Translations under genes and position numbers: made by a program
Notes under the pieces: generated by a model
The model's input: only the letters and a program-made list of their open reading frames with translations
Told to the model about the DNA's origin: nothing
The model's database searches: none
Assembly (NCBI RefSeq): GCF_018449545.1
Contig: NZ_JAAVUR010000002.1
Span: 186,001 to 250,000, forward strand
Length of the DNA stretch: 64,000 bases
DNA from: Granulicella sp. dw_53
Lineage (GTDB): Bacteria; Acidobacteriota; Terriglobia; Terriglobales; Acidobacteriaceae
Reading direction: 5' to 3'
Shown: in pieces, positions 1-64,000 of the stretch
Layout of the letters: every line of letters starts with the position of its first letter
Position numbering within the stretch: the first letter of the stretch is position 1

Positions 1-581
1 TTGTTCGAACCCCACTCGCAGATGCTGAACAGGATCGGCCTGCCCGTCTCCGCCAGCGCATTGCGCATCAGCGTGTAGGAGGACTCCGCGTTCTGCCCCG
101 GCAGCGTATTGCACCAGTCTTCTTTCAGATAGTCGACGCCCCACGCGGCATACTGCCTTGCATCCTGGTACTCATGCCCGATGCTCCCCGGCCGTTTCGC
201 GCACGTCATCGTGCCGACGTCCGTATAGATCCCGAACTTCAGACCCTTGCTGTGGACATAGTCCGCCAGCGCCTTGATGCCCCCCGGAAACTTCTCCGCA
301 TCGACGACGATATTCCCCACCGCATCGCGCCCCGTCTGCCAACAGTCGTCGATCACGACGTACTGGTATCCGGCATCCTTCATGCCGCTCGAAGCCATCT
401 GGTCCGCGGCCTCGCGCACGACCTTCTCGTTGATGCCCTTACAGGCAAACTTGTTCCAGCTATTCCAACCCATGGGCGGCGTACGCGCCACGCCATTGTC
501 CAGAGAGTGCGCCGGCACTCCACCCAATGCCACCATAACCGCAGCTACGAAACCGCTTACAAACACACCACGCAAATTCAT
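1..581 (-). CDS. alpha-galactosidase, GH27 family (3' end outside window)
   Basis: The first 193 codons of a secreted alpha-galactosidase that would remove terminal alpha-linked galactose from plant oligosaccharides or galactomannan. An N-terminal hydrophobic segment ending near PAHS looks like a signal peptide. It is followed by TPPMGWNSWNKF, VVIDDCWQ and GIYTDVGT, and by YLKEDWC, where the Asp matches the GH27 catalytic nucleophile (usually in YLKYD). The ATG at 581 has a GGAGG-type ribosome site about ten bases upstream. The C-terminal part and the acid/base residue lie beyond base 1. Family assignment is strong; the exact substrate is not shown. Confidence 0.9.
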   Translation of the reverse strand, partial: MNLRGVFVSGFVAAVMVALGGVPAHSLDNGVARTPPMGWNSWNKFACKGINEKVVREAADQMASSGMKDAGYQYVVIDDCWQTGRDAVGNIVVDAEKFPGGIKALADYVHSKGLKFGIYTDVGTMTCAKRPGSIGHEYQDARQYAAWGVDYLKEDWCNTLPGQNAESSYTLMRNALAETGRPILFSICEWGSN

Positions 582-658
582 GATCTTTCGCCTCCGGGCA
601 CAAATATTCTCTTGTCGCCCCTTCGGCAAACATCATACGCGAGACCTCGCGTCACGAA

Positions 659-922
659 TTACAGCTCGAACATCAACTCATCCACGTAGCACCAGTACCA
701 GTCCTCGCCTGGCTCTATCGATTGCACGACCGGATGCTTCACCGCATGGAAGTGCTTGGTCGCATGCTTGCCGATGGACGAGTCGCAGCACCCAACATGC
801 CCGCACTCCTTACAGAGCCGCAGATGAACCCACGACTGTCCCAGCTTCAGACACTCCTCGCACCCGCGTGTATGTGGCTTTACCTGATGAATCGTATCGA
901 GATGGCTGCACGTAGATCCCAT
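659..922 (-). CDS. UBP-type zinc finger domain protein
   Basis: A protein of about 87 residues consisting almost entirely of one UBP-type (ZnF-UBP) zinc finger. It has CSHLD, CEECLKLG, W-V-H-L-R-L-C-KECGHVGCCDSS, H-A-T-K-HFHAVKHPVV and a terminal W-Y-W-C-Y-V-DE motif, the ordered Cys/His ligands and aromatic residues of the family. In eukaryotes this domain binds the C-terminal Gly-Gly of ubiquitin; bacterial stand-alone copies have no known partner. The ATG at 922 is preferred; a TTG 21 bases upstream would extend it by seven residues. It lies between the alpha-galactosidase and a small unknown gene on the same strand. Confidence 0.85.
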   Translation of the reverse strand: MGSTCSHLDTIHQVKPHTRGCEECLKLGQSWVHLRLCKECGHVGCCDSSIGKHATKHFHAVKHPVVQSIEPGEDWYWCYVDELMFEL

Positions 923-973
923 GCGAGTCAGTTTACTCTCCAAGTCGCGGTCGGCAAAGCCACCACCCCGCCT

Positions 974-1258
974 CTACATAATCCGGAACCGCTCCTGCAT
1001 CAGCCGTTGGAAACGAGGCTTCCAGATCAGGTCGTAGGCCAGCTCCTTGCCCGGAAACATCGACAGCGCGGCTTTGCGGCTGTCCGCGATCATCTGCGAA
1101 GCATCCTCGATGCTAAGGCTCCTGTCCTGGGCGATCACTTGCATGACCATGTTCATCATCATCTGCAGCCGGCGAATGAGCTTCTGCTCCTCTGCCTGTT
1201 CCGCTGCGCTCATTGCTGCGTCGGTCTTGTCGGAATCCGCTGACGGCGTAAGGTCCAT
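974..1258 (-). CDS. hypothetical protein, helical, 94 aa
   Basis: A small, soluble, charged protein with no signal peptide or membrane segment, rich in Gln, Met, Ala and Arg and probably alpha-helical. I do not recognise the family. The ATG at 1258 is chosen because GGAGG lies seven bases upstream; the reading frame stays open for 34 more codons toward comEC, but without a comparable ribosome site. It follows comEC by 58 bases on the same strand and could be the distal gene of the nadC-to-comEC transcription unit. Confidence 0.65.
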   Translation of the reverse strand: MDLTPSADSDKTDAAMSAAEQAEEQKLIRRLQMMMNMVMQVIAQDRSLSIEDASQMIADSRKAALSMFPGKELAYDLIWKPRFQRLMQERFRIM

Positions 1259-1316
1259 TCCAGAGCCTCCACTGATCCACAAAATACACCTTAAACCACG
1301 CGGCTTCCAGCTTTGC

Positions 1317-4067
1317 TCAACGAAGGTCCTCTCCCCCGACAACCTCGCGAATCCCTCCATCCCGGTCCAGCAGAAAGGTCGTCAAGCCAAACTCATCCGT
1401 CCGGTAGAGCCTCGTATGCCCCTCGGCGATCCTCTCGATCACCTCCCCTCGCGGATGCCCAAAGGTATTCGCCCGCCCCACCGAGATCACCGCATCCGTC
1501 GGCCGTAGCGCCGCAAAGAACTCCGGCGTCGTCGAGGTCCGGCTGCCATGATGTCCCACCTTCAGCAGCGTCACCGGCGACAGTCCGCTCGCCACCATCG
1601 CCCGTTCACTCGGCGCCTCCGCGTCCCCTTCCATCAACACCGAAGCCTTGCCATATCGCAGACGCATCACCAACGAGTCATCGTTCTTCGGCTCCCCCGG
1701 ATTCCCATATCCAACCGCTGGTGAAAGCACCTCGATTCCAACCCCACTCCACTCGACGCGATCGCCTGCATGGTAATGCCGCACCACCACACCCAGCTCA
1801 GCCGCCTCCTCCAGCAACGCACGATAGACCTGCGAGTCCGCATCCACCGAAACCCACAGCTCTCGTGGACGAAAGCTCCGCATCACCGCCGCCATCCCGC
1901 CCATGTGGTCGCTGTGCGCATGGCTCAGCGCGATCACATCCAGTCTGCGCATCCGCCGCGACCACAGATACGGCGAAACCACCTCCTCGCCCACATCGAA
2001 CGCGCTCTGCGCCTCGGCACTCTCCTTCAGGCTCCCCACCGGACCACCCGCATCCACCAGCATCGTCTGCCCCTGCGGACTCACCACCAGCAGCGAGTCG
2101 CCCTGCCCCACATCTACCGCCGTCACCTCCAGCATCCCCGGAGACACCACCGCCGCCTCCGGCCAAAGCACCAGCACCGCGACCGCCGGCAACACCACCA
2201 CCGCAACCCAGGCCCACCCCTTCTCCCGCCGCCGCACCGCCCAGCAACAAAACACCCAGGCCACCAACGCAATCGCCACCACCCAACCCGCAGGCCCAGG
2301 CACCCGCACATCGGCGACCCGCACCCGGCTCATCGCACTCACCGTACCCGTCACCCCATGCAGCAGCAGAGCCGTCGTAGCCCCTGGCAGAGCCGCCACC
2401 CAGGGGCTTACCAGGCTTCCCACAAACGTCAGCACCCCCATCGGCGCAAGCACCGCCACCATCGGCACGCTCAACATATTCGCAGGCAGTGCAAACGGCG
2501 TCGCCCGATGAAAGTACACCGCCATCGGCAACACCATCACCGCCTCGACCACCAACCCCAGCATCGCCAGCTCCGCAGCCCAAAGCACCACCCGCACGAA
2601 TAAAGCTGGCACACCATAAGCCCACTCACCCAATACGCTGACCAACGCCTCGCCCCACACCCGCAGCATCACGCGAAACTGCGCCACCCGCGGCCTTAGC
2701 CGGAGATCAATCCACTCCTCCCTCAGCTTCCGCGCCGCCCGCGCATAGGGCACAACGCTGCGTTCGCCCAGTGGCACCGCAATCCCTCCAATCGCCATCA
2801 CCGCCAGAAACGTCATCTGGAAGCTCGCCTCAAAGAGACTCCCCGGCGACCACACCAGCACCCCCAACGCGGCCGCGCCGAGCCCGTTCAACACATTGCG
2901 GTCCCGCGCCAGCAACCGCGCCACCAGGAAGATCGCCGTCATCCACAGCGCCCGCTGCACCGGCGCTCCAAACCCCGTCAGCACCGCATACGCACTCGCC
3001 AACCCCACCGTCAACAGCGTCGCGATCCACTCCCGCAGCCGCATCCGTCGCGCCATCCAGAACACCGCCGCCGCCAGCAGCGTCACATGCATCCCCGACA
3101 CCACGAACAGATGAAACGACCCCGTTCGCTGAAAGCCGATCCGCTGCGGCTGCGTCAAACCCGCACGGTCACCAAACAGCATCGCCTTCAACATCCCCGC
3201 GCCACCTTCGCTTAGCCGCAACAGCGACGGCAGCCGACGGTTCACCGCCGAGCGCACATACCCATCCAGCCGCGCCACCGCCCAACTCTGCGCCGCGTAG
3301 ATTTTGCACTGAACGCTCCCCGTACCCTCGCCAAGCTTCTTGAACCGCCCCGCCCGCACGCTGGCATGCGCCCCGATACCCTCCGTCAGCAGATAATCCG
3401 CATACTGCCATGCCCCCGGATCGCGATACCGCTCCGGCACACGAAGCTGCATCGGAGCCGCCACCCAATCGCCGCACTTCAAACTCGGCAGCGCATCTCC
3501 ACGCGAAGTCACCGTCACCCGCAGCCCGCCCTCCATCGGCACCATCCGCGAGACATCCGGCGTCACCTCTTCAACCGCCTCCACCTGCACATCGACCGAC
3601 ATCGCCCCCGGAGGCTCCGCCTCATGCCACTCCGTCCCATCTGCGTCTTCATCCGCAGCCTTGCGCGGCGCAAGCATCCTTACCCGAACCACCCTGCCCC
3701 GCACCGCCCGGCTCAGACCATCCGCATACCGCAGCAAAGACCTCTGCTGTTGCGGAACCGGCTGCACCTCCGCCGCAGCCATCCCTACCACCATCCACAC
3801 CGCCGCCAGCGGCACCAGCACCACCCTCAGATGCCCCCGCAGCACCACCACCGTTAACCCCGCCAGCAGACCCAGCGCCACCAGCAGCATCACCATCGGA
3901 CGCCAGCTCCGCGCCATCACCTCGCCCACCGCAAACCACACCGCCGCGGCCAGCAAAGGCGCGCGCCGAAACTCCAACGCCTGCACCGGCGTACTCCCGC
4001 GCTCCCAAAGCTCCGGAGGCGGTATCTTCCCAAATTCGGTCGTCGAAGCTCTCCCTGCGGACCGCAT
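1317..4067 (-). CDS. comEC: ComEC/Rec2 DNA-uptake channel protein
   Basis: A 916-residue inner-membrane protein that would form the channel carrying single-stranded DNA into the cytoplasm during natural transformation. Three parts are visible: hydrophobic N-terminal helices followed by a soluble DUF4131-like region (about residues 40-240), a polytopic Competence domain (about 250-620), and a C-terminal metallo-beta-lactamase domain with SHAHSDH near 715-721 and GHHGS near 838, expected to trim the incoming strand. Length is normal for the family. It lies 39 bases downstream of rlmD on the same strand. A ComEA or pilus gene is not seen here, so competence itself is inference. Confidence 0.93.
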   Translation of the reverse strand: MRSAGRASTTEFGKIPPPELWERGSTPVQALEFRRAPLLAAAVWFAVGEVMARSWRPMVMLLVALGLLAGLTVVVLRGHLRVVLVPLAAVWMVVGMAAAEVQPVPQQQRSLLRYADGLSRAVRGRVVRVRMLAPRKAADEDADGTEWHEAEPPGAMSVDVQVEAVEEVTPDVSRMVPMEGGLRVTVTSRGDALPSLKCGDWVAAPMQLRVPERYRDPGAWQYADYLLTEGIGAHASVRAGRFKKLGEGTGSVQCKIYAAQSWAVARLDGYVRSAVNRRLPSLLRLSEGGAGMLKAMLFGDRAGLTQPQRIGFQRTGSFHLFVVSGMHVTLLAAAVFWMARRMRLREWIATLLTVGLASAYAVLTGFGAPVQRALWMTAIFLVARLLARDRNVLNGLGAAALGVLVWSPGSLFEASFQMTFLAVMAIGGIAVPLGERSVVPYARAARKLREEWIDLRLRPRVAQFRVMLRVWGEALVSVLGEWAYGVPALFVRVVLWAAELAMLGLVVEAVMVLPMAVYFHRATPFALPANMLSVPMVAVLAPMGVLTFVGSLVSPWVAALPGATTALLLHGVTGTVSAMSRVRVADVRVPGPAGWVVAIALVAWVFCCWAVRRREKGWAWVAVVVLPAVAVLVLWPEAAVVSPGMLEVTAVDVGQGDSLLVVSPQGQTMLVDAGGPVGSLKESAEAQSAFDVGEEVVSPYLWSRRMRRLDVIALSHAHSDHMGGMAAVMRSFRPRELWVSVDADSQVYRALLEEAAELGVVVRHYHAGDRVEWSGVGIEVLSPAVGYGNPGEPKNDDSLVMRLRYGKASVLMEGDAEAPSERAMVASGLSPVTLLKVGHHGSRTSTTPEFFAALRPTDAVISVGRANTFGHPRGEVIERIAEGHTRLYRTDEFGLTTFLLDRDGGIREVVGGEDLR

Positions 4068-4106
4068 CTGCCGTTATTTCACCACAGCCCTATTAAGTAA
4101 GCGCCA

Positions 4107-5426
4107 CTAAGCTCCACGCCTCAAAACCACTACCGTCTCCTGGTGAAACGTCTGCGGAAACATATCCACTAGATGCAGCTCCACCAGCGCGTATCCGCCA
4201 TCTACCAGCACCTTCAGATCCCGCGCCAGCGTAACCGGATCGCACGAGACATACACCAGCTCCGCCGCCTTCAACCGCACCAGCAACTCACAGACATCCG
4301 CCCCCAGCCCCGCACGCGGAGGATCCATCACCACCACCTCCGGCCGCTCCCGCTGAATCACCGTATGGCGCAAAAAATCCACCGTAGAGGCGCAGATCGC
4401 CTGCGTCCTCGGCCCCTTCAGCGTTCCGGCCAGATCCGCCGCCGCCGTCTCGCTACCCTCAACTCCCACCACCCTCTCAAACGCCTTCGCCAGCGCCTTT
4501 GAGAACAAACCCACACCCGCATAAAGATCCCACGCCAGCCGCCCCTCACGCCCCTCTGTCACCAGCCGCACCATCGTATCGATCAAAAAGCGATTCACCT
4601 GGAAGAACCCACCCCGGCTCACCCAGTAGTCGGCCCCTGCCGCACGATACAACAATCCCTCCGCCCCCCAGCTAGCCCCCGCAGCAGGCCGCTCCGTACG
4701 CCGGCTCCGCAGCGCCGACTCCTTTGCCAGAATCGAAACTCCCGCCCCCACCAGCTCCGGCACCACCACTCGCAGCCGCTCACACAACCCCTTCAGATCA
4801 GCCGACAACGCTCCCCGCACAAACAGCGTCATCTGCAGCTTCGTCTCATCGCCATTGGAGAAGAACTCAATCTCCACCGCACCCCGCAGCCACCGCTCAG
4901 CTCCCTTGTCCGTCTCCGCCAGCTTCAACAACGCACTCGCAGCCCGCCACAGCAGCGGAGCCGCAATCGGACACTCCTGTATCGGCAGAAACTCATTGCT
5001 CCCCCGCCGGTTGTATCCCAGCCGCAACGCCCCATCCATCTCCGCAATCCGCAGCCGTATCCTGTTCCGATACCCCCAGAACGCATCTCCATGCGACTGC
5101 ACCTCAGGCAGCTCGACTAGCCCCACCCGCTCCAAACTCTCCCGCAGAATCCCCGCCTTCATCCGCATCTGCGCCGAATACTCTGCATGCTGCAACTGGC
5201 ATCCACCGCACGCACCAAAGTGAACGCACCCCGGCGCAACGCGGTCGCTGGAAGCCTCAATCACCCGCACCAGCTCCGCCCCACCATAGGCATCCTTCTC
5301 TACCGAAAGCTCCGCCTCGACGATCTCCCCCGGCAGCGTGAAAGGCACAAAGACAGCCTTGCCAGCCTCCGCCTGGTGAGCCAGCCCAGCGCCCCCATAG
5401 ACCACCTTTTCTATCTGTAACCTCAT
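4107..5426 (-). CDS. rlmD: 23S rRNA (uracil-5-)-methyltransferase RlmD/RumA family
   Basis: A 439-residue SAM-dependent methyltransferase that makes 5-methyluridine in 23S rRNA (U1939-type). The N-terminal TRAM-like domain (residues 1-55) is followed by four Cys ligands for a [4Fe-4S] cluster (C67, C73, C76 in CVHFGACGGC and C152). Then come the SAM-binding segment DLYAGVGLFS, VVMDPPRAG, and the nucleophile motif SCDPVTLARDL. TrmA and RlmC/RlmD are close relatives; the Fe-S cysteines favour the RlmC/D group over TrmA. The start overlaps the stop of the upstream gene as ATGA, indicating translational coupling. Confidence 0.9.
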   Translation of the reverse strand: MRLQIEKVVYGGAGLAHQAEAGKAVFVPFTLPGEIVEAELSVEKDAYGGAELVRVIEASSDRVAPGCVHFGACGGCQLQHAEYSAQMRMKAGILRESLERVGLVELPEVQSHGDAFWGYRNRIRLRIAEMDGALRLGYNRRGSNEFLPIQECPIAAPLLWRAASALLKLAETDKGAERWLRGAVEIEFFSNGDETKLQMTLFVRGALSADLKGLCERLRVVVPELVGAGVSILAKESALRSRRTERPAAGASWGAEGLLYRAAGADYWVSRGGFFQVNRFLIDTMVRLVTEGREGRLAWDLYAGVGLFSKALAKAFERVVGVEGSETAAADLAGTLKGPRTQAICASTVDFLRHTVIQRERPEVVVMDPPRAGLGADVCELLVRLKAAELVYVSCDPVTLARDLKVLVDGGYALVELHLVDMFPQTFHQETVVVLRRGA

Positions 5427-6139
5427 GAGTGGCTCATATAAAACAGGCTAAGCCGAGGCAGCTTGCGAGTCTCCAGAATCCTTTTCTGCAAAAACTGCTG
5501 CTGCACCTGCTTGATCTGCGTCGCCTGCATCTTGCCCCGGTACGGCGCAAGCTCCCGCGCCGCCTGCTCCCGCAACGCCACCAACTCTTCCTCCGGAGCC
5601 GAAGTAATCAGCGCGGCGAAGATCTTCTCCTCCAGCACCGTCAGCGTCCTGTCCAAATCCTCCAGCGATCCCGCCGGCTCCAGCCGTATCCCCATCGCCA
5701 GCGCCCGCAGCCGCGCCACCACCTCAGCCGCCACGCCATCCGCAGGCGACACAAGCTGCACACCCTCGATCCTCCCCGCGTTCTCCTCCAGATAAGCCGC
5801 CACCCGCTCCGACTCAAACCCGCTCTCTACCGGCTCCGCATCCACGACAGGCGCAGATCCAATCGCCGCCTCGCGCATCTGCTCCACCGTCTCCATCACG
5901 CTCTGCGCACACCATGCCAGCCCGTTCACCTTGCGAACCTTGCCCTTCGCTCGCAGCGCCTTCGCATCATGCTTATCGAACGCCGAGTCGATCCCGCGCA
6001 GCACTGCCTCCAGCGGAACACCTGCCTCACGCCATGTCTCAATCAGCGCCCAGTCCAGCGTCGAGAGCATCAGCAACGAACCGCGCCTCTGCTGAAAGCG
6101 CTCCTCGATCTCCGTAAAATAATTGAAATAATTCTGCAT
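5423..6139 (-). CDS. hypothetical protein coupled to rlmD
   Basis: A 238-residue soluble protein, acidic and helical, without signal peptide or obvious catalytic motif. The N-terminus (MQNYFNYFTEIEERFQ) and a region around DWALIETWREAGVPLE are the parts most likely to be conserved. I do not recognise a characterised family. Its TGA overlaps the ATG of rlmD (ATGA), and it lies 70 bases after coaX, so it is probably co-transcribed with both. A role in rRNA maturation is possible from position only. Confidence 0.75.
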   Translation of the reverse strand: MQNYFNYFTEIEERFQQRRGSLLMLSTLDWALIETWREAGVPLEAVLRGIDSAFDKHDAKALRAKGKVRKVNGLAWCAQSVMETVEQMREAAIGSAPVVDAEPVESGFESERVAAYLEENAGRIEGVQLVSPADGVAAEVVARLRALAMGIRLEPAGSLEDLDRTLTVLEEKIFAALITSAPEEELVALREQAARELAPYRGKMQATQIKQVQQQFLQKRILETRKLPRLSLFYMSHS

Positions 6140-6209
6140 TCCCAGCGGTCCCTATTCATCGCCTCCAGCCCGTCAAGCCGCCATCTTCAGGCAGCTTCGG
6201 ACATCTACC

Positions 6210-7031
6210 TCAGGCGCTCCGCCTTCTGCTGCGCTCCAGGGTGCGCTCATAGATAATCCGCAGCCCCGTCAACGTCAACATCTCATCCACCGCGCCGATG
6301 TACTTCGATCCACCGGCAATCAGCTTCGCCAGACCACCCGTAGCCACCGTCTTCGTCCCCGGCCCCATCTCTGCAATCATCCGTTCTAGAATCCCATCCA
6401 CCAGCCCGATGTATCCGTAGTACAAGCCGATCTGAATATTATCGATCGTCCCCGTCCCAATCACCTTGCCCGGCTTTCGCACCTCGATCCGCGGCAACCG
6501 CGCCGCCTGCGAAAACAGCGCCTCCGCCGAGATCTCCAGCCCCGGAGCGATCGCCCCACCCACAAACTCGCCCTTCTTCGAGACCACGTCAAACGTCGTC
6601 GCAGTCCCCATATCGACGATGATCGTCGGCCCGCCATACTTCTCAAACGCCGCGACACAGTTCACGATCCGGTCCGCCCCCACCTCGCACGGATTGTCCG
6701 TCAGAATCGGCAGCCCCGTCCGCACCCCCGGTTCGATAAACAGCGGCTTCACATGAAAATAGAGCTCGAACACCTTGCGCAGCATCGAGTCCAGCGGAGG
6801 CACCACCGACGAGACCGCCACTCCCTTCACGATGCACATCTCCAGCCCGCGCAGCGCAAACAGATTCCGCAGCAGCACGCCGAACTCGTCCGCCGTCTGC
6901 TCCTTTGGAGTCGTGATGCGCCAGTTCGCAGTCAGCTCCGCTTCGGCCTCTTCGCCGGCCGCCCCATCGCCCGCCAGCCGGTAAAGCCCCATCACCGTGT
7001 TGGTATTACCCACATCGATCGCCAGAAACAT
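6210..7031 (-). CDS. coaX: type III pantothenate kinase
   Basis: Catalyses ATP-dependent phosphorylation of pantothenate, the first step of coenzyme A synthesis; cytoplasmic. The protein begins MFLAIDVGNTNTVMGLY (ASKHA phosphate-1 motif) and contains DNPCEVGADRI, VDMGTATTFD and GGAIAPGLEIS, all diagnostic of CoaX rather than CoaA. The ATG at 7031 is chosen because AAGGTGG lies about eight bases upstream and the family starts directly with the phosphate motif; a GTG at 7043 adds four residues. It follows birA by 15 bases, a common pairing of CoA and biotin genes. Confidence 0.93.
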   Translation of the reverse strand: MFLAIDVGNTNTVMGLYRLAGDGAAGEEAEAELTANWRITTPKEQTADEFGVLLRNLFALRGLEMCIVKGVAVSSVVPPLDSMLRKVFELYFHVKPLFIEPGVRTGLPILTDNPCEVGADRIVNCVAAFEKYGGPTIIVDMGTATTFDVVSKKGEFVGGAIAPGLEISAEALFSQAARLPRIEVRKPGKVIGTGTIDNIQIGLYYGYIGLVDGILERMIAEMGPGTKTVATGGLAKLIAGGSKYIGAVDEMLTLTGLRIIYERTLERSRRRSA

Positions 7032-7046
7032 AGTCGTGCCCACCTT

Positions 7047-7880
7047 CTATCGTGCCGCTTCCAACTCCCGCACCCCACCGGAGAGCACAGTGCGCTGCGT
7101 CCCATCCTCAGCCGCCACCAGCAAAAAGCCGTCCCCGTTGAGCCCATCCGTCACGCCAGTATAGCCGCCACCCTCATCCACCCTCACGCGCTTTCCTCGC
7201 ACCCATGTGGAAGCCTCCGCAAACCGCGCCAGCAGCCCCGGTCCATCGTCCATCCCACGATGCCCTCGAACCAGCCGCCGCATCTCCTCGTCGATCCCCC
7301 GCAGCAGCGCCGCCAGCACCGCCTCCCGCGAGACCGCCGCGCCCCCCTCGAGCCGCAGCGAAGTCGCCACCGCCCGCACCTCCGCAGGAAACGCCTCATG
7401 GTTCAGATTGATCCCCACCCCAATCACCGCATACCGCAGCATCGCCGGCACACCCCTCTCCGCCGGAGCCACCGCCGTCTCCACCAGAATCCCCCCACAC
7501 TTCCGCTTATTCAGAATCAAGTCATTCGGCCACCGGATATCCACCTCCAGCCCGCAGGCCTCCGCAATCGCCGCCTGCGCCGCCAGCCCCGTAGCCAGCG
7601 AGATCTGCAACGCCGTAGCCATCGGCAGCGTCGGAGTCACCAGCGCGCTCACATACAACCCATCCCCCGCCGCCGAGTGCCACGCATGCCCTCCGCGCCC
7701 GCGCCCCGCGCCCTGCTCATCCGCCACCCAGACGCCGCTCCGCGCCCCACGCTGCGCCGCCTCCAGCGCCACCGTATTCGTGGAGCCGACAAAAGGGAGG
7801 TGCAGCACCCGGCCCGCAAACTCCGTAGCCGCCACCCCCTCCTCGACCGCCTTCAAGTCGAAGCTCACTCCGGATTGCAC
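7047..7880 (-). CDS. birA: biotin--[acetyl-CoA-carboxylase] ligase, monofunctional
   Basis: Activates biotin to biotinyl-AMP and attaches it to the carrier protein of acetyl-CoA carboxylase. Visible motifs are GRGRGGHAWHS (biotinyl-AMP loop), RWPNDLIL and KCGGILVE of the ligase core, then a small SH3-like C-terminal domain ending VLSGGVRELE. The winged-helix DNA-binding domain of E. coli BirA is absent, so this protein cannot be the biotin repressor. Translation starts at a GTG that directly follows the TAA of nadC, which indicates tight coupling. Confidence 0.92.
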   Translation of the reverse strand: MQSGVSFDLKAVEEGVAATEFAGRVLHLPFVGSTNTVALEAAQRGARSGVWVADEQGAGRGRGGHAWHSAAGDGLYVSALVTPTLPMATALQISLATGLAAQAAIAEACGLEVDIRWPNDLILNKRKCGGILVETAVAPAERGVPAMLRYAVIGVGINLNHEAFPAEVRAVATSLRLEGGAAVSREAVLAALLRGIDEEMRRLVRGHRGMDDGPGLLARFAEASTWVRGKRVRVDEGGGYTGVTDGLNGDGFLLVAAEDGTQRTVLSGGVRELEAAR

Positions 7881-8765
7881 TTAATAAATATCCGCCGTAA
7901 TCCGCATACTCAAATCCACCGCCACCGCCGAGTGCGTCAGCGCGCCCACCGAGACAAAATCCACCCCCGCCAGCGCATACGCCCGCACCGTCTTCAAGCT
8001 CATATTCCCCGAAGCCTCAATCGGCACCGTCGGCAACGCCGCCCGAATCAGCTTCACCGCCTTCTTCACCTGCGACGGAGTCATATTATCCAGCAGAATC
8101 GACTCCGCCCCGCCCGCAATCGCCTGCTCCAACTCCGCATCCGACCGCACCTCCACCTGCACCACCTGCCCCGCCTTGCGGCCATGCAGTGCATGCTCCA
8201 GCGCAGCCGGGAGCCCGCCTCCCAGCGAGATATGGTTGTTCTTGATCAAGATCCCATCCTGCAGGTCCAGCCGATGGTTCACCCCGCCCCCGCAGCACAC
8301 GGCGTACTTGTCCAGCACCCGCAGCCCCGGAATCGTCTTCCTCGTATCCAGCACCTTCGTCTTGGTCCCCGCCACAGCCTTTACAAACTCATTCGTCAGC
8401 GTCGCAATTCCGCTCATCCGCTGCATCAGGTTCAGAATCACCCGCTCGCAGGAGAGGATCGCCCGCGCATTATGCCGGATCACGGCCAGCGTCTGCCCCT
8501 TCTTCACCTTCACCCCGTCGAAGATCTCCGGATGGCTCACCACCTCAAACCGCCCCATCGGAGTGCTGCTCATCTTCCCAAACGTCTCCAGAAAGATCGG
8601 AATGCACCCTATCCCCGCCACCACGCAAGCCTGCTTCGCCACAATCGTCCCCGAGGCCCGCAGCCCCGCCGGAATCGTCAGTGCGGTAGTTACATCGTTC
8701 GCTGCCTTGTCCTCTGCCAGTGCCGCTTCAAGAATGGTTCGAATCCGTTTGCTTTTCCAGTCCAT
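7881..8765 (-). CDS. nadC: nicotinate-nucleotide pyrophosphorylase (carboxylating)
   Basis: Converts quinolinate and PRPP to nicotinate mononucleotide, CO2 and pyrophosphate in de novo NAD synthesis; cytoplasmic. The 294-residue sequence shows ILSCERVILNLMQRMSGIATLT, DTRKTIPGLR, KYAVCCGGGVNHR and the C-terminal barrel motifs EASGNMSL and VDFVSVGALTHS. Length and motif order are normal. It is the first gene of the nadC-birA-coaX series, with a 56-base divergent gap to the gene at 8822. The neighbouring nadA and nadB are not in the window. Confidence 0.95.
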   Translation of the reverse strand: MDWKSKRIRTILEAALAEDKAANDVTTALTIPAGLRASGTIVAKQACVVAGIGCIPIFLETFGKMSSTPMGRFEVVSHPEIFDGVKVKKGQTLAVIRHNARAILSCERVILNLMQRMSGIATLTNEFVKAVAGTKTKVLDTRKTIPGLRVLDKYAVCCGGGVNHRLDLQDGILIKNNHISLGGGLPAALEHALHGRKAGQVVQVEVRSDAELEQAIAGGAESILLDNMTPSQVKKAVKLIRAALPTVPIEASGNMSLKTVRAYALAGVDFVSVGALTHSAVAVDLSMRITADIY

Positions 8766-8821
8766 CCCCTCATCCTAAACCCGCGAGTTGCATCCTACAT
8801 TGCAGATCTTCGTGATCCCTT

Positions 8822-9217
8822 ATGCTGATGTCTCTCTCCCGACAGATCGCCTATCTCTTCCTGCTCGCCATCCCCATCGCCTGCGTCGCCTGGACCATCA
8901 CCCACGAAGAGGTCTTCCGCGAACCCCGCGAGTGGTGCAAAGACCGAAGCCAGAACTGCAAACCCCTCGTCGCCCGAAAATTCTTCTACCTCTTCACCTG
9001 CGAGTACTGCTTCAGCCACTACGTCGCGGCCTTCTTCCTGCTCATCACCCAGTTCCAGATGCTCTACGAGGGCTGGCGCGGCTACGTCATCGCCTGGTTC
9101 GCCCTCATCTGGATGGCGAACATCTATATGAGCTTTTTCAACCGCCTCCGCCTCGACATCAAACACGAGAACGTAGAAATCGCCATAGAACAAACCAAAG
9201 TCCCAAACAACAAATAG
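8822..9217 (+). CDS. hypothetical membrane protein with C-x2-C motif
   Basis: A 131-residue protein with an N-terminal hydrophobic segment (residues about 8-25), a short loop with two Cys (CKDRSQNC), then LFTCEYCFSHY leading into two further hydrophobic stretches and a charged C-terminus. The TCEYC-F-S-H-Y layout recalls DUF1360-type small membrane proteins (TCxxC followed by a helix), but I cannot assign a function. Two in-frame ATGs (8822 and 8828) are possible and neither has a clear ribosome site. It is divergent from nadC. Confidence 0.7.
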   Translation: MLMSLSRQIAYLFLLAIPIACVAWTITHEEVFREPREWCKDRSQNCKPLVARKFFYLFTCEYCFSHYVAAFFLLITQFQMLYEGWRGYVIAWFALIWMANIYMSFFNRLRLDIKHENVEIAIEQTKVPNNK

Positions 9218-9294
9218 GGCCGCAGATCTCCTTATCCATCACGCCTGCCACAGCATCTCTCACGCCCATCACAGCCTTAGGTCCCGCCACCAAA

Positions 9295-9361
9295 GCGGGT
9301 GCCCCACTCTTTTTGCAGTCTCATCGCAAATAGGGTGGGGTATCGTGCGAAGCACGACCGC
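9295..9361 (+). repeat. type 1 dispersed hairpin repeat
   Basis: A two-hairpin intergenic element beginning GCGGGTGCCCCA. The first hairpin pairs CCCCAC..TTTGC with GCAAATAGGGTGGGG around the loop AGTCTCATC; the second is CGTGC-GAA-GCACG. Similar copies lie at 16000, 33311 and 61000 in the same orientation. Confidence 0.85.
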
Positions 9362-9373
9362 ACTCCTTCCCCG

Positions 9374-9449
9374 CCCCACAAAGCCCAACCGTCCTCTTTC
9401 CCAACCCCACAAAGCCCAACCGTCTTCCTTCCCCAGCCCCACAAAGCCC
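9374..9449 (+). repeat. three-copy tandem repeat, 31-32 bp period
   Basis: CCCCACAAAGCCC occurs at 9374, 9405 and 9437, separated by similar pyrimidine-rich spacers (AACCGTC followed by CTTCC-like runs). It links the type 1 and type 2 hairpin elements. The period of 31 and 32 bases shows local duplication. Confidence 0.8.
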
Positions 9450-9486
9450 GGGTGCCCCATCCTTCGCGCCCTTGCGAAGGGTGGGA
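9447..9486 (+). repeat. type 2 dispersed hairpin repeat
   Basis: Starts CCCGGGTGCCCCATCC. A stem of CCCATCCTTCGC with GCGAAGGGTGGG closes on a short GC-rich loop. Similar copies are at 15913, 18332 and 33441, all in this orientation. Confidence 0.85.
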
Positions 9487-9523
9487 CGTAAACTTTTCCA
9501 CGATCCTTTGTATCCGCACCTAA

Positions 9524-12307
9524 CTACTCAGGCGGCAAAGCCTCCAACCCAGCCTTCGTCTTCTCGTAAAGCACCCGAGTCTCCGCCGCCTGCTTCCGCA
9601 ACCCTTCAACAATATGCGCCGGAGCCTTCCCCATAAACGCATCGTTTCCAAGTTGCTTCTCAGCAGCCATCAAACCCTTCTCATACTTCGCCAAATCCTT
9701 CGTCAACCGCTCCCGCTCCGCGGGAACATCGATCTGTCGCTCATACACCACAGCCACATCGAACTCCGCCGAACTCCGCGCACCTTCACCATGCAGCGCA
9801 GCCCCGGCAAACTCCACCTCACTCACCCGAGCCAGCTTCCGCAGCAGATCCACATTCCCCCCCGCAAGCGTAGTAACCGACTCACTCGCAAACACCCGCA
9901 CCGGAGCAAACTCCTTCTCCGGAACACTCATCTCCTTACGCAGCCCGCGCACGGTGACGATCATCTGCTGCATCAACTCCATCGCGGTCACGCTGGCAGC
10001 ATCCGCAGCCATATCCTCTGCCCTTGGAAACCGCGTCAACGCAATCGACTTCGCCGGCACCGCGTCGTCATAAAACGCATGCCAGATCTCCTCCGTGATA
10101 AACGGCATAAACGGACTCAGCATCCGCAGCGCCGCCTCAAACACCGCCAGCAGCGTCGTCAACGCAGCCTTGCCAGCAACTAGATCGGCACCCTCGCCAA
10201 ACTCCAGCCGCAGCTTCACGATCTCGATATACCAGTCGCAGAAGTCGCCCCAGAAGAACTGGTACACCGCGTTCGCAGCCTCATCGAACCGATACTGCGC
10301 CAGCGCCGCATCCACTGCACCCGACGTAGCACTCAGCTTCGCCAGAATCCACCGCGTCTCCAGCGGAGCGCCGTCAATCTCCTTCAGCGCCTCCCCCAGG
10401 CTGCTCAGGTCGACCGCAACGCCAGCCTCCTTCGCCCGCTCCACATTCATAAACAGGAACCGCGCCGCATTCCATATCTTGTTCGCAAACGCCCGATACC
10501 CATCCGTGCGCTCTTCGCTGAACGCAATATCCGTCCCCGGCGAAGCCATGCTCGCCAGCGTGAACCGCACCGCATCCGTCCCAAACTTATTGATGATGTC
10601 GATCGGGTCGATCACATTGCCCTTGGTCTTCGACATCTTCTGCCGGTCCGCATCCCGCACCAGCGCATGGATGTAAACCTCACGGAACGGCACCGCATCC
10701 GCCAGCGTCCGAGCCGAACCATCCGGCATCGGCACATCCAACATGAAGTGGCAGCCCAGCATGATCATCCGCGCCACCCAGAAGAACAGAATGTCGAAGC
10801 CCGTTACTAGCACCTGCGTCGGATAGAACGCCGCCAGATCCGGCGTAGGCAAGCCGTCCGCAGAAGGCCACCCGAACACGGTGAAGGGAAGCAGCCCCGA
10901 CGAGAACCATGTGTCCAGCACATCCGTCTCCTGCACAATCTCCGCCGAGCCACAGCTTCCGCAAGCCGTAGGAGTCTCCCGCGCCACCGTAATCTCAGCG
11001 CACGCACCACAGTGCCACGCCGGAATTCGGTGCCCCCACCACAACTGCCGCGAGATACACCAGTCATGGATGTTCTTCATCCACTCGTCGTACGTCTTGC
11101 GATACTGCTCCGGCGTGAACTTGATGTAGCCCTTATCGACCGCCTCAATCGCCTTGTCCGCCAGCGGCTGTATCTTCACGAACCACTGCTTCGAAAGCCT
11201 CGGCTCAATCACCACGCCCGTCCGCTGGCTCAGCCCAATCGCCAGCGTATGGTCCTTTACCTCCACCAGAAGCCCCAGCTCACGCAGGTCTTCGACGATC
11301 TTCTCCCGCGCCACATACCGGTCCAGCCCGTTGTATGGTGAGCCCGCCAGCAGCACCTGCGCCGACTCATCCAGAATCGTCAGGCTCGGCAGGTTATGCC
11401 GCTGCCCAATCGCAAAGTCGTTCGGATCATGCGCCGGAGTCACCTTTACCGCGCCCGTGCCAAACTCCGGCTTCGCCCAGTCATCCGTCACAATCGGAAT
11501 CTCGCGATCCACCCCGCCATCCACGCCGCTCAAAGGCAGCCGCAGCCTCTTTCCATGCAGAGCCGTATACCGCTCATCCGCCGGATTCACCGCCACCGCC
11601 ACGTCGCCCAGCATCGTCTCCGGCCGCGTCGTGGCAATCACAATCGAGCCGCTCCCATCCGCCAGCGGATAGCGTATGTGATAGATCTTCCCCACCCGCT
11701 CCTCGTGCGTCACCTCCAGATCGCTCACCGCCGTCCGCAGCACCGGATCCCAGTTCACGATGTACGCCCCGCGATAGATCAGCCCCTGCTCATGTAGCCG
11801 GACGAACGCCTCCTTCACCGCCACGCTCAACCGCTCGTCCATGGTGAAGTACTCGCGGCTCCAGTCCACGCTCGCGCCCAGCCGCTTCATCTGGTCCAGA
11901 ATCGCGCCGCCATACACACCCTTCCACTCCCAAACCCGCTCCACAAATGCGCTGCGGCCCAGCTCCTGCCGAGTCTTGCCCTCGCCCGCAAGCTGCCGCT
12001 CCACCATCATCTGCGTGGCGATCCCCGCATGGTCCGTCCCCGGAACCCACAACGAAACCTCACCCGACATCCTGTGCCACCGCGTCAGAATGTCCATCTC
12101 CGTCTGGTTCAGCATGTGCCCCATATGCAGCCGCCCGGTCACATTCGGCGGAGGCAGCAACTGCGTGAACCTCTTCACGTCACCAGCCGCACCAGACGAA
12201 GCAGCATCAGGGGAAACAACATCGAAAAGACGCTCACGGACCCAGTACTCGGCCCAGCGTTCTTCGATAACGGACGGATCATATGCTTTTGGAAGTTCGT
12301 GGCTCAT
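9524..12307 (-). CDS. valS: valine--tRNA ligase
   Basis: Class I aminoacyl-tRNA synthetase charging tRNA-Val. It contains PPPNVTGRLHMGHML (HIGH variant HMGH), GTDHAGIATQ, the editing-domain segment TTRPETMLGD, and KMSKTKGN (KMSKS variant with Thr). The C-terminal roughly 65 residues, from YERQIDVPAERERL onward, form the Lys/Glu-rich coiled coil that contacts tRNA. At 927 residues it is full length. The 5' side (12308-12557) has no other gene, so it has its own promoter; no T-box leader is seen. Confidence 0.96.
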   Translation of the reverse strand: MSHELPKAYDPSVIEERWAEYWVRERLFDVVSPDAASSGAAGDVKRFTQLLPPPNVTGRLHMGHMLNQTEMDILTRWHRMSGEVSLWVPGTDHAGIATQMMVERQLAGEGKTRQELGRSAFVERVWEWKGVYGGAILDQMKRLGASVDWSREYFTMDERLSVAVKEAFVRLHEQGLIYRGAYIVNWDPVLRTAVSDLEVTHEERVGKIYHIRYPLADGSGSIVIATTRPETMLGDVAVAVNPADERYTALHGKRLRLPLSGVDGGVDREIPIVTDDWAKPEFGTGAVKVTPAHDPNDFAIGQRHNLPSLTILDESAQVLLAGSPYNGLDRYVAREKIVEDLRELGLLVEVKDHTLAIGLSQRTGVVIEPRLSKQWFVKIQPLADKAIEAVDKGYIKFTPEQYRKTYDEWMKNIHDWCISRQLWWGHRIPAWHCGACAEITVARETPTACGSCGSAEIVQETDVLDTWFSSGLLPFTVFGWPSADGLPTPDLAAFYPTQVLVTGFDILFFWVARMIMLGCHFMLDVPMPDGSARTLADAVPFREVYIHALVRDADRQKMSKTKGNVIDPIDIINKFGTDAVRFTLASMASPGTDIAFSEERTDGYRAFANKIWNAARFLFMNVERAKEAGVAVDLSSLGEALKEIDGAPLETRWILAKLSATSGAVDAALAQYRFDEAANAVYQFFWGDFCDWYIEIVKLRLEFGEGADLVAGKAALTTLLAVFEAALRMLSPFMPFITEEIWHAFYDDAVPAKSIALTRFPRAEDMAADAASVTAMELMQQMIVTVRGLRKEMSVPEKEFAPVRVFASESVTTLAGGNVDLLRKLARVSEVEFAGAALHGEGARSSAEFDVAVVYERQIDVPAERERLTKDLAKYEKGLMAAEKQLGNDAFMGKAPAHIVEGLRKQAAETRVLYEKTKAGLEALPPE

Positions 12308-12557
12308 CGGTCTTTAAGCGTAGCATCCACAACGCAAACTCCCGCCTGTTGCCGTTGATGTTGTAGCCATTGCCGTTTTTTTGTGCCGTCATTCTGAGCG
12401 AAACGAAGAACCCCTGTATTTCGCTCTCACCGCCGCTTCTTGCCCCGGAGATCCACGACGCGAGAGCTTCAAAGGAATAAGCCCCTAAACAGAAGCCTCC
12501 AACCCACCGCCTGCAGTATAGTTATCCCCAAGAGGCGACCAGCCACCGAGGCCAATC

Positions 12558-13076
12558 ATGACCCCGAAAGCCCCATCCCCCACCCCAACCCTGATCGCCA
12601 CCCTCCTCCTGCTTCTGCTATCCGTCACCAGCGCCCAGGCAAAGTCCTCCGACGACCACGTCAGCGTAGGCAACACTATCATCGTCGCCGAGGACGAGAC
12701 CGCCGGGGACATCGCCTGCGCCTTCTGCTCCGTCCAGATCCACGGTGACGTGCGAGGCGACGTCGCAGTAGCCTTCGGCAGCGTGATAGTCGATTCAGGC
12801 CGCGGCATCTCCGGCGACGTAGCCATCCTGGGCGGCAGCCTCAACCTCGCCGAGGACACCCACGTAGGCGGCGACGTAGCCATAGCCGCCGGCGACCTGA
12901 ACGCCGCCTCGAGCGCCATCATCCGCGGCAGCCGCGCGATCCTCCCTGGCCACTTCTGGCTGCTGGTGCCTCTGGCCCCGATCCTCATCCTGATCGGCGT
13001 CATCTGGCTCATCATTCACCTGGTCCGCCGCAACCGCTACCAGTTCCCCGCCTACCCCAACGGCCGCCGAACATAA
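12558..13076 (+). CDS. secreted/membrane-anchored bactofilin-like protein
   Basis: A 172-residue protein with an N-terminal signal peptide ending near AQAKS and a region (residues about 40-128) of short glycine-aspartate-valine repeats such as GDIACAF, GDVRGDVAVAFG, GDVAILGG and GGDVAIAAGD, which suggests a right-handed beta helix like that of polymer-forming bactofilins. A single strong C-terminal membrane helix (LLVPLAPILILIGVIWLII) and a basic tail follow. The repeat region would therefore sit outside the cytoplasm, unlike classical cytoplasmic bactofilins. It is convergent with the BamD-like gene. Function is unknown. Confidence 0.75.
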   Translation: MTPKAPSPTPTLIATLLLLLLSVTSAQAKSSDDHVSVGNTIIVAEDETAGDIACAFCSVQIHGDVRGDVAVAFGSVIVDSGRGISGDVAILGGSLNLAEDTHVGGDVAIAAGDLNAASSAIIRGSRAILPGHFWLLVPLAPILILIGVIWLIIHLVRRNRYQFPAYPNGRRT

Positions 13077-13094
13077 GAATCAAGCAAAAGAAAA

Positions 13095-13122
13095 GAGGCG
13101 CAGCCATATCAGGCCGCGCCTC
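13095..13122 (-). terminator. rho-independent terminator of the BamD-like gene
   Basis: On the minus strand the stem GAGGCGC-GGC / GCC-GCGCCTC closes over ATATGG-like loop bases and is followed by TTTTCTTTT. It lies about 110 bases beyond the stop of the BamD-like gene. There is no T tract on the plus strand. Confidence 0.8.
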
Positions 13123-13178
13123 GAATCAAATCCAAAATAAAGCCTATAGAAGCACCCAATACCTGAGGAAAGCCCCAA

Positions 13179-13223
13179 CCAAATCGGTGTCATCCGCCTG
13201 ATCGGTGTTAAGCCTTCCTGAAC
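13179..13223 (+). repeat. dispersed repeat, copy 1
   Basis: About 45 bases reading CCAAATCGGT, CATCCGCCT, ATCGGTGTTAAGC, TCCTgAACC, closely matched by 30896-30942 with a few substitutions. Both copies lie in gene-free sequence just beyond a stop codon. Confidence 0.75.
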
Positions 13224-13233
13224 CTAGCACCGT

Positions 13234-15036
13234 CTAGAAGGGGTTCAGCTTCTTCAAACCCTTCTTCTTCTTATGCGTGCTGGAAGACTCATCGCCCTTA
13301 TCGAACTCCGGCTTACCCTTCTTGCCATTGGCATTCGGAGTCTGAGCCGCAGGAGCAGCGCCCGCAGGAATATCGTTCACCGCATCCGGAGCAACTCCCG
13401 GCTTCTCGACCGGCGGCAAAGGCGCCGCGGCATTCGACGGCCCAACCGCCTTCAGCCCGCCCGTATCGGCTGGCGTGGCTGGCGTCGCCGTTGCTCCAGG
13501 AGAGAGAATCTCCACTCCTACCGCGTTCCCCCGTGCTCCCGCAGGAGCCGAGTCAGGAGCGCTGGTCATCGTCGAAGCGCCGCTTCCACTGCCGCTGTCC
13601 GCTCCCGCAGCCGGCACATCCTGGAAGGCCAGCGGAGCAGCCGGAACAGCCGGCGCAGTCGTCGTATCCGCAGCCGGTGCAGCCGCAGCATCAGGCGTCG
13701 TAGCCGCAGTCGTTGTAGCCGCCGGAGCCGGAGCATTCGGATTGACCGCCCCATTGAAGTCCTTAACGATCTGGTTGTAGACCTGCGGAGCCAGCGTCGG
13801 CTTGGCGTCCACCAGTGGTGGCTCACCCGTCGTCGCGGCCTGCACCACATCCGGCTTATGCAGAATCAGCAAGCTCAAGCGGTCCTGCAAACGATACTGC
13901 CGCCGGCTGTTCTCCAGCGCCGCGCTGGCCGCCATCTGATCAGGCGTAGGAGCCGGAATCGGCATATTCATCGCCGCCAGCCGGTCACGCGCATCCTCGA
14001 CGTGAGGCGAAGCAGCATGCTCCAGAACGACCCTGCGATAAGCCGCGGCCGCCAGGTCGTCGTAATTCTTCTCCAGCCGAGCCTTCCCAGCCTCGGGCAG
14101 CTTCAAGGTGCGAACATAGCGCGCCTCAGCCTCATACGCATCGCCCAACCCAACCAGCGTGTCGTCCATATGGCTGAACTGCGGATAGCTATCGACCACC
14201 GTCTGGTAGCGTGCAATCGTCGCCGGCCAGTTGGAGTGCGTCGAATAGAACGCCCCAATCTCACTCTCACGAGTCGCCAGCACCTCCTGAACCTCGCGCA
14301 GCCGCTGTCGCGCCATCGGCACCAGCGTCGACTCCGGATAGTCCGTCAACATGCGGCGATACTCCTCCTCCGCATGGACGGCCTTCGCATAGTCGCGGTC
14401 GGGCTTATCCATCTGCCGGAAGTAGATATCGCCGATACGCATCTGCGCCTCGGCAGCCTCCGGAGCATTCGGGAAGAACACGCGGAAGTCGGCATACTCC
14501 GCCTCAGCCTGCGTCAGAGCCGCCGTTCCGCCCTCTTTGTACCAGCTATCTGCGATCGCCAGCTTCGCGCGCATCTGGTACTGCGAGTCCGGATAGGTGT
14601 TCAGCATGGTCTGCAGGTCCAGCCGGGCGACGTCATAGTGGCCCTTCTTCACCTGCTCCATCGCCTTGTCATAGAGCTGCTTATCCGGCAGCTTCGAGTC
14701 CACACCCACCAGCGGATCGGTCTTCTTGGTCTTCCTCAACTGCTGCTTGGTGTCCTTGGACTGAACGACCTTCTCTTCCTTCTGCTTCCGCGTCTTGCCC
14801 TGCGGCGTGGAGCTCATTGTCACGCTCTGCTGCGACTGGCTATTGGCATCGGCTCCGCTCGCATCAGGAGCAGCAGCCGCAGGCGTGGCAGGAGCAGTCG
14901 TCTGCTGCGGATCAGCGGCCTGGGCAGCGGCTTGCATCGGCAACACGGATAGCACGGACGCCATCACGAGAGCGGCTACGGAAACTCCGGCTCGTCGGCC
15001 GGCCTTCAGACTCGGAAAAAAGGAACGCTCAATCAT
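13234..15036 (-). CDS. BamD/YfiO-like TPR protein with long low-complexity tail
   Basis: A 600-residue exported protein. Residues 1-40 form a signal peptide (hydrophobic VAALVMASVLSVLP then AAAQA) without a lipobox Cys, so it is probably not a lipoprotein as E. coli BamD is. After a Gln/Lys-rich linker, residues about 105-345 carry the TPR-like repeats of the BamD family (YDKAMEQVKKGHYDVARLDL, TYPDSQYQMRAKLAIADSWY, FFPNAPEAAEAQMRIGDIYF). The last 200 residues are Ala/Pro/Thr-rich and end in a Lys-rich tail, KKKKGLKKLNPF. Likely role: outer-membrane protein assembly in the periplasm. It lies 66 bases downstream of rpe on the same strand. Confidence 0.8.
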   Translation of the reverse strand: MIERSFFPSLKAGRRAGVSVAALVMASVLSVLPMQAAAQAADPQQTTAPATPAAAAPDASGADANSQSQQSVTMSSTPQGKTRKQKEEKVVQSKDTKQQLRKTKKTDPLVGVDSKLPDKQLYDKAMEQVKKGHYDVARLDLQTMLNTYPDSQYQMRAKLAIADSWYKEGGTAALTQAEAEYADFRVFFPNAPEAAEAQMRIGDIYFRQMDKPDRDYAKAVHAEEEYRRMLTDYPESTLVPMARQRLREVQEVLATRESEIGAFYSTHSNWPATIARYQTVVDSYPQFSHMDDTLVGLGDAYEAEARYVRTLKLPEAGKARLEKNYDDLAAAAYRRVVLEHAASPHVEDARDRLAAMNMPIPAPTPDQMAASAALENSRRQYRLQDRLSLLILHKPDVVQAATTGEPPLVDAKPTLAPQVYNQIVKDFNGAVNPNAPAPAATTTAATTPDAAAAPAADTTTAPAVPAAPLAFQDVPAAGADSGSGSGASTMTSAPDSAPAGARGNAVGVEILSPGATATPATPADTGGLKAVGPSNAAAPLPPVEKPGVAPDAVNDIPAGAAPAAQTPNANGKKGKPEFDKGDESSSTHKKKKGLKKLNPF

Positions 15037-15102
15037 CTACTGGTAACCCCATCTGCCCCGGGCGCGCACACTCGCCGCTCGCCTCCGGAACCTCGCTTTA
15101 TT

Positions 15103-15789
15103 CTAAACTTCCTGCTCGTTCCGTGCCGCTTCCGCCGCCCGAGCCAACTTCAGGAATTCGACCGCGTTCTGCTCCGTCTTACCCGGACTGAAGATCGCCG
15201 AACCCGCAACCAGCATATCCGCTCCTGCTTCGACCACCTGCGCCACCGTGTCGTGAGCAACGCCTCCATCGACCTCGATCCGGAAGTTCAACCCCATCTC
15301 ATGCCGTAACTCGGCCAGGTACGCGATCTTCTCCAGCGCCAGCGGCAGAAACTTCTGCCCTCCAAACCCCGGATTCACGCTCATTACCAGCACATAATGC
15401 ACCATCGGAAGCACTTCGATCAGCATATCCACCGGCGTCGCGGGATTGATCACCACGCCCGGCAGACATCCATGCAGCTCGATCTGCTGCAGCGTCCGGT
15501 GCAGATGCCTGCAAGCCTCCTGCTGCACGCTGATCATCGTCGCTCCCGCCTCCGCAAACGCCGGGATAAACGCATCCGGATCCTCGATCATCAGGTGGCA
15601 GTCCAGCGGCAGCTTCGTCACCGGACGCAGCGCCTTCACCATCGGCGGCCCAAAGGTGATATTTGGCACAAAATGCCCATCCATCACGTCCACATGGACG
15701 ATCGTGCCCCCGCCGCGCTCCGCCGTCGCAACCTCATCCGCAAGATGCGCGAAGTCCGAAGCCAGAATAGAAAATGCCAGTTCAACCAT
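15103..15789 (-). CDS. rpe: ribulose-phosphate 3-epimerase
   Basis: Interconverts ribulose 5-phosphate and xylulose 5-phosphate in the pentose phosphate pathway. The TIM-barrel motifs are all visible: AFSILASDF, VHVDVMDGHFVPNITFGP, DCHLMIEDP, VMSVNPGFGGQKF, EVDGGV and GADMLVAGSAIF. The ATG at 15789 fits the family N-terminus (VELAFSILASDF); a GTG 24 bases upstream is possible but next to the repeat-filled gap. It is followed on the same strand by the BamD-like gene. Confidence 0.95.
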   Translation of the reverse strand: MVELAFSILASDFAHLADEVATAERGGGTIVHVDVMDGHFVPNITFGPPMVKALRPVTKLPLDCHLMIEDPDAFIPAFAEAGATMISVQQEACRHLHRTLQQIELHGCLPGVVINPATPVDMLIEVLPMVHYVLVMSVNPGFGGQKFLPLALEKIAYLAELRHEMGLNFRIEVDGGVAHDTVAQVVEAGADMLVAGSAIFSPGKTEQNAVEFLKLARAAEAARNEQEV

Positions 15790-15912
15790 GTCTGAAAGTC
15801 TACCAGCGCCCACCCTTCAAAACGCCACTCCGGGTGTCCACCCCTTTGCCGTCTCCAGCCATCGCTATCAGAAAGCACGACTCCCTTTTCTTTCCCGACC
15901 CAACCCCAACCG

Positions 15913-15953
15913 CCCGGGTGCCCCATCCTTCGCGCTTTTGCGAAGGGTGGGAC
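15913..15953 (+). repeat. type 2 dispersed hairpin repeat
   Basis: Same element as at 9447: CCCGGGTGCCCCATCC, stem CCCATCCTTCGC / GCGAAGGGTGGG, differing mainly in the loop (GCTTTT). Confidence 0.85.
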
Positions 15954-15999
15954 CACAAACACTCCCAGCCCAACCTTACCGTCCATTTCAGCCACAAAA

Positions 16000-16060
16000 G
16001 CGGGTGCCCCATCCTTTCGCGCACTTTGCGATAGGGTGGGGTATTCGCGCGAAGCGCGAA
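16000..16060 (+). repeat. type 1 dispersed hairpin repeat
   Basis: Begins GCGGGTGCCCCATCC. The first hairpin pairs CCCCATCCTTTCGC with GCGATAGGGTGGGG; the second is TTCGCGC-GAA-GCGCGAA, a compensated version of the CGTGC/GCACG stem in the other type 1 copies. Confidence 0.85.
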
Positions 16061-16116
16061 CCAGCAAATCTTCCATTGCAAACCAAACTTCGAGGCCAAA
16101 CCCAATCAAAATGAGG

Positions 16117-17520
16117 CTACGAGAGCCCATCCCCCAAAGGAACCTTCTTCCCACCCCGCCTCTTCACCACCGGAACCACTCTCTCCACACCCTCCCGCCC
16201 CTCATGCAGAATCCTCACCTTAGCCTCCGCCACAGCATCCCGCTGCGTCTCGGCCATCACCCCGGGCTCTCCAATAGCCATCCGCGCCGCCCCGCGCAAA
16301 ATCCGCCGCACCGGCCAGCCCCCATCCAGATTCGGCAGAAACACCTCGCCACTCCGCTGCTTCTCCGGCCTGTAATACCAACGCCGCAACAACGAAAGAT
16401 GGTCGCTCAACAAGGCCGTATCGGCCGCCTCGCCAATCTTCTCCCCCAGCCGCCCAATCGCCGCCTTCGCCCGTTCCTCCGGCGAGTCCTTCACCACTCC
16501 TGTTGAATCCTCCAGCGGCACCGCCTGCAGCATCAGCGGCTGCGCAAACAAGCTGCTCCCCACACTGGTCTGCTCCTTCACCGCCCTCACCCCTAACGTC
16601 GAAAGCCGCTCCGGCCCCGCCAGGCAGCCACCCTCCAGCAGAAACACCGCCGCCTCCTGAGCATCCACATGCTCCGAGGCCTCGATCTTCGCCGCCTCCT
16701 GCACAATCACCGCCCGCAGCTTCGGAACCGGCTGCACCAGCTCATCCGCCAGCGAGGTCGCGGCCTTCACCTTGTGCCACTGCGCATGCAGCGCCGCCGC
16801 CTTCTCGAACTCCATCGCAGCAGCAGCCTCCTCGCGCTCCAGGCCAATCGCGTCGATCATGCTTCCGCCATGCGTATCGAAGAACCGCTTCACCGCTTCT
16901 GCCTCGGCGGCATACTGCTCCGGTGTACAAGCCTCCTTACAAGGCTCCAGGCACTTCTTCATCTCCCCGTACAGACACCCCGGATGCTCCGGATACGGAG
17001 CCAGATCCTCATGGCACCGCCGCAGCTTGAACAGGTCCAACACCGCATCGCAGTACCGTTCCGCCGCCGCCCGAGAAGGAAACGGCCCATACATACTCCC
17101 GAGCGCTCGCCTGCTCAGCCGATTCGTCACATACACCCGCGGATGCGCATTCTCCACCGTCATCCGCACAAAGTAAGGCGTATGCAGCTTCAGCCGCCGC
17201 CGCGCCTGCGCATACCCAAACAGCGCCACCGCCGCGTGATACAGCACCAGCGAAGACTCGAACTCCGAGCCCGTCACGCAGTACTCGATCCGCGCCACCC
17301 TCTCCCGCAGATTCAGCCGCTTCGACTGCGCCTCCGGAGGGTCCAGCAACCGCCGCATCCTCCGCCGCATATCCGCCGTCCGCGTCAGATAAGGCTCATC
17401 GCCCTCCCGCGCCCCACACAGCGCAAACACCCCCGGCACAGCAGGCACCGCCCGCAGAATCTCCTGCGCCCGCTCCGGCTCAAACGCAACCACCACATCG
17501 AATTGGAAGCGAGCCGCCAC
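16117..17520 (-). CDS. shortened UvrC homologue with degenerate GIY-YIG domain
   Basis: A 467-residue relative of the excinuclease subunit UvrC. Residues 25-60 align with the GIY-YIG nuclease fold (VPAVPGVFAL then YLTRTADMRRRM) but the second-tyrosine Y-V/I-G-K motif has become YLTRT. C169, C182, C190 and C194 (C-x12-C-x7-C-x3-C) match the UvrC Fe-S cysteines, and a UVR-like helix pair (AAAAMEFEKAAALHAQW) lies near 230. The RNase H-like 5' nuclease and HhH domains that complete a UvrC of over 600 residues are missing. It is probably not the main UvrC; a repair or regulatory role is unproven. It lies 25 bases after the VapC-type gene on the same strand. Confidence 0.75.
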   Translation of the reverse strand: MAARFQFDVVVAFEPERAQEILRAVPAVPGVFALCGAREGDEPYLTRTADMRRRMRRLLDPPEAQSKRLNLRERVARIEYCVTGSEFESSLVLYHAAVALFGYAQARRRLKLHTPYFVRMTVENAHPRVYVTNRLSRRALGSMYGPFPSRAAAERYCDAVLDLFKLRRCHEDLAPYPEHPGCLYGEMKKCLEPCKEACTPEQYAAEAEAVKRFFDTHGGSMIDAIGLEREEAAAAMEFEKAAALHAQWHKVKAATSLADELVQPVPKLRAVIVQEAAKIEASEHVDAQEAAVFLLEGGCLAGPERLSTLGVRAVKEQTSVGSSLFAQPLMLQAVPLEDSTGVVKDSPEERAKAAIGRLGEKIGEAADTALLSDHLSLLRRWYYRPEKQRSGEVFLPNLDGGWPVRRILRGAARMAIGEPGVMAETQRDAVAEAKVRILHEGREGVERVVPVVKRRGGKKVPLGDGLS

Positions 17521-17545
17521 TCTCAGAATTGTAGCCGCGCCACCT

Positions 17546-17971
17546 TTAAAGTGCCTTCCAGGGATTTAAAACCGCCACACCAGTGGACACGAAGTCCTCG
17601 ACATTCCGAGTCACCACCGTCATCCCATGGACGAGCGCCGTAGCCGCAATTAGCCCATCCTCAACCGGGTGCGGATCGGGTACGTGAAGCTGAGCGCTCC
17701 GCAAAGCGACCGCAGTATCGATGGCAAGTATCCTTCCGTCGAATGTCGTCAACACATGGTTCTCAAACCAGGACCGAAGAACAGCACCCTGTCTCGCATC
17801 GTGGCGCTCAAGACGCCGAATGCCGAGTTCTAGCTCATGAACGGTGATCGCTGACAGATACAAATCGGACGGTTTCACCGTGCTGGCCCAGGACGCAACA
17901 TTAGGGTCAGCTTGTCCCGTTCTGATCTTGCGAATCTCAGACACAACATTCGTATCCAGCAAAAACATCAT
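17546..17971 (-). CDS. PIN-domain toxin, VapC/FitB type
   Basis: A 141-residue PIN-domain ribonuclease, the toxin of a type II toxin-antitoxin pair. It starts MMFLLDTNVVSEIRK (D6 is the first acidic metal ligand) and contains VHELELGIRRLE, P-VEDGLIAATA and VVTRNVEDF, supplying the other acidic and polar residues. The DTNVVSE and NVEDF forms resemble the FitB branch. Its ATG overlaps the antitoxin stop by four bases, the usual coupled arrangement. The RNA target cannot be read from sequence. Confidence 0.9.
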   Translation of the reverse strand: MMFLLDTNVVSEIRKIRTGQADPNVASWASTVKPSDLYLSAITVHELELGIRRLERHDARQGAVLRSWFENHVLTTFDGRILAIDTAVALRSAQLHVPDPHPVEDGLIAATALVHGMTVVTRNVEDFVSTGVAVLNPWKAL

Positions 17972-18222
17972 GAGAAGTCAGCCACCCGCGGCAACTCCGT
18001 TCTTGGCGGAATCTCCAGTTCAATGTCCTCGGCTCCCGGCATGTAAAGCAAATCTGCAATGCTCGGCTCCGTCCCTTTCATCCGCTCATAGGCCTCAATC
18101 GTTAGCAAGACATGGGCGGGCCGGCCCCGGTCCGTGATAATGACCGGTCCATGGACAGCCGCCTTCTTCGCTCTGCCCGTATCCTGATTAAACTCCCGGC
18201 TAGAAATTGTAGTGATCGCCAT
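17968..18222 (-). CDS. Phd/YefM-type antitoxin
   Basis: An 84-residue antitoxin. Residues 1-50 show the Phd/YefM DNA-binding fold (ISSREFNQDTGRAKKAA, GPVIITDRGRPAHVLLTIEAYERM); the acidic, proline-rich C-terminus (EDIELEIPPRTELP) would wrap the PIN toxin. The pair probably represses its own promoter just upstream, in the AT-rich stretch around 18225-18310. The stop overlaps the toxin start. Confidence 0.9.
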   Translation of the reverse strand: MAITTISSREFNQDTGRAKKAAVHGPVIITDRGRPAHVLLTIEAYERMKGTEPSIADLLYMPGAEDIELEIPPRTELPRVADFS

Positions 18223-18331
18223 TCATCGCCTCCAGGTGGCCATAGCAACGTAGATCCAAGCTACCTTAACAATTGTAGCAACATTTCTACAGCTTCTCTA
18301 AAAGCCGATTCACCGATACTCAGCCCCAACG

Positions 18332-18374
18332 CCCGGGTGCCCCATCCTTTGCAGTCTCATCGCAAAGGGTGGGA
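18332..18374 (+). repeat. type 2 dispersed hairpin repeat, variant
   Basis: CCCGGGTGCCCCATCC followed by TTTGCAGTCTCATCGCAAA and GGGTGGGA. The loop is that of type 1 (AGTCTCATC) inside a type 2 frame, so this copy looks like a hybrid of the two types. Confidence 0.8.
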
Positions 18375-18482
18375 TCCTCGCTCTCTCCCGCTCGGACGAA
18401 GCGCCTCAGTCTAGAAGTCAAGCTAAACTCAAACACTCCAATGATCTACAAATAAAAAAAGCAAATCCTACAGCAAAATCCT

Positions 18483-18570
18483 ATGTCAAGTCCCAAAACA
18501 ACCTAATCCATCCCAAATGAACAACATCCAAGTGGCACTTTAGTTTGGCTAAGCCTCGTAAAATAGAAGA
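18483..18570 (+). repeat. ATGTCAAG / GTGGCACTTTAG element, copy 1
   Basis: ATGTCAAG at 18483 is followed 48 bases later by AAGTGGCACTTTAGTTTGGC, then CCTCGTAAAATAGAAG. The same blocks in the same order occur at 33613-33720. The TGGCAC core with a downstream TTTGGC resembles a sigma-54 -24/-12 promoter, imperfect at the -12 box; TAAAAT could instead be a -10 box. No gene follows on the plus strand. Confidence 0.55.
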
Positions 18571-18686
18571 AGAGTAAAAGAAGTAAGACCACCGCTCAGC
18601 GCGGCAGTACAAGTTCTTTGCAAATCTGGCAGTCGAAACCAACCCAGGCAGGGTCGAAGAGAGTTAAAAAGTCCAAGCCTAACGCA

Positions 18687-18706
18687 GGACAAATCAGGAT
18701 TTGTCC
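18687..18706. repeat. perfect inverted repeat near the tldE 3' end
   Basis: GGACAAATC-AG-GATTTGTCC, about 25 bases beyond the stop of tldE on its strand. It can fold as a hairpin but no T tract follows on the minus strand, so a terminator or a binding site are both possible. Confidence 0.5.
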
Positions 18707-18731
18707 CCAATCAAGGGGGGAGGGGGTGGGC

Positions 18732-20144
18732 CTAAGCTCCGGCGATCATCATACCCTCGACCCGCAACGTCGGAGCAGCACTCGCCCCACGGAACACCAG
18801 GTCGTTCCCAATCGCGACGATGTTCTTGTACATGTCCTTCAGGTTCCCGGCGATCGTAATCTCCTCCACCGGATAGGCCAGCTCGCCATTCTCGATCCAC
18901 AGGCCGCTGGCGCCCTGCGAGTAGTCGCCCGTCACCATGTTCACGCCGAAGCCCATCACCTCGGTGACGTACAGGCCGTTCTTCACGTCGCCGATGATCT
19001 GCTCCGGAGTCAGCGTCCCCGGCTCCAGGAAGAAGTTACCCGCCCCAGTCCCAGGGTTCCCGGCCAGTCCGCGCGAGGCGTTCCCGGTCGACTTCATCCC
19101 CAGCTTCCGAGCCGTGTAGGTATTCATCACATAGTTCTTAAGCACGCCACGTTCGACGATCACCGTGCGCCGCGTCGGCAGCCCCTCGCCATCGAAGGGC
19201 GAAGTCCCAAACCCGCCGATCCGCACCGGCCCATCGCTTCCCACCTCGTCGAAGACCATCGTCCCGTCGTCGACGACCGTGATGTTCTCCCCGGCGACCA
19301 TCTCCCCCAACTGCCCGGAGAAGAAGCTCGCATTCCGGTAGATCGAATCTCCCTCGGCGGCGCTGAAGATATTGCCCATAATGCCCTTGGCGATCTCCGG
19401 CGAAAACACCACCGGAGCCTTCTGCGTCTTCACCTGCCGAGCTCCCAGCCGCTTCAGCGTTCTTCGCGCAGCCTCATGCCCAATCTCTTCGGGCGATGCA
19501 AGCCTCCGCGTCGTCCGCGAGCTGGAGAACCAATAGTTCCGCTGCATTCCGCCCTTCTCGTCCACCGCAATCGGCGCAGCCGAGAAGCCGCAGTAGCTTC
19601 GCCTGTACTCGCCCACGAAACCCCGCGAGTTCACCAGGATCTTGTGCGAAGTAGCTGTATCGAAGTCTCCGCCACCCGAGTTCTGAATTCGAGTATCGTA
19701 GGCCATCGCCGCCGCCTCGCAGCGCCGCGCAATCTCGATCCGTTCCGCGGGAGGCTGCTCGTTCACATCCTCGAAGTACAATTTCAGGTCGCCCGGAATC
19801 TGGCCAAACTCCTCCGCCTCCGGCAGCCCTGCGAACGGGTCCTCGCTGGTGATCTTCGCCAGCGTAATCGCCCCATCCACCAGCCGCTGAATCGACTCCG
19901 TTGAAAAGTCCGACGAAGAGGTGCTCGCCGTCCGTTGCCCGATAAAAACCCGCAGCCCAACCGCTCGCGAACCCGACTCCTTCAGCGTCTCTACCTGACC
20001 CAGCCGCACCAGCGCCGAGAACTCATCGCCCTCATAGACGACCGCCTCGGCGTCCGTAGCGCCAGCCTTCAAGGCCTTGGCCAGCACATCGGACGCAAGC
20101 TGTTTCAGATTCGAAGGACTCAGTTTCACTTCAGCAGTTGCCAT
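18732..20144 (-). CDS. pmbA: TldE/PmbA subunit of the TldD/TldE protease
   Basis: Second subunit of the heterodimeric metalloprotease that cleaves unfolded or modified peptides, known in E. coli for microcin B17 maturation and CcdA antitoxin degradation. The sequence has the PmbA fold (ALKAGATDAEAVVYEGDE at the N-terminus; LGARQVKTQKAPVVFSPEIAKGI, NRGLAGNPGTGAGNFFLEPG-like and YSQGASGLWIENGE toward the C-terminus) and lacks the HExxxH motif, as expected for TldE. ATG 20144 is used; an ATG nine bases and a GTG twelve bases upstream are alternatives. It is the last gene of an operon with tldD and two small genes between. Confidence 0.9.
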   Translation of the reverse strand: MATAEVKLSPSNLKQLASDVLAKALKAGATDAEAVVYEGDEFSALVRLGQVETLKESGSRAVGLRVFIGQRTASTSSSDFSTESIQRLVDGAITLAKITSEDPFAGLPEAEEFGQIPGDLKLYFEDVNEQPPAERIEIARRCEAAAMAYDTRIQNSGGGDFDTATSHKILVNSRGFVGEYRRSYCGFSAAPIAVDEKGGMQRNYWFSSSRTTRRLASPEEIGHEAARRTLKRLGARQVKTQKAPVVFSPEIAKGIMGNIFSAAEGDSIYRNASFFSGQLGEMVAGENITVVDDGTMVFDEVGSDGPVRIGGFGTSPFDGEGLPTRRTVIVERGVLKNYVMNTYTARKLGMKSTGNASRGLAGNPGTGAGNFFLEPGTLTPEQIIGDVKNGLYVTEVMGFGVNMVTGDYSQGASGLWIENGELAYPVEEITIAGNLKDMYKNIVAIGNDLVFRGASAAPTLRVEGMMIAGA

Positions 20145-20181
20145 GGAATTCATCACTCAATCCGGGTTGGACCCGCCAGCT

Positions 20182-20490
20182 CTAGCGAACCGGCGTCTGC
20201 GACATGCGCGACTCGCGCCCGTCCGTAGCCTTCAGGAAGTACATTCCCGAAAGACAATACTCCGAGTCGCTCTTCAGCTTGTGCTCGATGTGCGGCGGTG
20301 GAGCGCCCTCTGTATGCCGCCGGAACAGCTTCACCGCGCCGCCGCAGTCCTTGCAGCGAAACTCGGTGTCGTTGTCGACCAGCGCCTCGGCGATCAGCTT
20401 CACCTTCCAGAACGGCTCATAGCCGCCCGTCGCACGAACTCGCTTGCGCTTCACTTCACACTCGTAGAACTTTTCGCGTTCGACTGCCAT
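20182..20490 (-). CDS. small Cys/His zinc-knuckle protein, paralogue 2
   Basis: A 102-residue basic protein. C46 and C49 (FRCKDCGG), H67 and H70 (PPPHIEHK) and C79 (DSEYC) form a C-x2-C ... H ... C pattern like the zinc-binding part of CoiA-type proteins. It aligns without gaps to the neighbouring gene at 20594; I count about 68 of 102 identical residues, highest around GGYEPFWKVK and DTEFRCKDCGG. It lies between the second paralogue and tldE in the tldD-tldE operon. No function is known to me; substrate, chaperone or nucleic-acid-binding partner of TldD/E are all open. Confidence 0.8.
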   Translation of the reverse strand: MAVEREKFYECEVKRKRVRATGGYEPFWKVKLIAEALVDNDTEFRCKDCGGAVKLFRRHTEGAPPPHIEHKLKSDSEYCLSGMYFLKATDGRESRMSQTPVR

Positions 20491-20593
20491 GGTTCACCTC
20501 GGTCTTCTTGGTGCGGTTAGGCATTCTAGGGTTCGCAACGCGGCCGGACAGCATCCATCCAGCCCATTGCAGGACGTACGAAACTTAGGGGTC

Positions 20594-20902
20594 CTACTCG
20601 ACCGGATGCTCGGAGGCCTTCGGCTCACGGCCATCGGTGGCCTTCTTGAACAGCATCCCACCCGCGCAGTACTCGGAGTCGGCGTTCAGCTTGTGCTCCA
20701 CATAGGGTGGAGCTCCGGCCTTGCTGTTGCGGCCCAGCAGCTTCACCTGGCCTCCGCAGTCCTTGCAGCGGAACTCGGTATCACTATCGCTCAGCGCAGT
20801 AGCGACGTTCTTCACCTTCCAGAACGGCTCATACCCTCCGCCTTCCTTTACCCGGCGACGCTTCACTTCTACTTCGTAGATCTTCTCGCGTTCGACGGCC
20901 AT
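20594..20902 (-). CDS. small Cys/His zinc-knuckle protein, paralogue 1
   Basis: A 102-residue paralogue of the gene at 20182, with C46, C49, H70 and C79 conserved while the first His (67) is Tyr. This suggests C46/C49/H70/C79 are the metal ligands. The N-terminus MAVEREK and the C-terminal KATDGRE are shared. Its ATG overlaps the TAA of tldD by one base (TAATG on the coding strand), so translation is coupled to tldD. The tandem copy followed by tldE makes a four-gene unit. Confidence 0.82.
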   Translation of the reverse strand: MAVEREKIYEVEVKRRRVKEGGGYEPFWKVKNVATALSDSDTEFRCKDCGGQVKLLGRNSKAGAPPYVEHKLNADSEYCAGGMLFKKATDGREPKASEHPVE

Positions 20903-22347
20903 TATTGTCCTGTTCCCCCGACCGTCATGCGGTCGAGCTTTACCGTCGGCATCCCGACTCCTACCGGCACGCTCTGACCGGCCTTGCCACAGGTTCCGAT
21001 GCCTTCATCGAGCGCCAGATCGTTGCCGACCATTGACACATACTTCAGCGCCTCCGGTCCATTTCCGATCAACGTCGCGCCCTTCACCGGACGAGTCACC
21101 TTACCGTCTTCGATCAGGTAAGCCTCGCTCGCCGAGAACACAAACTTGCCGTTCGTAATATCCACCTGACCGCCGCCGAAGTTCACCGCATACAAGCCGC
21201 GCTTCACGCTCTTGATGATGTCTTCCGGCATATCGTCGCCGTTCAGCATGTAGGTATTCGTCATGCGAGGCATAGGAATGTGGTGATAGCTCTCCCGCCG
21301 TCCGCTGCCCGTATTCGGCGTGCCCATCAGCCGAGAGCTGAGCTTGTCCGAGAGGTATCCCTTCAGGATTCCGTTCTCGATCAGAACCGTCTCCTGCGTC
21401 GGATTGCCCTCATCGTCCATGTTGATCGAGCCGCGCCGGTTCGGCATCAGACCGTTGTCCACGACCGTTACCTTGCTGCTCGCGACCTGCTGCCCGATCA
21501 TCCCTGCAAACGCCGAGGTCCCCTTACGGTTGAAATCCGCCTCCAGGCCATGCCCAACCGCCTCATGCAGCAGGACTCCAGGCCAGCCCGGACCCAGCAC
21601 CACAGGCATCTCGCCTGCAGGAGCATCGATAGCACCCAATTGCAGGATCGCCGTCCGCGCCGCCTCCCGCGCAAAGTGCTCGGGACTCTTGTCGCCCTCG
21701 AAGAAGTCCAGCGTCACGCGTCCGCCTCCGCCGCTCGTCCCGCGAGCCGTGCTCAAGGCATCCTTCGCGATGACAAAGACATTCAGCCGAGCCAGCGGCT
21801 GCGTATCGCTTGCAAACGTCCCATCCGAGGCAGCCACCAGAATCCGGCGCAGCTCGTCGTTGAATCCAGCCCGCACCTGGGTGATCCGGGTGTCATACGC
21901 CCGCGCCGCAGCGTCCGCTCGTTGGATCAGCTTCAGCTTCTCGGCGATCTCGGCATCGTTCGTCGCACCAGCCACCGGATAGAGCGACTTTGGTGTCTCC
22001 GCATGGCGAAATCCGCTCATCAGCTCCTTCGCCGGTCCGCTGGCGATCAAGGCAGCTGTTCGAGCCGCCCGCAGCAGCCGGTCGCTCGAAAGGTCGTCTG
22101 TATACGCGTATCCCGTGCGTTCACCGGACACCACTCGAATCCCGCAGCCAACGCTGATTCCCTGGCTCGCCGACTTCACCAGCGACTCGTCGATCCCTAA
22201 AGAGGTAGACGTAACTGACTCAAAATAAAGGTCTGCGTAATCCCCACCCGCGGAGAGCGCCTCCCCCAGGCAGCGCTCCATCAATCGTTCCGAAAGACCA
22301 AGTTTCTCGATAAAATAGCGTTTATGGTCCGGTGCGGGTATTGTCAT
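20902..22347 (-). CDS. tldD: TldD zinc metalloprotease subunit
   Basis: Catalytic subunit of the TldD/TldE protease. HEAVGHGLEAD at residues 261-271 is the HExxxH zinc motif with the following Glu/Asp, and GTCGKAGQSVPVGVGMP near 456 supplies the conserved Cys ligand region. At 481 residues it is full length. The domain order (N-terminal alpha/beta, C-terminal beta barrel) is that of the family. It starts the tldD - small - small - tldE operon; in E. coli tldD and pmbA are unlinked, so this arrangement suggests a dedicated complex. Confidence 0.95.
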   Translation of the reverse strand: MTIPAPDHKRYFIEKLGLSERLMERCLGEALSAGGDYADLYFESVTSTSLGIDESLVKSASQGISVGCGIRVVSGERTGYAYTDDLSSDRLLRAARTAALIASGPAKELMSGFRHAETPKSLYPVAGATNDAEIAEKLKLIQRADAAARAYDTRITQVRAGFNDELRRILVAASDGTFASDTQPLARLNVFVIAKDALSTARGTSGGGGRVTLDFFEGDKSPEHFAREAARTAILQLGAIDAPAGEMPVVLGPGWPGVLLHEAVGHGLEADFNRKGTSAFAGMIGQQVASSKVTVVDNGLMPNRRGSINMDDEGNPTQETVLIENGILKGYLSDKLSSRLMGTPNTGSGRRESYHHIPMPRMTNTYMLNGDDMPEDIIKSVKRGLYAVNFGGGQVDITNGKFVFSASEAYLIEDGKVTRPVKGATLIGNGPEALKYVSMVGNDLALDEGIGTCGKAGQSVPVGVGMPTVKLDRMTVGGTGQ

Positions 22348-22410
22348 CAGTTATGATTCTAGGCCCTCCGGGGAGCCGCGGCAAATGACCGGCCTTTCTG
22401 CGCCCCGATT

Positions 22411-23277
22411 TCAGCGGCCATGCGATGGGTCCGGCGAACTCGCCACGCTCAGATCCAGATGCATCCCCGGCAGCTCCGGCAGGTAGCAATTGCCATCTGC
22501 GGCATAGGTCTTGGCACACGCAGCGGTGTTCTCTTTGCGCCGCGGCGACTGCGCGTACTGCCATACCGCCGCCTCAGGAGTAGCGCTGGCGCCCAACGCC
22601 GGAGGCTGCAGCGTGCACCCGTTCGAAGGCGGACAAGCATCGTCATACACCCACAACGTCACCGTGTGCAGATGCTTGCTCGCCACCTGCTCTTGGATGT
22701 TCCGCGCCGTGGTGATCGTCTGGCCGTGCCCCTCGCTCACCGTCTGCCCGCTCACATAGGCACCCGGCTTATAGACCGAGCGCGCGACCCCCTCCGTCCA
22801 CCCCAACAGGTAGTCAGCCTGCTCCGGTAGCAGCCGTCCGCCCTCCTCCTGGTCCAGAAACAAGACCGTGCCGGCAGGGAAGTGCTCCCTCTGGGCCGCG
22901 CTCACCGCGTCGGCGGCGTCGCGCTGGCCAATCGCCGTAGCCGATCCTCGCCCCGCCTTCATCGCCTTCAAAATCTCGGCATCTTCTTTGCCGTTCGCCA
23001 GCACCAAAAAGCCGAAGCCCTGCTTCAACAACACGTCGCGCTTGCCTAGCCAGCTATTGCTCTGCTCCCCAGGAGGATTGGTCAGCCAATATCCCGCAAA
23101 GGCGAAGTGCCTCCTCAGCGCAGGCAGCGCGGCGTCGCCAGGGTAGTCATTGCGGTCGAACCCCAAATTCTGCACAGCAGCCAGGCTCGGCGTTGCACTC
23201 TTCTGTGCTCGTGCGAAGGGAGAAGAGACCGATAAGCCAAAGACTATCAATGCCATCGCGGCCGTCGAAAGTCGCAT
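22411..23277 (-). CDS. secreted DUF1906 (Rv2525c-like glycoside-hydrolase-like) protein
   Basis: A 288-residue exported protein. The signal peptide spans residues 1-24 (ending ARAQ). The mature part begins LGFDRNDYPGD and contains RRHFAFAGYWLTN, LVLANGKEDAE, GQRDAADAVSAA, GTVLFLDQEEGG and the strand motif KPGAYVSG, matching the DUF1906 TIM-barrel family that includes Rv2525c and resembles lysozyme-like GH25 enzymes. Activity is unproven. The ATG at 23277 has GAGGTGG immediately upstream and is preferred to the frame's first start, 24 bases earlier. It precedes tldD by 63 bases on the same strand. Confidence 0.75.
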   Translation of the reverse strand: MRLSTAAMALIVFGLSVSSPFARAQKSATPSLAAVQNLGFDRNDYPGDAALPALRRHFAFAGYWLTNPPGEQSNSWLGKRDVLLKQGFGFLVLANGKEDAEILKAMKAGRGSATAIGQRDAADAVSAAQREHFPAGTVLFLDQEEGGRLLPEQADYLLGWTEGVARSVYKPGAYVSGQTVSEGHGQTITTARNIQEQVASKHLHTVTLWVYDDACPPSNGCTLQPPALGASATPEAAVWQYAQSPRRKENTAACAKTYAADGNCYLPELPGMHLDLSVASSPDPSHGR

Positions 23278-23379
23278 TCCCACCTCAAGTTCCGGAATCA
23301 AAAACGAAGAATTGTGAATAAAGCTGTGCTACCTTGCTGATCAGAGTCTAAAGGAAAGTGCGTTGCGTCTACCCCTGCT

Positions 23380-23919
23380 ATGTCCGACCTCGATCTCGAT
23401 CTCGACCCCTGCTACCCGATAGGTGCATTCGCGCCGCCCGAGACCATCTCGAAGGAATTTCTTCTGGGCGCCATCGCCACCCTCGCCGATCTGCCCGGCG
23501 AACTCCGTAACGCCGTCCAGGGCCTGGACTACGAACAACTAAGCGCCCCCTATCGCGAAGGTGGGTGGATGCTCCGTCAGGTCGTTCACCATGTGGCGGA
23601 TAGCCACATGAACGCCTTCATCCGCGTTCGCCTTGCCCTCACGGAAGACTGGCCGACCATCAAGCCCTACAACGAGGCCGCGTGGGCCGTCCTTCAGGAC
23701 GTCAACGCTCCCGTCGAGTGGTCCCTCGAACTCGTCGAGAGCCTGCACGCCCGCTGGGTCATGATGCTGCAGTCCCTGGACGAAGTTCAGTGGCAGCGTG
23801 GCTTCCATCATCCCGAGTACGGGCCGCAGACCATTGAGGTCGCTACGCTTTACTACGACTGGCACAGCCGTCACCACGTCGCTCATATTAACCATCTGCG
23901 AGCACGCAAAGGCTGGTAA
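23380..23919 (+). CDS. YfiT/DinB-family putative metal-dependent transferase
   Basis: A 179-residue four-helix-bundle protein of the DinB/YfiT family (bacillithiol transferase-like). It begins with the typical lead-in DPCYPIGAF, then AVQGLDYEQLSAPYREGGWMLRQVVHHVADSHMNAF and, at the C-terminus, YYDWHSRHHVAHINHLR. The first HHVADSH and the final HHVAH-x-x-H provide the three His metal ligands. Whether this organism makes bacillithiol is unknown. It is followed after 11 bases by a large unknown gene on the same strand. Confidence 0.88.
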   Translation: MSDLDLDLDPCYPIGAFAPPETISKEFLLGAIATLADLPGELRNAVQGLDYEQLSAPYREGGWMLRQVVHHVADSHMNAFIRVRLALTEDWPTIKPYNEAAWAVLQDVNAPVEWSLELVESLHARWVMMLQSLDEVQWQRGFHHPEYGPQTIEVATLYYDWHSRHHVAHINHLRARKGW

Positions 23920-23930
23920 CAAACCCAAAC

Positions 23931-25553
23931 ATGAAATCTACTCCGCCCCGAGCAGCCTCCGCGGATCCTGAACAGACTCCCAGTCAGATCGCCCTCACCC
24001 TCGAGTCCTTCCTGGCCGAGAACCCTGCCTCTGTCCTCCTCGAAGACGGCAAGGTTCTCTTCGACCTGCGCTCCACCAAATACTCCCTCGCCACCGAGCA
24101 CGGTCGCTGCACCTTGCATCTCTGGTCCGAGGATCGCAACCTCGTCCGCCGCATTACCTCTACGACCCTCCGGAACGGCGTCCTCCGCCTCGCCAGCCAG
24201 CGCTTCGGCCAGACCAAGCCTCAGACGCTGGAGCTCTCCCCCGACAAGGACCGTCGAACCCCCTCGACTCGCGAAGCCCCTCGCACCCGCTACCTCCGCG
24301 TCCTGCAGCGAGTCCTGGAACGCAACTTCCGCGATTGGAAGCCTGACGCCTTCCGCACCGCCATGGATCTCGAGAAGAGCTTCGGCCCAGCCTACGCTCG
24401 CGGCTCTCTGATCCAGGGCCAGAAGGCCTGGGCCGTAATCGCGATCAACCCGGACGAGTCTCCCTCCACCATCGACGGCATCCTCACCCTCGGTATCCTC
24501 TGGCTGCACCACTGCCGCGAGTCCGGCGACGGCCGGCGCCTCTACCAGGGCCTCAAACTCATCGTTCCCCGCGGCATGGGCACCCTGACTCTCTCCCGCC
24601 TCGCCTGGCTCAACCCCGCCGCCGCCCAATGGGAGCTCTACGAGCTCAACTCCACCACTGAAGAGCTAGAGCAACGCGAGGCCGCCGACCATGGCAACCT
24701 CACCACCCGCCTCCTCCGCGCACCCAACCAGCAGGCCGCCCGCGAACGCTTCAGCGGAGCCGCCGCCCGCGTCATGGCTCTGATCCCACCAGCCATGCAC
24801 GAGGTGGTAGAGCAGAAGATCCGCTCCGCCTCTGAACTGGCCTTCCTCCTCCACGGCCTGGAGTTCGCCCGCATCCGCACCGGCTACTCCGGCAACTCCT
24901 TCCATCAGGCCCACGAGATCAGCTTCGGCGCAGGAGCCAACGAGACCCCCCTCACGGAAGAGAACACCTCCGAACTCCGCGAGCTTACCGCCCGCCTCTT
25001 CGCCCGCCGCACTGCCACCGGAGACAAGCGCGACCCCCTCTACCGCCTCCAGCCCGAGCGCTGGCTCGAGTCCGTCCTTCGCCGCAACGTAGAGCCACTC
25101 GACCCTCATCTCGATCCAACCCACGTCTACACCCAGGTCCCCGCCTTCGCCGCCGCCGACAGAGGCATGCTCGACCTCCTAGGCGTCACCTCCGACGGTC
25201 GCCTCGCCGTCATCGAACTCAAAGCCGACGACGACCTCCACCTCGCCCTCCAGGGCCTCGACTACTGGATCCGCGTCCGCTGGCACCACCTCCAGACCAG
25301 CGACTCCGCCAACACCTCAGCCTTCGGCCTCAACGAATTCCAACGTCACGGCTACTTCCCCCAACTTCGCCTCTCCCCCGAGGCCCCGCGTCTCTACCTC
25401 GTAGCCCCCGCCCTCCGCATCCACCCCGCCACTGAAACCGTCCTCCGCTACCTCTCCCCTCACGTCGATTGGACCCTCCTCGCCCTCGACGAACGCTGGC
25501 GCAAGCAAGTCAAAGTCGTTTGGCGCAAGCGCAGCGCAGACTTGAAAAAGTAA
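23931..25553 (+). CDS. unknown 540-aa protein with PD-(D/E)XK-like nuclease C-terminus
   Basis: A large soluble protein in two parts. Residues 1-370 are not recognised: an Arg-rich N-terminal region, then a conserved-looking block around AWAVIAINPDESPSTIDGILTLGILWL. Residues about 390-540 contain YTQVPAF, GMLDLLGVTSDGRLAVIELKAD and LQGLDYWIRVRW, a D-x-L-D ... E-x-K layout with a following Q-x-x-DYW as in PD-(D/E)XK nucleases such as the NucS/DUF91 group. Nuclease activity is inferred. It follows the YfiT gene by 11 bases and precedes brnT by 31, so it may be co-expressed with either. Confidence 0.75.
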   Translation: MKSTPPRAASADPEQTPSQIALTLESFLAENPASVLLEDGKVLFDLRSTKYSLATEHGRCTLHLWSEDRNLVRRITSTTLRNGVLRLASQRFGQTKPQTLELSPDKDRRTPSTREAPRTRYLRVLQRVLERNFRDWKPDAFRTAMDLEKSFGPAYARGSLIQGQKAWAVIAINPDESPSTIDGILTLGILWLHHCRESGDGRRLYQGLKLIVPRGMGTLTLSRLAWLNPAAAQWELYELNSTTEELEQREAADHGNLTTRLLRAPNQQAARERFSGAAARVMALIPPAMHEVVEQKIRSASELAFLLHGLEFARIRTGYSGNSFHQAHEISFGAGANETPLTEENTSELRELTARLFARRTATGDKRDPLYRLQPERWLESVLRRNVEPLDPHLDPTHVYTQVPAFAAADRGMLDLLGVTSDGRLAVIELKADDDLHLALQGLDYWIRVRWHHLQTSDSANTSAFGLNEFQRHGYFPQLRLSPEAPRLYLVAPALRIHPATETVLRYLSPHVDWTLLALDERWRKQVKVVWRKRSADLKK

Positions 25554-25584
25554 ATACGTTGTACATACAATAAAGGGAGATGAA

Positions 25585-25866
25585 GTGTTTGATTGGGATG
25601 CCAACAATATCAGTCACATTGGAAGACACAATGTAACTCCGGAAGAAGCAGAGCAAGCACTCTCCATCTTTCCGGTGGACGTCACGCGCCAATACCAGGA
25701 AGGAGAAGAACGGTTTCTGCAGATTGGCGCTACTTCAGGATTGCGGGTTCTAGTAGTCGTAACTACGTGGCGAGGGGACCTGCTGCGAGTGGTTAGAGCC
25801 TATAACGCCCCGACGGCACTGCAGAAGTTCTATTGGGAAGAGAGGAAAGAATTCGATGGCAACTGA
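25585..25866 (+). CDS. brnT: BrnT-family ribonuclease toxin
   Basis: A 93-residue toxin of the BrnT/BrnA type II system. The pattern FDWDANNISHIGRHNVTPEEAEQAL, split as FDWD-x-N-x3-H-x3-HNV-x-x-EEAE, and the later LRVLVVVTTWRGDLLRVVRAYNA with a terminal EERKEF, are the BrnT signature. Translation starts at GTG 25585 with AGGGAGA about six bases upstream. BrnT folds like RelE and cleaves RNA. The end overlaps the antitoxin start by 11 bases. Confidence 0.9.
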   Translation: MFDWDANNISHIGRHNVTPEEAEQALSIFPVDVTRQYQEGEERFLQIGATSGLRVLVVVTTWRGDLLRVVRAYNAPTALQKFYWEERKEFDGN

Positions 25867-26173
25867 CGAAATCAAAGCGCCACCCCACTTCAGCAGCGAG
25901 CGCGAAGAGGCTGAATGGTGGGACAACAATCCTGACTTCATCTTGCAGGAGCTAAGACGAGCCAAGGCGGAAGGCCGTCTCGGACATGGCACCGCCGTAA
26001 GGAGAGCAACGGAGAAGCAAGCTGCTAAAAGCACCACCATCCGCCTCGACGAAGGCGACCTGAACCTTGCAAGAACCCAGGCTGAGCGCAAAGGTCTCCG
26101 CTATCAGACCTACCTCAAGATGCTGATCCACGAAGCTCTAGGTCGCGAAGAAGCCGCAGCAGGGAAGCAATAG
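25856..26173 (+). CDS. brnA: BrnA-family antitoxin
   Basis: A 105-residue partner of BrnT. The N-terminus EREEAEWWDNNPDF is typical of BrnA-like antitoxins; residues about 60-95 (KSTTIRLDEGDLNLARTQAERKGLRYQTYLKMLIHEAL) form a ribbon-helix-helix DNA-binding domain, here quoted by its two halves STTIRLDE and GLRYQTYLKMLIHEAL. It would neutralise BrnT and repress the brnTA promoter located in the AT-rich stretch near 25555-25580. Its 3' end faces dusB. Confidence 0.9.
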   Translation: MATDEIKAPPHFSSEREEAEWWDNNPDFILQELRRAKAEGRLGHGTAVRRATEKQAAKSTTIRLDEGDLNLARTQAERKGLRYQTYLKMLIHEALGREEAAAGKQ

Positions 26174-26180
26174 GCCTCAG

Positions 26181-27431
26181 TTAGAGGACAGCCTCTTGCA
26201 GCTCCTGCGTCAACAAAAGCTCGTCCTGCCGCTGCGCAAAGAACCCCTCCACCGCGTCCAGCACCGCTCCACCATTCTTCGACTCGAAGATCTGTTTCCG
26301 CAGCGTAGAGCCACCCGGCACGCCATGCGTGAACCAGCTCGCGAACTGCTTCATCTTCCCTACACAATCGCGGTTCCGGCTCTCCCGGGCCAACTGCCCG
26401 GCAGCCGTCAACGCGGCAGCCCGCGCCGATTCAGCCGCCTCTTCGAGCGCGATCTCATCCACCAGCATCTGGAAGTACGTCCGAATCATCCGGTATCGGT
26501 CCTGATCCGTAGGTTGGTCATACGAGCCAATACCCGTAGCCTCCTTCGAAGCCGTGTACTGCGCAATCTGCCGGAAGATCCAGGGATTGCTCGGAGCCGC
26601 CCGCCCAATCATCACCGCATCGCAGCCCGTCGCATCCACCATCGCCGCAGCGTCCTCGGGAGTCCGCACATCCCCATTCCCGATCACCGGAATCCGCACC
26701 GCATCCTTCACTGCCGCGATGTACTCCCACCGCGCCTGCCCGGTGTAACCGTCCTCGCGCGTCCGCGCATGCAGCGCCACGGCGTTCAAACCGCAGTCCT
26801 CCGCCAGCTTGGCCAACTCCACACAGACGATATGCGCGTCATTCCAGCCCATCCGAAACTTGACGGTGAAGGGAATCGAAACCGAAGCCCGCACCGCCTT
26901 GAAGATCGTCTCGATCAGAGGAAGATCCCGCAGCAGCCCCGACCCACCATTGCAGGCCACCACCCGCTTCGCCGGACACCCCAGGTTCAAATCCACCACG
27001 TCGAACCCTGCATCCTCCACAATCCGCGCCGAGTCCGCCAGCGTCTCCGGATTCGACCCAAACAACTGCGCCGAAATCGGATGCTCATCGTCGTAGTACG
27101 TCAGATACCGCTTCCGCTTCGTCTCCCGCATCCGCGAGAGCCCATCCGCCGAAGTAAACTCCGTCATAATCAGCCCGCACCCCGACTGCTGATTCGAAGT
27201 AGCCTGCTCCACACCCAAACCATCCGTGCCGGCACTGGAAAACTGGCTGGCGTTCTTGATAAACCGCCGAAACACCGTATCCGTCACCCCAGCCATGGGA
27301 GCGAGCACCGTCGCAGGCGCAATCCGCACCTTCCCAATCGAGAACTCCGCAGGCACCCGCGCATGCGCCGGCATGGCGTGCTCCGCCGGATCGTCCCAGC
27401 GCTTCTGTTCGAGGGTGTATCGCTTCTTCAT
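26181..27431 (-). CDS. dusB: tRNA-dihydrouridine synthase, DusB family
   Basis: FMN-dependent reductase converting uridine to dihydrouridine in tRNA. It contains VLAPMAGVTDTVFR, ELFGSNPE-like AQLFGSNPETLA, DLNLGCPAKRVV with the catalytic Cys, and GNGDVRTPEDAAAMVD, GCDAVMIGRAA. The ATG at 27431 is preferred because AAGGA precedes it and it begins MKKRYTLEQ; an upstream in-frame start at 27494 overlaps the neighbouring gene. At 416 residues it is longer than typical DusB (about 330) because of a 40-residue lead and a serine-alanine-rich insertion. Confidence 0.9.
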   Translation of the reverse strand: MKKRYTLEQKRWDDPAEHAMPAHARVPAEFSIGKVRIAPATVLAPMAGVTDTVFRRFIKNASQFSSAGTDGLGVEQATSNQQSGCGLIMTEFTSADGLSRMRETKRKRYLTYYDDEHPISAQLFGSNPETLADSARIVEDAGFDVVDLNLGCPAKRVVACNGGSGLLRDLPLIETIFKAVRASVSIPFTVKFRMGWNDAHIVCVELAKLAEDCGLNAVALHARTREDGYTGQARWEYIAAVKDAVRIPVIGNGDVRTPEDAAAMVDATGCDAVMIGRAAPSNPWIFRQIAQYTASKEATGIGSYDQPTDQDRYRMIRTYFQMLVDEIALEEAAESARAAALTAAGQLARESRNRDCVGKMKQFASWFTHGVPGGSTLRKQIFESKNGGAVLDAVEGFFAQRQDELLLTQELQEAVL

Positions 27432-27441
27432 AAAATCCTTG

Positions 27442-27981
27442 TCAGGCGCGGATCTCCCAATCGGCTTCGTGCTGGTGAACGTATTCGTCCGCAAGTTTGG
27501 CGATCTTGGCGCGGAAGCGTTCTGGCTTCAATCTATATTCCACACTAGGTTCTTCTTCACTGACATGAAGGAGGCCGATTCTGCCAATGCCATCCGGGGA
27601 ACGGAGTCTTTCGAGCAGAGGATAGGAATCTACCCGAAATTGTGCGATCCAGCGGCTGTTGTCGGAGGTGGCGATGTATTCAGGGTCAACTGCGGCAATG
27701 TATTTGTAGTTCGCGGCAATGGATGAAAATCGGTCGAGCAGAACGCCTACCTGCTCATCCTGCTGTTGAAGATCAAGTCGGCCATCCTGAAAATATGGGC
27801 GCAAGAAGAGCAACACTGCATGCACATCGCCAACGCCATCACGATTGATGGCAAGCACGTCGATATGATGGCCGTCCCAGTCGGCATCAATGTAGATTTT
27901 TGGAACGGAGAGGCGTTGTTCCAAAAAAGACAAAACCGCATTCTTGGCACGTCCAAGCTGCTGTTCTTCATTAATCGCCAT
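27442..27981 (-). CDS. unknown protein paired with HEPN gene, nuclease-like N-terminus
   Basis: A 179-residue soluble protein. Residues about 28-60 read IYIDADWDGHHIDVLAI then GVGDVHAVLL, which resembles the D ... (E/D)xK core of restriction-like proteins, but the expected Lys after VHAV is replaced by hydrophobic residues, so it may be inactive. The rest, including YKYIAAVDPEYIATSD and IGLLHVSEEEPSVEY, is not recognised. The start overlaps the end of the HEPN-like gene by 11 bases, and the stop is 11 bases from dusB on the same strand. Confidence 0.7.
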   Translation of the reverse strand: MAINEEQQLGRAKNAVLSFLEQRLSVPKIYIDADWDGHHIDVLAINRDGVGDVHAVLLFLRPYFQDGRLDLQQQDEQVGVLLDRFSSIAANYKYIAAVDPEYIATSDNSRWIAQFRVDSYPLLERLRSPDGIGRIGLLHVSEEEPSVEYRLKPERFRAKIAKLADEYVHQHEADWEIRA

Positions 27982-28393
27982 CTTGCCAGCCCTCTATGTT
28001 GAGTAACACCCCAATTTTATCGGCCCACTTCGCGAACCGCTCCGCTTTCGTGAAGAGTGTTTCATAATCCGTATGTTCGAGTCGCCGATCACCGTATGCC
28101 ACAAGATGCTTCTTTGAAAGCATGTATCGAAAGTGCCCTAGACCCGTCTGATCGTCCAACTTGTTAGAAGGCAATAGTTTTTGGAGCGCATCCGCTGCTT
28201 TTTGATGGTTGTCAGCCGACAGCCTTTCGTCACCCAGGCCTACGCGAAGTGCATCGCTATAAGAAAGAGCCGAATGGATGGCAAGAAGTGCCGAAGAGTT
28301 CCAACAGGGTTCATCGGTACGCGCTGATAATTTCATTCCTTCGAGAAAATCCATAGCTCGCCGGATGTGGTGCTGCACTTTGACGGCTGACAT
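27971..28393 (-). CDS. HEPN-domain-like protein
   Basis: A 140-residue helical protein. ALLAIHSALSYSDALRVG, N-x-x-KAADALQKLLP and YMLSKKHLVAYGDRRLEHTDYETLFTKAERFAKWA fit a HEPN-type four-helix bundle of the SAV_6107-like group; the last is given here in three blocks (KKHLVAYGDRR, LEHTDYETL, AERFAKWA). The classical catalytic R-x4-6-H is not exact, so RNase activity is uncertain. Coupled translation with the next gene suggests a toxin-antitoxin or defence pair. Its promoter would lie between the rpmE terminator and 28393. Confidence 0.65.
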   Translation of the reverse strand: MSAVKVQHHIRRAMDFLEGMKLSARTDEPCWNSSALLAIHSALSYSDALRVGLGDERLSADNHQKAADALQKLLPSNKLDDQTGLGHFRYMLSKKHLVAYGDRRLEHTDYETLFTKAERFAKWADKIGVLLNIEGWQDGD

Positions 28394-28421
28394 GAGTACA
28401 TTCTTCCAGCTCTTTCAAAAC

Positions 28422-28453
28422 AAAAGGCCCCCGCACCATGCGGAGGCCTTTTG
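28422..28453 (-). terminator. rho-independent terminator of rpmE
   Basis: On the minus strand AAAAGGCC-TCCGC pairs with GCGGG-GGCCTTTT around ATGGT, followed by GTTTTG. It ends the rpmE transcript 19 bases after its stop and insulates the HEPN gene downstream. Confidence 0.88.
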
Positions 28454-28471
28454 AGGTTTTTCTCGCTCCGC

Positions 28472-28717
28472 TTACTTCGCGACCGTCTCCGCGGTAGCTG
28501 CCTTGCCGGCATCCGACTTGGCAAACTTGCGGCGGAACCGCTCGACGCGGCCTGCGGTATCGATCAGCTTCTGCTTGCCGGTAAAGAACGGGTGGCAGGC
28601 AGCGCAGATTTCCAGGTTGATATCGCCCTTATGCGTGGAGCGGGTCTCAAAGCTCGAGCCGCAGGCGCATTTGACGGTAATCATCTCGTACTTCGGGTGA
28701 ATTCCTTCTTTTGGCAT
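28472..28717 (-). CDS. rpmE: 50S ribosomal protein L31
   Basis: An 81-residue zinc-binding (C+) L31. [26 protein letters not shown] and [19 protein letters not shown] show the CxC ... CxxC metal site typical of the zinc form rather than the C- paralogue. A basic C-terminus with an Ala/Lys tail follows. It is transcribed alone and has its own terminator. Length is slightly above the usual 70 because of the tail [15 protein letters not shown]. Confidence 0.95.
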
Positions 28718-28973
28718 CTCAGTTTCCTTTTGTCCCAGCGGTTGGCTGGTGACGAATCGTTAGTGCCCTCGTCGGCTCGCGGATCGCTTGCAACGGTTAA
28801 ACTCACGTCACATCGAATAGCCTGTCGCGCCGCCCATCGTGCTCCGGTTCAAGGAGCATTCAGACACTTTGGTCAGTTTATCGTGTATTCCCACACACAG
28901 CAATTGGATTCCCACACCACCCGCTTCGATTCATCCCCCTCAACGCCGCCCATATCCTGCGATACTTGAGTCT

Positions 28974-29747
28974 GTGCCCGACATCTGCCCCATCTGCAAC
29001 GACTCCGGCCTCCATATCGTCCAGAAGGACGGCCGTCAGTACGCTGAGCCCTGCTCCTGCCGCATCCAGCGCCGGGCCGACCGTCGCGTCGCCCAGGCCC
29101 ACATCCCCCGTCGCTACGAGCACTGCTCCCTCGACAACTACGACACCCACTTCCCCTCCTCCCACCGCAGCCTTCCCGCCGCCCTCCTCCGTGCCCGCAA
29201 GTTCGTCGAAAGCTACCCCCTGGAGACCGCCGGCACCGGTCTACTCATCACAGGCTCCATCGGAGTCGGCAAGACCCACCTCGCCGTCGGAATCCTCCAG
29301 ACCCTCGTCGCCGAGCGCGGCGCCATCGGCCTCTTCTACGACTACCGCGATCTCCTCAAGCAGGTCCAGAACAGCTACAACCATCAGGTCTCCGCCACCG
29401 AGCTCGAGATCCTAAAACCCGTCTTCGACGCCGAAGTCCTCGTGCTCGACGAGCTCGGAGCCTCCAAGCCCACCGACTGGGTCTGGGACACCGTCGCCCA
29501 CATCCTCAACACCCGTTACAACGACCGCCGCACCACCATCATCACCACCAACTACGCCAACCTCGCCCCCCTGGGCCTGGAATCCAACGGAAGCAACGGA
29601 AACGCCGCCCGCTCCGCCATGCGTGAAGAGACCCTCGGAGACCGCATCGGCGAACGCATGCGCTCACGCCTCCAGGAGATGTGCGTCGTAGTCGAGATGC
29701 AAGGCGAAGACTTCCGCCAGAAAGTAAAAAGGGCCAGCTTCGCCTGA
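28974..29747 (+). CDS. DnaC/IstB-like ATPase (helicase-loader type)
   Basis: An AAA+ ATPase of about 258 residues like DnaC/DnaI loaders. A zinc-knuckle N-terminus (CPICNDSG ... CSCR, residues 5-29) is followed by Walker A GSIGVGKTH (94-102), Walker B VLVLDELG (155-162), sensor segment TTIITTNYANL, and an Arg-rich end RIGERMRSRLQEMC. No transposase gene is adjacent, which argues against an IstB helper. The GTG at 28974 is chosen because the family starts at the Cys motif; the frame is open back to 28839. It could load the replicative helicase. Confidence 0.82.
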   Translation: MPDICPICNDSGLHIVQKDGRQYAEPCSCRIQRRADRRVAQAHIPRRYEHCSLDNYDTHFPSSHRSLPAALLRARKFVESYPLETAGTGLLITGSIGVGKTHLAVGILQTLVAERGAIGLFYDYRDLLKQVQNSYNHQVSATELEILKPVFDAEVLVLDELGASKPTDWVWDTVAHILNTRYNDRRTTIITTNYANLAPLGLESNGSNGNAARSAMREETLGDRIGERMRSRLQEMCVVVEMQGEDFRQKVKRASFA

Positions 29748-29756
29748 AGCCGGCCC
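29731..29756 (-). terminator. terminator for the 29791 gene, inside the 3' end of the DnaC-like gene
   Basis: GGGCCgGCTTC-AGGC-GAAGCtGGCCC on the minus strand, followed by TTTTTA. The stem overlaps the last codons and stop of the convergent DnaC-like gene. Confidence 0.8.
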
Positions 29757-29790
29757 GTCCCACACCGCGAAAATTGGTCCTACGTAGAGG

Positions 29791-30111
29791 TTAAAGCGTC
29801 GTCACCAAGAGAAACAGCGCTGCCGTCGCCGCAGCGATTCCATACATCACCTCAGCCACCATGATCCGGCGGCCGTCATCTCCCACGCGGCGACCTTTAT
29901 TATTCGCGCCCCGGATCTCTCTTATACGTCGTTCTTCGGCCGCACTCCCACTACTCCCCGCATAAATCTCATTCGCAGCCGCTTTATTAAATCGGAAGAA
30001 ATGAATCATCGGTTCGCCCCCCTGGGGCAGGGTTCCTGTTACCAGCTCTTGGACAGAAGGTGCATCCTGTACTGCACCGGTGGCTGTTTGCGTTAGCGTT
30101 AAAGTCGTCAT
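29791..30111 (-). CDS. hypothetical protein with C-terminal membrane helix
   Basis: A 106-residue protein: a Thr-rich N-terminus (MTTLTLTQTATG), a middle region with MIHFFRFNKAAANEIYAG and a basic stretch REIRGANNKGRR, and a single C-terminal hydrophobic helix (MYGIAAATAALFLLVTTL). This tail-anchored layout is visible but I do not recognise the family. The ATG at 30111 is used; a TTG two codons upstream is possible. It has its own terminator in the convergent gene's end. Confidence 0.65.
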   Translation of the reverse strand: MTTLTLTQTATGAVQDAPSVQELVTGTLPQGGEPMIHFFRFNKAAANEIYAGSSGSAAEERRIREIRGANNKGRRVGDDGRRIMVAEVMYGIAAATAALFLLVTTL

Positions 30112-30268
30112 GACCAATTAACAAGGGAGTGATCGTAATATTCTGATATTCCGAAAATACATCGTGAAAAAATAAAGACCGCTTCTATCGCTTTCTATTG
30201 CTGACGATTTACTTGATCAGATATCCGCCGACTGGGCACGGATGCAATAAGGTATAAAATCTCCGCTT

Positions 30269-30829
30269 ATGAGCGATCCACAGACAGGGACCGTCCCCAC
30301 CCAGAACTCCTCCGCTGGCCCAGCTCTCTTCGCCCCCAAGCGGCCCGAGAGCGGCGGCATCCCCATGGCCGCCTGGGCCATCGCCGGAGTCGTCGTTCTG
30401 GTCGTCGTCGGAGTCCTGCTCTATATGGGTCGCAGCAAATCCTCCGGAGCGGCAAACGCCATCCTGCCCGCCGACCCCTACGCCGCCACTCTCCCGCTCT
30501 CCGGCCTCGCCATGAGCGAGTCCGCCAACATCTCCGGCGGCAAGTACACCTACATCGATGGCCACGTCCGCAACACCGGCTCCCAGACCGTCACCGCCGC
30601 CACCGTCCAAGTCCTCTTCCGCAACGAGGAGCAGATGCCGCCCCAGGTCGAGACCCTTCCCCTCGCCCTCATCCGCACCCACGAGCCCTACATCGACACC
30701 CAGCCCATCTCCGCCGCCCCGCTCAAACCCGGCGACGACCGCGAGTTCCGCCTCATCTTCGAGACCATCCCCGGAAACTGGAACTACCAGATGCCCGAGA
30801 TCCACGTCACGCGAGTCCAAACCCGGTAG
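30269..30829 (+). CDS. DUF2393-like membrane-anchored protein
   Basis: A 186-residue protein with a cytoplasmic Pro/Ser-rich N-terminus, one membrane helix (WAIAGVVVLVVVGVLLYM, residues about 35-53), and an external immunoglobulin-like domain: YIDGHVRNTGSQTVTAA, VQVLFRNEEQMPPQ, PLKPGDDREFRLIFE, NWNYQMPEIHV. This FxxG...N.G..T form fits DUF2393, which is common in acidobacteria. No catalytic residues are seen. TATAAA at 30253 lies only 11 bases before the ATG and there is no ribosome site, so a very short leader is possible. Confidence 0.75.
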   Translation: MSDPQTGTVPTQNSSAGPALFAPKRPESGGIPMAAWAIAGVVVLVVVGVLLYMGRSKSSGAANAILPADPYAATLPLSGLAMSESANISGGKYTYIDGHVRNTGSQTVTAATVQVLFRNEEQMPPQVETLPLALIRTHEPYIDTQPISAAPLKPGDDREFRLIFETIPGNWNYQMPEIHVTRVQTR

Positions 30830-30895
30830 CAGCAGTAGATGGTCTGTCCACCAATACCTTTAGAGATGGGTCCCAAGCCATCCGGCAAAGCAAGA

Positions 30896-30942
30896 CCAAA
30901 TCGGTTCCATCCGCCTTAATCGGTGTTAAGCAGTCCTAAACC
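30896..30942 (+). repeat. dispersed repeat, copy 2
   Basis: Second copy of the 13179-13223 sequence, with CATCCGCCTTAATCGGTG and TTAAGC conserved. Same orientation on the plus strand. Confidence 0.75.
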
Positions 30943-31121
30943 CACCCCAAATCCATCCCAAATCAACGCTAACTCCCCGTGGCTCCCACCAGAAGCGACC
31001 GGCAGTTTCTACCTGTCATCCGGAAGAATGTTCTGCAACAGACATTCTTACCACTTGTTGAAAAATCTCCGTATCCCCCATAACTCATTCAATCTAGAAC
31101 TCTTGTGTATTTCCAAAAGTT

Positions 31122-31140
31122 TGGCGCGCCAGTTGCTATA
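31122..31140 (+). promoter_or_regulatory. palindrome and -10-like box upstream of the OmpA-family gene
   Basis: TGGCGCGCCA, a perfect ten-base palindrome, is directly followed by GTTGC and TATAAC. No good -35 box is spaced correctly, which would fit a promoter that needs an activator bound at the palindrome. Inference only. Confidence 0.35.
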
Positions 31141-31219
31141 ACAAAATCCGTAACCAGCAGCAGCTATGGAACACGAACAGAGCAATACCGATCGCAACAG
31201 TTTGAGGAGTGAAGCAACT

Positions 31220-32146
31220 ATGACAAACATCACAAAATCACGAAATGCGCTTGGTCTCTCGGTCTTCGTTTTAGGTAGCGCCATGGGCGTATCCGCCCTT
31301 GCACAGACGTCGGCTCCTGCGAGCCAATCTTCTCAGGCCGACCCCGCCGCTGCTTCCAGCAGCACGATGAACCCGGACGACAAGGCCACCTACGCCACCG
31401 GCAAGCCCTTGGAGATGCAGTCTAAGGAAGGCTTTTGGGGCCGTCTGAACCCCTTAGCCCGTAAAAAGTGGGTCAATCGCCAGACCGCTCCGCTCAAGGA
31501 TCGCGCCAACGAACTCGACCAGCTCCAAGCCAAGAATGCAAATGATATCCGCGATGTAGACGGACGCGCCCAGGCCGGCATTAAGAACGCCATGGAAGCG
31601 GCCAACACCGCCGATCAGCACGCGCAGGATGCAGCAACCCGTGCAAGCGCCGCCAACCAGCTCGCCGGCAACGCCAGCGACCGCACCACAGCCTTGAACG
31701 GAACCGTAGCGAACCTCGACCAGTACCAGCCTGTCGTCTCTGAGTCCGTGCCCTTCGCATCCGGCCGCACAACCCTTGGCAAGACGGCCAAGGCCGATCT
31801 TGACTCGGTGGCCGACAAGCTCGCAGGCGAGAAGGGTTACATCATCGAAGTGCAGGGTTACAGCCGCGCTGGTGTTCAGACCTCGCAGGCCATGGCCGAC
31901 TCCGTCGTCCGATACCTTGTCACCGAGCATCAGGTTCCTGTCTACCGCATCTACCGCACCGGTCTCGGCAAGAACACCGCCAAGGCGACGGACGGCGAGA
32001 AGGTCATCGTGAACGGCGTTCGCGTGACGCTGCTCCACAACAGCTTGGCAACGATGGGCACCACCACCGCCAGCAACAACCCATCCTCGATGCCAGCAAC
32101 CTCCTCCGCGACGACCGGAGTGAGCGCACCACCGGCTAATCAATAG
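31220..32146 (+). CDS. OmpA-family outer-membrane/peptidoglycan-binding protein
   Basis: A 308-residue exported protein: signal peptide (ALGLSVFVLGSAMGVSALAQ), a Ser/Ala linker, a GFWGRLNPLARKKWVNRQ segment, a helical coiled region (residues about 85-165, rich in Ala, Asn and Gln), then an OmpA-like C-terminal domain with ESVPFASGRTTLGKTAKADL, IIEVQGYSRA and VYRIYRTGLGK. The helical middle would bridge the periplasm. ATG 31220 has GAGGAG eleven bases upstream. A strong terminator follows. No beta-barrel is visible, so it is probably periplasmic or lipid-free envelope-associated. Confidence 0.82.
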   Translation: MTNITKSRNALGLSVFVLGSAMGVSALAQTSAPASQSSQADPAAASSSTMNPDDKATYATGKPLEMQSKEGFWGRLNPLARKKWVNRQTAPLKDRANELDQLQAKNANDIRDVDGRAQAGIKNAMEAANTADQHAQDAATRASAANQLAGNASDRTTALNGTVANLDQYQPVVSESVPFASGRTTLGKTAKADLDSVADKLAGEKGYIIEVQGYSRAGVQTSQAMADSVVRYLVTEHQVPVYRIYRTGLGKNTAKATDGEKVIVNGVRVTLLHNSLATMGTTTASNNPSSMPATSSATTGVSAPPANQ

Positions 32147-32265
32147 CCCTCCCCAGGGCGGCATCACTGACTCATTACGTCATGCCGCCCGAAAGTTTGC
32201 CGGGATCGCGACTCTAGATCGCACCCGCAAAACCCTCTCCTAACCAGAGAGAACCAAGGCAGATT

Positions 32266-32295
32266 GGCCCCTCCAAAAGAGGGGCCGTTTTTTTT
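32266..32295 (+). terminator. rho-independent terminator of the OmpA-family gene
   Basis: GGCCCCTC-CAAAA-GAGGGGCC followed by GTTTTTTTT. A textbook intrinsic terminator, about 120 bases after the stop. Confidence 0.93.
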
Positions 32296-32440
32296 AACAC
32301 AACAGAGTAAAAAAACTGAACAGAGCACGCCACACCCACAACAGGCCAAAATCCATCCGCTCTTATCCAGCACTTATCCCAGTAATCACCGTTACGCCTT
32401 AAATCCGTCCAAGCCGCGAATCCGCGGTCGCCCGCCACAT

Positions 32441-33259
32441 CTACTGCACAGCAGCATGCACAGCCAGCAACTGCTCCAGGACACCCTTCAGCCGGTCCAG
32501 ATGCAGAGCATTCGCCCCATCCGACTTCGCCTCCGCCGGATTGTCATGCACCTCCAGAAACACCCCATCCACCCCAGCAGCCACGGCGGCCCGCGTCAAT
32601 ACCGGGATAAACTCCGGCTGCCCTCCACTCACTCCATTGCCCGCGCTGGGCGTCTGCACGGAGTGCGTCCCATCGAAGACCACCGGCGCAAACCCACGCA
32701 TGATTGGTAGCGCCCGCATATCCACCACCAGGTTGTTATACCCAAAGCTCGCGCCCCGCTCACACAACGACACCCGCTCATTCCCGCTCTCACGAATCTT
32801 CTCCACCGCATGCTTCATATCCCACGGTGAGACGAACTGCCCCTTCTTCACATTGATTGCCCGCCCGGTCTCCGCGGCGGCGATCAACAGATCCGTCTGG
32901 CGGCAGAGAAACGCCGGAATCTGCAACACATCCACCGCCTCAGCCACTATCGGACAGTCCACCGCCGTATGCACATCGGTCAGCACCGGCAACCCGTTGC
33001 TTTCTCCGATGGCCCGCAGAATCCGGCAGCCCTCCACCAGCCCCGGCCCGCGAAAGCTCTTGATCGAGGTCCGGTTCGCCTTGTCGTAACTCGCCTTGAA
33101 GATGTAGGGAACCCCAAGATCGCTGGTGATCCGCTGAATCGCATCCGCCATCTTCCGCGCATGCGCCTCACTCTCGATCACACAAGGCCCACCAATCAGA
33201 AACAACCTGCCCCGTCCCACGGCGACGCCACTAATATCGAATCCAAACGAAGAAGTCAC
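32441..33259 (-). CDS. kdsA: 3-deoxy-8-phosphooctulonate synthase
   Basis: Condenses arabinose 5-phosphate with phosphoenolpyruvate to KDO-8-phosphate for lipopolysaccharide core synthesis; cytoplasmic. Motifs are GGPCVIESEAHA, FKASYDKANRTS, GLPVLTDVHT, IPAFLCRQTDLL, KGQFVSPWDM and EVHDNPAEAKSDG. The Cys in GPCVIES marks the metal-dependent class (E. coli KdsA, metal-independent, has Asn there). It implies a Gram-negative outer membrane with LPS. It stands alone, flanked by repeat-rich gaps. Confidence 0.95.
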   Translation of the reverse strand: MTSSFGFDISGVAVGRGRLFLIGGPCVIESEAHARKMADAIQRITSDLGVPYIFKASYDKANRTSIKSFRGPGLVEGCRILRAIGESNGLPVLTDVHTAVDCPIVAEAVDVLQIPAFLCRQTDLLIAAAETGRAINVKKGQFVSPWDMKHAVEKIRESGNERVSLCERGASFGYNNLVVDMRALPIMRGFAPVVFDGTHSVQTPSAGNGVSGGQPEFIPVLTRAAVAAGVDGVFLEVHDNPAEAKSDGANALHLDRLKGVLEQLLAVHAAVQ

Positions 33260-33310
33260 CCCTCCATTTGACCACGCAAACCACCAACACTAAAACGAAG
33301 CGCCACAAAA

Positions 33311-33378
33311 GCGGGTGCCCCATCCTTTTTGCAGTCTCACCGCAAATAGGGTGGGTATCGGGCGCAAGCCCGACCGCC
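33311..33378 (+). repeat. type 1 dispersed hairpin repeat
   Basis: GCGGGTGCCCCATCC with the CTTTTTGC / GCAAATAGGG pairing; the second hairpin is CGGGC-GCAA-GCCCG, another compensated variant. Confidence 0.85.
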
Positions 33379-33440
33379 TTCCTTTCCCAACCACCACCTA
33401 GGGAACGGAGAACAACCTCCCCTCCATCCAGCCATAAAAG

Positions 33441-33487
33441 CCCGGGTGCCCCATCCTTCGCGCCTTTGTCTCTAGCGAAGGGTGGGA
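33441..33487 (+). repeat. type 2 dispersed hairpin repeat
   Basis: CCCGGGTGCCCCATCC, stem CCATCCTTCGC with GCGAAGGGTGG; the loop is longer here (GCCTTTGTCTCTA). Confidence 0.83.
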
Positions 33488-33612
33488 AGTAGAACTCACC
33501 CACCGCCTTCTTTCTGTCCCAAACGGTGCCACATCCTGAGGACGCCTGATCGTCCGATGGTTGGGAAACACAACCCTCAGAAGCCTGGGTTCAACCGTCT
33601 CCCCACTAAACC

Positions 33613-33720
33613 ATGTCAAGCCCCAGAGTCCGCAATCTTCAACTTAACAGTATAGAAACAAACAAGATAAAACTTTCCGAAAAGTGGCACTTTAGTTATG
33701 TCCAACCTCATAAAATAGAA
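33613..33720 (+). repeat. ATGTCAAG / GTGGCACTTTAG element, copy 2
   Basis: ATGTCAAGCCCC at 33613, then AAGTGGCACTTTAGTTATG from 33682 and CCTCATAAAATAGAAG to 33721. Same order and strand as 18483-18570, but 70 bases between the blocks instead of 48. TGGCAC is a perfect sigma-54 -24 core; the -12 side is weak. Confidence 0.55.
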
Positions 33721-33732
33721 GCAACAGAAACA

Positions 33733-33766
33733 AAAGGGCTGCACGGCAACGCCGCTGCAGCCCTTT
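33733..33766 (+). terminator. terminator-like hairpin after the GTGGCAC element
   Basis: AAAAGGGCTGC pairs exactly with GCAGCCCTTTT around a GC-rich loop, followed by CAC on the plus strand and by TTTTGTTTC on the minus strand. About 50 bases after the promoter-like element, so a short RNA between them is possible. No upstream plus-strand gene or nearby minus-strand gene clearly needs it, apart from the DUF1641 gene 200 bases away on the minus strand. Confidence 0.65.
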
Positions 33767-33934
33767 TCACTTAAACATGAACCATCAAGGAGGAAAAGAG
33801 ACGGTAACTCAAAGCTAGTCACGAATTTGGGCACAAGCCCCATAGAATCAGCGGCTTAGCGTAGGTTTCGTGCCGTAACCGAATGATTTCAAACGAGTTA
33901 TAGCCAAATACCCCCAGGGGGAGGGTGCCACCAA

Positions 33935-34393
33935 CTACCGCTTCAAAGACCGCCCCAGGCTACCCAGGATCAAGGTCATCAGCGAAAACCCACGCCGGCC
34001 ATCCTCGCTCGTGGCCCGCTTGAAGAGCTGCCACATGCTCGGCGGAGTCCTCTCCTCCTCATGGGTACGCGCGGCCTCGGCCATGGAGTGAGTAAGCCGC
34101 TCCAGCACCTCTGGATCGAGCAGCGTGATCATCTTCGCCGCCTCCAGCAGGTTGCGGATGGCGGCGATGCCCTCCGGAAGCTTGGCATACTCTGCCAGCT
34201 TCCCGGTGATCGCGTCCTTGGAGTCGATCATCCCCTGGAGCGCATCCAGCAAGCCTTTGTCGTGGGCCGACTGCAACACGTCCCACGCCACCAGCAACGC
34301 CTCGGCATGCTCTACCGGAGCGGCATCGACGCGCTTCTGCAGCTCCTTCTTCGGATCGATCGGTGCCGGTTTGAAGACAATCGGATTCGCCAT
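33935..34393 (-). CDS. DUF1641 protein, formate dehydrogenase partner
   Basis: A 152-residue helical protein of the DUF1641 family (YjgD-like). Characteristic blocks are LQSAHDKGLLDALQGMID, KLPEGIAAIRNLLEA, LLDPEVLERLTHSMAEA, and a C-terminal SLMTLILGSLGRSLKR. It lies 28 bases after the formate dehydrogenase gene on the same strand, the same pairing as yjgC-yjgD of Bacillus, so it is probably an accessory or anchoring subunit. The ATG at 34393 begins MANPIVFKPAP; the upstream open frame overlaps the dehydrogenase. Confidence 0.85.
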   Translation of the reverse strand: MANPIVFKPAPIDPKKELQKRVDAAPVEHAEALLVAWDVLQSAHDKGLLDALQGMIDSKDAITGKLAEYAKLPEGIAAIRNLLEAAKMITLLDPEVLERLTHSMAEAARTHEEERTPPSMWQLFKRATSEDGRRGFSLMTLILGSLGRSLKR

Positions 34394-34421
34394 ATAGGTT
34401 CTCTTTCGTTTTGGTGAAGCT

Positions 34422-37400
34422 CTAAACCGTGATCGAAGTAATCTGCACCAGCTTGTCAGAGGCTTGCGAGCCAGGAACGTGGTAGTCAGCCCGCGCCCAC
34501 TTCCGCTCCACCTCGACACCTGTCTGCGGAGTGCGTGTGCCGTTGCGGAAGTTGTTTCGTGGAATCGGATTCTTCCCTTGCTCCGGAAGCAAAGTCAGAC
34601 TCACCGCAGTCTCCTTGAAGGCAGGCGTATGCGTAAAGCGATCCGTATGGCTGCTGGTTAGGCGGTTCACCGGCTCCTCGATAGAGTTCAGTGGCATGTA
34701 GAGCTGCTTGCCCTTCACGCGGTCCGAGACCACCACCTGGACTCGCAGCCTGCCGTAAGGCGAGGTGATCTGCACATGCCGTCCCGAGGTGATGCCTCGC
34801 TCTGCAGCCAGCTCCGGCGAGACCTCTACAAAGGTCGTCGGCGTCATCGCCTTGATCCCCGGTGTGCGATAGGTCATGCTGCCTTGCTCGAAGTGCTCCA
34901 GCAAACGGCCGTTGTTGAGGTGCAGGTCGTATATCTCGCTCGCCTCTTCCGAAGCAGGAATGTACGAGACAGGGAAGAACCGCGCTTTCTTGTCTGGGAA
35001 GGGGAAGCCATCGGTGAACAGCAGCGGCGTGTCCGTGCCGTCCGCATTCACCGGCCACTGTTGGCTGTTGAAGCCCTCCAGGCGGTCGTAGCTCACTCCG
35101 GCGAAGAGCGGCGTGAGCCGCGCTACTTCGTCCATCACATCCGACGGATGGCTGTACTTCCAGTTTCCACCCATCCGGTTCGCGATAAGCTGGATGATCT
35201 CCCAGTCGGCCTTGCCCTCGCCCAACGGCTCAATCGCCTTATAGAGCCGCTGAATCCGCCGCTCGGTGCTGGTGAAGGTTCCGTCCTTCTCGAGCGAAGG
35301 AACAGCAGGAAGGACCACGTCGGCATACGCCGCCGTCTCCGAGAAGTTGATGTCCTGCACGATGAGGAAGTCGACCTTGCGCAGCGCGGTAGCTACAAAG
35401 TTCGCATTGGAGTCCGAGGTGATCGTGTCCTCGCCCTTGATGTAAAGGGCCTTCAACGATCCTTCCAGGATCGCATCGATCATCTGGTGATTGTCCTTGC
35501 CGACGCTGGTCGGCAGAGTCACTCCCCAGTCGGCCTCGAACTTGGCACGAACCTCGTCGTCATCCACCTTCTGGTAGCCCGAGTAGACGTTCGGCATGGA
35601 GCCGAAGTCGCTCGCGCCCTGCACATTGTTGTGTCCACGCAGCGGATACGCTCCCGCGCCGGGCCGCATGTAGTTGCCGGTCAGCAGCAGCAGGTTGGAG
35701 AGCGCGGTCGCCGTGTCCGATCCACCGCAGTGCTGCGTCACTCCCATGGCGAAGAGGATGCAAACGCCATCCGCGGCGGCGATCTCATGCGCAACGGTCG
35801 TCAACGTAGCCGCCGGAATGCCTGTGACCTTCTCCGCGTACTCCAGCGTGTAAGGCTCCAGCGACTTCTCGAACTCCTCGAAGTGGTTGACCCACTGGTT
35901 CACGAAGTCCATATTCGCCAAGCCGCTGTCCAGAATGTACTTCGACACCGCGCACATCCATACGGAATCGGTCGAGGGATTGGGACGCATGAAGATGTCT
36001 GCTCGCTCCGCCATCTCGTGCTTGCGAAGATCGGCGACGATCAGCCGCTGCCCACGGAACTTGTGCGACCGCTTCACACGCGTGGCCAGCACCGGATGGT
36101 TCTCGGCAGGATTCGCGCCGACGATAAGCACCAGGCCAGCCTTCTCGATATCCGAGATCGATCCCGAGTCGCCGCCGTAGCCTACGGTTCGCTGCAGCCC
36201 CATCGTCGCGGGGTTCTGGCAGTAGCGAGCGCAGTTGTCGACGTTGTTGGTGCCGATCACCGCCCGCGCCAGCTTCTGCATCAGGAAGCTCTCTTCATTG
36301 GTGCACTTGGAAGAGGCAATGAATGCCAGCGCGTCGGGTCCATGTTCCTTGAGGATCTCTCTGAACTTGTTCTCGATCACATCGAGCGCCTCTTCCCAGG
36401 TCGCTTCGCGGAAGACATCTCCATTGCGCAGCAACGGCACCGTCAAGCGGTCGTCGGAGTTGATGTGTCCCCAGGCGAACTTGCCCTTTATGCAGGTAGA
36501 GATTCCGTTCGCCGGTCCATGCGTCGGTTCGATCTTCAGGATGTGGCGATCGCGCGTCCAGACCTCAAAACTGCAACCGACAGCGCAGTAGGTGCAGACT
36601 GTTTTGGTCCGCTTTACGCGGGACTTGCGCATCTCGGACTCAATCTCCGAGAGCGCCAGAATCGGACCATATCCGATCGGTGGTTCAATCCCTTTGACCA
36701 CATCGATCATGTCGTCCAACACCTTGTCGGGCGTGTTCGTCAGGTATCCAGCGTGGCCGAGCATGGACTTCTCCATCAACGCATTGCAAGGACAGACCGT
36801 TACGCAATGCCCGCAAGAGACGCAGCTCGAACCGTCGATCTTCTCGCCGCCATCCCAAAGTACCCGGGGATGCGCGCTCTCCCAGTTGATCGTCAGGGTC
36901 TCGTTCACCTGCACGCTCTGGCAAGCCTCTACGCAGCGTCCACACAGGATGCATTGGCCCGGATCGTAGCGGTAGAAGGCATTCGACATATCCTTCTCGT
37001 AAGGCTTTGGCGTAAATGGCCTGGATTGATGCTTCACATCCAGCAGTGCCGTCGTGTTGTGGACTGTGCAGTTCTGGTTGTTGTTGTCGCAGACGGTGCA
37101 ATACAACATATGATTCTGCAGGATGCGGTCGAACGCCTCGCGCTGCGCCACGTCCACCGCTTCGCCCTCGGTAAACACCTGCATTCCCGCTGTTACCGGA
37201 GTCGCGCAAGCCCGCACCAGTGCCCCGTTTACCTGGACCATGCAGGTATCGCAGCTTTGGATGGGTCCCATCTGCGGCAAATAACAGACTTGGGGAACCT
37301 CCTTCATCGCGTGGGCCTTGCTGTGGCGATTCAACGCCTCAACCAGCAGTTCCCCGATGTGCGCAGGGACTGGAATTCCGTTTACGTTCAACTCTGTGTT

Positions 37401-37448
37401 CGGGGTGGTATCGGGCGGCGTATTGAGGAGGGATTTTTTCACTGCCAT
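34422..37448 (-). CDS. fdhF: formate dehydrogenase alpha subunit, Mo/W-bis-MGD, cytoplasmic type
   Basis: A 1008-residue molybdopterin oxidoreductase oxidising formate to CO2. The N-terminal [2Fe-2S] domain has CYLPQMGPIQSCDTC and RAC; a His-Cys cluster site CTVCDNNNQNC follows. Two [4Fe-4S] ferredoxin sites are CILCGRCVEAC and CVSCGHCVTVC. The catalytic part has CTYCAVGC ... STCIKG (fourth cluster) and ARYCQNP, whose Cys (about residue 410) occupies the position of selenocysteine in E. coli FDH-H. No Tat signal is seen, so it is cytoplasmic. ATG 37448 has GAGGAAGCT upstream. The electron acceptor is not shown; the YjgC-type layout suggests NAD or quinone coupling through partners. Confidence 0.9.
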   Translation of the reverse strand: MAVKKSLLNTPPDTTPNTELNVNGIPVPAHIGELLVEALNRHSKAHAMKEVPQVCYLPQMGPIQSCDTCMVQVNGALVRACATPVTAGMQVFTEGEAVDVAQREAFDRILQNHMLYCTVCDNNNQNCTVHNTTALLDVKHQSRPFTPKPYEKDMSNAFYRYDPGQCILCGRCVEACQSVQVNETLTINWESAHPRVLWDGGEKIDGSSCVSCGHCVTVCPCNALMEKSMLGHAGYLTNTPDKVLDDMIDVVKGIEPPIGYGPILALSEIESEMRKSRVKRTKTVCTYCAVGCSFEVWTRDRHILKIEPTHGPANGISTCIKGKFAWGHINSDDRLTVPLLRNGDVFREATWEEALDVIENKFREILKEHGPDALAFIASSKCTNEESFLMQKLARAVIGTNNVDNCARYCQNPATMGLQRTVGYGGDSGSISDIEKAGLVLIVGANPAENHPVLATRVKRSHKFRGQRLIVADLRKHEMAERADIFMRPNPSTDSVWMCAVSKYILDSGLANMDFVNQWVNHFEEFEKSLEPYTLEYAEKVTGIPAATLTTVAHEIAAADGVCILFAMGVTQHCGGSDTATALSNLLLLTGNYMRPGAGAYPLRGHNNVQGASDFGSMPNVYSGYQKVDDDEVRAKFEADWGVTLPTSVGKDNHQMIDAILEGSLKALYIKGEDTITSDSNANFVATALRKVDFLIVQDINFSETAAYADVVLPAVPSLEKDGTFTSTERRIQRLYKAIEPLGEGKADWEIIQLIANRMGGNWKYSHPSDVMDEVARLTPLFAGVSYDRLEGFNSQQWPVNADGTDTPLLFTDGFPFPDKKARFFPVSYIPASEEASEIYDLHLNNGRLLEHFEQGSMTYRTPGIKAMTPTTFVEVSPELAAERGITSGRHVQITSPYGRLRVQVVVSDRVKGKQLYMPLNSIEEPVNRLTSSHTDRFTHTPAFKETAVSLTLLPEQGKNPIPRNNFRNGTRTPQTGVEVERKWARADYHVPGSQASDKLVQITSITV

Positions 37449-37565
37449 AGCTTCCTCTGATGCCCAGCGCATCTCAGAGGATTCCTTTCTTCGACCCTGT
37501 GTCCGCCCAAGTCCACGGCTGGAGCTGCAAATCCTGCTGCTTTAGCTTCTACACCAACACGATTA

Positions 37566-38909
37566 TCACTCGATCAAATTTGTCGGCCACGCACGACCGA
37601 TGCTGGCGGAAGATTCCCGGCTATCGTTCCACTTGCCGTAGCGGTCTAACGCTCGTTGCGGGCCGTTGCTGTACCAGGCATATCCGTTCCTGCGCTCCGG
37701 CGAGAGATCGCTCACCGTATCGTGGATGGTCTTGTCCCTGTCGCCGAAGATCGGACGCTCCGTAACCATGCTGTAGTAGCGAGCCCAGATCGGGCCTGCG
37801 CCGGGCTTAGCCGCCAGATGCCTTCCCTCTACCGTGCCCTTGCCGCCTACCCACTCCTGCTCGCGAATCGCCGCGTGTTGCAGCCACGCCACGCCATCCT
37901 CGACCGCCTCTCGCACCTCGGCGGAAGGATGCGGCAATTGCATCAAGTAGATCAGGATATCCGCGCTCTCTCCGGTCGCAAGGGACGCAGGCTCATAGTT
38001 TCGGCCCGCCACAGGAGCCAGCGTCACCGCATCGTGCTGTTGCGCCCAGATCGTTCTTCGATCCTCTACCTTTACCTGCGTCGCCAGGATGCAGGCAACC
38101 GCCCGCTTCGCGCTCACCGCCGCCTGCGCTCTCAGCTCTATCGGAACAAAGCGATAGTCGCCTTTCCCGTCCGCCACGTCGCTCAGGACGTTCGCGGATT
38201 CAGTGACGGCATTATCGTTGTACGTGATCGCATCGTGGTATCCACCCTCCAACGGCCACACCTGCGGCCATCCGCCGTTCGGAAACTGAGCTGCCAGCAG
38301 ATACCGCAGACCCTTCAGGAAGCTGGCCCGGTAGGCCTCTCCTGCAGCTCCTGGCGTTCGATCTGAGACCTTCGCCAGAAATCGCAGCTCGGTGTTCGTC
38401 GAGTCGTTGTCCAGTGTCCCCACATAGTTCCACGCGGGATCTTTCGGCGTATCGAAGTCCTCCGGCGAAGGATGCTTGGAGAGGTTATCCGGTGCATAGC
38501 TCTGCCCGCGGACTCGCAACGGCCCGCTCATGTCGAGATTTTTGCTCCACCCTCCGGCTGGCGTCTGGAAGCTCACGATCACATCCGCGATGTGCCGGGC
38601 CTCCGCCGAACCGTACCAACTCGCCTCTCGCGTCAGAGGGATGCTGCGTGCGGCAGAGCTCTCTTTGGGCAGCTCGGGAGTAACTGCCATTCCTTTGCGC
38701 TCCGCTGCCAGCGTTGCGTGGTCCGTGGCTCGCTGCCGCTCCGACCGGTCCAGGTACGCCGTCCACGCTGTCCGCTCCGCTGCCGGGAGGGAAGCGATAC
38801 GCTCCCGCGAGATAGCCTGCGCCGGTTCGCTCTTTCCAATGGCCGCCGCGCCAGCCGACACTCCTTGCGCGAGACAAAGAGTCACAATGCAACAAAATAG
38901 TTTGACCAC
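37566..38909 (-). CDS. pectate lyase, PL10 family
   Basis: A 447-residue secreted polysaccharide lyase that cleaves polygalacturonate by beta-elimination. A signal peptide (residues 1-20, VKLFCCIVTLCLAQGVSA) precedes a spacer, then the PL10 motifs TPAGGWSKNLDM, GTLDNDSTNTELRFLA, ASFLKGLRYLLAAQFPNGGWPQ, DAITYNDNAV and the C-terminal GYAWYSNGPQRALDRYGKWN, quoted in parts. Together with the alpha-galactosidase it fits growth on plant cell-wall material. It is alone on its strand next to the formate dehydrogenase gene. Confidence 0.9.
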   Translation of the reverse strand: MVKLFCCIVTLCLAQGVSAGAAAIGKSEPAQAISRERIASLPAAERTAWTAYLDRSERQRATDHATLAAERKGMAVTPELPKESSAARSIPLTREASWYGSAEARHIADVIVSFQTPAGGWSKNLDMSGPLRVRGQSYAPDNLSKHPSPEDFDTPKDPAWNYVGTLDNDSTNTELRFLAKVSDRTPGAAGEAYRASFLKGLRYLLAAQFPNGGWPQVWPLEGGYHDAITYNDNAVTESANVLSDVADGKGDYRFVPIELRAQAAVSAKRAVACILATQVKVEDRRTIWAQQHDAVTLAPVAGRNYEPASLATGESADILIYLMQLPHPSAEVREAVEDGVAWLQHAAIREQEWVGGKGTVEGRHLAAKPGAGPIWARYYSMVTERPIFGDRDKTIHDTVSDLSPERRNGYAWYSNGPQRALDRYGKWNDSRESSASIGRAWPTNLIE

Positions 38910-39086
38910 GAAGATCTCAACTCCTCAGTACGCGGAAGGATAGCAGGCCTCGCACCCATCTCGTCAGGCCATCCCTCCTCCGAAGCTAAAACTGCATCGA
39001 ACACCTACGCCACGGTACCTAGCATCCCTGTTTTGAGGATGTTTGAAGACCAGCCGGAAGAATAGAAGCAACTCTAGGAGAGACTC

Positions 39087-39971
39087 ATGCAGCACGCCAA
39101 TCCCGACCCGCGCGACCTGTTTCCCAAGCCACCCTTCAAGGAGCAGAAACAATCGCACCCCGGCTCAGTCCACGCGCTCGAGCCGCCCGCCGACCACGGC
39201 GAGAAGAGTTACATCGGCAGCGGCCGCCTGCTCGACCGCGTCGCCATCATCACCGGCGCCGACAGCGGCATCGGCCGGGCGGTAGCCATCGCCTTCGCCA
39301 GGGAGGGCGCGGACATCGTCATGAGCTACCTCCCGGAGGAGGAGTCAGACGCCAAAGAGGTCGCGGAGATCATCGAAGGAGCAGGACGCAAGGCGCTTCT
39401 CTGCCCGGGCGACATCGGCGAGCCCAGCTATGCCCGCAGCCTGGTCTCCAGCGCCACGGGCCGTCTCGGACGCCTCGATATAGTCGTCAACAACGCAGGC
39501 TTCCAGATGCAGCGCGAGTCCATCGAAGACGTCAGCCCCGAAGAGCTTGAACACACCTTCCGCACTAACGTCTTTGGCACCTTCTTCCTCACCCAGGCCG
39601 CGCTGCCGGTCCTGCGTCCCGGAGCCAGCATCATCAACACCACGTCTATCCAGACCTTCGAGCCCAGCGAAGGCCTGCTCGCCTACGCCGCTACGAAGGC
39701 CGCCGTGGCCAGCCTCACCAAGAGCCTCGCCAAGCTATCCAAGGACAAAGGCATACGAGTCAACGGAGTCGCTCCCGGCCCCGTCTGGACTCCGCTCATC
39801 CCCGCCACCATGCCTGTAGAGAAGGTCAAGAAGTTCGGCGAGAACACGGTCTTCGGCCGTCCCGCGCAGCCCGTCGAGCTGGCCCACCTCTACGTCTTTC
39901 TCGCCTCCGAGCAGTCCAGCTACTGCTCCGGCGAGATCTTCGGAGCCACCGGCGGCAGAACCCCCCTCTAG
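39087..39971 (+). CDS. SDR-family oxidoreductase (YghA/YdaD-like)
   Basis: A 294-residue short-chain dehydrogenase/reductase with the extended N-terminus (DLFPKPPFKEQKQSHPGS) of the YghA-like group. NAD(P)-binding GADSGIGRAVAIAF, NNAGFQ, catalytic INTTS with Ser, and YAATKAA with Tyr and Lys are intact; the family end YCSGEIFGATGG is present. Substrate unknown; relatives are stress-induced general reductases. GGAGAGACTC precedes the ATG. It is followed after three bases by a DUF72 gene, so the two are co-transcribed. Confidence 0.9.
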   Translation: MQHANPDPRDLFPKPPFKEQKQSHPGSVHALEPPADHGEKSYIGSGRLLDRVAIITGADSGIGRAVAIAFAREGADIVMSYLPEEESDAKEVAEIIEGAGRKALLCPGDIGEPSYARSLVSSATGRLGRLDIVVNNAGFQMQRESIEDVSPEELEHTFRTNVFGTFFLTQAALPVLRPGASIINTTSIQTFEPSEGLLAYAATKAAVASLTKSLAKLSKDKGIRVNGVAPGPVWTPLIPATMPVEKVKKFGENTVFGRPAQPVELAHLYVFLASEQSSYCSGEIFGATGGRTPL

Positions 39972-39974
39972 ATC

Positions 39975-40934
39975 ATGGCCGCACGAAAAAAGGCTCAGAG
40001 CTCCCAGTCCGACATCCCAACGAAGACCGCGACTCTCCCGCGCGTCCGAATCGGCATCTCCGGCTGGCGCTATGCGGGTTGGCGCGGAGTCTTCTACCCC
40101 GAAGGCCTCGCCCAACGCCGCGAGCTGGAGTTCGCCTCCCGCCAGTTCGAGACCATCGAGATCAACGGAACCTTCTACTCTCTTCAGCACCTGAAGAGCT
40201 TCCAGCAGTGGGCCCGCGAGACTCCGGACGACTTCGTCTTCTCCCTCAAAGGCTCGCGCTACATCACCCACATGCTCAAGCTTCGTGGGATCGAAGCCGC
40301 CCTCGCCAACTACTTCGGCAGTGGGATGCTCACCCTCGGCCCGAAGTGCGGTCCTATCCTCTGGCAGTTTGCCCCGCAGATGCGCTTCGACCGCGGCCGC
40401 TTCGAGACCTTCTTCCGCCTCCTGCCCCGCACCGTGAAACAAGCCGCCTCCTTCGCTCGCCGTCACGCCACACGCCTTGCAGACCCAAGCGCGATCAAAG
40501 TCCCCTCTGGAAGCGACGCTCCGATTCGCCACTGCGTCGAGATCCGCCACGAGAGCTTCGTCACACCGGAGTTCATCGACCTGCTCCGTGAGCACAACAT
40601 CGGTCTCGTCCCGGCAGATACCGTGGAGTGGCCCTTGCTCCTCGACGTCACCAGCGACTTCGTCTACTGCCGCCTGCACGGCTCCGAGCAGCTCTACTTC
40701 AGCGGATACGATCCCCCCGCCCTGGACCTCTGGGCCAGCCGCATTCAAACCTGGGCTAACGGTGGAACGCCGAACCCCGATCCCACCACCAAACCCGAAG
40801 CCCGCCTCGCCAGCCCCATCCTGGCATCCAGTCAACCCCGCGACGTCTTCGTCTACTTTGACAACGACGCCAAGGTCCGCGCCCCGTTCGACGCGCAGGA
40901 CCTTCGCAGCCGAGTCCAGAAGCGACTACTCTGA
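39975..40934 (+). CDS. DUF72 domain protein
   Basis: A 319-residue TIM-barrel-like protein. VRIGISGWRYAGWRGVFYPEGLAQRRELEF, FETIEINGTFYSLQ, ETPDDFVFSLKGSRYITH, and DFVYCRLHGSEQLYFSGYD are the DUF72 (YecE-like) signature, given in blocks. Function of the family is unsettled. The 3' end overlaps the convergent amine oxidase gene by nine bases. It likely shares a transcript with the SDR gene upstream. Confidence 0.9.
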   Translation: MAARKKAQSSQSDIPTKTATLPRVRIGISGWRYAGWRGVFYPEGLAQRRELEFASRQFETIEINGTFYSLQHLKSFQQWARETPDDFVFSLKGSRYITHMLKLRGIEAALANYFGSGMLTLGPKCGPILWQFAPQMRFDRGRFETFFRLLPRTVKQAASFARRHATRLADPSAIKVPSGSDAPIRHCVEIRHESFVTPEFIDLLREHNIGLVPADTVEWPLLLDVTSDFVYCRLHGSEQLYFSGYDPPALDLWASRIQTWANGGTPNPDPTTKPEARLASPILASSQPRDVFVYFDNDAKVRAPFDAQDLRSRVQKRLL

Positions 40935-42224
40935 TTCGAGAATCTGCTCCGCAACCCTCAATCCAGAGCGCATCGCACCATGGACCGTCCCCCAATGGGC
41001 GGTCACGTCGGTGTGCTCTCCAGCAAAGTAGAGCGTCTCCTCTACCGGCTCCGCCATAGTAGCGGATGCCCCTAGGCCGCCTACCCCGACGTAGCTGTAG
41101 GCCCCCAGAGCAAACTCGTCGGCAGACCAGTCGTGGGTATAGCACCCCACCACCTCCGCCTGAACCACCGTCGTATCCAGACCCATAATCTCAGCCAGTC
41201 GCTCCGTCGCCACGCACCTCAACTCTGCAGGTGCCATTCCCAGTAGCTCTCCCGCCCGCGGACCTCCGGCCCAACCCGTCAAGGTATTGCTCTCTTCAGG
41301 ATGCGACGTCCACCAGGCTCGCGGCACCATGCCGAACGCAAATAGAAAGCTCAGGCTCCGCATCTCCGGCTGTGGCTCCAGCTCCTCCCAGAAGCGCCTT
41401 CGGAAGACCATCGTAAGCCGGCACACCTGCCCCATCCGCATCAACTCCGCGGCCTCCAGAACCCGGCTGACGGCCGGCGTAAATGTCACGGATTCACGCT
41501 GCAACACCCCCAGCGGCAGTGTCACCACTGCTCGAGGCGCAGTGAAGGTCCCCTGCTTGGTCACAATCTCGACGCGCCCCTTCCGCCAACGAACCTCTTG
41601 CACCCGATGCCCCAGCAGCACACTCCCGCCAAGCTCCACTACCTTGTCCGCCAGATACTCGGGCAACTGGTCATACCCACCCTTCACCCGAGAGAGCAGA
41701 TCTCCCTCCGTCGACCGCTCCGCCTTCTGCTGCGCCCCCAGGGAAGCCGCGCTGATCACACGGTGATCCGCGGCGTTGAAGCCCTCGACGTTCCCCACAA
41801 TCTCCTGACGCTGCTCTCCCTCTATGTCTTTGCGGTCGAGATACTCGGCGAAGCTGCAGTCCGGCCCGGTCCAATCTTCCAGGTCGTCGAGCGTTCCGAA
41901 TACCTCCTCCATCTCTTTGGAGATAGGCTTCAGCGCCCCACCCTCCAAACCCACCTGAGATCCATCCAACTCAAAGGTCTCGACTCCGGTCTCCCTCATC
42001 TCGTCGATCAAGGCCCAGAGTTCCGGTGGCCGCCCATGGACAAACTCCGCCCCCAGCTCGATCGCCTCCGAGCCCACCCGCTGCGTCATAATCCGCCCGC
42101 CCACCTGCTCGCGGGCTTCCAGGACGCACACTCGCAGTCCACCCTCACCCAGCGCGCGAGCCGCCGTTAGCCCCGCCATTCCTGCACCTACGACGATCAC
42201 ATCAAGATTTCTCTGCTCAGCCAT
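40926..42224 (-). CDS. flavin amine oxidase (FAD-dependent)
   Basis: A 432-residue FAD-dependent oxidase of the monoamine/polyamine oxidase fold. The dinucleotide-binding VIVVGAGMAGLTAARAL, LEAREQVGGRI, GAEFVHGRPPE and the C-terminal LYFAGEHTDVTAHWGTVHGAMRSG (FAD-binding, in parts) are intact. No signal peptide. Substrate not shown. It starts five bases after the cca gene and is probably in the same transcript. It overlaps the end of the DUF72 gene. Confidence 0.9.
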   Translation of the reverse strand: MAEQRNLDVIVVGAGMAGLTAARALGEGGLRVCVLEAREQVGGRIMTQRVGSEAIELGAEFVHGRPPELWALIDEMRETGVETFELDGSQVGLEGGALKPISKEMEEVFGTLDDLEDWTGPDCSFAEYLDRKDIEGEQRQEIVGNVEGFNAADHRVISAASLGAQQKAERSTEGDLLSRVKGGYDQLPEYLADKVVELGGSVLLGHRVQEVRWRKGRVEIVTKQGTFTAPRAVVTLPLGVLQRESVTFTPAVSRVLEAAELMRMGQVCRLTMVFRRRFWEELEPQPEMRSLSFLFAFGMVPRAWWTSHPEESNTLTGWAGGPRAGELLGMAPAELRCVATERLAEIMGLDTTVVQAEVVGCYTHDWSADEFALGAYSYVGVGGLGASATMAEPVEETLYFAGEHTDVTAHWGTVHGAMRSGLRVAEQILESE

Positions 42225-42229
42225 TGCAG

Positions 42230-43642
42230 TTAGATGCTCCTATCTGGCCTTCCGAACCGCTCCTGAATCATTGACATCGCCTCCTCCTCCGTCCGGACGG
42301 CGCCCTCCAACTGCGCATCCTCCGCCGCCTCCAGCATCGCCTTGAACTCTGGTCCTGGCCGGTATCCCGCCGCAATCAGATCTCTTCCGCTCACCAGCAA
42401 CGGAGGACGATGCTCCTCCATCGGAACTGCCTCATATCGTTCTTTAGCATATCCATACAGCCTTAGATCTCCATGGCACGAGCTCGCATCCAGCCAATGC
42501 AGCGCCAGATGCTCGGGGAAGTTCGGCAGCCGGAAGAAGCGCTTCAGCGTCGACTCCCGCATCCCCATCACATCGCCGAAGCGCATATGGTTCTTCACCA
42601 GCGCCACGATCTGCGCCGTATCGTCGTTCGAGAACCGCAGCCGCGCCAGAATCTCCTCGGCGATCCGCACTCCTACCTCGACGTGTCCGTTGAAGCGAAT
42701 CCGGTCGCCCGGCATCGCCGGGTCCGGGGCGCGAAACGTGGCCGGCTTGCCGATATCGTGCAGCAGCGCCCCCCAGGCCAGCGTAGGCGTCACCGGAGCA
42801 GGCGCAATCGGGAGCTGTGACAGTAGCAGCATCGTGTGCACCCAGACATCGCCCTCCGGATGAAACTCCGGCGGCTGAGCGACTCCGCGCATCTTCACCG
42901 CCTCGGGCATCACCTGCTCCAGCAGACCCAGCCGATACAGCAGCTCAAACCCCTCCGCTGCGCCACCCTCCGTCAGAATCCGCGTCAGCTCCTCGCGAAT
43001 CCTCTCGCAGCTCACCTGCCCAACCTGCGGAGCCAATCTCTTGATCGCCTCGGCAGTCGCGACGTCGATCCTAAAGTCCAGCCGCGCCGCAAACCGCACC
43101 GCCCGCAGCATGCGCAGCTTATCTTCTTCGAAGCGCCGCTCCGGCTCGCCGATGGCCCGCACGATACCCGCTGCCAGATCCTCACGTCCGCCGACATAAT
43201 CCAGCGTGGCAGCGCCGGCGTCTTCGGTCTCCTCGTAGATCATCGGGTCCAGCAGCATTCCGTTGATGGTGAAGTCCCGCCGCAGTACATCCTCTCGCGC
43301 ATCCGTCGAGAACTGCACCGCATCGGGCCGCCGCCCATCGCTGTAAGCGCCATCGTTGCGAAATGTAGCGACTTCGGTTGCAATCTCATTTTCGTTTGGT
43401 CCACCGGAGCAGACCAACACCACCCCAAAGTGCGCTCCCACCGAGAATGTCTTTGCGAACAGTCCCATGACGACATCGGGAGTCGCGCTCGTGGCCACAT
43501 CGAAGTCCTTCGCCTCCAGCCCCAGCAGCAGATCCCGCACGCATCCACCTGCGAAGTAAGCCTGATGCCCGGCAGCTCGTAATGCGGCCACAATCTTCCG
43601 TGCAGCGACATACCTCGGGTTGTCCGTCAAAGGCCCAGCCAT
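42230..43642 (-). CDS. cca: CCA tRNA nucleotidyltransferase
   Basis: Adds the 3' CCA end to tRNAs. The 470-residue protein has the class II nucleotidyltransferase head AYFAGGCVRDLLLGLEAKDFDVATS with the DxD acids, RNDGAYSDGRRPD, RRDFTINGML and ERRFEEDKLRMLRAVRFAARL, all in blocks, followed by an HD-type domain with GALLHDIGKPATF and VALVKNHMRFGD. The HD domain may act as a phosphodiesterase. It is divergent from tsaD by 37 bases and leads the operon with the amine oxidase gene. Confidence 0.93.
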   Translation of the reverse strand: MAGPLTDNPRYVAARKIVAALRAAGHQAYFAGGCVRDLLLGLEAKDFDVATSATPDVVMGLFAKTFSVGAHFGVVLVCSGGPNENEIATEVATFRNDGAYSDGRRPDAVQFSTDAREDVLRRDFTINGMLLDPMIYEETEDAGAATLDYVGGREDLAAGIVRAIGEPERRFEEDKLRMLRAVRFAARLDFRIDVATAEAIKRLAPQVGQVSCERIREELTRILTEGGAAEGFELLYRLGLLEQVMPEAVKMRGVAQPPEFHPEGDVWVHTMLLLSQLPIAPAPVTPTLAWGALLHDIGKPATFRAPDPAMPGDRIRFNGHVEVGVRIAEEILARLRFSNDDTAQIVALVKNHMRFGDVMGMRESTLKRFFRLPNFPEHLALHWLDASSCHGDLRLYGYAKERYEAVPMEEHRPPLLVSGRDLIAAGYRPGPEFKAMLEAAEDAQLEGAVRTEEEAMSMIQERFGRPDRSI

Positions 43643-43679
43643 ACGCGTCTCAAATATCCCTTCTGTCTAATATAGAGAG
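43643..43679. promoter_or_regulatory. shared divergent promoter region of cca and tsaD
   Basis: Only 37 bases separate the two starts. TAATAT at 43668-43673 faces tsaD and, on the other strand, TATATT faces cca. For tsaD the predicted transcription start is at or next to the ATG, so its mRNA may be leaderless; for cca a short leader with AAGGGA results. No good -35 box is seen for either. Confidence 0.4.
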
Positions 43680-44861
43680 ATGTACGAAAGCGGCAGCACC
43701 GGGCAGGACCAGAGGCAGGGCAGCGGCCTGATCCTCGGCATCGAATCCTCCTGCGACGAGACCGCCGCCGCCGTCGTCCGCTCCGGCTCCCATGCCCTCT
43801 CCAACGTCGTCGCTTCGCAGATGGCCCTGCACGCCAACTATGGAGGCGTCGTCCCGGAGCTCGCCTCCCGCGAGCACCTGCGCAACATCGTCCCCGTTGT
43901 CCGCGAAGCCCTCTCTCGCGCCAATGTTTCTTTCGCCGACCTCGACGCCATCGCCGTCACCGCCGGTCCCGGCCTCGCCGGAGCACTCCTCGTTGGCATC
44001 ACCTACGCCAAGGCACTCACCTTCGGTCTGGATAAGCCGCTCATCGCCGTTAACCACCTGGAAGGCCACATCCACGCCGTCCTCATGGAGGCTCGCGACC
44101 GTGCCGAAGCGCCGATGGAGCTTCCTCTTCTCGCCCTGGTCGTCTCCGGAGGCCACACCCACCTCTACCTCGCCCGGCACTCGGAAGACCCGCAGGGCAG
44201 GGAAGCCTGGACCTACCAAAACGTAGGCCGCACCGTGGACGACGCCGCCGGCGAAGCCTTCGACAAGGTCGCCAAGCTCCTCGGCCTCGGCTACCCTGGC
44301 GGCCCCTGGATCGATACCCTCGCTCCTCACGGCAACCCCCGCGCCGTGCCCTTCCACTTCGGCCAGATCAAGCCGCGTATTCCGTCTGCAACCACCACCT
44401 ACGATCTCTCCTTCAGCGGCATCAAGACCGCCGTCCTCCGCTACACCCAGACCCACGCCATGCACGACAGCATCGAAGCCCGCCGCCACGCCCTCGCCGC
44501 CAATCCGGCGCTCAAGCCCTCCTCGCCAGAGGCGCTCGCCCTCCTCGACCCCCAGACCCTGGACCTTATCGCCTCCTTTCAATACGCGGTCGTCGGCAAC
44601 CTCCTCCGCCAGACCTTCGCCGCTGCCGCGGCCTTCGGAGTCCGCGGCCTGGTCGTCTCCGGTGGAGTCGCCTCCAACTCCGAGCTCCGCCGCCGCTTCT
44701 CTGCTGAAGCTGCCCGCCGTGGCCTTCCGGCGGCCTTTCCGTCGCTGGCTCTCTCCACCGACAACGCCGCCATGATCGCCGCCGCCGCCTGGCCCAAGTT
44801 CCTCGCCGCGGACTTCGCCCCGGAAGATCTGAGCGCCACCCCTCAACTCCGTCTCGGCTAA
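43680..44861 (+). CDS. tsaD: tRNA threonylcarbamoyladenosine transferase subunit TsaD
   Basis: Transfers threonylcarbamoyl from its AMP form to A37 of ANN-decoding tRNAs, with TsaB, TsaC and TsaE. The ASKHA motif [48 protein letters not shown] (metal-binding His pair), [35 protein letters not shown] (in parts) and [12 protein letters not shown] are all present. At 393 residues it is full length. It begins with a 17-residue lead before the catalytic motif. A 92-base gap follows before cysS. Confidence 0.95.
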
Positions 44862-44953
44862 TCGTTCGCCTATCAGCTAAAATCAACCCAGAACTTTAAG
44901 CGAGAGCAGTCTGCACCGAGCCACGAGCCGGCTGCGGCAGGGATATACCGCAC

Positions 44954-46450
44954 GTGGCGACACTGGAACTCTTCAACACCCTCAGCGGAAAGATAGACAC
45001 GCTCGAACCCGTCGGTGCCCCCGAACTGCGCATGTACTGCTGCGGTCCTACCGTCTACGACTACGGCCACATCGGCAACTTCCGCACCTTCCTCCACGTC
45101 GACGTCCTGCGGCGCTTCGTCCACCAGCTTGGCATCCCCACCAAACACGTCATGAACGTTACCGACGTCGACGACAAGATCATCCGCAACGCCGCTGCCG
45201 CCGGCCTTCCCATCGCCGAGTACACCGCTAAGTTCGAAAAAGCCTTCTTCGAGGACCTCACCGCCCTCAACATCGAGCTCCCCGAGCACATCTCCCACGC
45301 CACCAAGAGCATTCCGGAGATGGTCTCCCTCATCCAGCAGCTCGCCGAAAAAGACATCGCCTATCAGGCCGAGGACGGAAGCTGGTACTTCCGCATCGCC
45401 CGCGATCCCGACTACGGCAAGCTCTCCAAGAAGGACCTCGAAAACATAACCGACGGAGCTCGCGTCGATCTCGACGAGTACGAGAAGGACGCCGCCCGCG
45501 ACTTTGCCCTCTGGAAGGCCGTCAAGCCGCCCGTCAACGGAATCCCCGAGCCCTCCTGGGACACCGCGCTCGGCATCGGACGTCCCGGCTGGCACATCGA
45601 GTGCTCCGCGATGGCCACCAAGTTCCTGGGGCAGTCCTTCGACCTCCATGCCGGCGGCGAAGATCTCATGTTCCCGCACCACGAGAACGAGATCGCCCAG
45701 TCCGAGTGCGCCTCCGGCACTACCTTCGCCCGCCACTGGATGCACGTCCGCTTCCTGCTCGTCGAAGGTCGCAAGATGTCCAAGTCGGAGGGCAATTTCT
45801 ACACCCTCCGCGATCTGCTCCTTAAGGGCTACCGCGCCTCGGCCATCCGCTTCCTGCTGCTCTCGGTTCCGTATCGCAACCAGATGAACTTCACCATCGA
45901 CGGCCTCACCGAGTCCACCAACGCCGTCGATCGCCTCCGTACCTTCCACAAACGCCTCCTCACCGGCACCTTCCCCGAAGGCCTCGATCCCACCATCGCC
46001 GCCGCCACCGTCAAGGCCGAGCAGGACTACACCGCCGCCCTGGCCAGCGATCTCAACACCGCTGAAGCTCGCGCCGCCATCTTCGACCTCGTCCGCGCCG
46101 CTAACGCCGCCGCCGACCGCTGCACTCTCCTGGCAGGCAACGTCGCAGAGATCCTCCGCGTCCTCGCCCTCTTCGACGGCGTCTTCGCTGTCCTCGAAGA
46201 CCGCGACGCCGCTCTCACCCGAGTCGCGCTCGCCTGGGCCGAGCGCGAAGGCCGCCTCGACGAGGCCTCCCCCGAGCTCCTCGCCACCCTCGCCCTCACC
46301 GACGCCGACATCGACGCCCTCGTAGCCGAGCGCACCCAGGCCAAGAAGACCCGCAACTTCGCCCGCGCCGACGCCATCCGTAACGACCTCCTCGCCAAGG
46401 GCATCCTCATAGAAGACGGCAAAGACGGCGTCCGTTGGAAGCGCAAGTAA
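44954..46450 (+). CDS. cysS: cysteine--tRNA ligase
   Basis: Class I synthetase charging tRNA-Cys. MYCCGPTVYDYGHIGNFRT (HIGH as GHIGN), GWHIECSAMA, GGEDLMFPHHENEIAQSE and KMSKSEGNFYTL contain the two ATP motifs and the Cys/His zinc ligands. Length 498 is normal. Translation starts at GTG 44954, which directly precedes the family N-terminus (ATLELFNTLSGK). It is downstream of tsaD; no T-box is seen in the leader. Confidence 0.95.
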   Translation: MATLELFNTLSGKIDTLEPVGAPELRMYCCGPTVYDYGHIGNFRTFLHVDVLRRFVHQLGIPTKHVMNVTDVDDKIIRNAAAAGLPIAEYTAKFEKAFFEDLTALNIELPEHISHATKSIPEMVSLIQQLAEKDIAYQAEDGSWYFRIARDPDYGKLSKKDLENITDGARVDLDEYEKDAARDFALWKAVKPPVNGIPEPSWDTALGIGRPGWHIECSAMATKFLGQSFDLHAGGEDLMFPHHENEIAQSECASGTTFARHWMHVRFLLVEGRKMSKSEGNFYTLRDLLLKGYRASAIRFLLLSVPYRNQMNFTIDGLTESTNAVDRLRTFHKRLLTGTFPEGLDPTIAAATVKAEQDYTAALASDLNTAEARAAIFDLVRAANAAADRCTLLAGNVAEILRVLALFDGVFAVLEDRDAALTRVALAWAEREGRLDEASPELLATLALTDADIDALVAERTQAKKTRNFARADAIRNDLLAKGILIEDGKDGVRWKRK

Positions 46451-46589
46451 TCGATCCTTCCTTCATCTGTCATCCAGCAGGGATCCGCTTTGTCGTTGCC
46501 GTCCTTTTGACGTCATCCAAACCAGCCCCATCCACCCGCAATCGGCATCCAACAAGAGACCGCTGAAAAGCCGCGTCCAGAAAGAAGCC

Positions 46590-47282
46590 ATGCAAACTCT
46601 CCTCGCAAGTCGCCTCTTCACCCTCTGCATCCTGGCCGCGGGCATCGCCGCCCACGCCCAATCTCCCCTCACCGAGTGGAGTAATGAAGCCCTGAATATC
46701 CGCTTCAACTATCCCTCCGATCTCACCAAGGCCGACTCCTCCCAGGCCTTGAAGGACGGACACCTCACCCTCCTCGGCATCTCCGGAGACTCCGATCCCA
46801 CCCTCGCAGCCGCGACCCGTTGCCTCCGCCCCAACCTGCTCCTTCAACTCAACCCAACAGCCGGCAGCCAGAAATCCGCCACCATCCTCTTGGCCGAGCT
46901 CGACGTCTCCTGCCTCACTCCAGAGCAGCAGGTCAACGCCAAAGACCTCCTCGCGAACATGGCTGAACTCGTCACCAAAGTCCCTGGCATGTCCTCCATC
47001 GCCCCGCCCGCCTGGTACAACGTAGGCTGGCAGAAGGTCCACATGGCCGCCGCTCAAGGCATGCCCCAGGGTGGTATAACTCCCCCCGGAGTCACCCCAC
47101 CGCAACTCTTCACCATGGGCTTCTCCACCAACTGGAGCAACCACCTGCTCGTCTGGTACTTCTCTTCGAACAGCACCGAAGAGCTCAACCGGATCACCAA
47201 AAGCACCGTCCGCTTCGGCCGCTCTGCCGCCGCCCCGCTCTACGCCAGCACCATCGGTAACTCCAGCAACTCCGCGCAATAG
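46590..47282 (+). CDS. secreted hypothetical protein
   Basis: A 230-residue exported protein. The signal peptide ends at AAHAQ (residue 24). The mature part starts WSNEALNIRFNYPSDLTKA, which resembles the N-terminus of small secreted proteins with a PsbP/MOG1-like fold, and later has LLLQLNP, LDVSCLTPEQQ and a Gly/Pro-rich loop GMPQGGITPPGVTPPQ. No enzyme motif is found. It is 139 bases after cysS and 179 before moaA, so it may be a single-gene unit. Confidence 0.7.
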   Translation: MQTLLASRLFTLCILAAGIAAHAQSPLTEWSNEALNIRFNYPSDLTKADSSQALKDGHLTLLGISGDSDPTLAAATRCLRPNLLLQLNPTAGSQKSATILLAELDVSCLTPEQQVNAKDLLANMAELVTKVPGMSSIAPPAWYNVGWQKVHMAAAQGMPQGGITPPGVTPPQLFTMGFSTNWSNHLLVWYFSSNSTEELNRITKSTVRFGRSAAAPLYASTIGNSSNSAQ

Positions 47283-47461
47283 CACCGAATCCACGAAATT
47301 CCAGTCCTATGAAAAAGAGTGCATACAATAGATTCTGAGAAGAATGCTTGAGAAAATCAGCCTAAACCGTAGCTATACTCAGAGAATCCGCGTGAGCCTA
47401 CCCCAGAGCTTCATTTAGACGCCGACTGCATCTAATCCTAAGGGACTTTAGAAGTTAACCC

Positions 47462-48565
47462 ATGGCTGCCACTTTAACCTACATCTCGCCCATAGCGTTT
47501 GAACCGGCCAGGAGCAGAGATGCGGTAGAAATGGAAGGCCGGTTACGCGACAAGTTCGGACGCGCCATCACCGATCTCAGGATCTCCGTCACAGACCGCT
47601 GCAACTATCGCTGCGTCTACTGCAGAACCGGCAACGAGGGCGCGCAGTACAGCGAGCTTCCCATCGCCGACTATATGCGCATGGTGAAGATCTTCGTCTC
47701 CCTTGGAGTGGAAAAGGTCCGCCTCACCGGAGGCGAGCCGCTCCTGCGCTCCGGTCTCGTGGATATGGTGAAAGATTTATCCTCGCTGCGCACCGCCTAT
47801 AGCTCCGAGACACCCGACGGAACATATCTACCAGCCGATATACCGTTGGACATCGCTCTCACCACGAACGGCCATCTCCTCGAAGGTCTGGCGGAGCCGC
47901 TGCAACGCGCCGGGCTAAGCCGTGTAACCGTCAGCATGGACGCCGTAGACTCCGAAACCTTCACCGCCATCACGCGAGTTCCTCGCAGCTTCGACAAGGT
48001 CCTCGCCGGAATCCGCAAAGCCCAGGACGTCGGTCTGGGACCCGTAAAGATAAACTGTGTGCTCCTGCGCGGCTTCAACGACGGGCAAATCGAACAATTT
48101 GCGGAGTTCTCCCGCCGCGAGCGAGTCATTGTTCGATTTATCGAGTTTATGCCTCTGGAGGAAGATCGCACCTGGAAGCCAGAGACAGTTGTACCCATGG
48201 ACGAGATCGTCAGCCGCCTGAACGCCTACCGGCCGCTGGTCGAACTTCCGCCCAACCACGCAAGCGAGACCGCGAAGCGCTTCACCTTCGACGATGGCTT
48301 GGGCGAGATCGGCATTATCGCGCCGGTCTCACGCCCCTTCTGTGGCCATTGCAGTCGGGTGAGGCTCACCTCCGATGGCAAGATTCGGACCTGTCTCTTC
48401 TCGCAGAGCGATCACGACCTGCAGGGAGAGATGGCGCGAGGTGGAACAGATGACGAGTTGAGTGCGTATATCCGTCGTATCGTCATGCGCAAAGAAGCTC
48501 GCCATCATATCGGCGAACCTGGCTTTGAAAAACCTTCTCGCAGTATGGTCCACATCGGCGGCTAA
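47462..48565 (+). CDS. moaA: GTP 3',8-cyclase MoaA
   Basis: Radical-SAM enzyme for the first step of molybdenum cofactor synthesis. C47, C51 and C54 (CNYRCVYC) bind the SAM [4Fe-4S] cluster; RLTGGEPLLR, TTNGHLL and SMDA follow; the second cluster site is CGHCSRVR ... TCLF. The sequence ends in Gly-Gly, the required C-terminus. A 26-residue N-terminal lead is unusual. The 5' region 47283-47461 contains a TATACT -10-like box but I see no Moco riboswitch. It is needed for the formate dehydrogenase in this window. Confidence 0.95.
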   Translation: MAATLTYISPIAFEPARSRDAVEMEGRLRDKFGRAITDLRISVTDRCNYRCVYCRTGNEGAQYSELPIADYMRMVKIFVSLGVEKVRLTGGEPLLRSGLVDMVKDLSSLRTAYSSETPDGTYLPADIPLDIALTTNGHLLEGLAEPLQRAGLSRVTVSMDAVDSETFTAITRVPRSFDKVLAGIRKAQDVGLGPVKINCVLLRGFNDGQIEQFAEFSRRERVIVRFIEFMPLEEDRTWKPETVVPMDEIVSRLNAYRPLVELPPNHASETAKRFTFDDGLGEIGIIAPVSRPFCGHCSRVRLTSDGKIRTCLFSQSDHDLQGEMARGGTDDELSAYIRRIVMRKEARHHIGEPGFEKPSRSMVHIGG

Positions 48566-48648
48566 ACTGGTATGCCCCTGGTTCAGGGGAACAGGAATAA
48601 TCGATTTAGAATTCTGTTCATTCCAGGTACGCAGCTGATGTACTTGCA

Positions 48649-49755
48649 GTGTTTCCCGGTGAGTCGTTGAAAGAAAGACGCCAATTCGAGGTCATTGAGA
48701 GTCGCCAGATGGATCACCTTCGGGTGTTCCACGAAGTGGCGCGTGCGCTCACCGCATCGTTGGAGCTCGAAGACATCCTCGGCACCATCATGGAGAAGAT
48801 GGCGCAGTTCTTCGGCCCCGAGCGCTGGTCTCTTCTGATGGTCGACGACACCACCAACGAGCTGTACTACGCCATCGCCGTAGGCGAAAACGCGCAAAGC
48901 CTCAAGGGCCTGCGCGTCAAGATGGGCGAAGGCGTGGCAGGCTGGGTGGCCCAAACTGGCAATCCGCTGGTCGTTCCGGACGTCTCGCTCGATCCCCACT
49001 GGTCCGCGTTCTCCCGGCGCTTTCCCGACCTCAACATCCAGTCCATCGCCTGCGTGCCGGTGCGCTCCGGAAACAAGACGCTCGGAGTCATCCAACTCCT
49101 CAACAGCAAGCTTGACCTGCTCTCCGAGTACTCCATCTCCTTCCTGCGCATCCTGTGCGACTACGCCGCCATCGCAATCCAGAACGCCCGCTCGATGACC
49201 CTCATCCAGGAGCTGACGATCACCGACGACTGCACTGGGCTCTTCAATGCGCGGCATCTGTACACCATGCTGGACGAGCAGATAAAGGTCGATGAGGACT
49301 TCACGCTGCTCTTCATCGATCTCGATCACTTCAAGGCCATCAACGACACGCACGGCCATCTGGTGGGCAGTAGACTGCTCGCCGAGGTCGGCAGCTTGAT
49401 GAAGCGCTCCCTTGGACCGAACAACGCCTCCTTCCGCTACGGCGGAGACGAGTTCGTGGCGCTCATGCCCGGCATGGGCAAGGTTCAGGGCATCGAAGCG
49501 ACCATGCGGCTGCGCGACGATCTCCGCACCGCCCGCTTCCTCGAAGGAGCGGGGCTCTCGCTGCGCATCTCCGGCAGCTTCGGCATGGCCACCTTCCCCG
49601 AGGACGGTCATACCGTCCCCACCATCCTGCGCGCCGCCGACACCATGATGTACGAGGCGAAGAACGCCACACGCGACAACGTCGCCGTCGCGGGACGCGG
49701 TCTCCTCCTCGAGATGGACCGTGCAACCGGCGCCGCCCGCGTAGGTCGAAAGTAA
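48649..49755 (+). CDS. GAF-GGDEF diguanylate cyclase
   Basis: A 368-residue cytoplasmic signalling protein. An N-terminal GAF domain (residues about 25-175: LTASLELEDILGTIMEKM, GEGVAGWVAQTGNPLVVPD, SIACVPVRSGNKTLGVIQLL in blocks) senses an unknown ligand. A GGDEF domain follows with LLFIDLDHFKAINDTHGH and the intact active site RYGGDEF. The inhibitory RxxD site that normally lies just before it is replaced by GPNN, so product feedback may be lost. Start is GTG 48649; ATG 48709 is a possible shorter start. Confidence 0.9.
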   Translation: MFPGESLKERRQFEVIESRQMDHLRVFHEVARALTASLELEDILGTIMEKMAQFFGPERWSLLMVDDTTNELYYAIAVGENAQSLKGLRVKMGEGVAGWVAQTGNPLVVPDVSLDPHWSAFSRRFPDLNIQSIACVPVRSGNKTLGVIQLLNSKLDLLSEYSISFLRILCDYAAIAIQNARSMTLIQELTITDDCTGLFNARHLYTMLDEQIKVDEDFTLLFIDLDHFKAINDTHGHLVGSRLLAEVGSLMKRSLGPNNASFRYGGDEFVALMPGMGKVQGIEATMRLRDDLRTARFLEGAGLSLRISGSFGMATFPEDGHTVPTILRAADTMMYEAKNATRDNVAVAGRGLLLEMDRATGAARVGRK

Positions 49756-49768
49756 CGAAACCCCAAGC

Positions 49769-50830
49769 CTAACTAGGCCGCCGCCGCTCCAGATTCAAGG
49801 GCCGCTTCGGTTGAGGCTTCAGCGCATCCGGATTCTCCGGAGCGACCGGATGCACCCCAAAGTCCCACACCCCAAGATTCACCTCTTTCTCCGAGATGAT
49901 CTCCATCAGCGCGAACTCGCCGAAGTCCAGCGGCTGCTTCGGACTGATCTTCATCCAATGCCCTCCAGGAAGCAGCTCCGTCGTCGTCTCGACGACATCC
50001 TCCTGCCGCCGCACCCCTCCCAGCATGTTGATCTTGAAGCTCGCCACCACCCTCGCCCCCGTACGCACATCCGTGCGGACGATCACGTACCGGCTATCCG
50101 GCGAGCCTCCCGCCGGCGCGCTTGGAGCCTGCCCCGTAGCGCCGTGCGTATCCACGACCAGCGGAGGCCCGCCCGTAGGCGGCGCATTGAAGTCCCCAAC
50201 CCGCAGATACAGGACCGGCGAGTTGACGTGGAGCTGAATCGCCGCCTTCTCCCCCTTCAACTGGATGAGCTGATGCGAGCTGGCCAGCGGATTGATCGTC
50301 GCGCGCAAAATGTTGTGCGCGGTATTGCGGTTCAGCTCGCCTCCGGACTGCGCCAGCGGAACCAGCTCCGGAGTTCCACGGAAGGTATCCAGGGCAAGCA
50401 CACTATCCTCCTCCGGCAGCCGCAGGTCGGTGGCGACCTCTGGCGTAAGCGCGGCGCGGTCCGCCTCCTCCTTCAGCAGCTCCGGATCGATCGGCGGAGC
50501 TTGGCCCGGCTCTCCCTCAGGAGCGGCAGTATGCCGTGCCTCCCACTTACGGGTCGCGTCCAGGTCGACTAGCTCCGTCGGAACCTCCTCCTCCGCCCCG
50601 CCCCGCTCCGCGCTCACGTAGCGAACGACATTGCCGACGATACGGTAGCTCATAACGATCTGATACGAACCGTCTTTCAGGATCAGACGGGTACGATGGG
50701 GCGTCGTCACCGGCGCTGGCGGAACCAGTGGCCTCTGCTGCTGTTGCGCAGCCGCCGTCGCCGCCGCGGCAGGCAGGAGCAGTGCTGCGGTCAGGGTGAA
50801 TATTGCTTCGGCTGCAAACTTTGTGCGCAT
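49769..50830 (-). CDS. secreted hypothetical protein, acidobacterial type
   Basis: A 353-residue exported protein. The signal peptide (AIFTLTAALLLPAAAATAAAQ) is followed by a Gln/Pro run and a conserved block RLILKDGSYQIVMSYRIVGNVVRYVSAER, given in two halves RLILKDGSYQIV and SYRIVGNVVRYVS, which looks like a small beta-domain. Later parts are Pro/Glu-rich, and a C-terminal beta-rich region includes YVIVRTDVRTGARVVASF and WMKISPKQPLDFGEFALME. I do not recognise a named family. ATG 50830 is preferred to the first start of the frame. It is convergent with the GGDEF gene. Confidence 0.7.
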   Translation of the reverse strand: MRTKFAAEAIFTLTAALLLPAAAATAAAQQQQRPLVPPAPVTTPHRTRLILKDGSYQIVMSYRIVGNVVRYVSAERGGAEEEVPTELVDLDATRKWEARHTAAPEGEPGQAPPIDPELLKEEADRAALTPEVATDLRLPEEDSVLALDTFRGTPELVPLAQSGGELNRNTAHNILRATINPLASSHQLIQLKGEKAAIQLHVNSPVLYLRVGDFNAPPTGGPPLVVDTHGATGQAPSAPAGGSPDSRYVIVRTDVRTGARVVASFKINMLGGVRRQEDVVETTTELLPGGHWMKISPKQPLDFGEFALMEIISEKEVNLGVWDFGVHPVAPENPDALKPQPKRPLNLERRRPS

Positions 50831-51051
50831 ATGCTTCGTCTTACCTATATGGGTTCGTGTGGGTAACGGCAAAAGCGTTGGATTCACTCAAGATCGCGCC
50901 CGGCCAGCAAGTTGGACGCGTGTCTGACGGAACGGTTTCTCTCCCGCCCACCTATCGAGACGAATCTTCGTCTTTCGCGCATCTCGCCTTGCCGGCTTCA
51001 ATAGCGCCACAACTCTAACTGTGCTACACCGTTAAGACTACCCTGAAACTG

Positions 51052-51405
51052 ATGCAGACCCCTCTCCAACCCGGACAGACCGGCCAGCAACGGCCCATGT
51101 GGCTCCGCGCCCTGGCCCTGTTGTGTCTGATGCTGGTCTGCTTCGCGAGCACGGTTCAGGTCTGCCACATCCACGGAGAGCTCGCGCCGCTCAGCTCGGA
51201 CTCCGACTCCCGCCAGGCCGTCCCCGACCACTGCCCGCTCTGCGTCGCTATGCACTCTGCCATGCCGGCGGCCTCGCACGTTGCTCCGGATCCGGTGTTG
51301 CAGGTACACGCGGTTCTCCCCAAGGCCATTGCCATTCAGCGCATCCAGCGCTGGCACTACGAGCTCTTCAGCCGGCCTCCGCCGGGTATGCCCTCTCGCG
51401 CATAA
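51052..51405 (+). CDS. hypothetical small Cys/His membrane-associated protein (DUF2946-like)
   Basis: A 117-residue protein with one N-terminal hydrophobic helix (LRALALLCLMLVCFASTVQV) followed by CHIHGE and DHCPLCVAMHSAM. The hydrophobic lead plus CPLC/HS motif resembles DUF2946-type proteins found beside TonB-dependent receptors, often linked to metal handling. It lies 110 bases upstream of the TonB receptor on the same strand, which supports co-expression. The start is ATG 51052; no good ribosome site is seen. Confidence 0.6.
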   Translation: MQTPLQPGQTGQQRPMWLRALALLCLMLVCFASTVQVCHIHGELAPLSSDSDSRQAVPDHCPLCVAMHSAMPAASHVAPDPVLQVHAVLPKAIAIQRIQRWHYELFSRPPPGMPSRA

Positions 51406-51515
51406 CCTGGCAGGCGAACGGAAATCTTCAGAGCACCCATAAAAACTCTGGTCCCTGTCTCCACGAGCAATCTCGTTGGCTCGATCGCGCATCTCCAGCT
51501 CGACAGGAGCGTTTC

Positions 51516-54122
51516 ATGCAGAAGTCCGGTCTCACTCGATTCATATCTCCTCTTATTCTGCTTCTCTTCGGACTTGTTCAGCTCCACGCGCAAGGCACCT
51601 CCGGCGTCGTCTCCGGAACGGTGATGGACAGCACCAACGCGATCATTCCCGGCGCTTCGCTCACCATCTCCAACCCCATCAGCGGCTACTCGCAGACCAC
51701 CAAGGCCGACGCCCAGGGGCAGTACCGCTTCACCAATCTTCCCTTCGGCCGCTATCACGTCTCTGCAATCTCCTTCGGCTTCAAGCCGGTGGCGATGGAC
51801 GCTCAGGTACGTTCCGCCTCGGTAACGCAGGTGGACTTCAAGCTCAGCGTGAGCGCCAACGATCAGGTGGTAACCGTAGAGGCCGAGCCCGAAGACATGG
51901 TCAACGCCGATCCCACCTCCGGCAACGCCGTCGATCGCAATCTCTTCGCGCGCCTGCCCACCGAGAGCACCAACGCGCCCCTCAGCGCTCTGGTCTCCGG
52001 CAGCACCCCCGGCATCGCAGGCGACTCCAACGGCCTCTTCCATCCCATGGGCGAGCACGCCGACACCACCTTCAGCATCGACGGCCAGCCGGTCAGCGAC
52101 CAGCAAAGCCGCGTCTTCGGCAATCAGCTCTCCGTCAACGCCATCCAGTCCATCAACGTCATCAACGGCATCGCTCCGCCAGAGTACGGCGACAAGGCCT
52201 CGCTCGTAGTCCAGACGACCACCCGCTCGGGTTTGAACCTCGTCCATCCCACTGGCAGCATCTCCTACAGCTACGGCAGCTTCGGAACCTCGGTTGGTAG
52301 CCTCGCCCTCGGCTTCGGAGGGAAGCGCGTCGGCAACTTCTTCACCGCCGACGGCGTGGACAGTGGCCGCTACCTCGACACCCCCGAGTTCCGTCCCATG
52401 CATGCCAAGGGCAACAACGAGAACTTCTTCGACCGCATCGACTTCAACCCCAGCGAGCAGAATCTCTTTCAACTGAACATGACCGCATCCCGCTCCTGGT
52501 TCCAGAACCCTAACCAGTACGATCAGCAGGCCGCCGGACAAGACCAGAAGGCGCAGATCTTCAGCTACAACCTGTCGCCATCATGGACGCACATCCTCAG
52601 TCCGCACAGCCTGTTTACGGTCAACCCCTATCTCCGTCAGGACAACTTCCACTACTACCCCAGCAAGAACCCGTTCAGCGACACACCGGTTACGCTGGCC
52701 CAGTCGCGCCGCCTGCAAAACGCCGGAATCAAAGCGGACTACTCCTTCTCCCACGGCATCAACACCATCAAGGCCGGAGCGATGTTCTACCATACGTTCC
52801 TGCACGAAGGCTTCTCCCTCGGGATCACCGATCCCACCTTCAACGCCCCTTGCCTCAACGCAAACGGCACCCCCGATCCCAACCCCGCCTTCACCGATCC
52901 TAGCCAATGCCCGCCCGGCGATACGCCCAACGGCAACTTCAACGCCGGCTCCGCCCCCTTCGACCTCACCCGTGGCGGCACCGTCTTCCAGTTCAACGGC
53001 AAGACCGACATCAAGCAGGAGGCGATCTACCTGCAGGATACCCTCGCCTTCAAAGGCTTCACCTTCCTGCTCGGCGGACGCGTCGATAACTACGACGGCA
53101 TCAGCCATCGCTCGCTTGTGCAGCCACGGCTCGGCGCAACCTACCTCGTGAAGGCCACCAACACCGTCCTCCGCCTCGGCTACGGCAAACTCTTCCTCAC
53201 GCCCTATAACGAGAACCTCATCGTCTCCAGCTCCACCGGCGTAGGCGGCCTGGAGGGCGCAGGCGCAGCCGTCCCCTTGAAGCCCGCCGCCCGCAACCAG
53301 TACGACGCTGGCTTCGAGCAGGGCTTCGGCAAGCACCTCGTCGTCAACGGCGAGTACTTCTGGAAGTTCACCGACCGCGACTTCGACTTCGATATCGTCC
53401 TCAACACCCCGCTTGCCTTCCCCATCCAGTGGAAGAAGTCCAAGATCGACGGCTTCGGCATCAAGCTCACCGTACCGGAGACCCACGGCATCTCCGCCTA
53501 CGCCGTCCTGGGCCACACGCGCTCTCGCTTCTTCAACCCCGAGGTCGGCGGAATCCTCTTCAACGATCCCTCCGTCGCCACCGGCGGCGTCTTCCGCATC
53601 GACCACGACCAGGCCTTCCAGCAGTCCACCCACCTGCAATATCAGCCCTTCAAGAGCGGTCCCTGGTACGGCATCACCTACCGCTACGAGAGCGGTCTGG
53701 TAGCCGGCAACGCCCCCTTCGCAACCCAGGCCGACGTAGCCGCAGGCTTCACTGACCTCAGCTACCTCACCGCCGATCAGCAACAGCAGGCAAAGATCAC
53801 ATGCGCCGGTGTTGTAGCAACGCTTGCAGCTCCATTCACCAGTTGCCCGGTGGGACAACTGTCATCGCCACTTCTCAGCATCCCCAAACCCGGCACCGAG
53901 AACGACGACAAGAACCCGCCTCGCGTAGCCCCCCGCACACTCTTCGACATGGGAGCCGGATGGGACAACGTCCTCCACCGCGACCGCCTCAAGACCAACA
54001 TCAGCATCACCGCCGTTAACGTAACCAACAAATACGCCCTCTACAACTTCCTCTCCACCTTCAGCGGAACCCACTTCGTCTCCCCTCGCACCGTAAGTGC
54101 ACAGGTGACATTCAACTTCTAG
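51516..54122 (+). CDS. TonB-dependent receptor with carboxypeptidase-like N-terminal domain
   Basis: An 868-residue outer-membrane receptor. A signal peptide (ISPLILLLFGLVQLHAQ) precedes a carboxypeptidase-regulatory-like beta-sandwich (GTVMDSTNAIIPGASLTISN, GQYRFTNLPFGRYHVS in part), then the plug (NADPTSGNAVDR, FSIDGQPVSDQQS) and a long beta-barrel ending in the outer-membrane signature VSAQVTFNF. The start ATG 51516 has AGGAG seven bases upstream; the longer open frame is not coding at its 5' end. The ligand is unknown; the small Cys/His gene upstream hints at a metal or metal complex. Confidence 0.9.
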   Translation: MQKSGLTRFISPLILLLFGLVQLHAQGTSGVVSGTVMDSTNAIIPGASLTISNPISGYSQTTKADAQGQYRFTNLPFGRYHVSAISFGFKPVAMDAQVRSASVTQVDFKLSVSANDQVVTVEAEPEDMVNADPTSGNAVDRNLFARLPTESTNAPLSALVSGSTPGIAGDSNGLFHPMGEHADTTFSIDGQPVSDQQSRVFGNQLSVNAIQSINVINGIAPPEYGDKASLVVQTTTRSGLNLVHPTGSISYSYGSFGTSVGSLALGFGGKRVGNFFTADGVDSGRYLDTPEFRPMHAKGNNENFFDRIDFNPSEQNLFQLNMTASRSWFQNPNQYDQQAAGQDQKAQIFSYNLSPSWTHILSPHSLFTVNPYLRQDNFHYYPSKNPFSDTPVTLAQSRRLQNAGIKADYSFSHGINTIKAGAMFYHTFLHEGFSLGITDPTFNAPCLNANGTPDPNPAFTDPSQCPPGDTPNGNFNAGSAPFDLTRGGTVFQFNGKTDIKQEAIYLQDTLAFKGFTFLLGGRVDNYDGISHRSLVQPRLGATYLVKATNTVLRLGYGKLFLTPYNENLIVSSSTGVGGLEGAGAAVPLKPAARNQYDAGFEQGFGKHLVVNGEYFWKFTDRDFDFDIVLNTPLAFPIQWKKSKIDGFGIKLTVPETHGISAYAVLGHTRSRFFNPEVGGILFNDPSVATGGVFRIDHDQAFQQSTHLQYQPFKSGPWYGITYRYESGLVAGNAPFATQADVAAGFTDLSYLTADQQQQAKITCAGVVATLAAPFTSCPVGQLSSPLLSIPKPGTENDDKNPPRVAPRTLFDMGAGWDNVLHRDRLKTNISITAVNVTNKYALYNFLSTFSGTHFVSPRTVSAQVTFNF

Positions 54123-54216
54123 AACGTTTCGCTGTCGCTAGAAGCGCAGGGAAGGATCTCTGTATTTTGATCGAAGAGTCACAGCTCCCACCGTCGAGAG
54201 CGAATATCATATTTGC

Positions 54217-54771
54217 ATGGCGCGGCAGAAGCCCAACCCGATGCACCTGACGTATTGGGCGATTGCTGGTGGAGCGATCGCCATGAGCGCATGTTTCTTC
54301 TCCTTCTTGCCTTTCCCGCACCCCCACTCCGACGAGTGCGGACTCTGGAAGAACCTGTGGATGAACCGATCACCCATCATTGCGGGCCCGGGATTATTGA
54401 TGTTTGGCATCACCCTATCTTTTCTGGCCGAGAGGCATTTCAACAAACGCTTCCGGGATGGAATCTGGACCGATGCAGAGCTCGCTCCCGTCGTGTCGCT
54501 AGTCTCACGTAGCATCTGGGCCTGGGTAACCGTCGCGACCCTCGTCGCATATGTCTTGTTTGTTATAGTTAACCACCACTTTAGAGGTGGAACTTTCTTC
54601 TACATCCTCCTCTTTCCCCTCCAATTCACAGCACGGCTACGACAGCTGCTAACTCCCAAACCCATCCGAGACGACGCATTGCTCGGCCTGCAGAACCTCA
54701 AGTCCGTCCAGTCCGAACACTGGGGCGAACGCGCTGTTCGTATACAAACCTTTCCTAGCCAAAGTTCCTAA
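54217..54771 (+). CDS. hypothetical four-helix membrane protein (intact copy of a tandem pair)
   Basis: A 184-residue protein: four hydrophobic segments (YWAIAGGAIAMSACFFSFL, IIAGPGLLMFGITLSFLA, IWAWVTVATLVAYVLFVIV, FFYILLFPLQF) and a cytoplasmic tail LLTPKPIRDDALLGLQNL. It starts MARQKPNPMHLTYWAIAG. Family not recognised. The next gene at 54998 is a duplicate, including about 20 bases upstream of the ATG (gaatatcat) and the sequence after the stop (AAGTTCCTAACC). Confidence 0.7.
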   Translation: MARQKPNPMHLTYWAIAGGAIAMSACFFSFLPFPHPHSDECGLWKNLWMNRSPIIAGPGLLMFGITLSFLAERHFNKRFRDGIWTDAELAPVVSLVSRSIWAWVTVATLVAYVLFVIVNHHFRGGTFFYILLFPLQFTARLRQLLTPKPIRDDALLGLQNLKSVQSEHWGERAVRIQTFPSQSS

Positions 54772-54997
54772 CCTAGACCTGGATCTGAGGAACTGTAATA
54801 ACCGCTGGAGAGAGCCCGACAAACCGTTTCCAGATTGGCAGATTCTCAGAAAGCCTGAGTCATTGCCAACAAGCCCGTTTTGGGAGCTATTTTCAACTCG
54901 AGTGATCCAAACGCATTAGCGCCTCTTCTGTTTCCCCGCAGAATAAGCCTCTCTCAAAGCTTCTTGACGGTTGCTCCCAAGCGGATATCATGTCGGC

Positions 54998-55578
54998 ATG
55001 TCGCAACGGAAGCCCAACCCGATGCATCTGGCTTTCTGGGCGATTGCCGGCAGCGTAATCATGATGAGCGCGTGGTTCATCTTATTCCTGCCGTTTCCCC
55101 ACCTGCACGCCGATGGGTACGGCATCTGGAAAGCGATGTCGATGAAGCATTTGGAGTTTTTCGCGTTCGCGATACCTCTCCTGATGGGCCTCATAATCTC
55201 TTCCTGGGCGGAGAAGCGTTTCAACAAAGGCTTCCGAGAAGAGCTATGGACCGAAGCAGAGCTTGCTCCCATCCTTGTGCTGGTCTCCAAACCAATTTGG
55301 TTATGGGGAATCGGGGAGATCTTAGTTGCATCGCCACTGTTGTTTGCATTCCACAATGAGCATGGCTACGGAGGGTGGTCTTTCTTCAGCCTCCTTCAGT
55401 CCAGATGATTATCCTCTCTCCTTCCCATGTGATAGTGCGAATGCGACAGTTGCTCATACCCAAGCCGATACAAAACAACGCCTTGTTAGGGCTGCAGAGC
55501 TTCAAGCCCATCCAGTCCGACCACTGGGGCGAGCGCGCTTCCGAGCAGAGAACCTCCCTTCCTAGCCGAAGTTCCTAA
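54998..55578 (+). pseudogene. frameshifted second copy of the 54217 membrane-protein gene
   Basis: Begins MSQRKPNPMHLAFWAIAG, matching the first copy, and keeps EKRFNKGFREELWTEAELAP (cf. ERHFNKRFRDGIWTDAELAP). The frame ends at 55408 after FFSLLQSR. The homologous tail continues in another frame: RMRQLLIPKPIQNNALLGL and SDHWGERA, ending at 55578, cf. RLRQLLTPKPIRDDALLGL. The shift lies near 55395-55415, where copy 2 has extra bases relative to copy 1. It may still make a 136-residue truncated protein. Confidence 0.75.
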
Positions 55579-55651
55579 CCCAAGTTCCCAACCCAAGTTC
55601 CAAGTCAAGATCCGGAGTGCGTCCCCTCCCCCGGAAGCTAAGATAGAGATT

Positions 55652-56626
55652 GTGCCCGCAAATCCCACCATAAAAGCAACTGACGCCCAGATTCGCACGC
55701 GTGTGCTGATCGCCTTCGCCTGCGTCTATTTCTTCTGGGGATCCACCTACGTCGCCATCCGCTTCGGAGTCGAAGACCTGCCTCCCTTCGTCCTGGGAGC
55801 AGTTCGTTACACCATCGCCGGCATCCTGATGCTGCTCTTCTGCTTAGTCCGCGGCATCAGCCTTCGCCTTAGCGGCCGCGAGGCATGGTTGCAAGTCACC
55901 ATCGGCATCCTGATGCTCACCGGCGGCAACGTCGGCCTCATGTACGCGGAGCGCACCTTATCCAGCGGCCTCTCCGCCCTCATCATCGCCGTCATCCCGC
56001 TCTACGTAGCGCTCTTCGAAGCCGTAACCCCCCGCGGCGAAGGTCTCCGCGCCCGCGGCTGGGTAGGCATCGCCGTAGGCTTCGCAGGCCTCGTCGTCCT
56101 CCTCGCCCCCGGCCTGCGCGACAGCCTCCACGGCGACAAGGGCCAGATGATCGGCGGGGCCTTCGCCCTCGGCTGCGCCCTCAGTTGGACCGCCGGCACC
56201 ATCATCGCCCGCCGCTTCAAGATGCCTATCAGCCCCTTCGCCTCCGCCGCCTGGCAGATGCTCTTCGCTGGCCTCTTCAATAGCGTCGTCATGCTCGCCC
56301 TCCACGCCGGCAGTGAAGCCCGCTGGACCACCCAGGCCCTCTCCTCCGTGGTCTACCTCATCACCTTCGGCTCGCTCGTCGGATACACCGCCTACATCTA
56401 TCTGCTGGAGCACGTCCCCGTTGCTAAGGTCTCCACCTACGCCTACATTAACCCCATCGTCGCCGTCGCTCTCGGAGACCTCTTCCTGCACGAGCGCATG
56501 GTCGCCATCGAGTACATTGGCATGGCTGCCATCCTCATCGCCGTATGGCTCGTCACCAGCTCCAAGCTCAAGACCGGAGCCTCGCTGGCCGAAGCGAACT
56601 GCCCCAAAACAGAAGAGCTAGCCTAG
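55652..56626 (+). CDS. EamA/DMT-family transporter
   Basis: A 324-residue inner-membrane transporter with two EamA repeats of five helices (first repeat AFACVYFFWGSTYVAIRFGV ... ; second begins GQMIGGAFALGCALSWTAG). WGSTYVAIR and SLVGYTAYIYLLEHVPVAKVSTYAYINPIVAV are typical of the YedA/RhaT-like branch, quoted in parts. Substrate unknown. Start GTG 55652 (VPANPTIKATDAQ). The 3' end is two bases from the convergent etfA gene. Confidence 0.9.
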   Translation: MPANPTIKATDAQIRTRVLIAFACVYFFWGSTYVAIRFGVEDLPPFVLGAVRYTIAGILMLLFCLVRGISLRLSGREAWLQVTIGILMLTGGNVGLMYAERTLSSGLSALIIAVIPLYVALFEAVTPRGEGLRARGWVGIAVGFAGLVVLLAPGLRDSLHGDKGQMIGGAFALGCALSWTAGTIIARRFKMPISPFASAAWQMLFAGLFNSVVMLALHAGSEARWTTQALSSVVYLITFGSLVGYTAYIYLLEHVPVAKVSTYAYINPIVAVALGDLFLHERMVAIEYIGMAAILIAVWLVTSSKLKTGASLAEANCPKTEELA

Positions 56627-56635
56627 GCCTAGCTC
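56615..56635. repeat. perfect inverted repeat spanning the etfA and EamA stop codons
   Basis: GAGCTAG - seven bases CCTAGGC - CTAGCTC. It includes both convergent TAG stops. No T tract on either side; it could act as a bidirectional pause or terminator. Confidence 0.5.
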
Positions 56636-57585
56636 CTCGCCGCCAGGATGGCCTTGGTCAGCTCCGGCACCACCTCGAACAGATCCCCCACCACGCCAAA
56701 GTCCGCCACCTCGAAGATCGGTGCATGCTCGTCCTTGTTGATCGCGATCACCGCTTTCGACCCCTTCATCCCCACCAGGTGCTGAATCGCCCCAGAGATC
56801 CCCACCGCCAGATACAGCTTCGGCGCCACCGTCTGCCCCGAGCTCCCCACCTGCCGCTCCATCGGCAGCCAGCCGTTATCGCAGATCGGCCTGCTCGCCG
56901 CCAACTCCGCACCTAACGCATCCGCCAGCTCCTGCACGATCCCGATATTGTCCTGCTCGCCAATTCCGCGTCCCACCGACACAATCACCTGCGCCGCGCT
57001 CAAATCCACCGTCTGCGCCGACTCCCGGAACAGCTCTCCCGGCTTGCTCCGAATCTGCGCCGCCTCAATCTCAGGCACAAACACCTCAGCAGCAACCGCC
57101 TCCCCGGCCTCTACATCAGCCCGAAAACTCCCCGCCTGTACCGAAACAAAACAAGGCCCCGCCCCGGCCTGCTTATAATCCGCATTCAACTTGCCCTGCA
57201 GAAGCTGCCGCACAAACACCGGCCCATCCTGCACCCCAATCACATCGCTGATCAACACCTGCCCGAACCGCGTCGCCAGCTTCGGTGCGAAGTCCCGCAC
57301 CTGGTACGTATGCGGAAACACCACATACCCCGGCCCCAGCTTCTTCACCAACTGCTCCAACGCCGCACAATACCCATCCGCCGTATAGTCCTTTAGCAGC
57401 GCATGCTCCACCGAGTAAGCCTTGGCGACGTCACTCACGCCCGCCCCACCACCCGCTCCCAGCACTGCCACCGAGCACTCAGCCCCCACCTTCGCCGCCA
57501 ACAGCCGCCCCGCCGCCACCGCCTCAAGACTCATGCGGTTCAACACCCCGCCCCGCTGCTCCATCACTACCAGAACTCCGCTCAT
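56629..57585 (-). CDS. etfA: electron transfer flavoprotein alpha subunit
   Basis: Large subunit of the ETF heterodimer that carries electrons from acyl-CoA dehydrogenases. The C-terminal FAD-binding segment DNGWLPMERQVGSSGQT, APKLYLAVGISGAIQHLVG and INKDEHAPIFEVADFGVV (in parts) is complete. N-terminal SGVLVVMEQRGGVLNRMS is the family start. It begins four bases before the end of etfB (overlap), so they are coupled. At 318 residues it is normal. Confidence 0.95.
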   Translation of the reverse strand: MSGVLVVMEQRGGVLNRMSLEAVAAGRLLAAKVGAECSVAVLGAGGGAGVSDVAKAYSVEHALLKDYTADGYCAALEQLVKKLGPGYVVFPHTYQVRDFAPKLATRFGQVLISDVIGVQDGPVFVRQLLQGKLNADYKQAGAGPCFVSVQAGSFRADVEAGEAVAAEVFVPEIEAAQIRSKPGELFRESAQTVDLSAAQVIVSVGRGIGEQDNIGIVQELADALGAELAASRPICDNGWLPMERQVGSSGQTVAPKLYLAVGISGAIQHLVGMKGSKAVIAINKDEHAPIFEVADFGVVGDLFEVVPELTKAILAARS

Positions 57586-58343
57586 AGCACCCTCACCTCA
57601 AACTTCAGCTTCTCCACTAGCTTCGCCGCAACCTCCGCAGACGTCCCCGTCAACATCTCCGTCTTCTTCTGCTTCTCCGGCAGATAGACTCTCTCCAGCG
57701 AGACCGCCCTCGCCACCGCAGCTCCCGCCAAAACTGTGGCCGTCTCCTTGGTCTTCGCCTTCTTGATCCCCATCAACGTCGCATACCGCAGCCGGTTGCC
57801 TCCACTCTGGATCGTCAACAGCGCCGGCAGCGGCATCTCTACATGCTGAAACCACCCATCCTCCAGCTCCCGCTTCACCTTCACCCCTCCATCGACCACC
57901 TCTACCTGCATGATGATCGTGGCATGAGGAATCCCCAACAACTCCGCCATCACCACTCCCGTCTGCCCCAGTCCCAGGTCCTCGGATTGTAACCCCGTAA
58001 GTATCAAATCCGGAGCCTCCCCCTTCACCGCATCCGCCAGCATCCGAGCGATCCCGAGCGTATCCCTCTCCCCCAAATCGTCCGCCTCAAGATGGATCGC
58101 CCGATCCGCCCCCTTTGCCAACGCCTCCCGCAGCGTACTCACCACCCGCTCCGGCCCCGCACACACCACGACGACCTCGCCGCCGTTCTTCTCCTTCAAC
58201 TGCAACGCCTCCTCCAGCGCATAAGCATCCGGCTCATTGATGGTGTACGAAAGATCGCCCTCGTCAATCCACTTGCCATCCGCAGCCACGCGAATCTGCG
58301 CATCCCGTTCCGGCACCTGCTTCACCGCCACCAAAATCTTCAT
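57582..58343 (-). CDS. etfB: electron transfer flavoprotein beta subunit
   Basis: Small ETF subunit. MKILVAVKQVPERDAQIRV, INEPDAYALEEALQL, VVCAGPERVVSTLREALAKGADRAIHL (in part), DLILTGLQSEDLGLGQTG and VKRELEDGWFQHVEMPLPALLTIQSG match the family, including the AMP-binding D-x-x-TGQ-type loop. 253 residues. It starts ten bases after the upstream Fe-S gene's stop and overlaps etfA, forming one operon. Confidence 0.95.
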   Translation of the reverse strand: MKILVAVKQVPERDAQIRVAADGKWIDEGDLSYTINEPDAYALEEALQLKEKNGGEVVVVCAGPERVVSTLREALAKGADRAIHLEADDLGERDTLGIARMLADAVKGEAPDLILTGLQSEDLGLGQTGVVMAELLGIPHATIIMQVEVVDGGVKVKRELEDGWFQHVEMPLPALLTIQSGGNRLRYATLMGIKKAKTKETATVLAGAAVARAVSLERVYLPEKQKKTEMLTGTSAEVAAKLVEKLKFEVRVL

Positions 58344-58353
58344 ATCTCTCCCA

Positions 58354-60348
58354 TCACCCTTTCACGTCTGGCAAAGCCCGCGCCGTCAACTGCGCAATAT
58401 CCAACAACTGCGGCTGCACCTGCCCACCGCCCACTGCCGACACAGCATCCCGAAACATCGTATTGCAAAACGGACAAGCCGTCCCAATCGTCTGCGCGCC
58501 CGTCTCCATCAACTCCTTCGCCCGCACATGGCTCACGCGCTCGCCACTCTCCTCCCCCAGAAACGCCAGTCCTCCACCCGCCCCGCAACAGAAGCTCCTC
58601 TCATGCGACCGCTCCGCCTCCACCAGCGTCCCCGCCAAAGCAACGATCTCTCGCGGCTCCTCATACACATCCCTGTACCGCCCCAGATAGCAAGGATCGT
58701 GATAGACAATCGACTCTCCCGCCGCAGCGACCTGCTTCGGCAACCGATCCTTGTACCGAGCCATAAACTCCGAGTGGTGCTCGATCTCCGGCGCAATCCC
58801 ATACTCCCGCCAGTCGTTGGAGATCGTCCTCACGCAGTGCGGACAGATCGCCACGATCTTCTGCACCTTCGCCGCCTCCAGCGCCTTCAGCCCATACTCC
58901 GCCATCGTCTGAAACACCAGATCGTTCCCCAGCCGCCGCGCTGGGTCCCCCGTACACTTCTCTTTCTTCAATACCCCAAACGTCGTCCCCAGGTAACTCA
59001 TCACACGCGCGAAATCGGCAATAATCTCGCGCCCTTTAGGGTCATACCCACCCATGCATCCCAGCCAGAGACAGTACTCCTGCGAGCCATCGAAGATCGG
59101 CAGACCTTGTTTGGTTACAAATTTATCCCGCTCCATCGCGCTCAGCCCCAGCGCATTCCCATTCTTCTCCAGCGCCAGAAACAGCTTCGTCCCATACGTG
59201 TCCTCCCACGCGCCGGTGTTGGTCGCGCCCCGCCGCAGCCCAACGATAATCGGCAGGTGCTGAATCCCCACCGGACACTGGTACTCGCAGCTCCCGCAGG
59301 TCGTACACTCGAACGCCGCCTCCATGCTCATATACCTGTTCGGCGGATTATCCGGACTCTCCACCCGAGCCTCGCTCAACAAAGCCATCTCCGAGGCCGG
59401 TCCAAACTCATTCAGGTAAGACCGCATCCCTAAAATAATCTCCTTGGGATTAAGCACCTTGCCCGTCGTCGAAGCAGGGCAGTGCTCCGTGCAACGCCCG
59501 CACTCCACGCAGCTATAAGCCTGTAACGAGATCAGTTGCGTAATATCCTTGCCCGCCACCAGCCCGAAGTCCTCATCGCCGCTCAGCGGCGGAATCTTGG
59601 AGAACCCATCCCGCTTCAGAAACACCGTCAGCGGACTCAGCACCAGGTGCAGATGCTTCGTATGCGGAATCAGCGGCAGAAACACCAGCAGCGCCAGCGT
59701 ATGCGTCCACCACAGCGCCTTCACCGCAACCCCGCCCGGCTCTACAAAGAACGCCGCAAGATACGTCACCATTAGCGCGAAGATCAGCAGCGCAATCAAT
59801 CCCGACTCATACGAAACCTTCTCGCCCAGCCAGACCGGCCGCACAAAAAAGCGCCGCACAAATAAGCCCGCAATCGACACCGCCACCAGCAGCGCCCAAA
59901 CCCCCGCAAACACAAAGTAAAAACGCCCTACAACCCCATCAGGCGTCAGAAACCCCAACTCCACACCCGTTGCAAAGTGGTTCAGGCTCACCAGCGCAAA
60001 CGCCAGAAATCCCCAGAACACAAAGGCATGCGCCACCCCCGGCAACGGCCTCTGCCGAATCACCTTCGCCTGGCAAAGCACCTCCCAGACGAACTCCCAC
60101 ACCCGCCGCCCCACCGGCCGCAGCGAAAAGTCCGCATCCTTCTTCGAGTGCAAAATCCTGTTTAGAATCGGCGCAAAGCGCCAGAAGAACAACCCGCCCG
60201 CCGCCATCACGCAGGCCACCAGCAACCCCATCTCCAGCCCGGAAAACCGCTCAGGCTCCGCCAGCGTAGCGGAGATTTGGAAGTTGGAAAGCAGAATCAC
60301 GCCCGGAAGACGGGCACCCCACACCGCGACACACCCTGCATCGGCCAT
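58354..60348 (-). CDS. membrane Fe-S ETF:quinone oxidoreductase-type protein (FadF/EMO-like)
   Basis: A 664-residue membrane protein. The N-terminal part has five to six hydrophobic helices (residues about 40-270) with His residues suited to heme or quinone binding. Two ferredoxin sites follow, CVECGRCTEHCP and CTTCGSCEYQCP, then two CCG-type domains, CLWLGCMGGYD ... CPHC and CYLGRY ... CCGAGGG ... CPFC. This is the layout of the ETF:menaquinone oxidoreductase or FadF family. The start is uncertain: ATG 60348, GTG 60300 and ATG 60231 are possible, and the first two lie in sequence resembling the hairpin repeats. Confidence 0.88.
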   Translation of the reverse strand: MADAGCVAVWGARLPGVILLSNFQISATLAEPERFSGLEMGLLVACVMAAGGLFFWRFAPILNRILHSKKDADFSLRPVGRRVWEFVWEVLCQAKVIRQRPLPGVAHAFVFWGFLAFALVSLNHFATGVELGFLTPDGVVGRFYFVFAGVWALLVAVSIAGLFVRRFFVRPVWLGEKVSYESGLIALLIFALMVTYLAAFFVEPGGVAVKALWWTHTLALLVFLPLIPHTKHLHLVLSPLTVFLKRDGFSKIPPLSGDEDFGLVAGKDITQLISLQAYSCVECGRCTEHCPASTTGKVLNPKEIILGMRSYLNEFGPASEMALLSEARVESPDNPPNRYMSMEAAFECTTCGSCEYQCPVGIQHLPIIVGLRRGATNTGAWEDTYGTKLFLALEKNGNALGLSAMERDKFVTKQGLPIFDGSQEYCLWLGCMGGYDPKGREIIADFARVMSYLGTTFGVLKKEKCTGDPARRLGNDLVFQTMAEYGLKALEAAKVQKIVAICPHCVRTISNDWREYGIAPEIEHHSEFMARYKDRLPKQVAAAGESIVYHDPCYLGRYRDVYEEPREIVALAGTLVEAERSHERSFCCGAGGGLAFLGEESGERVSHVRAKELMETGAQTIGTACPFCNTMFRDAVSAVGGGQVQPQLLDIAQLTARALPDVKG

Positions 60349-60433
60349 CCGAACCCATCCGCGGGCAGCGCCTCATGCAGCGCAAACTCGCATCCTGTGC
60401 AACTGCGGAAGGCCGGGACTCATCGGCTACAAG

Positions 60434-60718
60434 CTAGTAGCTGATGAACTCCGTGCTCCCGCGGCGCAGACGCAGCCCCGCAAGTCCAAACACCACCGCC
60501 GCCGTAAACGTAGCGAAGTTCCAGTACGCCACCGGATGAACCCAGCCCGGCGAATACGTCAGATCCTGTCCCGTCCACAACGTCAGCAGCGCCGAAACGA
60601 CGGTGCATTGCAGGCAGATCACCAGGAAAAGCTGCCCACGGCGGCGGCGCTTGTCCAGCAATTCAACCTCGTCGGGGTTCAGGTTCCGTTCTTCGGGGGA
60701 AAGCAGTGTGTTGGCCAT
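60434..60718 (-). CDS. small two-helix membrane protein
   Basis: A 94-residue protein with a charged N-terminus (SPEERNLNPDEVELLDKRRRRGQ) and two hydrophobic helices (LFLVICLQCTVVSALLTLW and FATFTAAVVFGLAGLRL). No family recognised. It lies 85 bases upstream of the Fe-S oxidoreductase gene on the same strand and could be co-expressed with it. ATG 60718 is used. Confidence 0.65.
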   Translation of the reverse strand: MANTLLSPEERNLNPDEVELLDKRRRRGQLFLVICLQCTVVSALLTLWTGQDLTYSPGWVHPVAYWNFATFTAAVVFGLAGLRLRRGSTEFISY

Positions 60719-61237
60719 TGCGTTCTATCGTCTCCTGCGGCTTGTGCCTCTAGGCTTGTGGCTCTAGCGGGCGGCTGCGGTGGTCTTCAAATTTTGGTTC
60801 TCGCCACCCGGTTCGAACCCTCCGCCCCGGACAACTTAGACTCCCCCATTAAATCACAGCCACGCCCCAGCCCAACCCGCAGTCGAAAGAACATCTCCGT
60901 CCACGAGCCGAAAGCATAACGGAACCCCCACCCACCCGTAAAGCCAACCCCCACCACAAAAGCCAAACCCACCTATAAAGTTCGGATCGGACACAAAAAC
61001 GGGTGCCCCACCCTTTTTTGCAGCTTCATCGCAAATGGGGTGGGGTATCGTGCGGAAGCACGACCGCACTCCTATTCCAGCCCCAACCACTCGGGTGCCC
61101 GAACCACGATCCTTAGCTCACCTCGTCGCCGTTATTCGGACGCAACCCTTGCATTTGCAAGAATTCAGCACGGTATCACCCCCGCAAGTCTAAGCAAACA
61201 CAACGCTTACGCTCAGGCAGTAGGGGTGGGCGAGCAC
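60719..61237. other. 519-base gene-free region
   Basis: Between a minus-strand membrane gene and the end of another minus-strand gene. It contains one type 1 hairpin repeat (listed) and a second GGGTGCCCG fragment near 61092. A GGTTCGAACC block near 60810 is not part of a tRNA (see rejected list). No gene is supported. Confidence 0.7.
61000..61067 (+). repeat. type 1 dispersed hairpin repeat
   Basis: CGGGTGCCCCACCC..TTTTGC pairs with GCAAATGGGGTGGGG; second hairpin CGTGC-GGAA-GCACG. Same orientation as all others. Confidence 0.85.
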
Positions 61238-61510
61238 CTAGATAAACGCCACCGACTGGATCCCGGCCACGTCGAACCGTTTCCTGCAGCGGATATTCTT
61301 GCACCCGACCAGGTCATCCCGCCGCACCATGTAGCTCTGTGCCTTGGCGAACCGCGCCCGGTCCCGGTCATCCGCGCCTCGCGGCAGCTGCGCCTTCTTA
61401 CGGCGCACCAGCCAGCTCAGTTCATATTCGCCCTGTTGCCCGCAGTGTGGACAAGTCATTACGTGCGTCCGCTGCTCCGGCCGTTCATCGAAAAAATCCC
61501 GCTCTTCCAT
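61238..61510 (-). CDS. small two-CxxC zinc-ribbon protein
   Basis: A 90-residue protein with CPHC near residue 20 and a second Cys pair near the C-terminus, C-K-N-I-R-C in VGCKNIRCRKRFD, separated by a basic region (WLVRRKKAQLPRGADDRDR). The two Cys pairs suggest one zinc ribbon. The ATG at 61510 has GAGGTG eight bases upstream; the longer open frame overlaps other genes. It is divergent from the 60-residue gene at 61629. Function unknown. Confidence 0.7.
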   Translation of the reverse strand: MEERDFFDERPEQRTHVMTCPHCGQQGEYELSWLVRRKKAQLPRGADDRDRARFAKAQSYMVRRDDLVGCKNIRCRKRFDVAGIQSVAFI

Positions 61511-61628
61511 CCGGCACCTCATTGCACCGCGCGCACGCCTCAATGGCCTGCTGAGTCCGCGGTGTCGCACCTGCGAAGACGAGTATATTGCATAATCACC
61601 ATGGGCCTGGAGCTCCCAAGGTGTCTTT

Positions 61629-61811
61629 ATGAGCAAACCCAAGAAGCAGGTCTTCTCCAAAATCAAGGCCGTCAAAGCCAACGCCCGCGACCGTGTAGGC
61701 ACTCCGCCTCCGGAGCGCGTCCTCCCCGACCCCAAACAGAAGGCCGCAGCCAACCCGAAGCACAAGCAGACCCTGGCCGACCTGCTCAGCACCCCAGGAG
61801 AAGATGCATGA
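61629..61811 (+). CDS. small basic hypothetical protein
   Basis: A 60-residue Lys/Pro/Ala-rich protein (MSKPKKQVFSKIKAVKA, PPPERVLPDPKQKAAA, KHKQTLADLLSTPGEDA). It has no membrane segment or known domain and may be disordered. AAGGTGT lies six bases before the ATG. Its TGA overlaps the ATG of the SIMPL-domain gene (ATGA), so the two are translationally coupled. The overlap and ribosome site are the main evidence that it is real. Confidence 0.6.
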   Translation: MSKPKKQVFSKIKAVKANARDRVGTPPPERVLPDPKQKAAANPKHKQTLADLLSTPGEDA

Positions 61812-62554
61812 ACCCTTCCCGCCTCGCCGTCCTTACCCTCTGCGCAACCGCACTGGCCTCCGTCCCCAGCCACGCCCAGTCCCAGCCTCAGGGTCTCCAG
61901 CTCAACAAGGACAACCGCAGCATCGCCGTCACCGCCACGGACCGCGTCATCGCCCAGGCCGACGTCGCCACCCTCCACATCGGCTACATCGTCTACGGCG
62001 CGGATAGCCCCGCCGCCTACGCCTCCGGCTCCCGCGTCTCGAACGCCATCGTCGCCGCCCTCACCAAGGCCGGAGTCCCCGCGGACGCCCTCGAAAGCGA
62101 GAACCAGAGCATCTCTCCGGTTCAGGACTACCAGGTCCAGAAGCTCACCGAGGCGGAGAAGGCTCAGCGCAAGTTCCAGGTCGTCCAGAGCTGGACCCTC
62201 CGCAGCAACGCCAAAGACGCCTCAGTGCTCCTCGATGTAGCGGTCAAGGCCGGAGCCAACCAGTCCGGCCAGATCGACTGGTCCCTCAAGGACGAGAACG
62301 CGCCGCAAGCCGAAGCAGCCTCTAAAGCTCTTCAGCGTGCTCGCACCGTCGCCGCCCAGATGGCGGCCGGCATGAACGTCAAGCTCGGCAATCTCATCTA
62401 CGCCAGCAACGAGGTCCAGTCCGAACCCGTCCGTCCCCTCATGCGCGGATTGGCTCAAGCGAGCATGGCCATGGATAAAGTTCAGCCCCTCGCCATCAAT
62501 CCCCGCCGTGTGGAAAAGTCGGCCACCGTCTACGCTGTCTTCGCCATCGAATAG
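61808..62554 (+). CDS. SIMPL-domain (DUF541) periplasmic protein
   Basis: A 248-residue exported protein. The signal peptide (LAVLTLCATALASVPSHAQ) is followed by the SIMPL fold: ITVTATDRVIAQADVATLHIG, SNAIVAALTKAGVPADALE, VVQSWTLRSNAKDASVL and a second copy of the beta-alpha motif with ALQRARTVAAQMAAGM and a short C-terminal strand KSATVYAVFAIE, quoted in parts. SIMPL proteins are periplasmic and linked to stress tolerance in other bacteria. ATG 61808 is used; the longer frame upstream overlaps the 60-residue gene. Confidence 0.82.
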   Translation: MNPSRLAVLTLCATALASVPSHAQSQPQGLQLNKDNRSIAVTATDRVIAQADVATLHIGYIVYGADSPAAYASGSRVSNAIVAALTKAGVPADALESENQSISPVQDYQVQKLTEAEKAQRKFQVVQSWTLRSNAKDASVLLDVAVKAGANQSGQIDWSLKDENAPQAEAASKALQRARTVAAQMAAGMNVKLGNLIYASNEVQSEPVRPLMRGLAQASMAMDKVQPLAINPRRVEKSATVYAVFAIE

Positions 62555-62608
62555 ACTGGCCGCGCAATGCAGTAAGAGATATTGTTATGTGGTCCCGAGG
62601 TCCTAAAT

Positions 62609-63403
62609 ATGCCCGTCCAAGAATACCGCGAACTCAAACCGACCCCCGAAGCTGAAGCGATCTTTCGCCGTTGGCTCGCTCATCTGAACGACGAGTTCAC
62701 TCGCCATACGGATGTCAATCGCCGCTCCGAGATCGTCCGCGACGAGCTCATCCAGCTCTACCTCGGTCGTCCCGTCGGTGGACGCAAGCAAGCCACCCTC
62801 GTCACCGAGCTCCCCACCAACGTCATGCTGGAGTGCTTCGACCCCCGCAACGTAACCCTCGAGCCCGAGTACTATGGCGACATCGACGCCGAAAAGTACG
62901 GCCTCCGCAAGCCCCTCATCTACTTCTGGCAGATGTTCGACCGCTCGCCCGCCGGTCTCAACCACTGGCTCGGCTTCCGCTTCCGCTGCATGCTCGGCCG
63001 CCACATCTTCCGCCACCTCGGCAAGGGAGTTAAGATCTTCCACAACGTCGAGTTCACCTACGGCTACAACCTCACCATCGGTGACAACTGCACCGTACAC
63101 AAGAACGTCCTGCTCGACGACCGCGGCGAGATCATCCTCCACGACGGCACCAGCATCGCCGACTACGCCAACATCTACTCCCACACCCACGACATCAACC
63201 ACCAGGCCGACGTCACCAACAAGGTCACCGAACTCGGCCCCAAGGCCCGCGTCACCTACCACGCAACCGTCCTCGCCGGAGCCAACATCGGCGAGAACGG
63301 CATGCTGGGAGCCATGGGACTCGCCACCAGCCCCGTTCCCCCTAACACCGTCTCCGTAGGCATCCCCGCCCATCCCAAGAAGGAAAAGGACCCTACCGCA
63401 TAG
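62609..63403 (+). CDS. acyltransferase of the hexapeptide (left-handed beta-helix) family
   Basis: A 264-residue enzyme resembling maltose O-acetyltransferase-like proteins. An N-terminal helical part (EAEAIFRRWLAHLNDEF) precedes a GYNLTIGDNCTVHKNVLLDDRG, ILHDGTSIADYANIYSHTHDINHQ, LAGANIGENGMLGAMGLATS repeat region (in parts) with the catalytic-type His in HTHDIN. Acceptor unknown. ATG 62609 has GAGG nine bases upstream and starts MPVQEYREL; a TTG 27 bases upstream is less likely. Confidence 0.85.
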   Translation: MPVQEYRELKPTPEAEAIFRRWLAHLNDEFTRHTDVNRRSEIVRDELIQLYLGRPVGGRKQATLVTELPTNVMLECFDPRNVTLEPEYYGDIDAEKYGLRKPLIYFWQMFDRSPAGLNHWLGFRFRCMLGRHIFRHLGKGVKIFHNVEFTYGYNLTIGDNCTVHKNVLLDDRGEIILHDGTSIADYANIYSHTHDINHQADVTNKVTELGPKARVTYHATVLAGANIGENGMLGAMGLATSPVPPNTVSVGIPAHPKKEKDPTA

Positions 63404-63409
63404 GCCGCA

Positions 63410-64000
63410 CTACTTAAGTTTCTCGCGCAGCAGATCGTCCACATCGTCGAGCTTGTCGGTCAAAAGGTTCAGCCGCTTCGCCAGATCTTTGATCTCCGAC
63501 TCCGCTCGCCGGTTGACCTCGTAGTCCAGCTCACCGCGCAGCCTGTCCTTGGTGTCCTGCCGGTTCTGGCTCATCATGATCACCGGAGCCTGAATCGAAG
63601 CCAGCATCGACAGGAACAGATTTAGCAGGATAAACGGATAGGGATCCCACGCCCGTCCGCGCAGCGCCACATTCAGCGTCGTGTAAGCCACCAGCACCAC
63701 GCCGAACGAGATAATGAAGTTCCACGATCCACCGAACCGCGCCACAGCATCGGCAACTCGGTTCCCGAAAGTGGCCTTTTCGTCGATCACCTCGTTCGGA
63801 TTACGCATCGCTCGTCCTCGGACCAGTTGCTGATGCGCATGCAGCTGCCTCGCCAACACCGTCAGCATGTCCATTCCTGCCATCGGCTTCCGCTGCAGCA
63901 GAATGGAGATGTCGTTCCTGTCCACCTCCAGACAGGTCGTCTCCTCCAGCGCCATGGCGTTGGTCTGATGCGCCGTCTGCTCCAGCATCGAAGCAAACCC
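63410..64000 (-). CDS. cyclic-nucleotide-binding domain + DUF1003 membrane protein (5' end outside window)
   Basis: The visible 196 residues begin in a Crp-type effector domain (ALEETTCLEVDRNDISILLQ, PMAGMDMLTVLARQLHAHQQL), then a DUF1003 region with two helices (WNFIISFGVVLVAYTTLNVAL and PFILLNLFLSMLASIQAPVIMMSQNRQ in part) and a C-terminal coiled coil NRRAESEIKDLAKRLN. The N-terminal part, including most of the nucleotide-binding pocket, lies beyond base 64000. It is convergent with the acyltransferase gene. Confidence 0.85.
   Translation of the reverse strand, partial: GFASMLEQTAHQTNAMALEETTCLEVDRNDISILLQRKPMAGMDMLTVLARQLHAHQQLVRGRAMRNPNEVIDEKATFGNRVADAVARFGGSWNFIISFGVVLVAYTTLNVALRGRAWDPYPFILLNLFLSMLASIQAPVIMMSQNRQDTKDRLRGELDYEVNRRAESEIKDLAKRLNLLTDKLDDVDDLLREKLK

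Follow-up and report, generated by a model that had tools for sequence, protein, structure and literature searches.

Small conserved proteins encoded directly behind tldD in many acidobacteria: possible accessory partners of the TldD/TldE protease

Many acidobacteria encode one or two small, strongly conserved proteins directly behind tldD. In the window, the 64,000-nucleotide stretch of Granulicella sp. dw_53 DNA analysed here, four genes lie on a single strand in the order tldD, small protein A, small protein B, tldE (Table 1), with one base common to the tldD stop codon and the start codon of A (TAATG). This layout, including the two 102-residue paralogues, had been described in a first-pass annotation and is confirmed from the open reading frames; the 68 of 102 identical residues counted there for A and B agree with our value. 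We tentatively propose that these proteins serve TldD/TldE as accessory partners, most likely as an adaptor or gate at TldD, and give this reading somewhat short of an even chance.

Table 1. Genes of the tldD–tldE locus, in window coordinates.
Feature	Coordinates	Strand	Description
tldD	22347-20902	minus	481 aa; HEAVGH and late Cys; catalytic subunit, M103 metalloprotease
Small zinc-type protein A	20902-20594	minus	102 aa; start overlaps tldD stop (TAATG)
A-B spacer	20491-20593	minus	103 nt
Small zinc-type protein B	20490-20182	minus	102 aa; paralogue of A, 67% identical
tldE/pmbA	20156-18732	minus	474 aa counted from GTG 20156; non-catalytic partner

TldD passes the NCBIfam model NF008006 (581.5 bits, cut-off 513), and its metal-site features are HEAVGH plus a C-terminal cysteine in ...GTCGKAGQ. 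The best NCBIfam match of TldE is NF008268 (PmbA; 351.2 bits, cut-off 438); its GTG is followed by ATG codons at distances of 1 and 4 codons. The pair resembles TldD/TldE (PmbA) of MEROPS family M103 in the HExxxH and late cysteine of TldD, in the absence of HExxxH from TldE (judged by eye), and in the three PmbA_TldD Pfam domains, which are present in both proteins; it differs in the one or two small CCHC proteins behind tldD. Such partners are not mentioned in the excerpts of two papers on the protease (PMC5810440, PMC10885120), and no tldD operon with such insertions appears in titles or abstracts among the literature matches listed, which supports the earlier statement that no operon of this kind is known to have been described. 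Searches of the window genome with the small proteins returned only A, B, and a further match containing two stops (E 0.51); the search with TldE gave two matches at E 1e-8, the second presumably tldD.

Linkage was counted over 63 distinct loci with small proteins scoring at least 60 bits. The order tldD–small protein–tldE occurs in 50 of them, and within Acidobacteriaceae these proteins almost always lie at tldD/tldE, in support of the first-pass reading; in 6 more, tldD precedes the small protein with no tldE within the stretch examined, 2 have tldE alone without tldD, and 5 have neither gene, 3 of these belonging to another family. Overall, tldD lies upstream on the same strand in 56 of 63. 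Three loci (L051, L058 and L090) keep tldD and the small protein with no tldE along 5.5–5.9 kb downstream, the in-family loci L053 and L094 have a small protein without tldD/tldE in the stretch examined, and L068 has no tldD within 5.9 kb. Among 57 loci with a measured tldD gap (window included, start codons picked by rule), the distance from tldD stop to small-protein start is at most 25 nt in 45, the two codons overlap or abut in 21, and the gap exceeds 400 nt in one (L066). The gap to tldE exceeds 400 nt in 19 of the 51 loci having both genes. Because inserts often part the small proteins from tldE and almost never from tldD, we regard them as attached to tldD, a better description than the original phrase “inside the protease pair”. 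Divergent forms, 24–32% identical to B, occupy the same slot.

A profile search of 40 tldE regions from genomes without a known tldD-linked small protein (mostly one or few per genus; 5 show no tldD and 2 just a piece) found a small protein in 0 of 40. The family and phylum profile searches scored the best 13–16 candidates per genome, so weak members can escape detection. Homologues also occur elsewhere: no tld genes were found near the f24 loci (L121–L123), near the unlinked sets L111–L120, L125–L127 and L129, or near homologues in three alphaproteobacterial plasmid regions. Close to some of the unlinked relatives there are integrase-like or nuclease genes, identified by eye or from annotation.

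A and B look like real genes under purifying selection, with dN/dS between the window and eight relatives of 0.03–0.24, values that are rough because several dS exceed 1. The residues C46, C49, H70 and C79, previously noted as conserved, are invariant in every aligned row of three overlapping sets (24/24, 21/21 and 34/34), and the resulting pattern, C-x2-C-x20-H-x8-C, suggests that the proteins are probably zinc-binding. A KRRR stretch is conserved as well, the isoelectric points are 8.4 and 8.9, and conservation spans the entire protein, with no pattern of a cleavable leader. An AlphaFold2 model of protein B has a pLDDT of 92.3; its first strand begins at residue 10, and mean pLDDT is at least 90 for each ten-residue block from residue 11 onward. 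Comparison of the model with PDB and BFVD gave no fold match.

No small protein tested reaches a curated family cut-off, in line with the expectation that no well-described family would match. The proposed resemblance to the zinc part of CoiA is weakly supported. CoiA_N (PF25164) shares the C-x2-C ... H ... C arrangement (‘x-E-H’ versus ‘HFAH’), and the profile–profile check with hhalign sets both cysteines and the histidine in register, but the match is weak, with a probability of 15.6% against a 3-sequence profile and 2.3% with a narrower set. The best CoiA_N score, 23.0 bits for the tldD-linked relative L105, falls 3.3 short of the cut-off of 26.3; A and B have no CoiA_N match among those listed in the Pfam search, nor does the window genome at E 0.01. 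CoiA itself possesses a nuclease domain (PMC1189080, excerpt), whereas the 102-residue proteins have no PD-(D/E)XK nuclease Pfam match. An unlinked relative in L112 scores 24.2 bits against DUF7828 (PF25165; cut-off 25.7) over residues 6–59, compared with 15.4 and 14.5 for A and B, and the best DUF7830 (PF25169) score, again from an unlinked relative, is 20.6 bits (cut-off 27.5); no protein tested reaches either cut-off. Eight of 24 members match PHROG 1257 (‘ribosome associated inhibitor A; zinc finger domain’) at an E-value limit of 1, the lowest value being 1.1e-4; the PHROG label is an annotation. A tblastn search with protein B against 50,697 phage records found nothing.

The order NucS-DinB-(GH25)-tldD-small protein-tldE-UvrC-Rpe is syntenic throughout the family. 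Shared descent therefore accounts for much of the linkage, and because synteny extends to unrelated neighbours, conserved linkage taken by itself is weaker evidence than one might think. DinB or NucS is present in 42 of the 50 small-protein loci with enough upstream sequence and UvrC in 36 of the 44 with enough downstream sequence, a comparison that favours the small proteins because the loci were found through them; loci lacking small proteins have DinB or NucS in 22 of 25. It is a serious possibility, if a doubtful one, that an independent small zinc protein entered the family ancestor behind tldD, relies on that gene's transcript and translation, and is kept by descent in a slowly rearranging neighbourhood. 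The synteny of DinB, NucS and UvrC is consistent with this, as are the homologues without tld genes nearby and the tldD–tldE gap of relatives lacking small proteins, which exceeds 400 nt in 13 of 35 and holds unrelated inserts. Repeated loss points the same way. The tldD+tldE tree calls for a minimum of 13 changes in the presence of the small proteins, 10 of which are forced by well-supported branches, so the proteins are dispensable for keeping TldD/E, and at similar UvrC distance the divergence of TldD/E is, by eye, no greater in relatives without them than in those with them. Yet the small proteins are still at tldD in 8 of 50 loci with neither DinB nor NucS and in 8 of 44 without UvrC, and at four loci (L034, L093, L095 and L103) outer neighbours are gone on both sides. 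Their retention after outer-neighbour loss spans at least three tree lineages (L034/L038; L093/L095; L103), a count that leaves out L055 and L060, which retain a GH25-like neighbour. Simple descent also sits poorly with the strong skew of inserts toward the tldE side and with the stop–start overlap, which most of the two-copy group has preserved.

We consider it unlikely that the proteins are free-standing CoiA_N/DUF7828-like zinc units acting on DNA or RNA, for example as an operon autoregulator, with no protease contact. The sub-threshold CoiA_N, DUF7828 and DUF7830 matches in relatives would fit such a role (nucleic-acid binding by CoiA_N is itself presumed), as would the KRRR stretch, the isoelectric points, and the integrase-like or nuclease genes near some unlinked relatives; however, the model has no fold match at all, hence none to a nucleic-acid-binding protein, and autoregulation has no advantage over partnership in explaining the stop–start coupling. 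Very improbable, in our judgement, is that TldD/E trims the small proteins at the N-terminus, as with peptide precursors. They are small and encoded next to a protease thought to cleave from the N-terminus, but that protease is estimated to require a minimum of 15 unfolded residues at the N-terminus (PMC5810440, excerpt), while the model is ordered from residue 10–11 and conservation is not confined to a leader. The compact model thus disfavours the dedicated substrate suggested in the first-pass annotation.

If the small proteins are instead accessory partners of the protease, they would be made in step with TldD through translational coupling, fold around the putative metal site, and act on or beside TldD. 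As an adaptor or gate they might select which unfolded peptides enter the TldD channel, tuning the protease toward some clade-specific substrate while not being needed for activity; tuning is preferred to requirement because they are often lost without a visible mark on TldD/E. According to the excerpts of PMC5810440, 60% of bacterial genomes encode homologues of TldD/E, whose general function is described as elusive; the enzyme shows no sequence preference in peptide binding, and access to a channel acts as its gate, the lack of specificity being explained there only by the narrow entrance. This makes gating or adapting a sensible role for the small proteins. Favouring this reading are also the short gaps to tldD, the retention at tldD where outer neighbours or tldE are missing, the divergent forms in the same slot, and the mostly separate clades of first and second copies. 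Against it count the family-wide synteny, the frequent loss, and loci L053, L094 and L068, where tldD is absent from the sequence examined. Distances among the small proteins track TldE (partial r 0.48) better than TldD (0.20), which is contrary to the prediction for a TldD-only partner. Produced together with TldD, such proteins would give a way into studying how substrates are admitted in ordinary soil bacteria; if they are passengers, they caution against reading partnership into conserved linkage where a neighbourhood rearranges slowly.

One copy is present in 36 of 61 loci, some of them near contig ends, and two in 25. The two-copy loci occur in the Edaphobacter/Granulicella group, where the A–B spacer outside the window is 73–231 nt, except in L050 (352 nt). 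First and second copies fall mostly into two separate clades, the exceptions being L050, with a divergent form as its second copy, and L048 and L051, where the second copy branches separately. These clades show that A and B are separate lasting lineages in this group. With 36 of 61 loci single-copy, duplication is ruled out as a general key to function, and the earlier suggestion that it points to a heteromeric function is not supported as stated; a two-protein complex is not required, because duplication is not general. A bolder and rather unlikely version of the partner reading would make these the first adaptor or gate subunits dedicated to TldD/E, metal-folded, made with TldD and with no solved fold relative detected, the Edaphobacter/Granulicella duplicates representing two substrate settings. 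In that group, the proteins end most often in E for copy A and in R for copy B.

The arrangement reported in the first-pass annotation, tldD followed by two small genes and tldE on a single strand, is borne out by the gene coordinates listed below. The stop of tldD and the start of A share the TAATG overlap it described, and the two small paralogs are alike to the extent claimed (67% identical). Small-protein searches of the window's genome returned A and B as the sole clear matches to these small putative zinc proteins (SM); a further match has an E-value of 0.51 and is interrupted by two stops. The TldE search of the same genome gave two matches, tldE and a second that is presumably tldD. 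No title or abstract among the literature matches listed describes a tldD-SM-tldE operon. TldD/E itself is known; what appears new here is its operon with an undescribed, putative accessory gene.

Genes of the tldD-SM-tldE operon in the window
Gene	Coordinates	Strand	Remarks
tldD	22347-20902	minus	passes curated TldD model
small protein A	20902-20594	minus	SM copy 1, 102 residues
small protein B	20490-20182	minus	SM copy 2, 102 residues
tldE	20156-18732	minus	nearest curated model is PmbA, score under cut-off

Judged by dN/dS, the SM proteins look like genuine genes. Between the window and eight relatives, A has ratios of 0.04-0.24 and B of 0.03-0.19, compared with 0.02-0.06 for TldD (seven relatives, the saturated L039 comparison being left out) and 0.04-0.15 for TldE, all of them rough, as several dS values exceed 1.

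Whether SM always lie between tldD and tldE was tabulated for 63 distinct loci (at least 60 bits; long loci only, without two duplicates and without L001-L031 and L072-L089, which span 3.3 kb). Same-strand tldD and tldE flank SM in 50; six have tldD only, two tldE only, and five neither gene. Among the tldD-only loci, tldE is absent from 5.5-5.9 kb downstream in L051, L058, and L090, and the sequence of the remaining three stops within 1.8 kb. In the tldE-only group, L059 is cut off at its start by a contig end and may form a single locus together with L060, from the same assembly; in L068, tldD is not present within 5.9 kb. The loci with neither gene are L121-L123, from family f24, and L053 and L094, the rare unlinked SM within Acidobacteriaceae at this score. 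L094 comes from a fragmented assembly; L053 (also L128) is a third, stand-alone copy, 68% identical to A, in Edaphobacter lichenicola M8US30 (G337), whose regular pair is L040. Weaker matches (40 bits or less; L111-L120, L125-L127, L129) are unlinked to tld genes, and the 29-bit match L124 is placed between tldD and tldE.

The SM genes are coupled to tldD. With start codons set by a fixed, hence approximate, rule (duplicate L092 and weak L124 omitted, window included), SM follows tldD in 57 loci, at 25 nt or less in 45 and overlapping or abutting in 21. Only L066 has a gap above 150 nt (879 nt), where a PIN-domain protein and a possible antitoxin are encoded. On the other side, the gap from the last SM to tldE exceeds 400 nt in 19 of the 51 loci having both gaps, and its content varies (e.g., a probable inorganic pyrophosphatase in L093, read by eye).

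This linkage is weaker as evidence because the whole neighborhood is syntenic, in the order NucS-DinB-(GH25)-tldD-SM-tldE-UvrC-Rpe (by-eye readings of the window proteins). The informative loci are those whose outer gene order has gone. Where 3.5 kb or more of upstream sequence is available, DinB and NucS are both missing in 8 of 50 SM loci (two of the eight, L055 and L060, still have a GH25-like neighbor); where 2 kb or more extends beyond tldE, UvrC is missing in 8 of 44. In all of these, tldD-SM is kept. The comparison favors SM because the loci were found through SM, but within the family, matches this strong seldom occur unlinked. The tested neighbors are lost on both sides in L034, L093, L095, and L103. 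DinB and NucS are also both missing in 3 of 25 SM-less loci.

We tentatively regard SM as a putative partner of TldD/E that would tune access of substrates, which fits the close or overlapping genes and the persistence beside tldD; in the distance comparison, SM leans to TldE rather than TldD. Nearly as likely, if somewhat doubtful in its own right, SM is an independent gene staying behind tldD by shared descent. Among 40 SM-less regions, 35 have both tldD and tldE (two with a tldD fragment only), their gap being below 400 nt in 22 and longer or occupied by other genes in 13, as if the spot takes inserts readily, and TldD/E divergence does not visibly change when SM is absent. The earlier suggestion of a dedicated substrate is disfavored. 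According to PMC5810440 and PMC10885120, TldD/E binds peptides inside its shell without sequence preference and admits only unfolded N-termini, an estimated 15 or more unfolded residues being needed; in the predicted SM model the compact part begins near residue 10, and as folded SM would therefore be a poor substrate.

The A1 profile matched 62 of 300 Acidobacteriaceae genomes (17 of 79 genera), and the TldE search 288, part of which may have matched TldD or a remoter relative only. SM matches occurred in 25 of 396 genomes of the phylum sample, 21 in the window's family, three in f24, and one in f25. With A as query, 40 loci were found among 84,980 species genomes, four of them labeled outside Acidobacteriota (Rhodanobacteraceae 3, Verrucomicrobia 1). 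These metagenome labels may be mistaken, since their TldD/TldE are so like the window's (77-87% identical, except the Verrucomicrobia-labeled TldE at 64%). In a tree built from the tldD+tldE of 48 SM loci and 33 hand-picked SM-less ones (81 in all), SM presence changes at least 13 times, 10 of these forced by starred branches. Both deep halves include SM loci; the simplest reading of the tree, which cannot separate gain from loss, would therefore be an old origin followed by repeated loss. Copies 1 and 2 mostly form separate clades in the SM tree; L048, L051, and L050 are exceptions, their second copies branching elsewhere. The last residue is E in 17 of 25 first copies and R in 20 of 25 second copies, a set that takes in a truncated (L060) and a divergent (L050) second copy.

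By eye, genes between tldD and tldE in SM-less loci (L160, L162, L163, L172, L174, L175, L199) are varied and unrelated, including PIN toxin-like, SGNH hydrolase-like, and probable pyrophosphatase genes. Directly downstream of the window's tldE lie a VapC-like PIN gene and a Phd/VapB-like antitoxin (17546-18222, minus strand; by eye), a pair also present in L032. Other tld loci with toxin-antitoxin matches are L066, L162, and L089, the last a short locus that is arranged alike. Such genes may be of interest because mutations in tldD/tldE have an effect on CcdA41 antitoxin stability (PMC5810440). The same CCHC pattern marks a further conserved subfamily of small proteins, MTECEVKVRGRWLPCTLYEAL...MRCKYCHGPV... 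(L115, L116, L118, L119, L126, L129), which occurs in several Acidobacteriaceae genomes, with tld genes absent from the surrounding stretch examined. Distant SM-like frames lie on alphaproteobacterial plasmids where no gene is annotated (L236 5001-5201, from a Sphingobium yanoikuyae plasmid; L237; L238).
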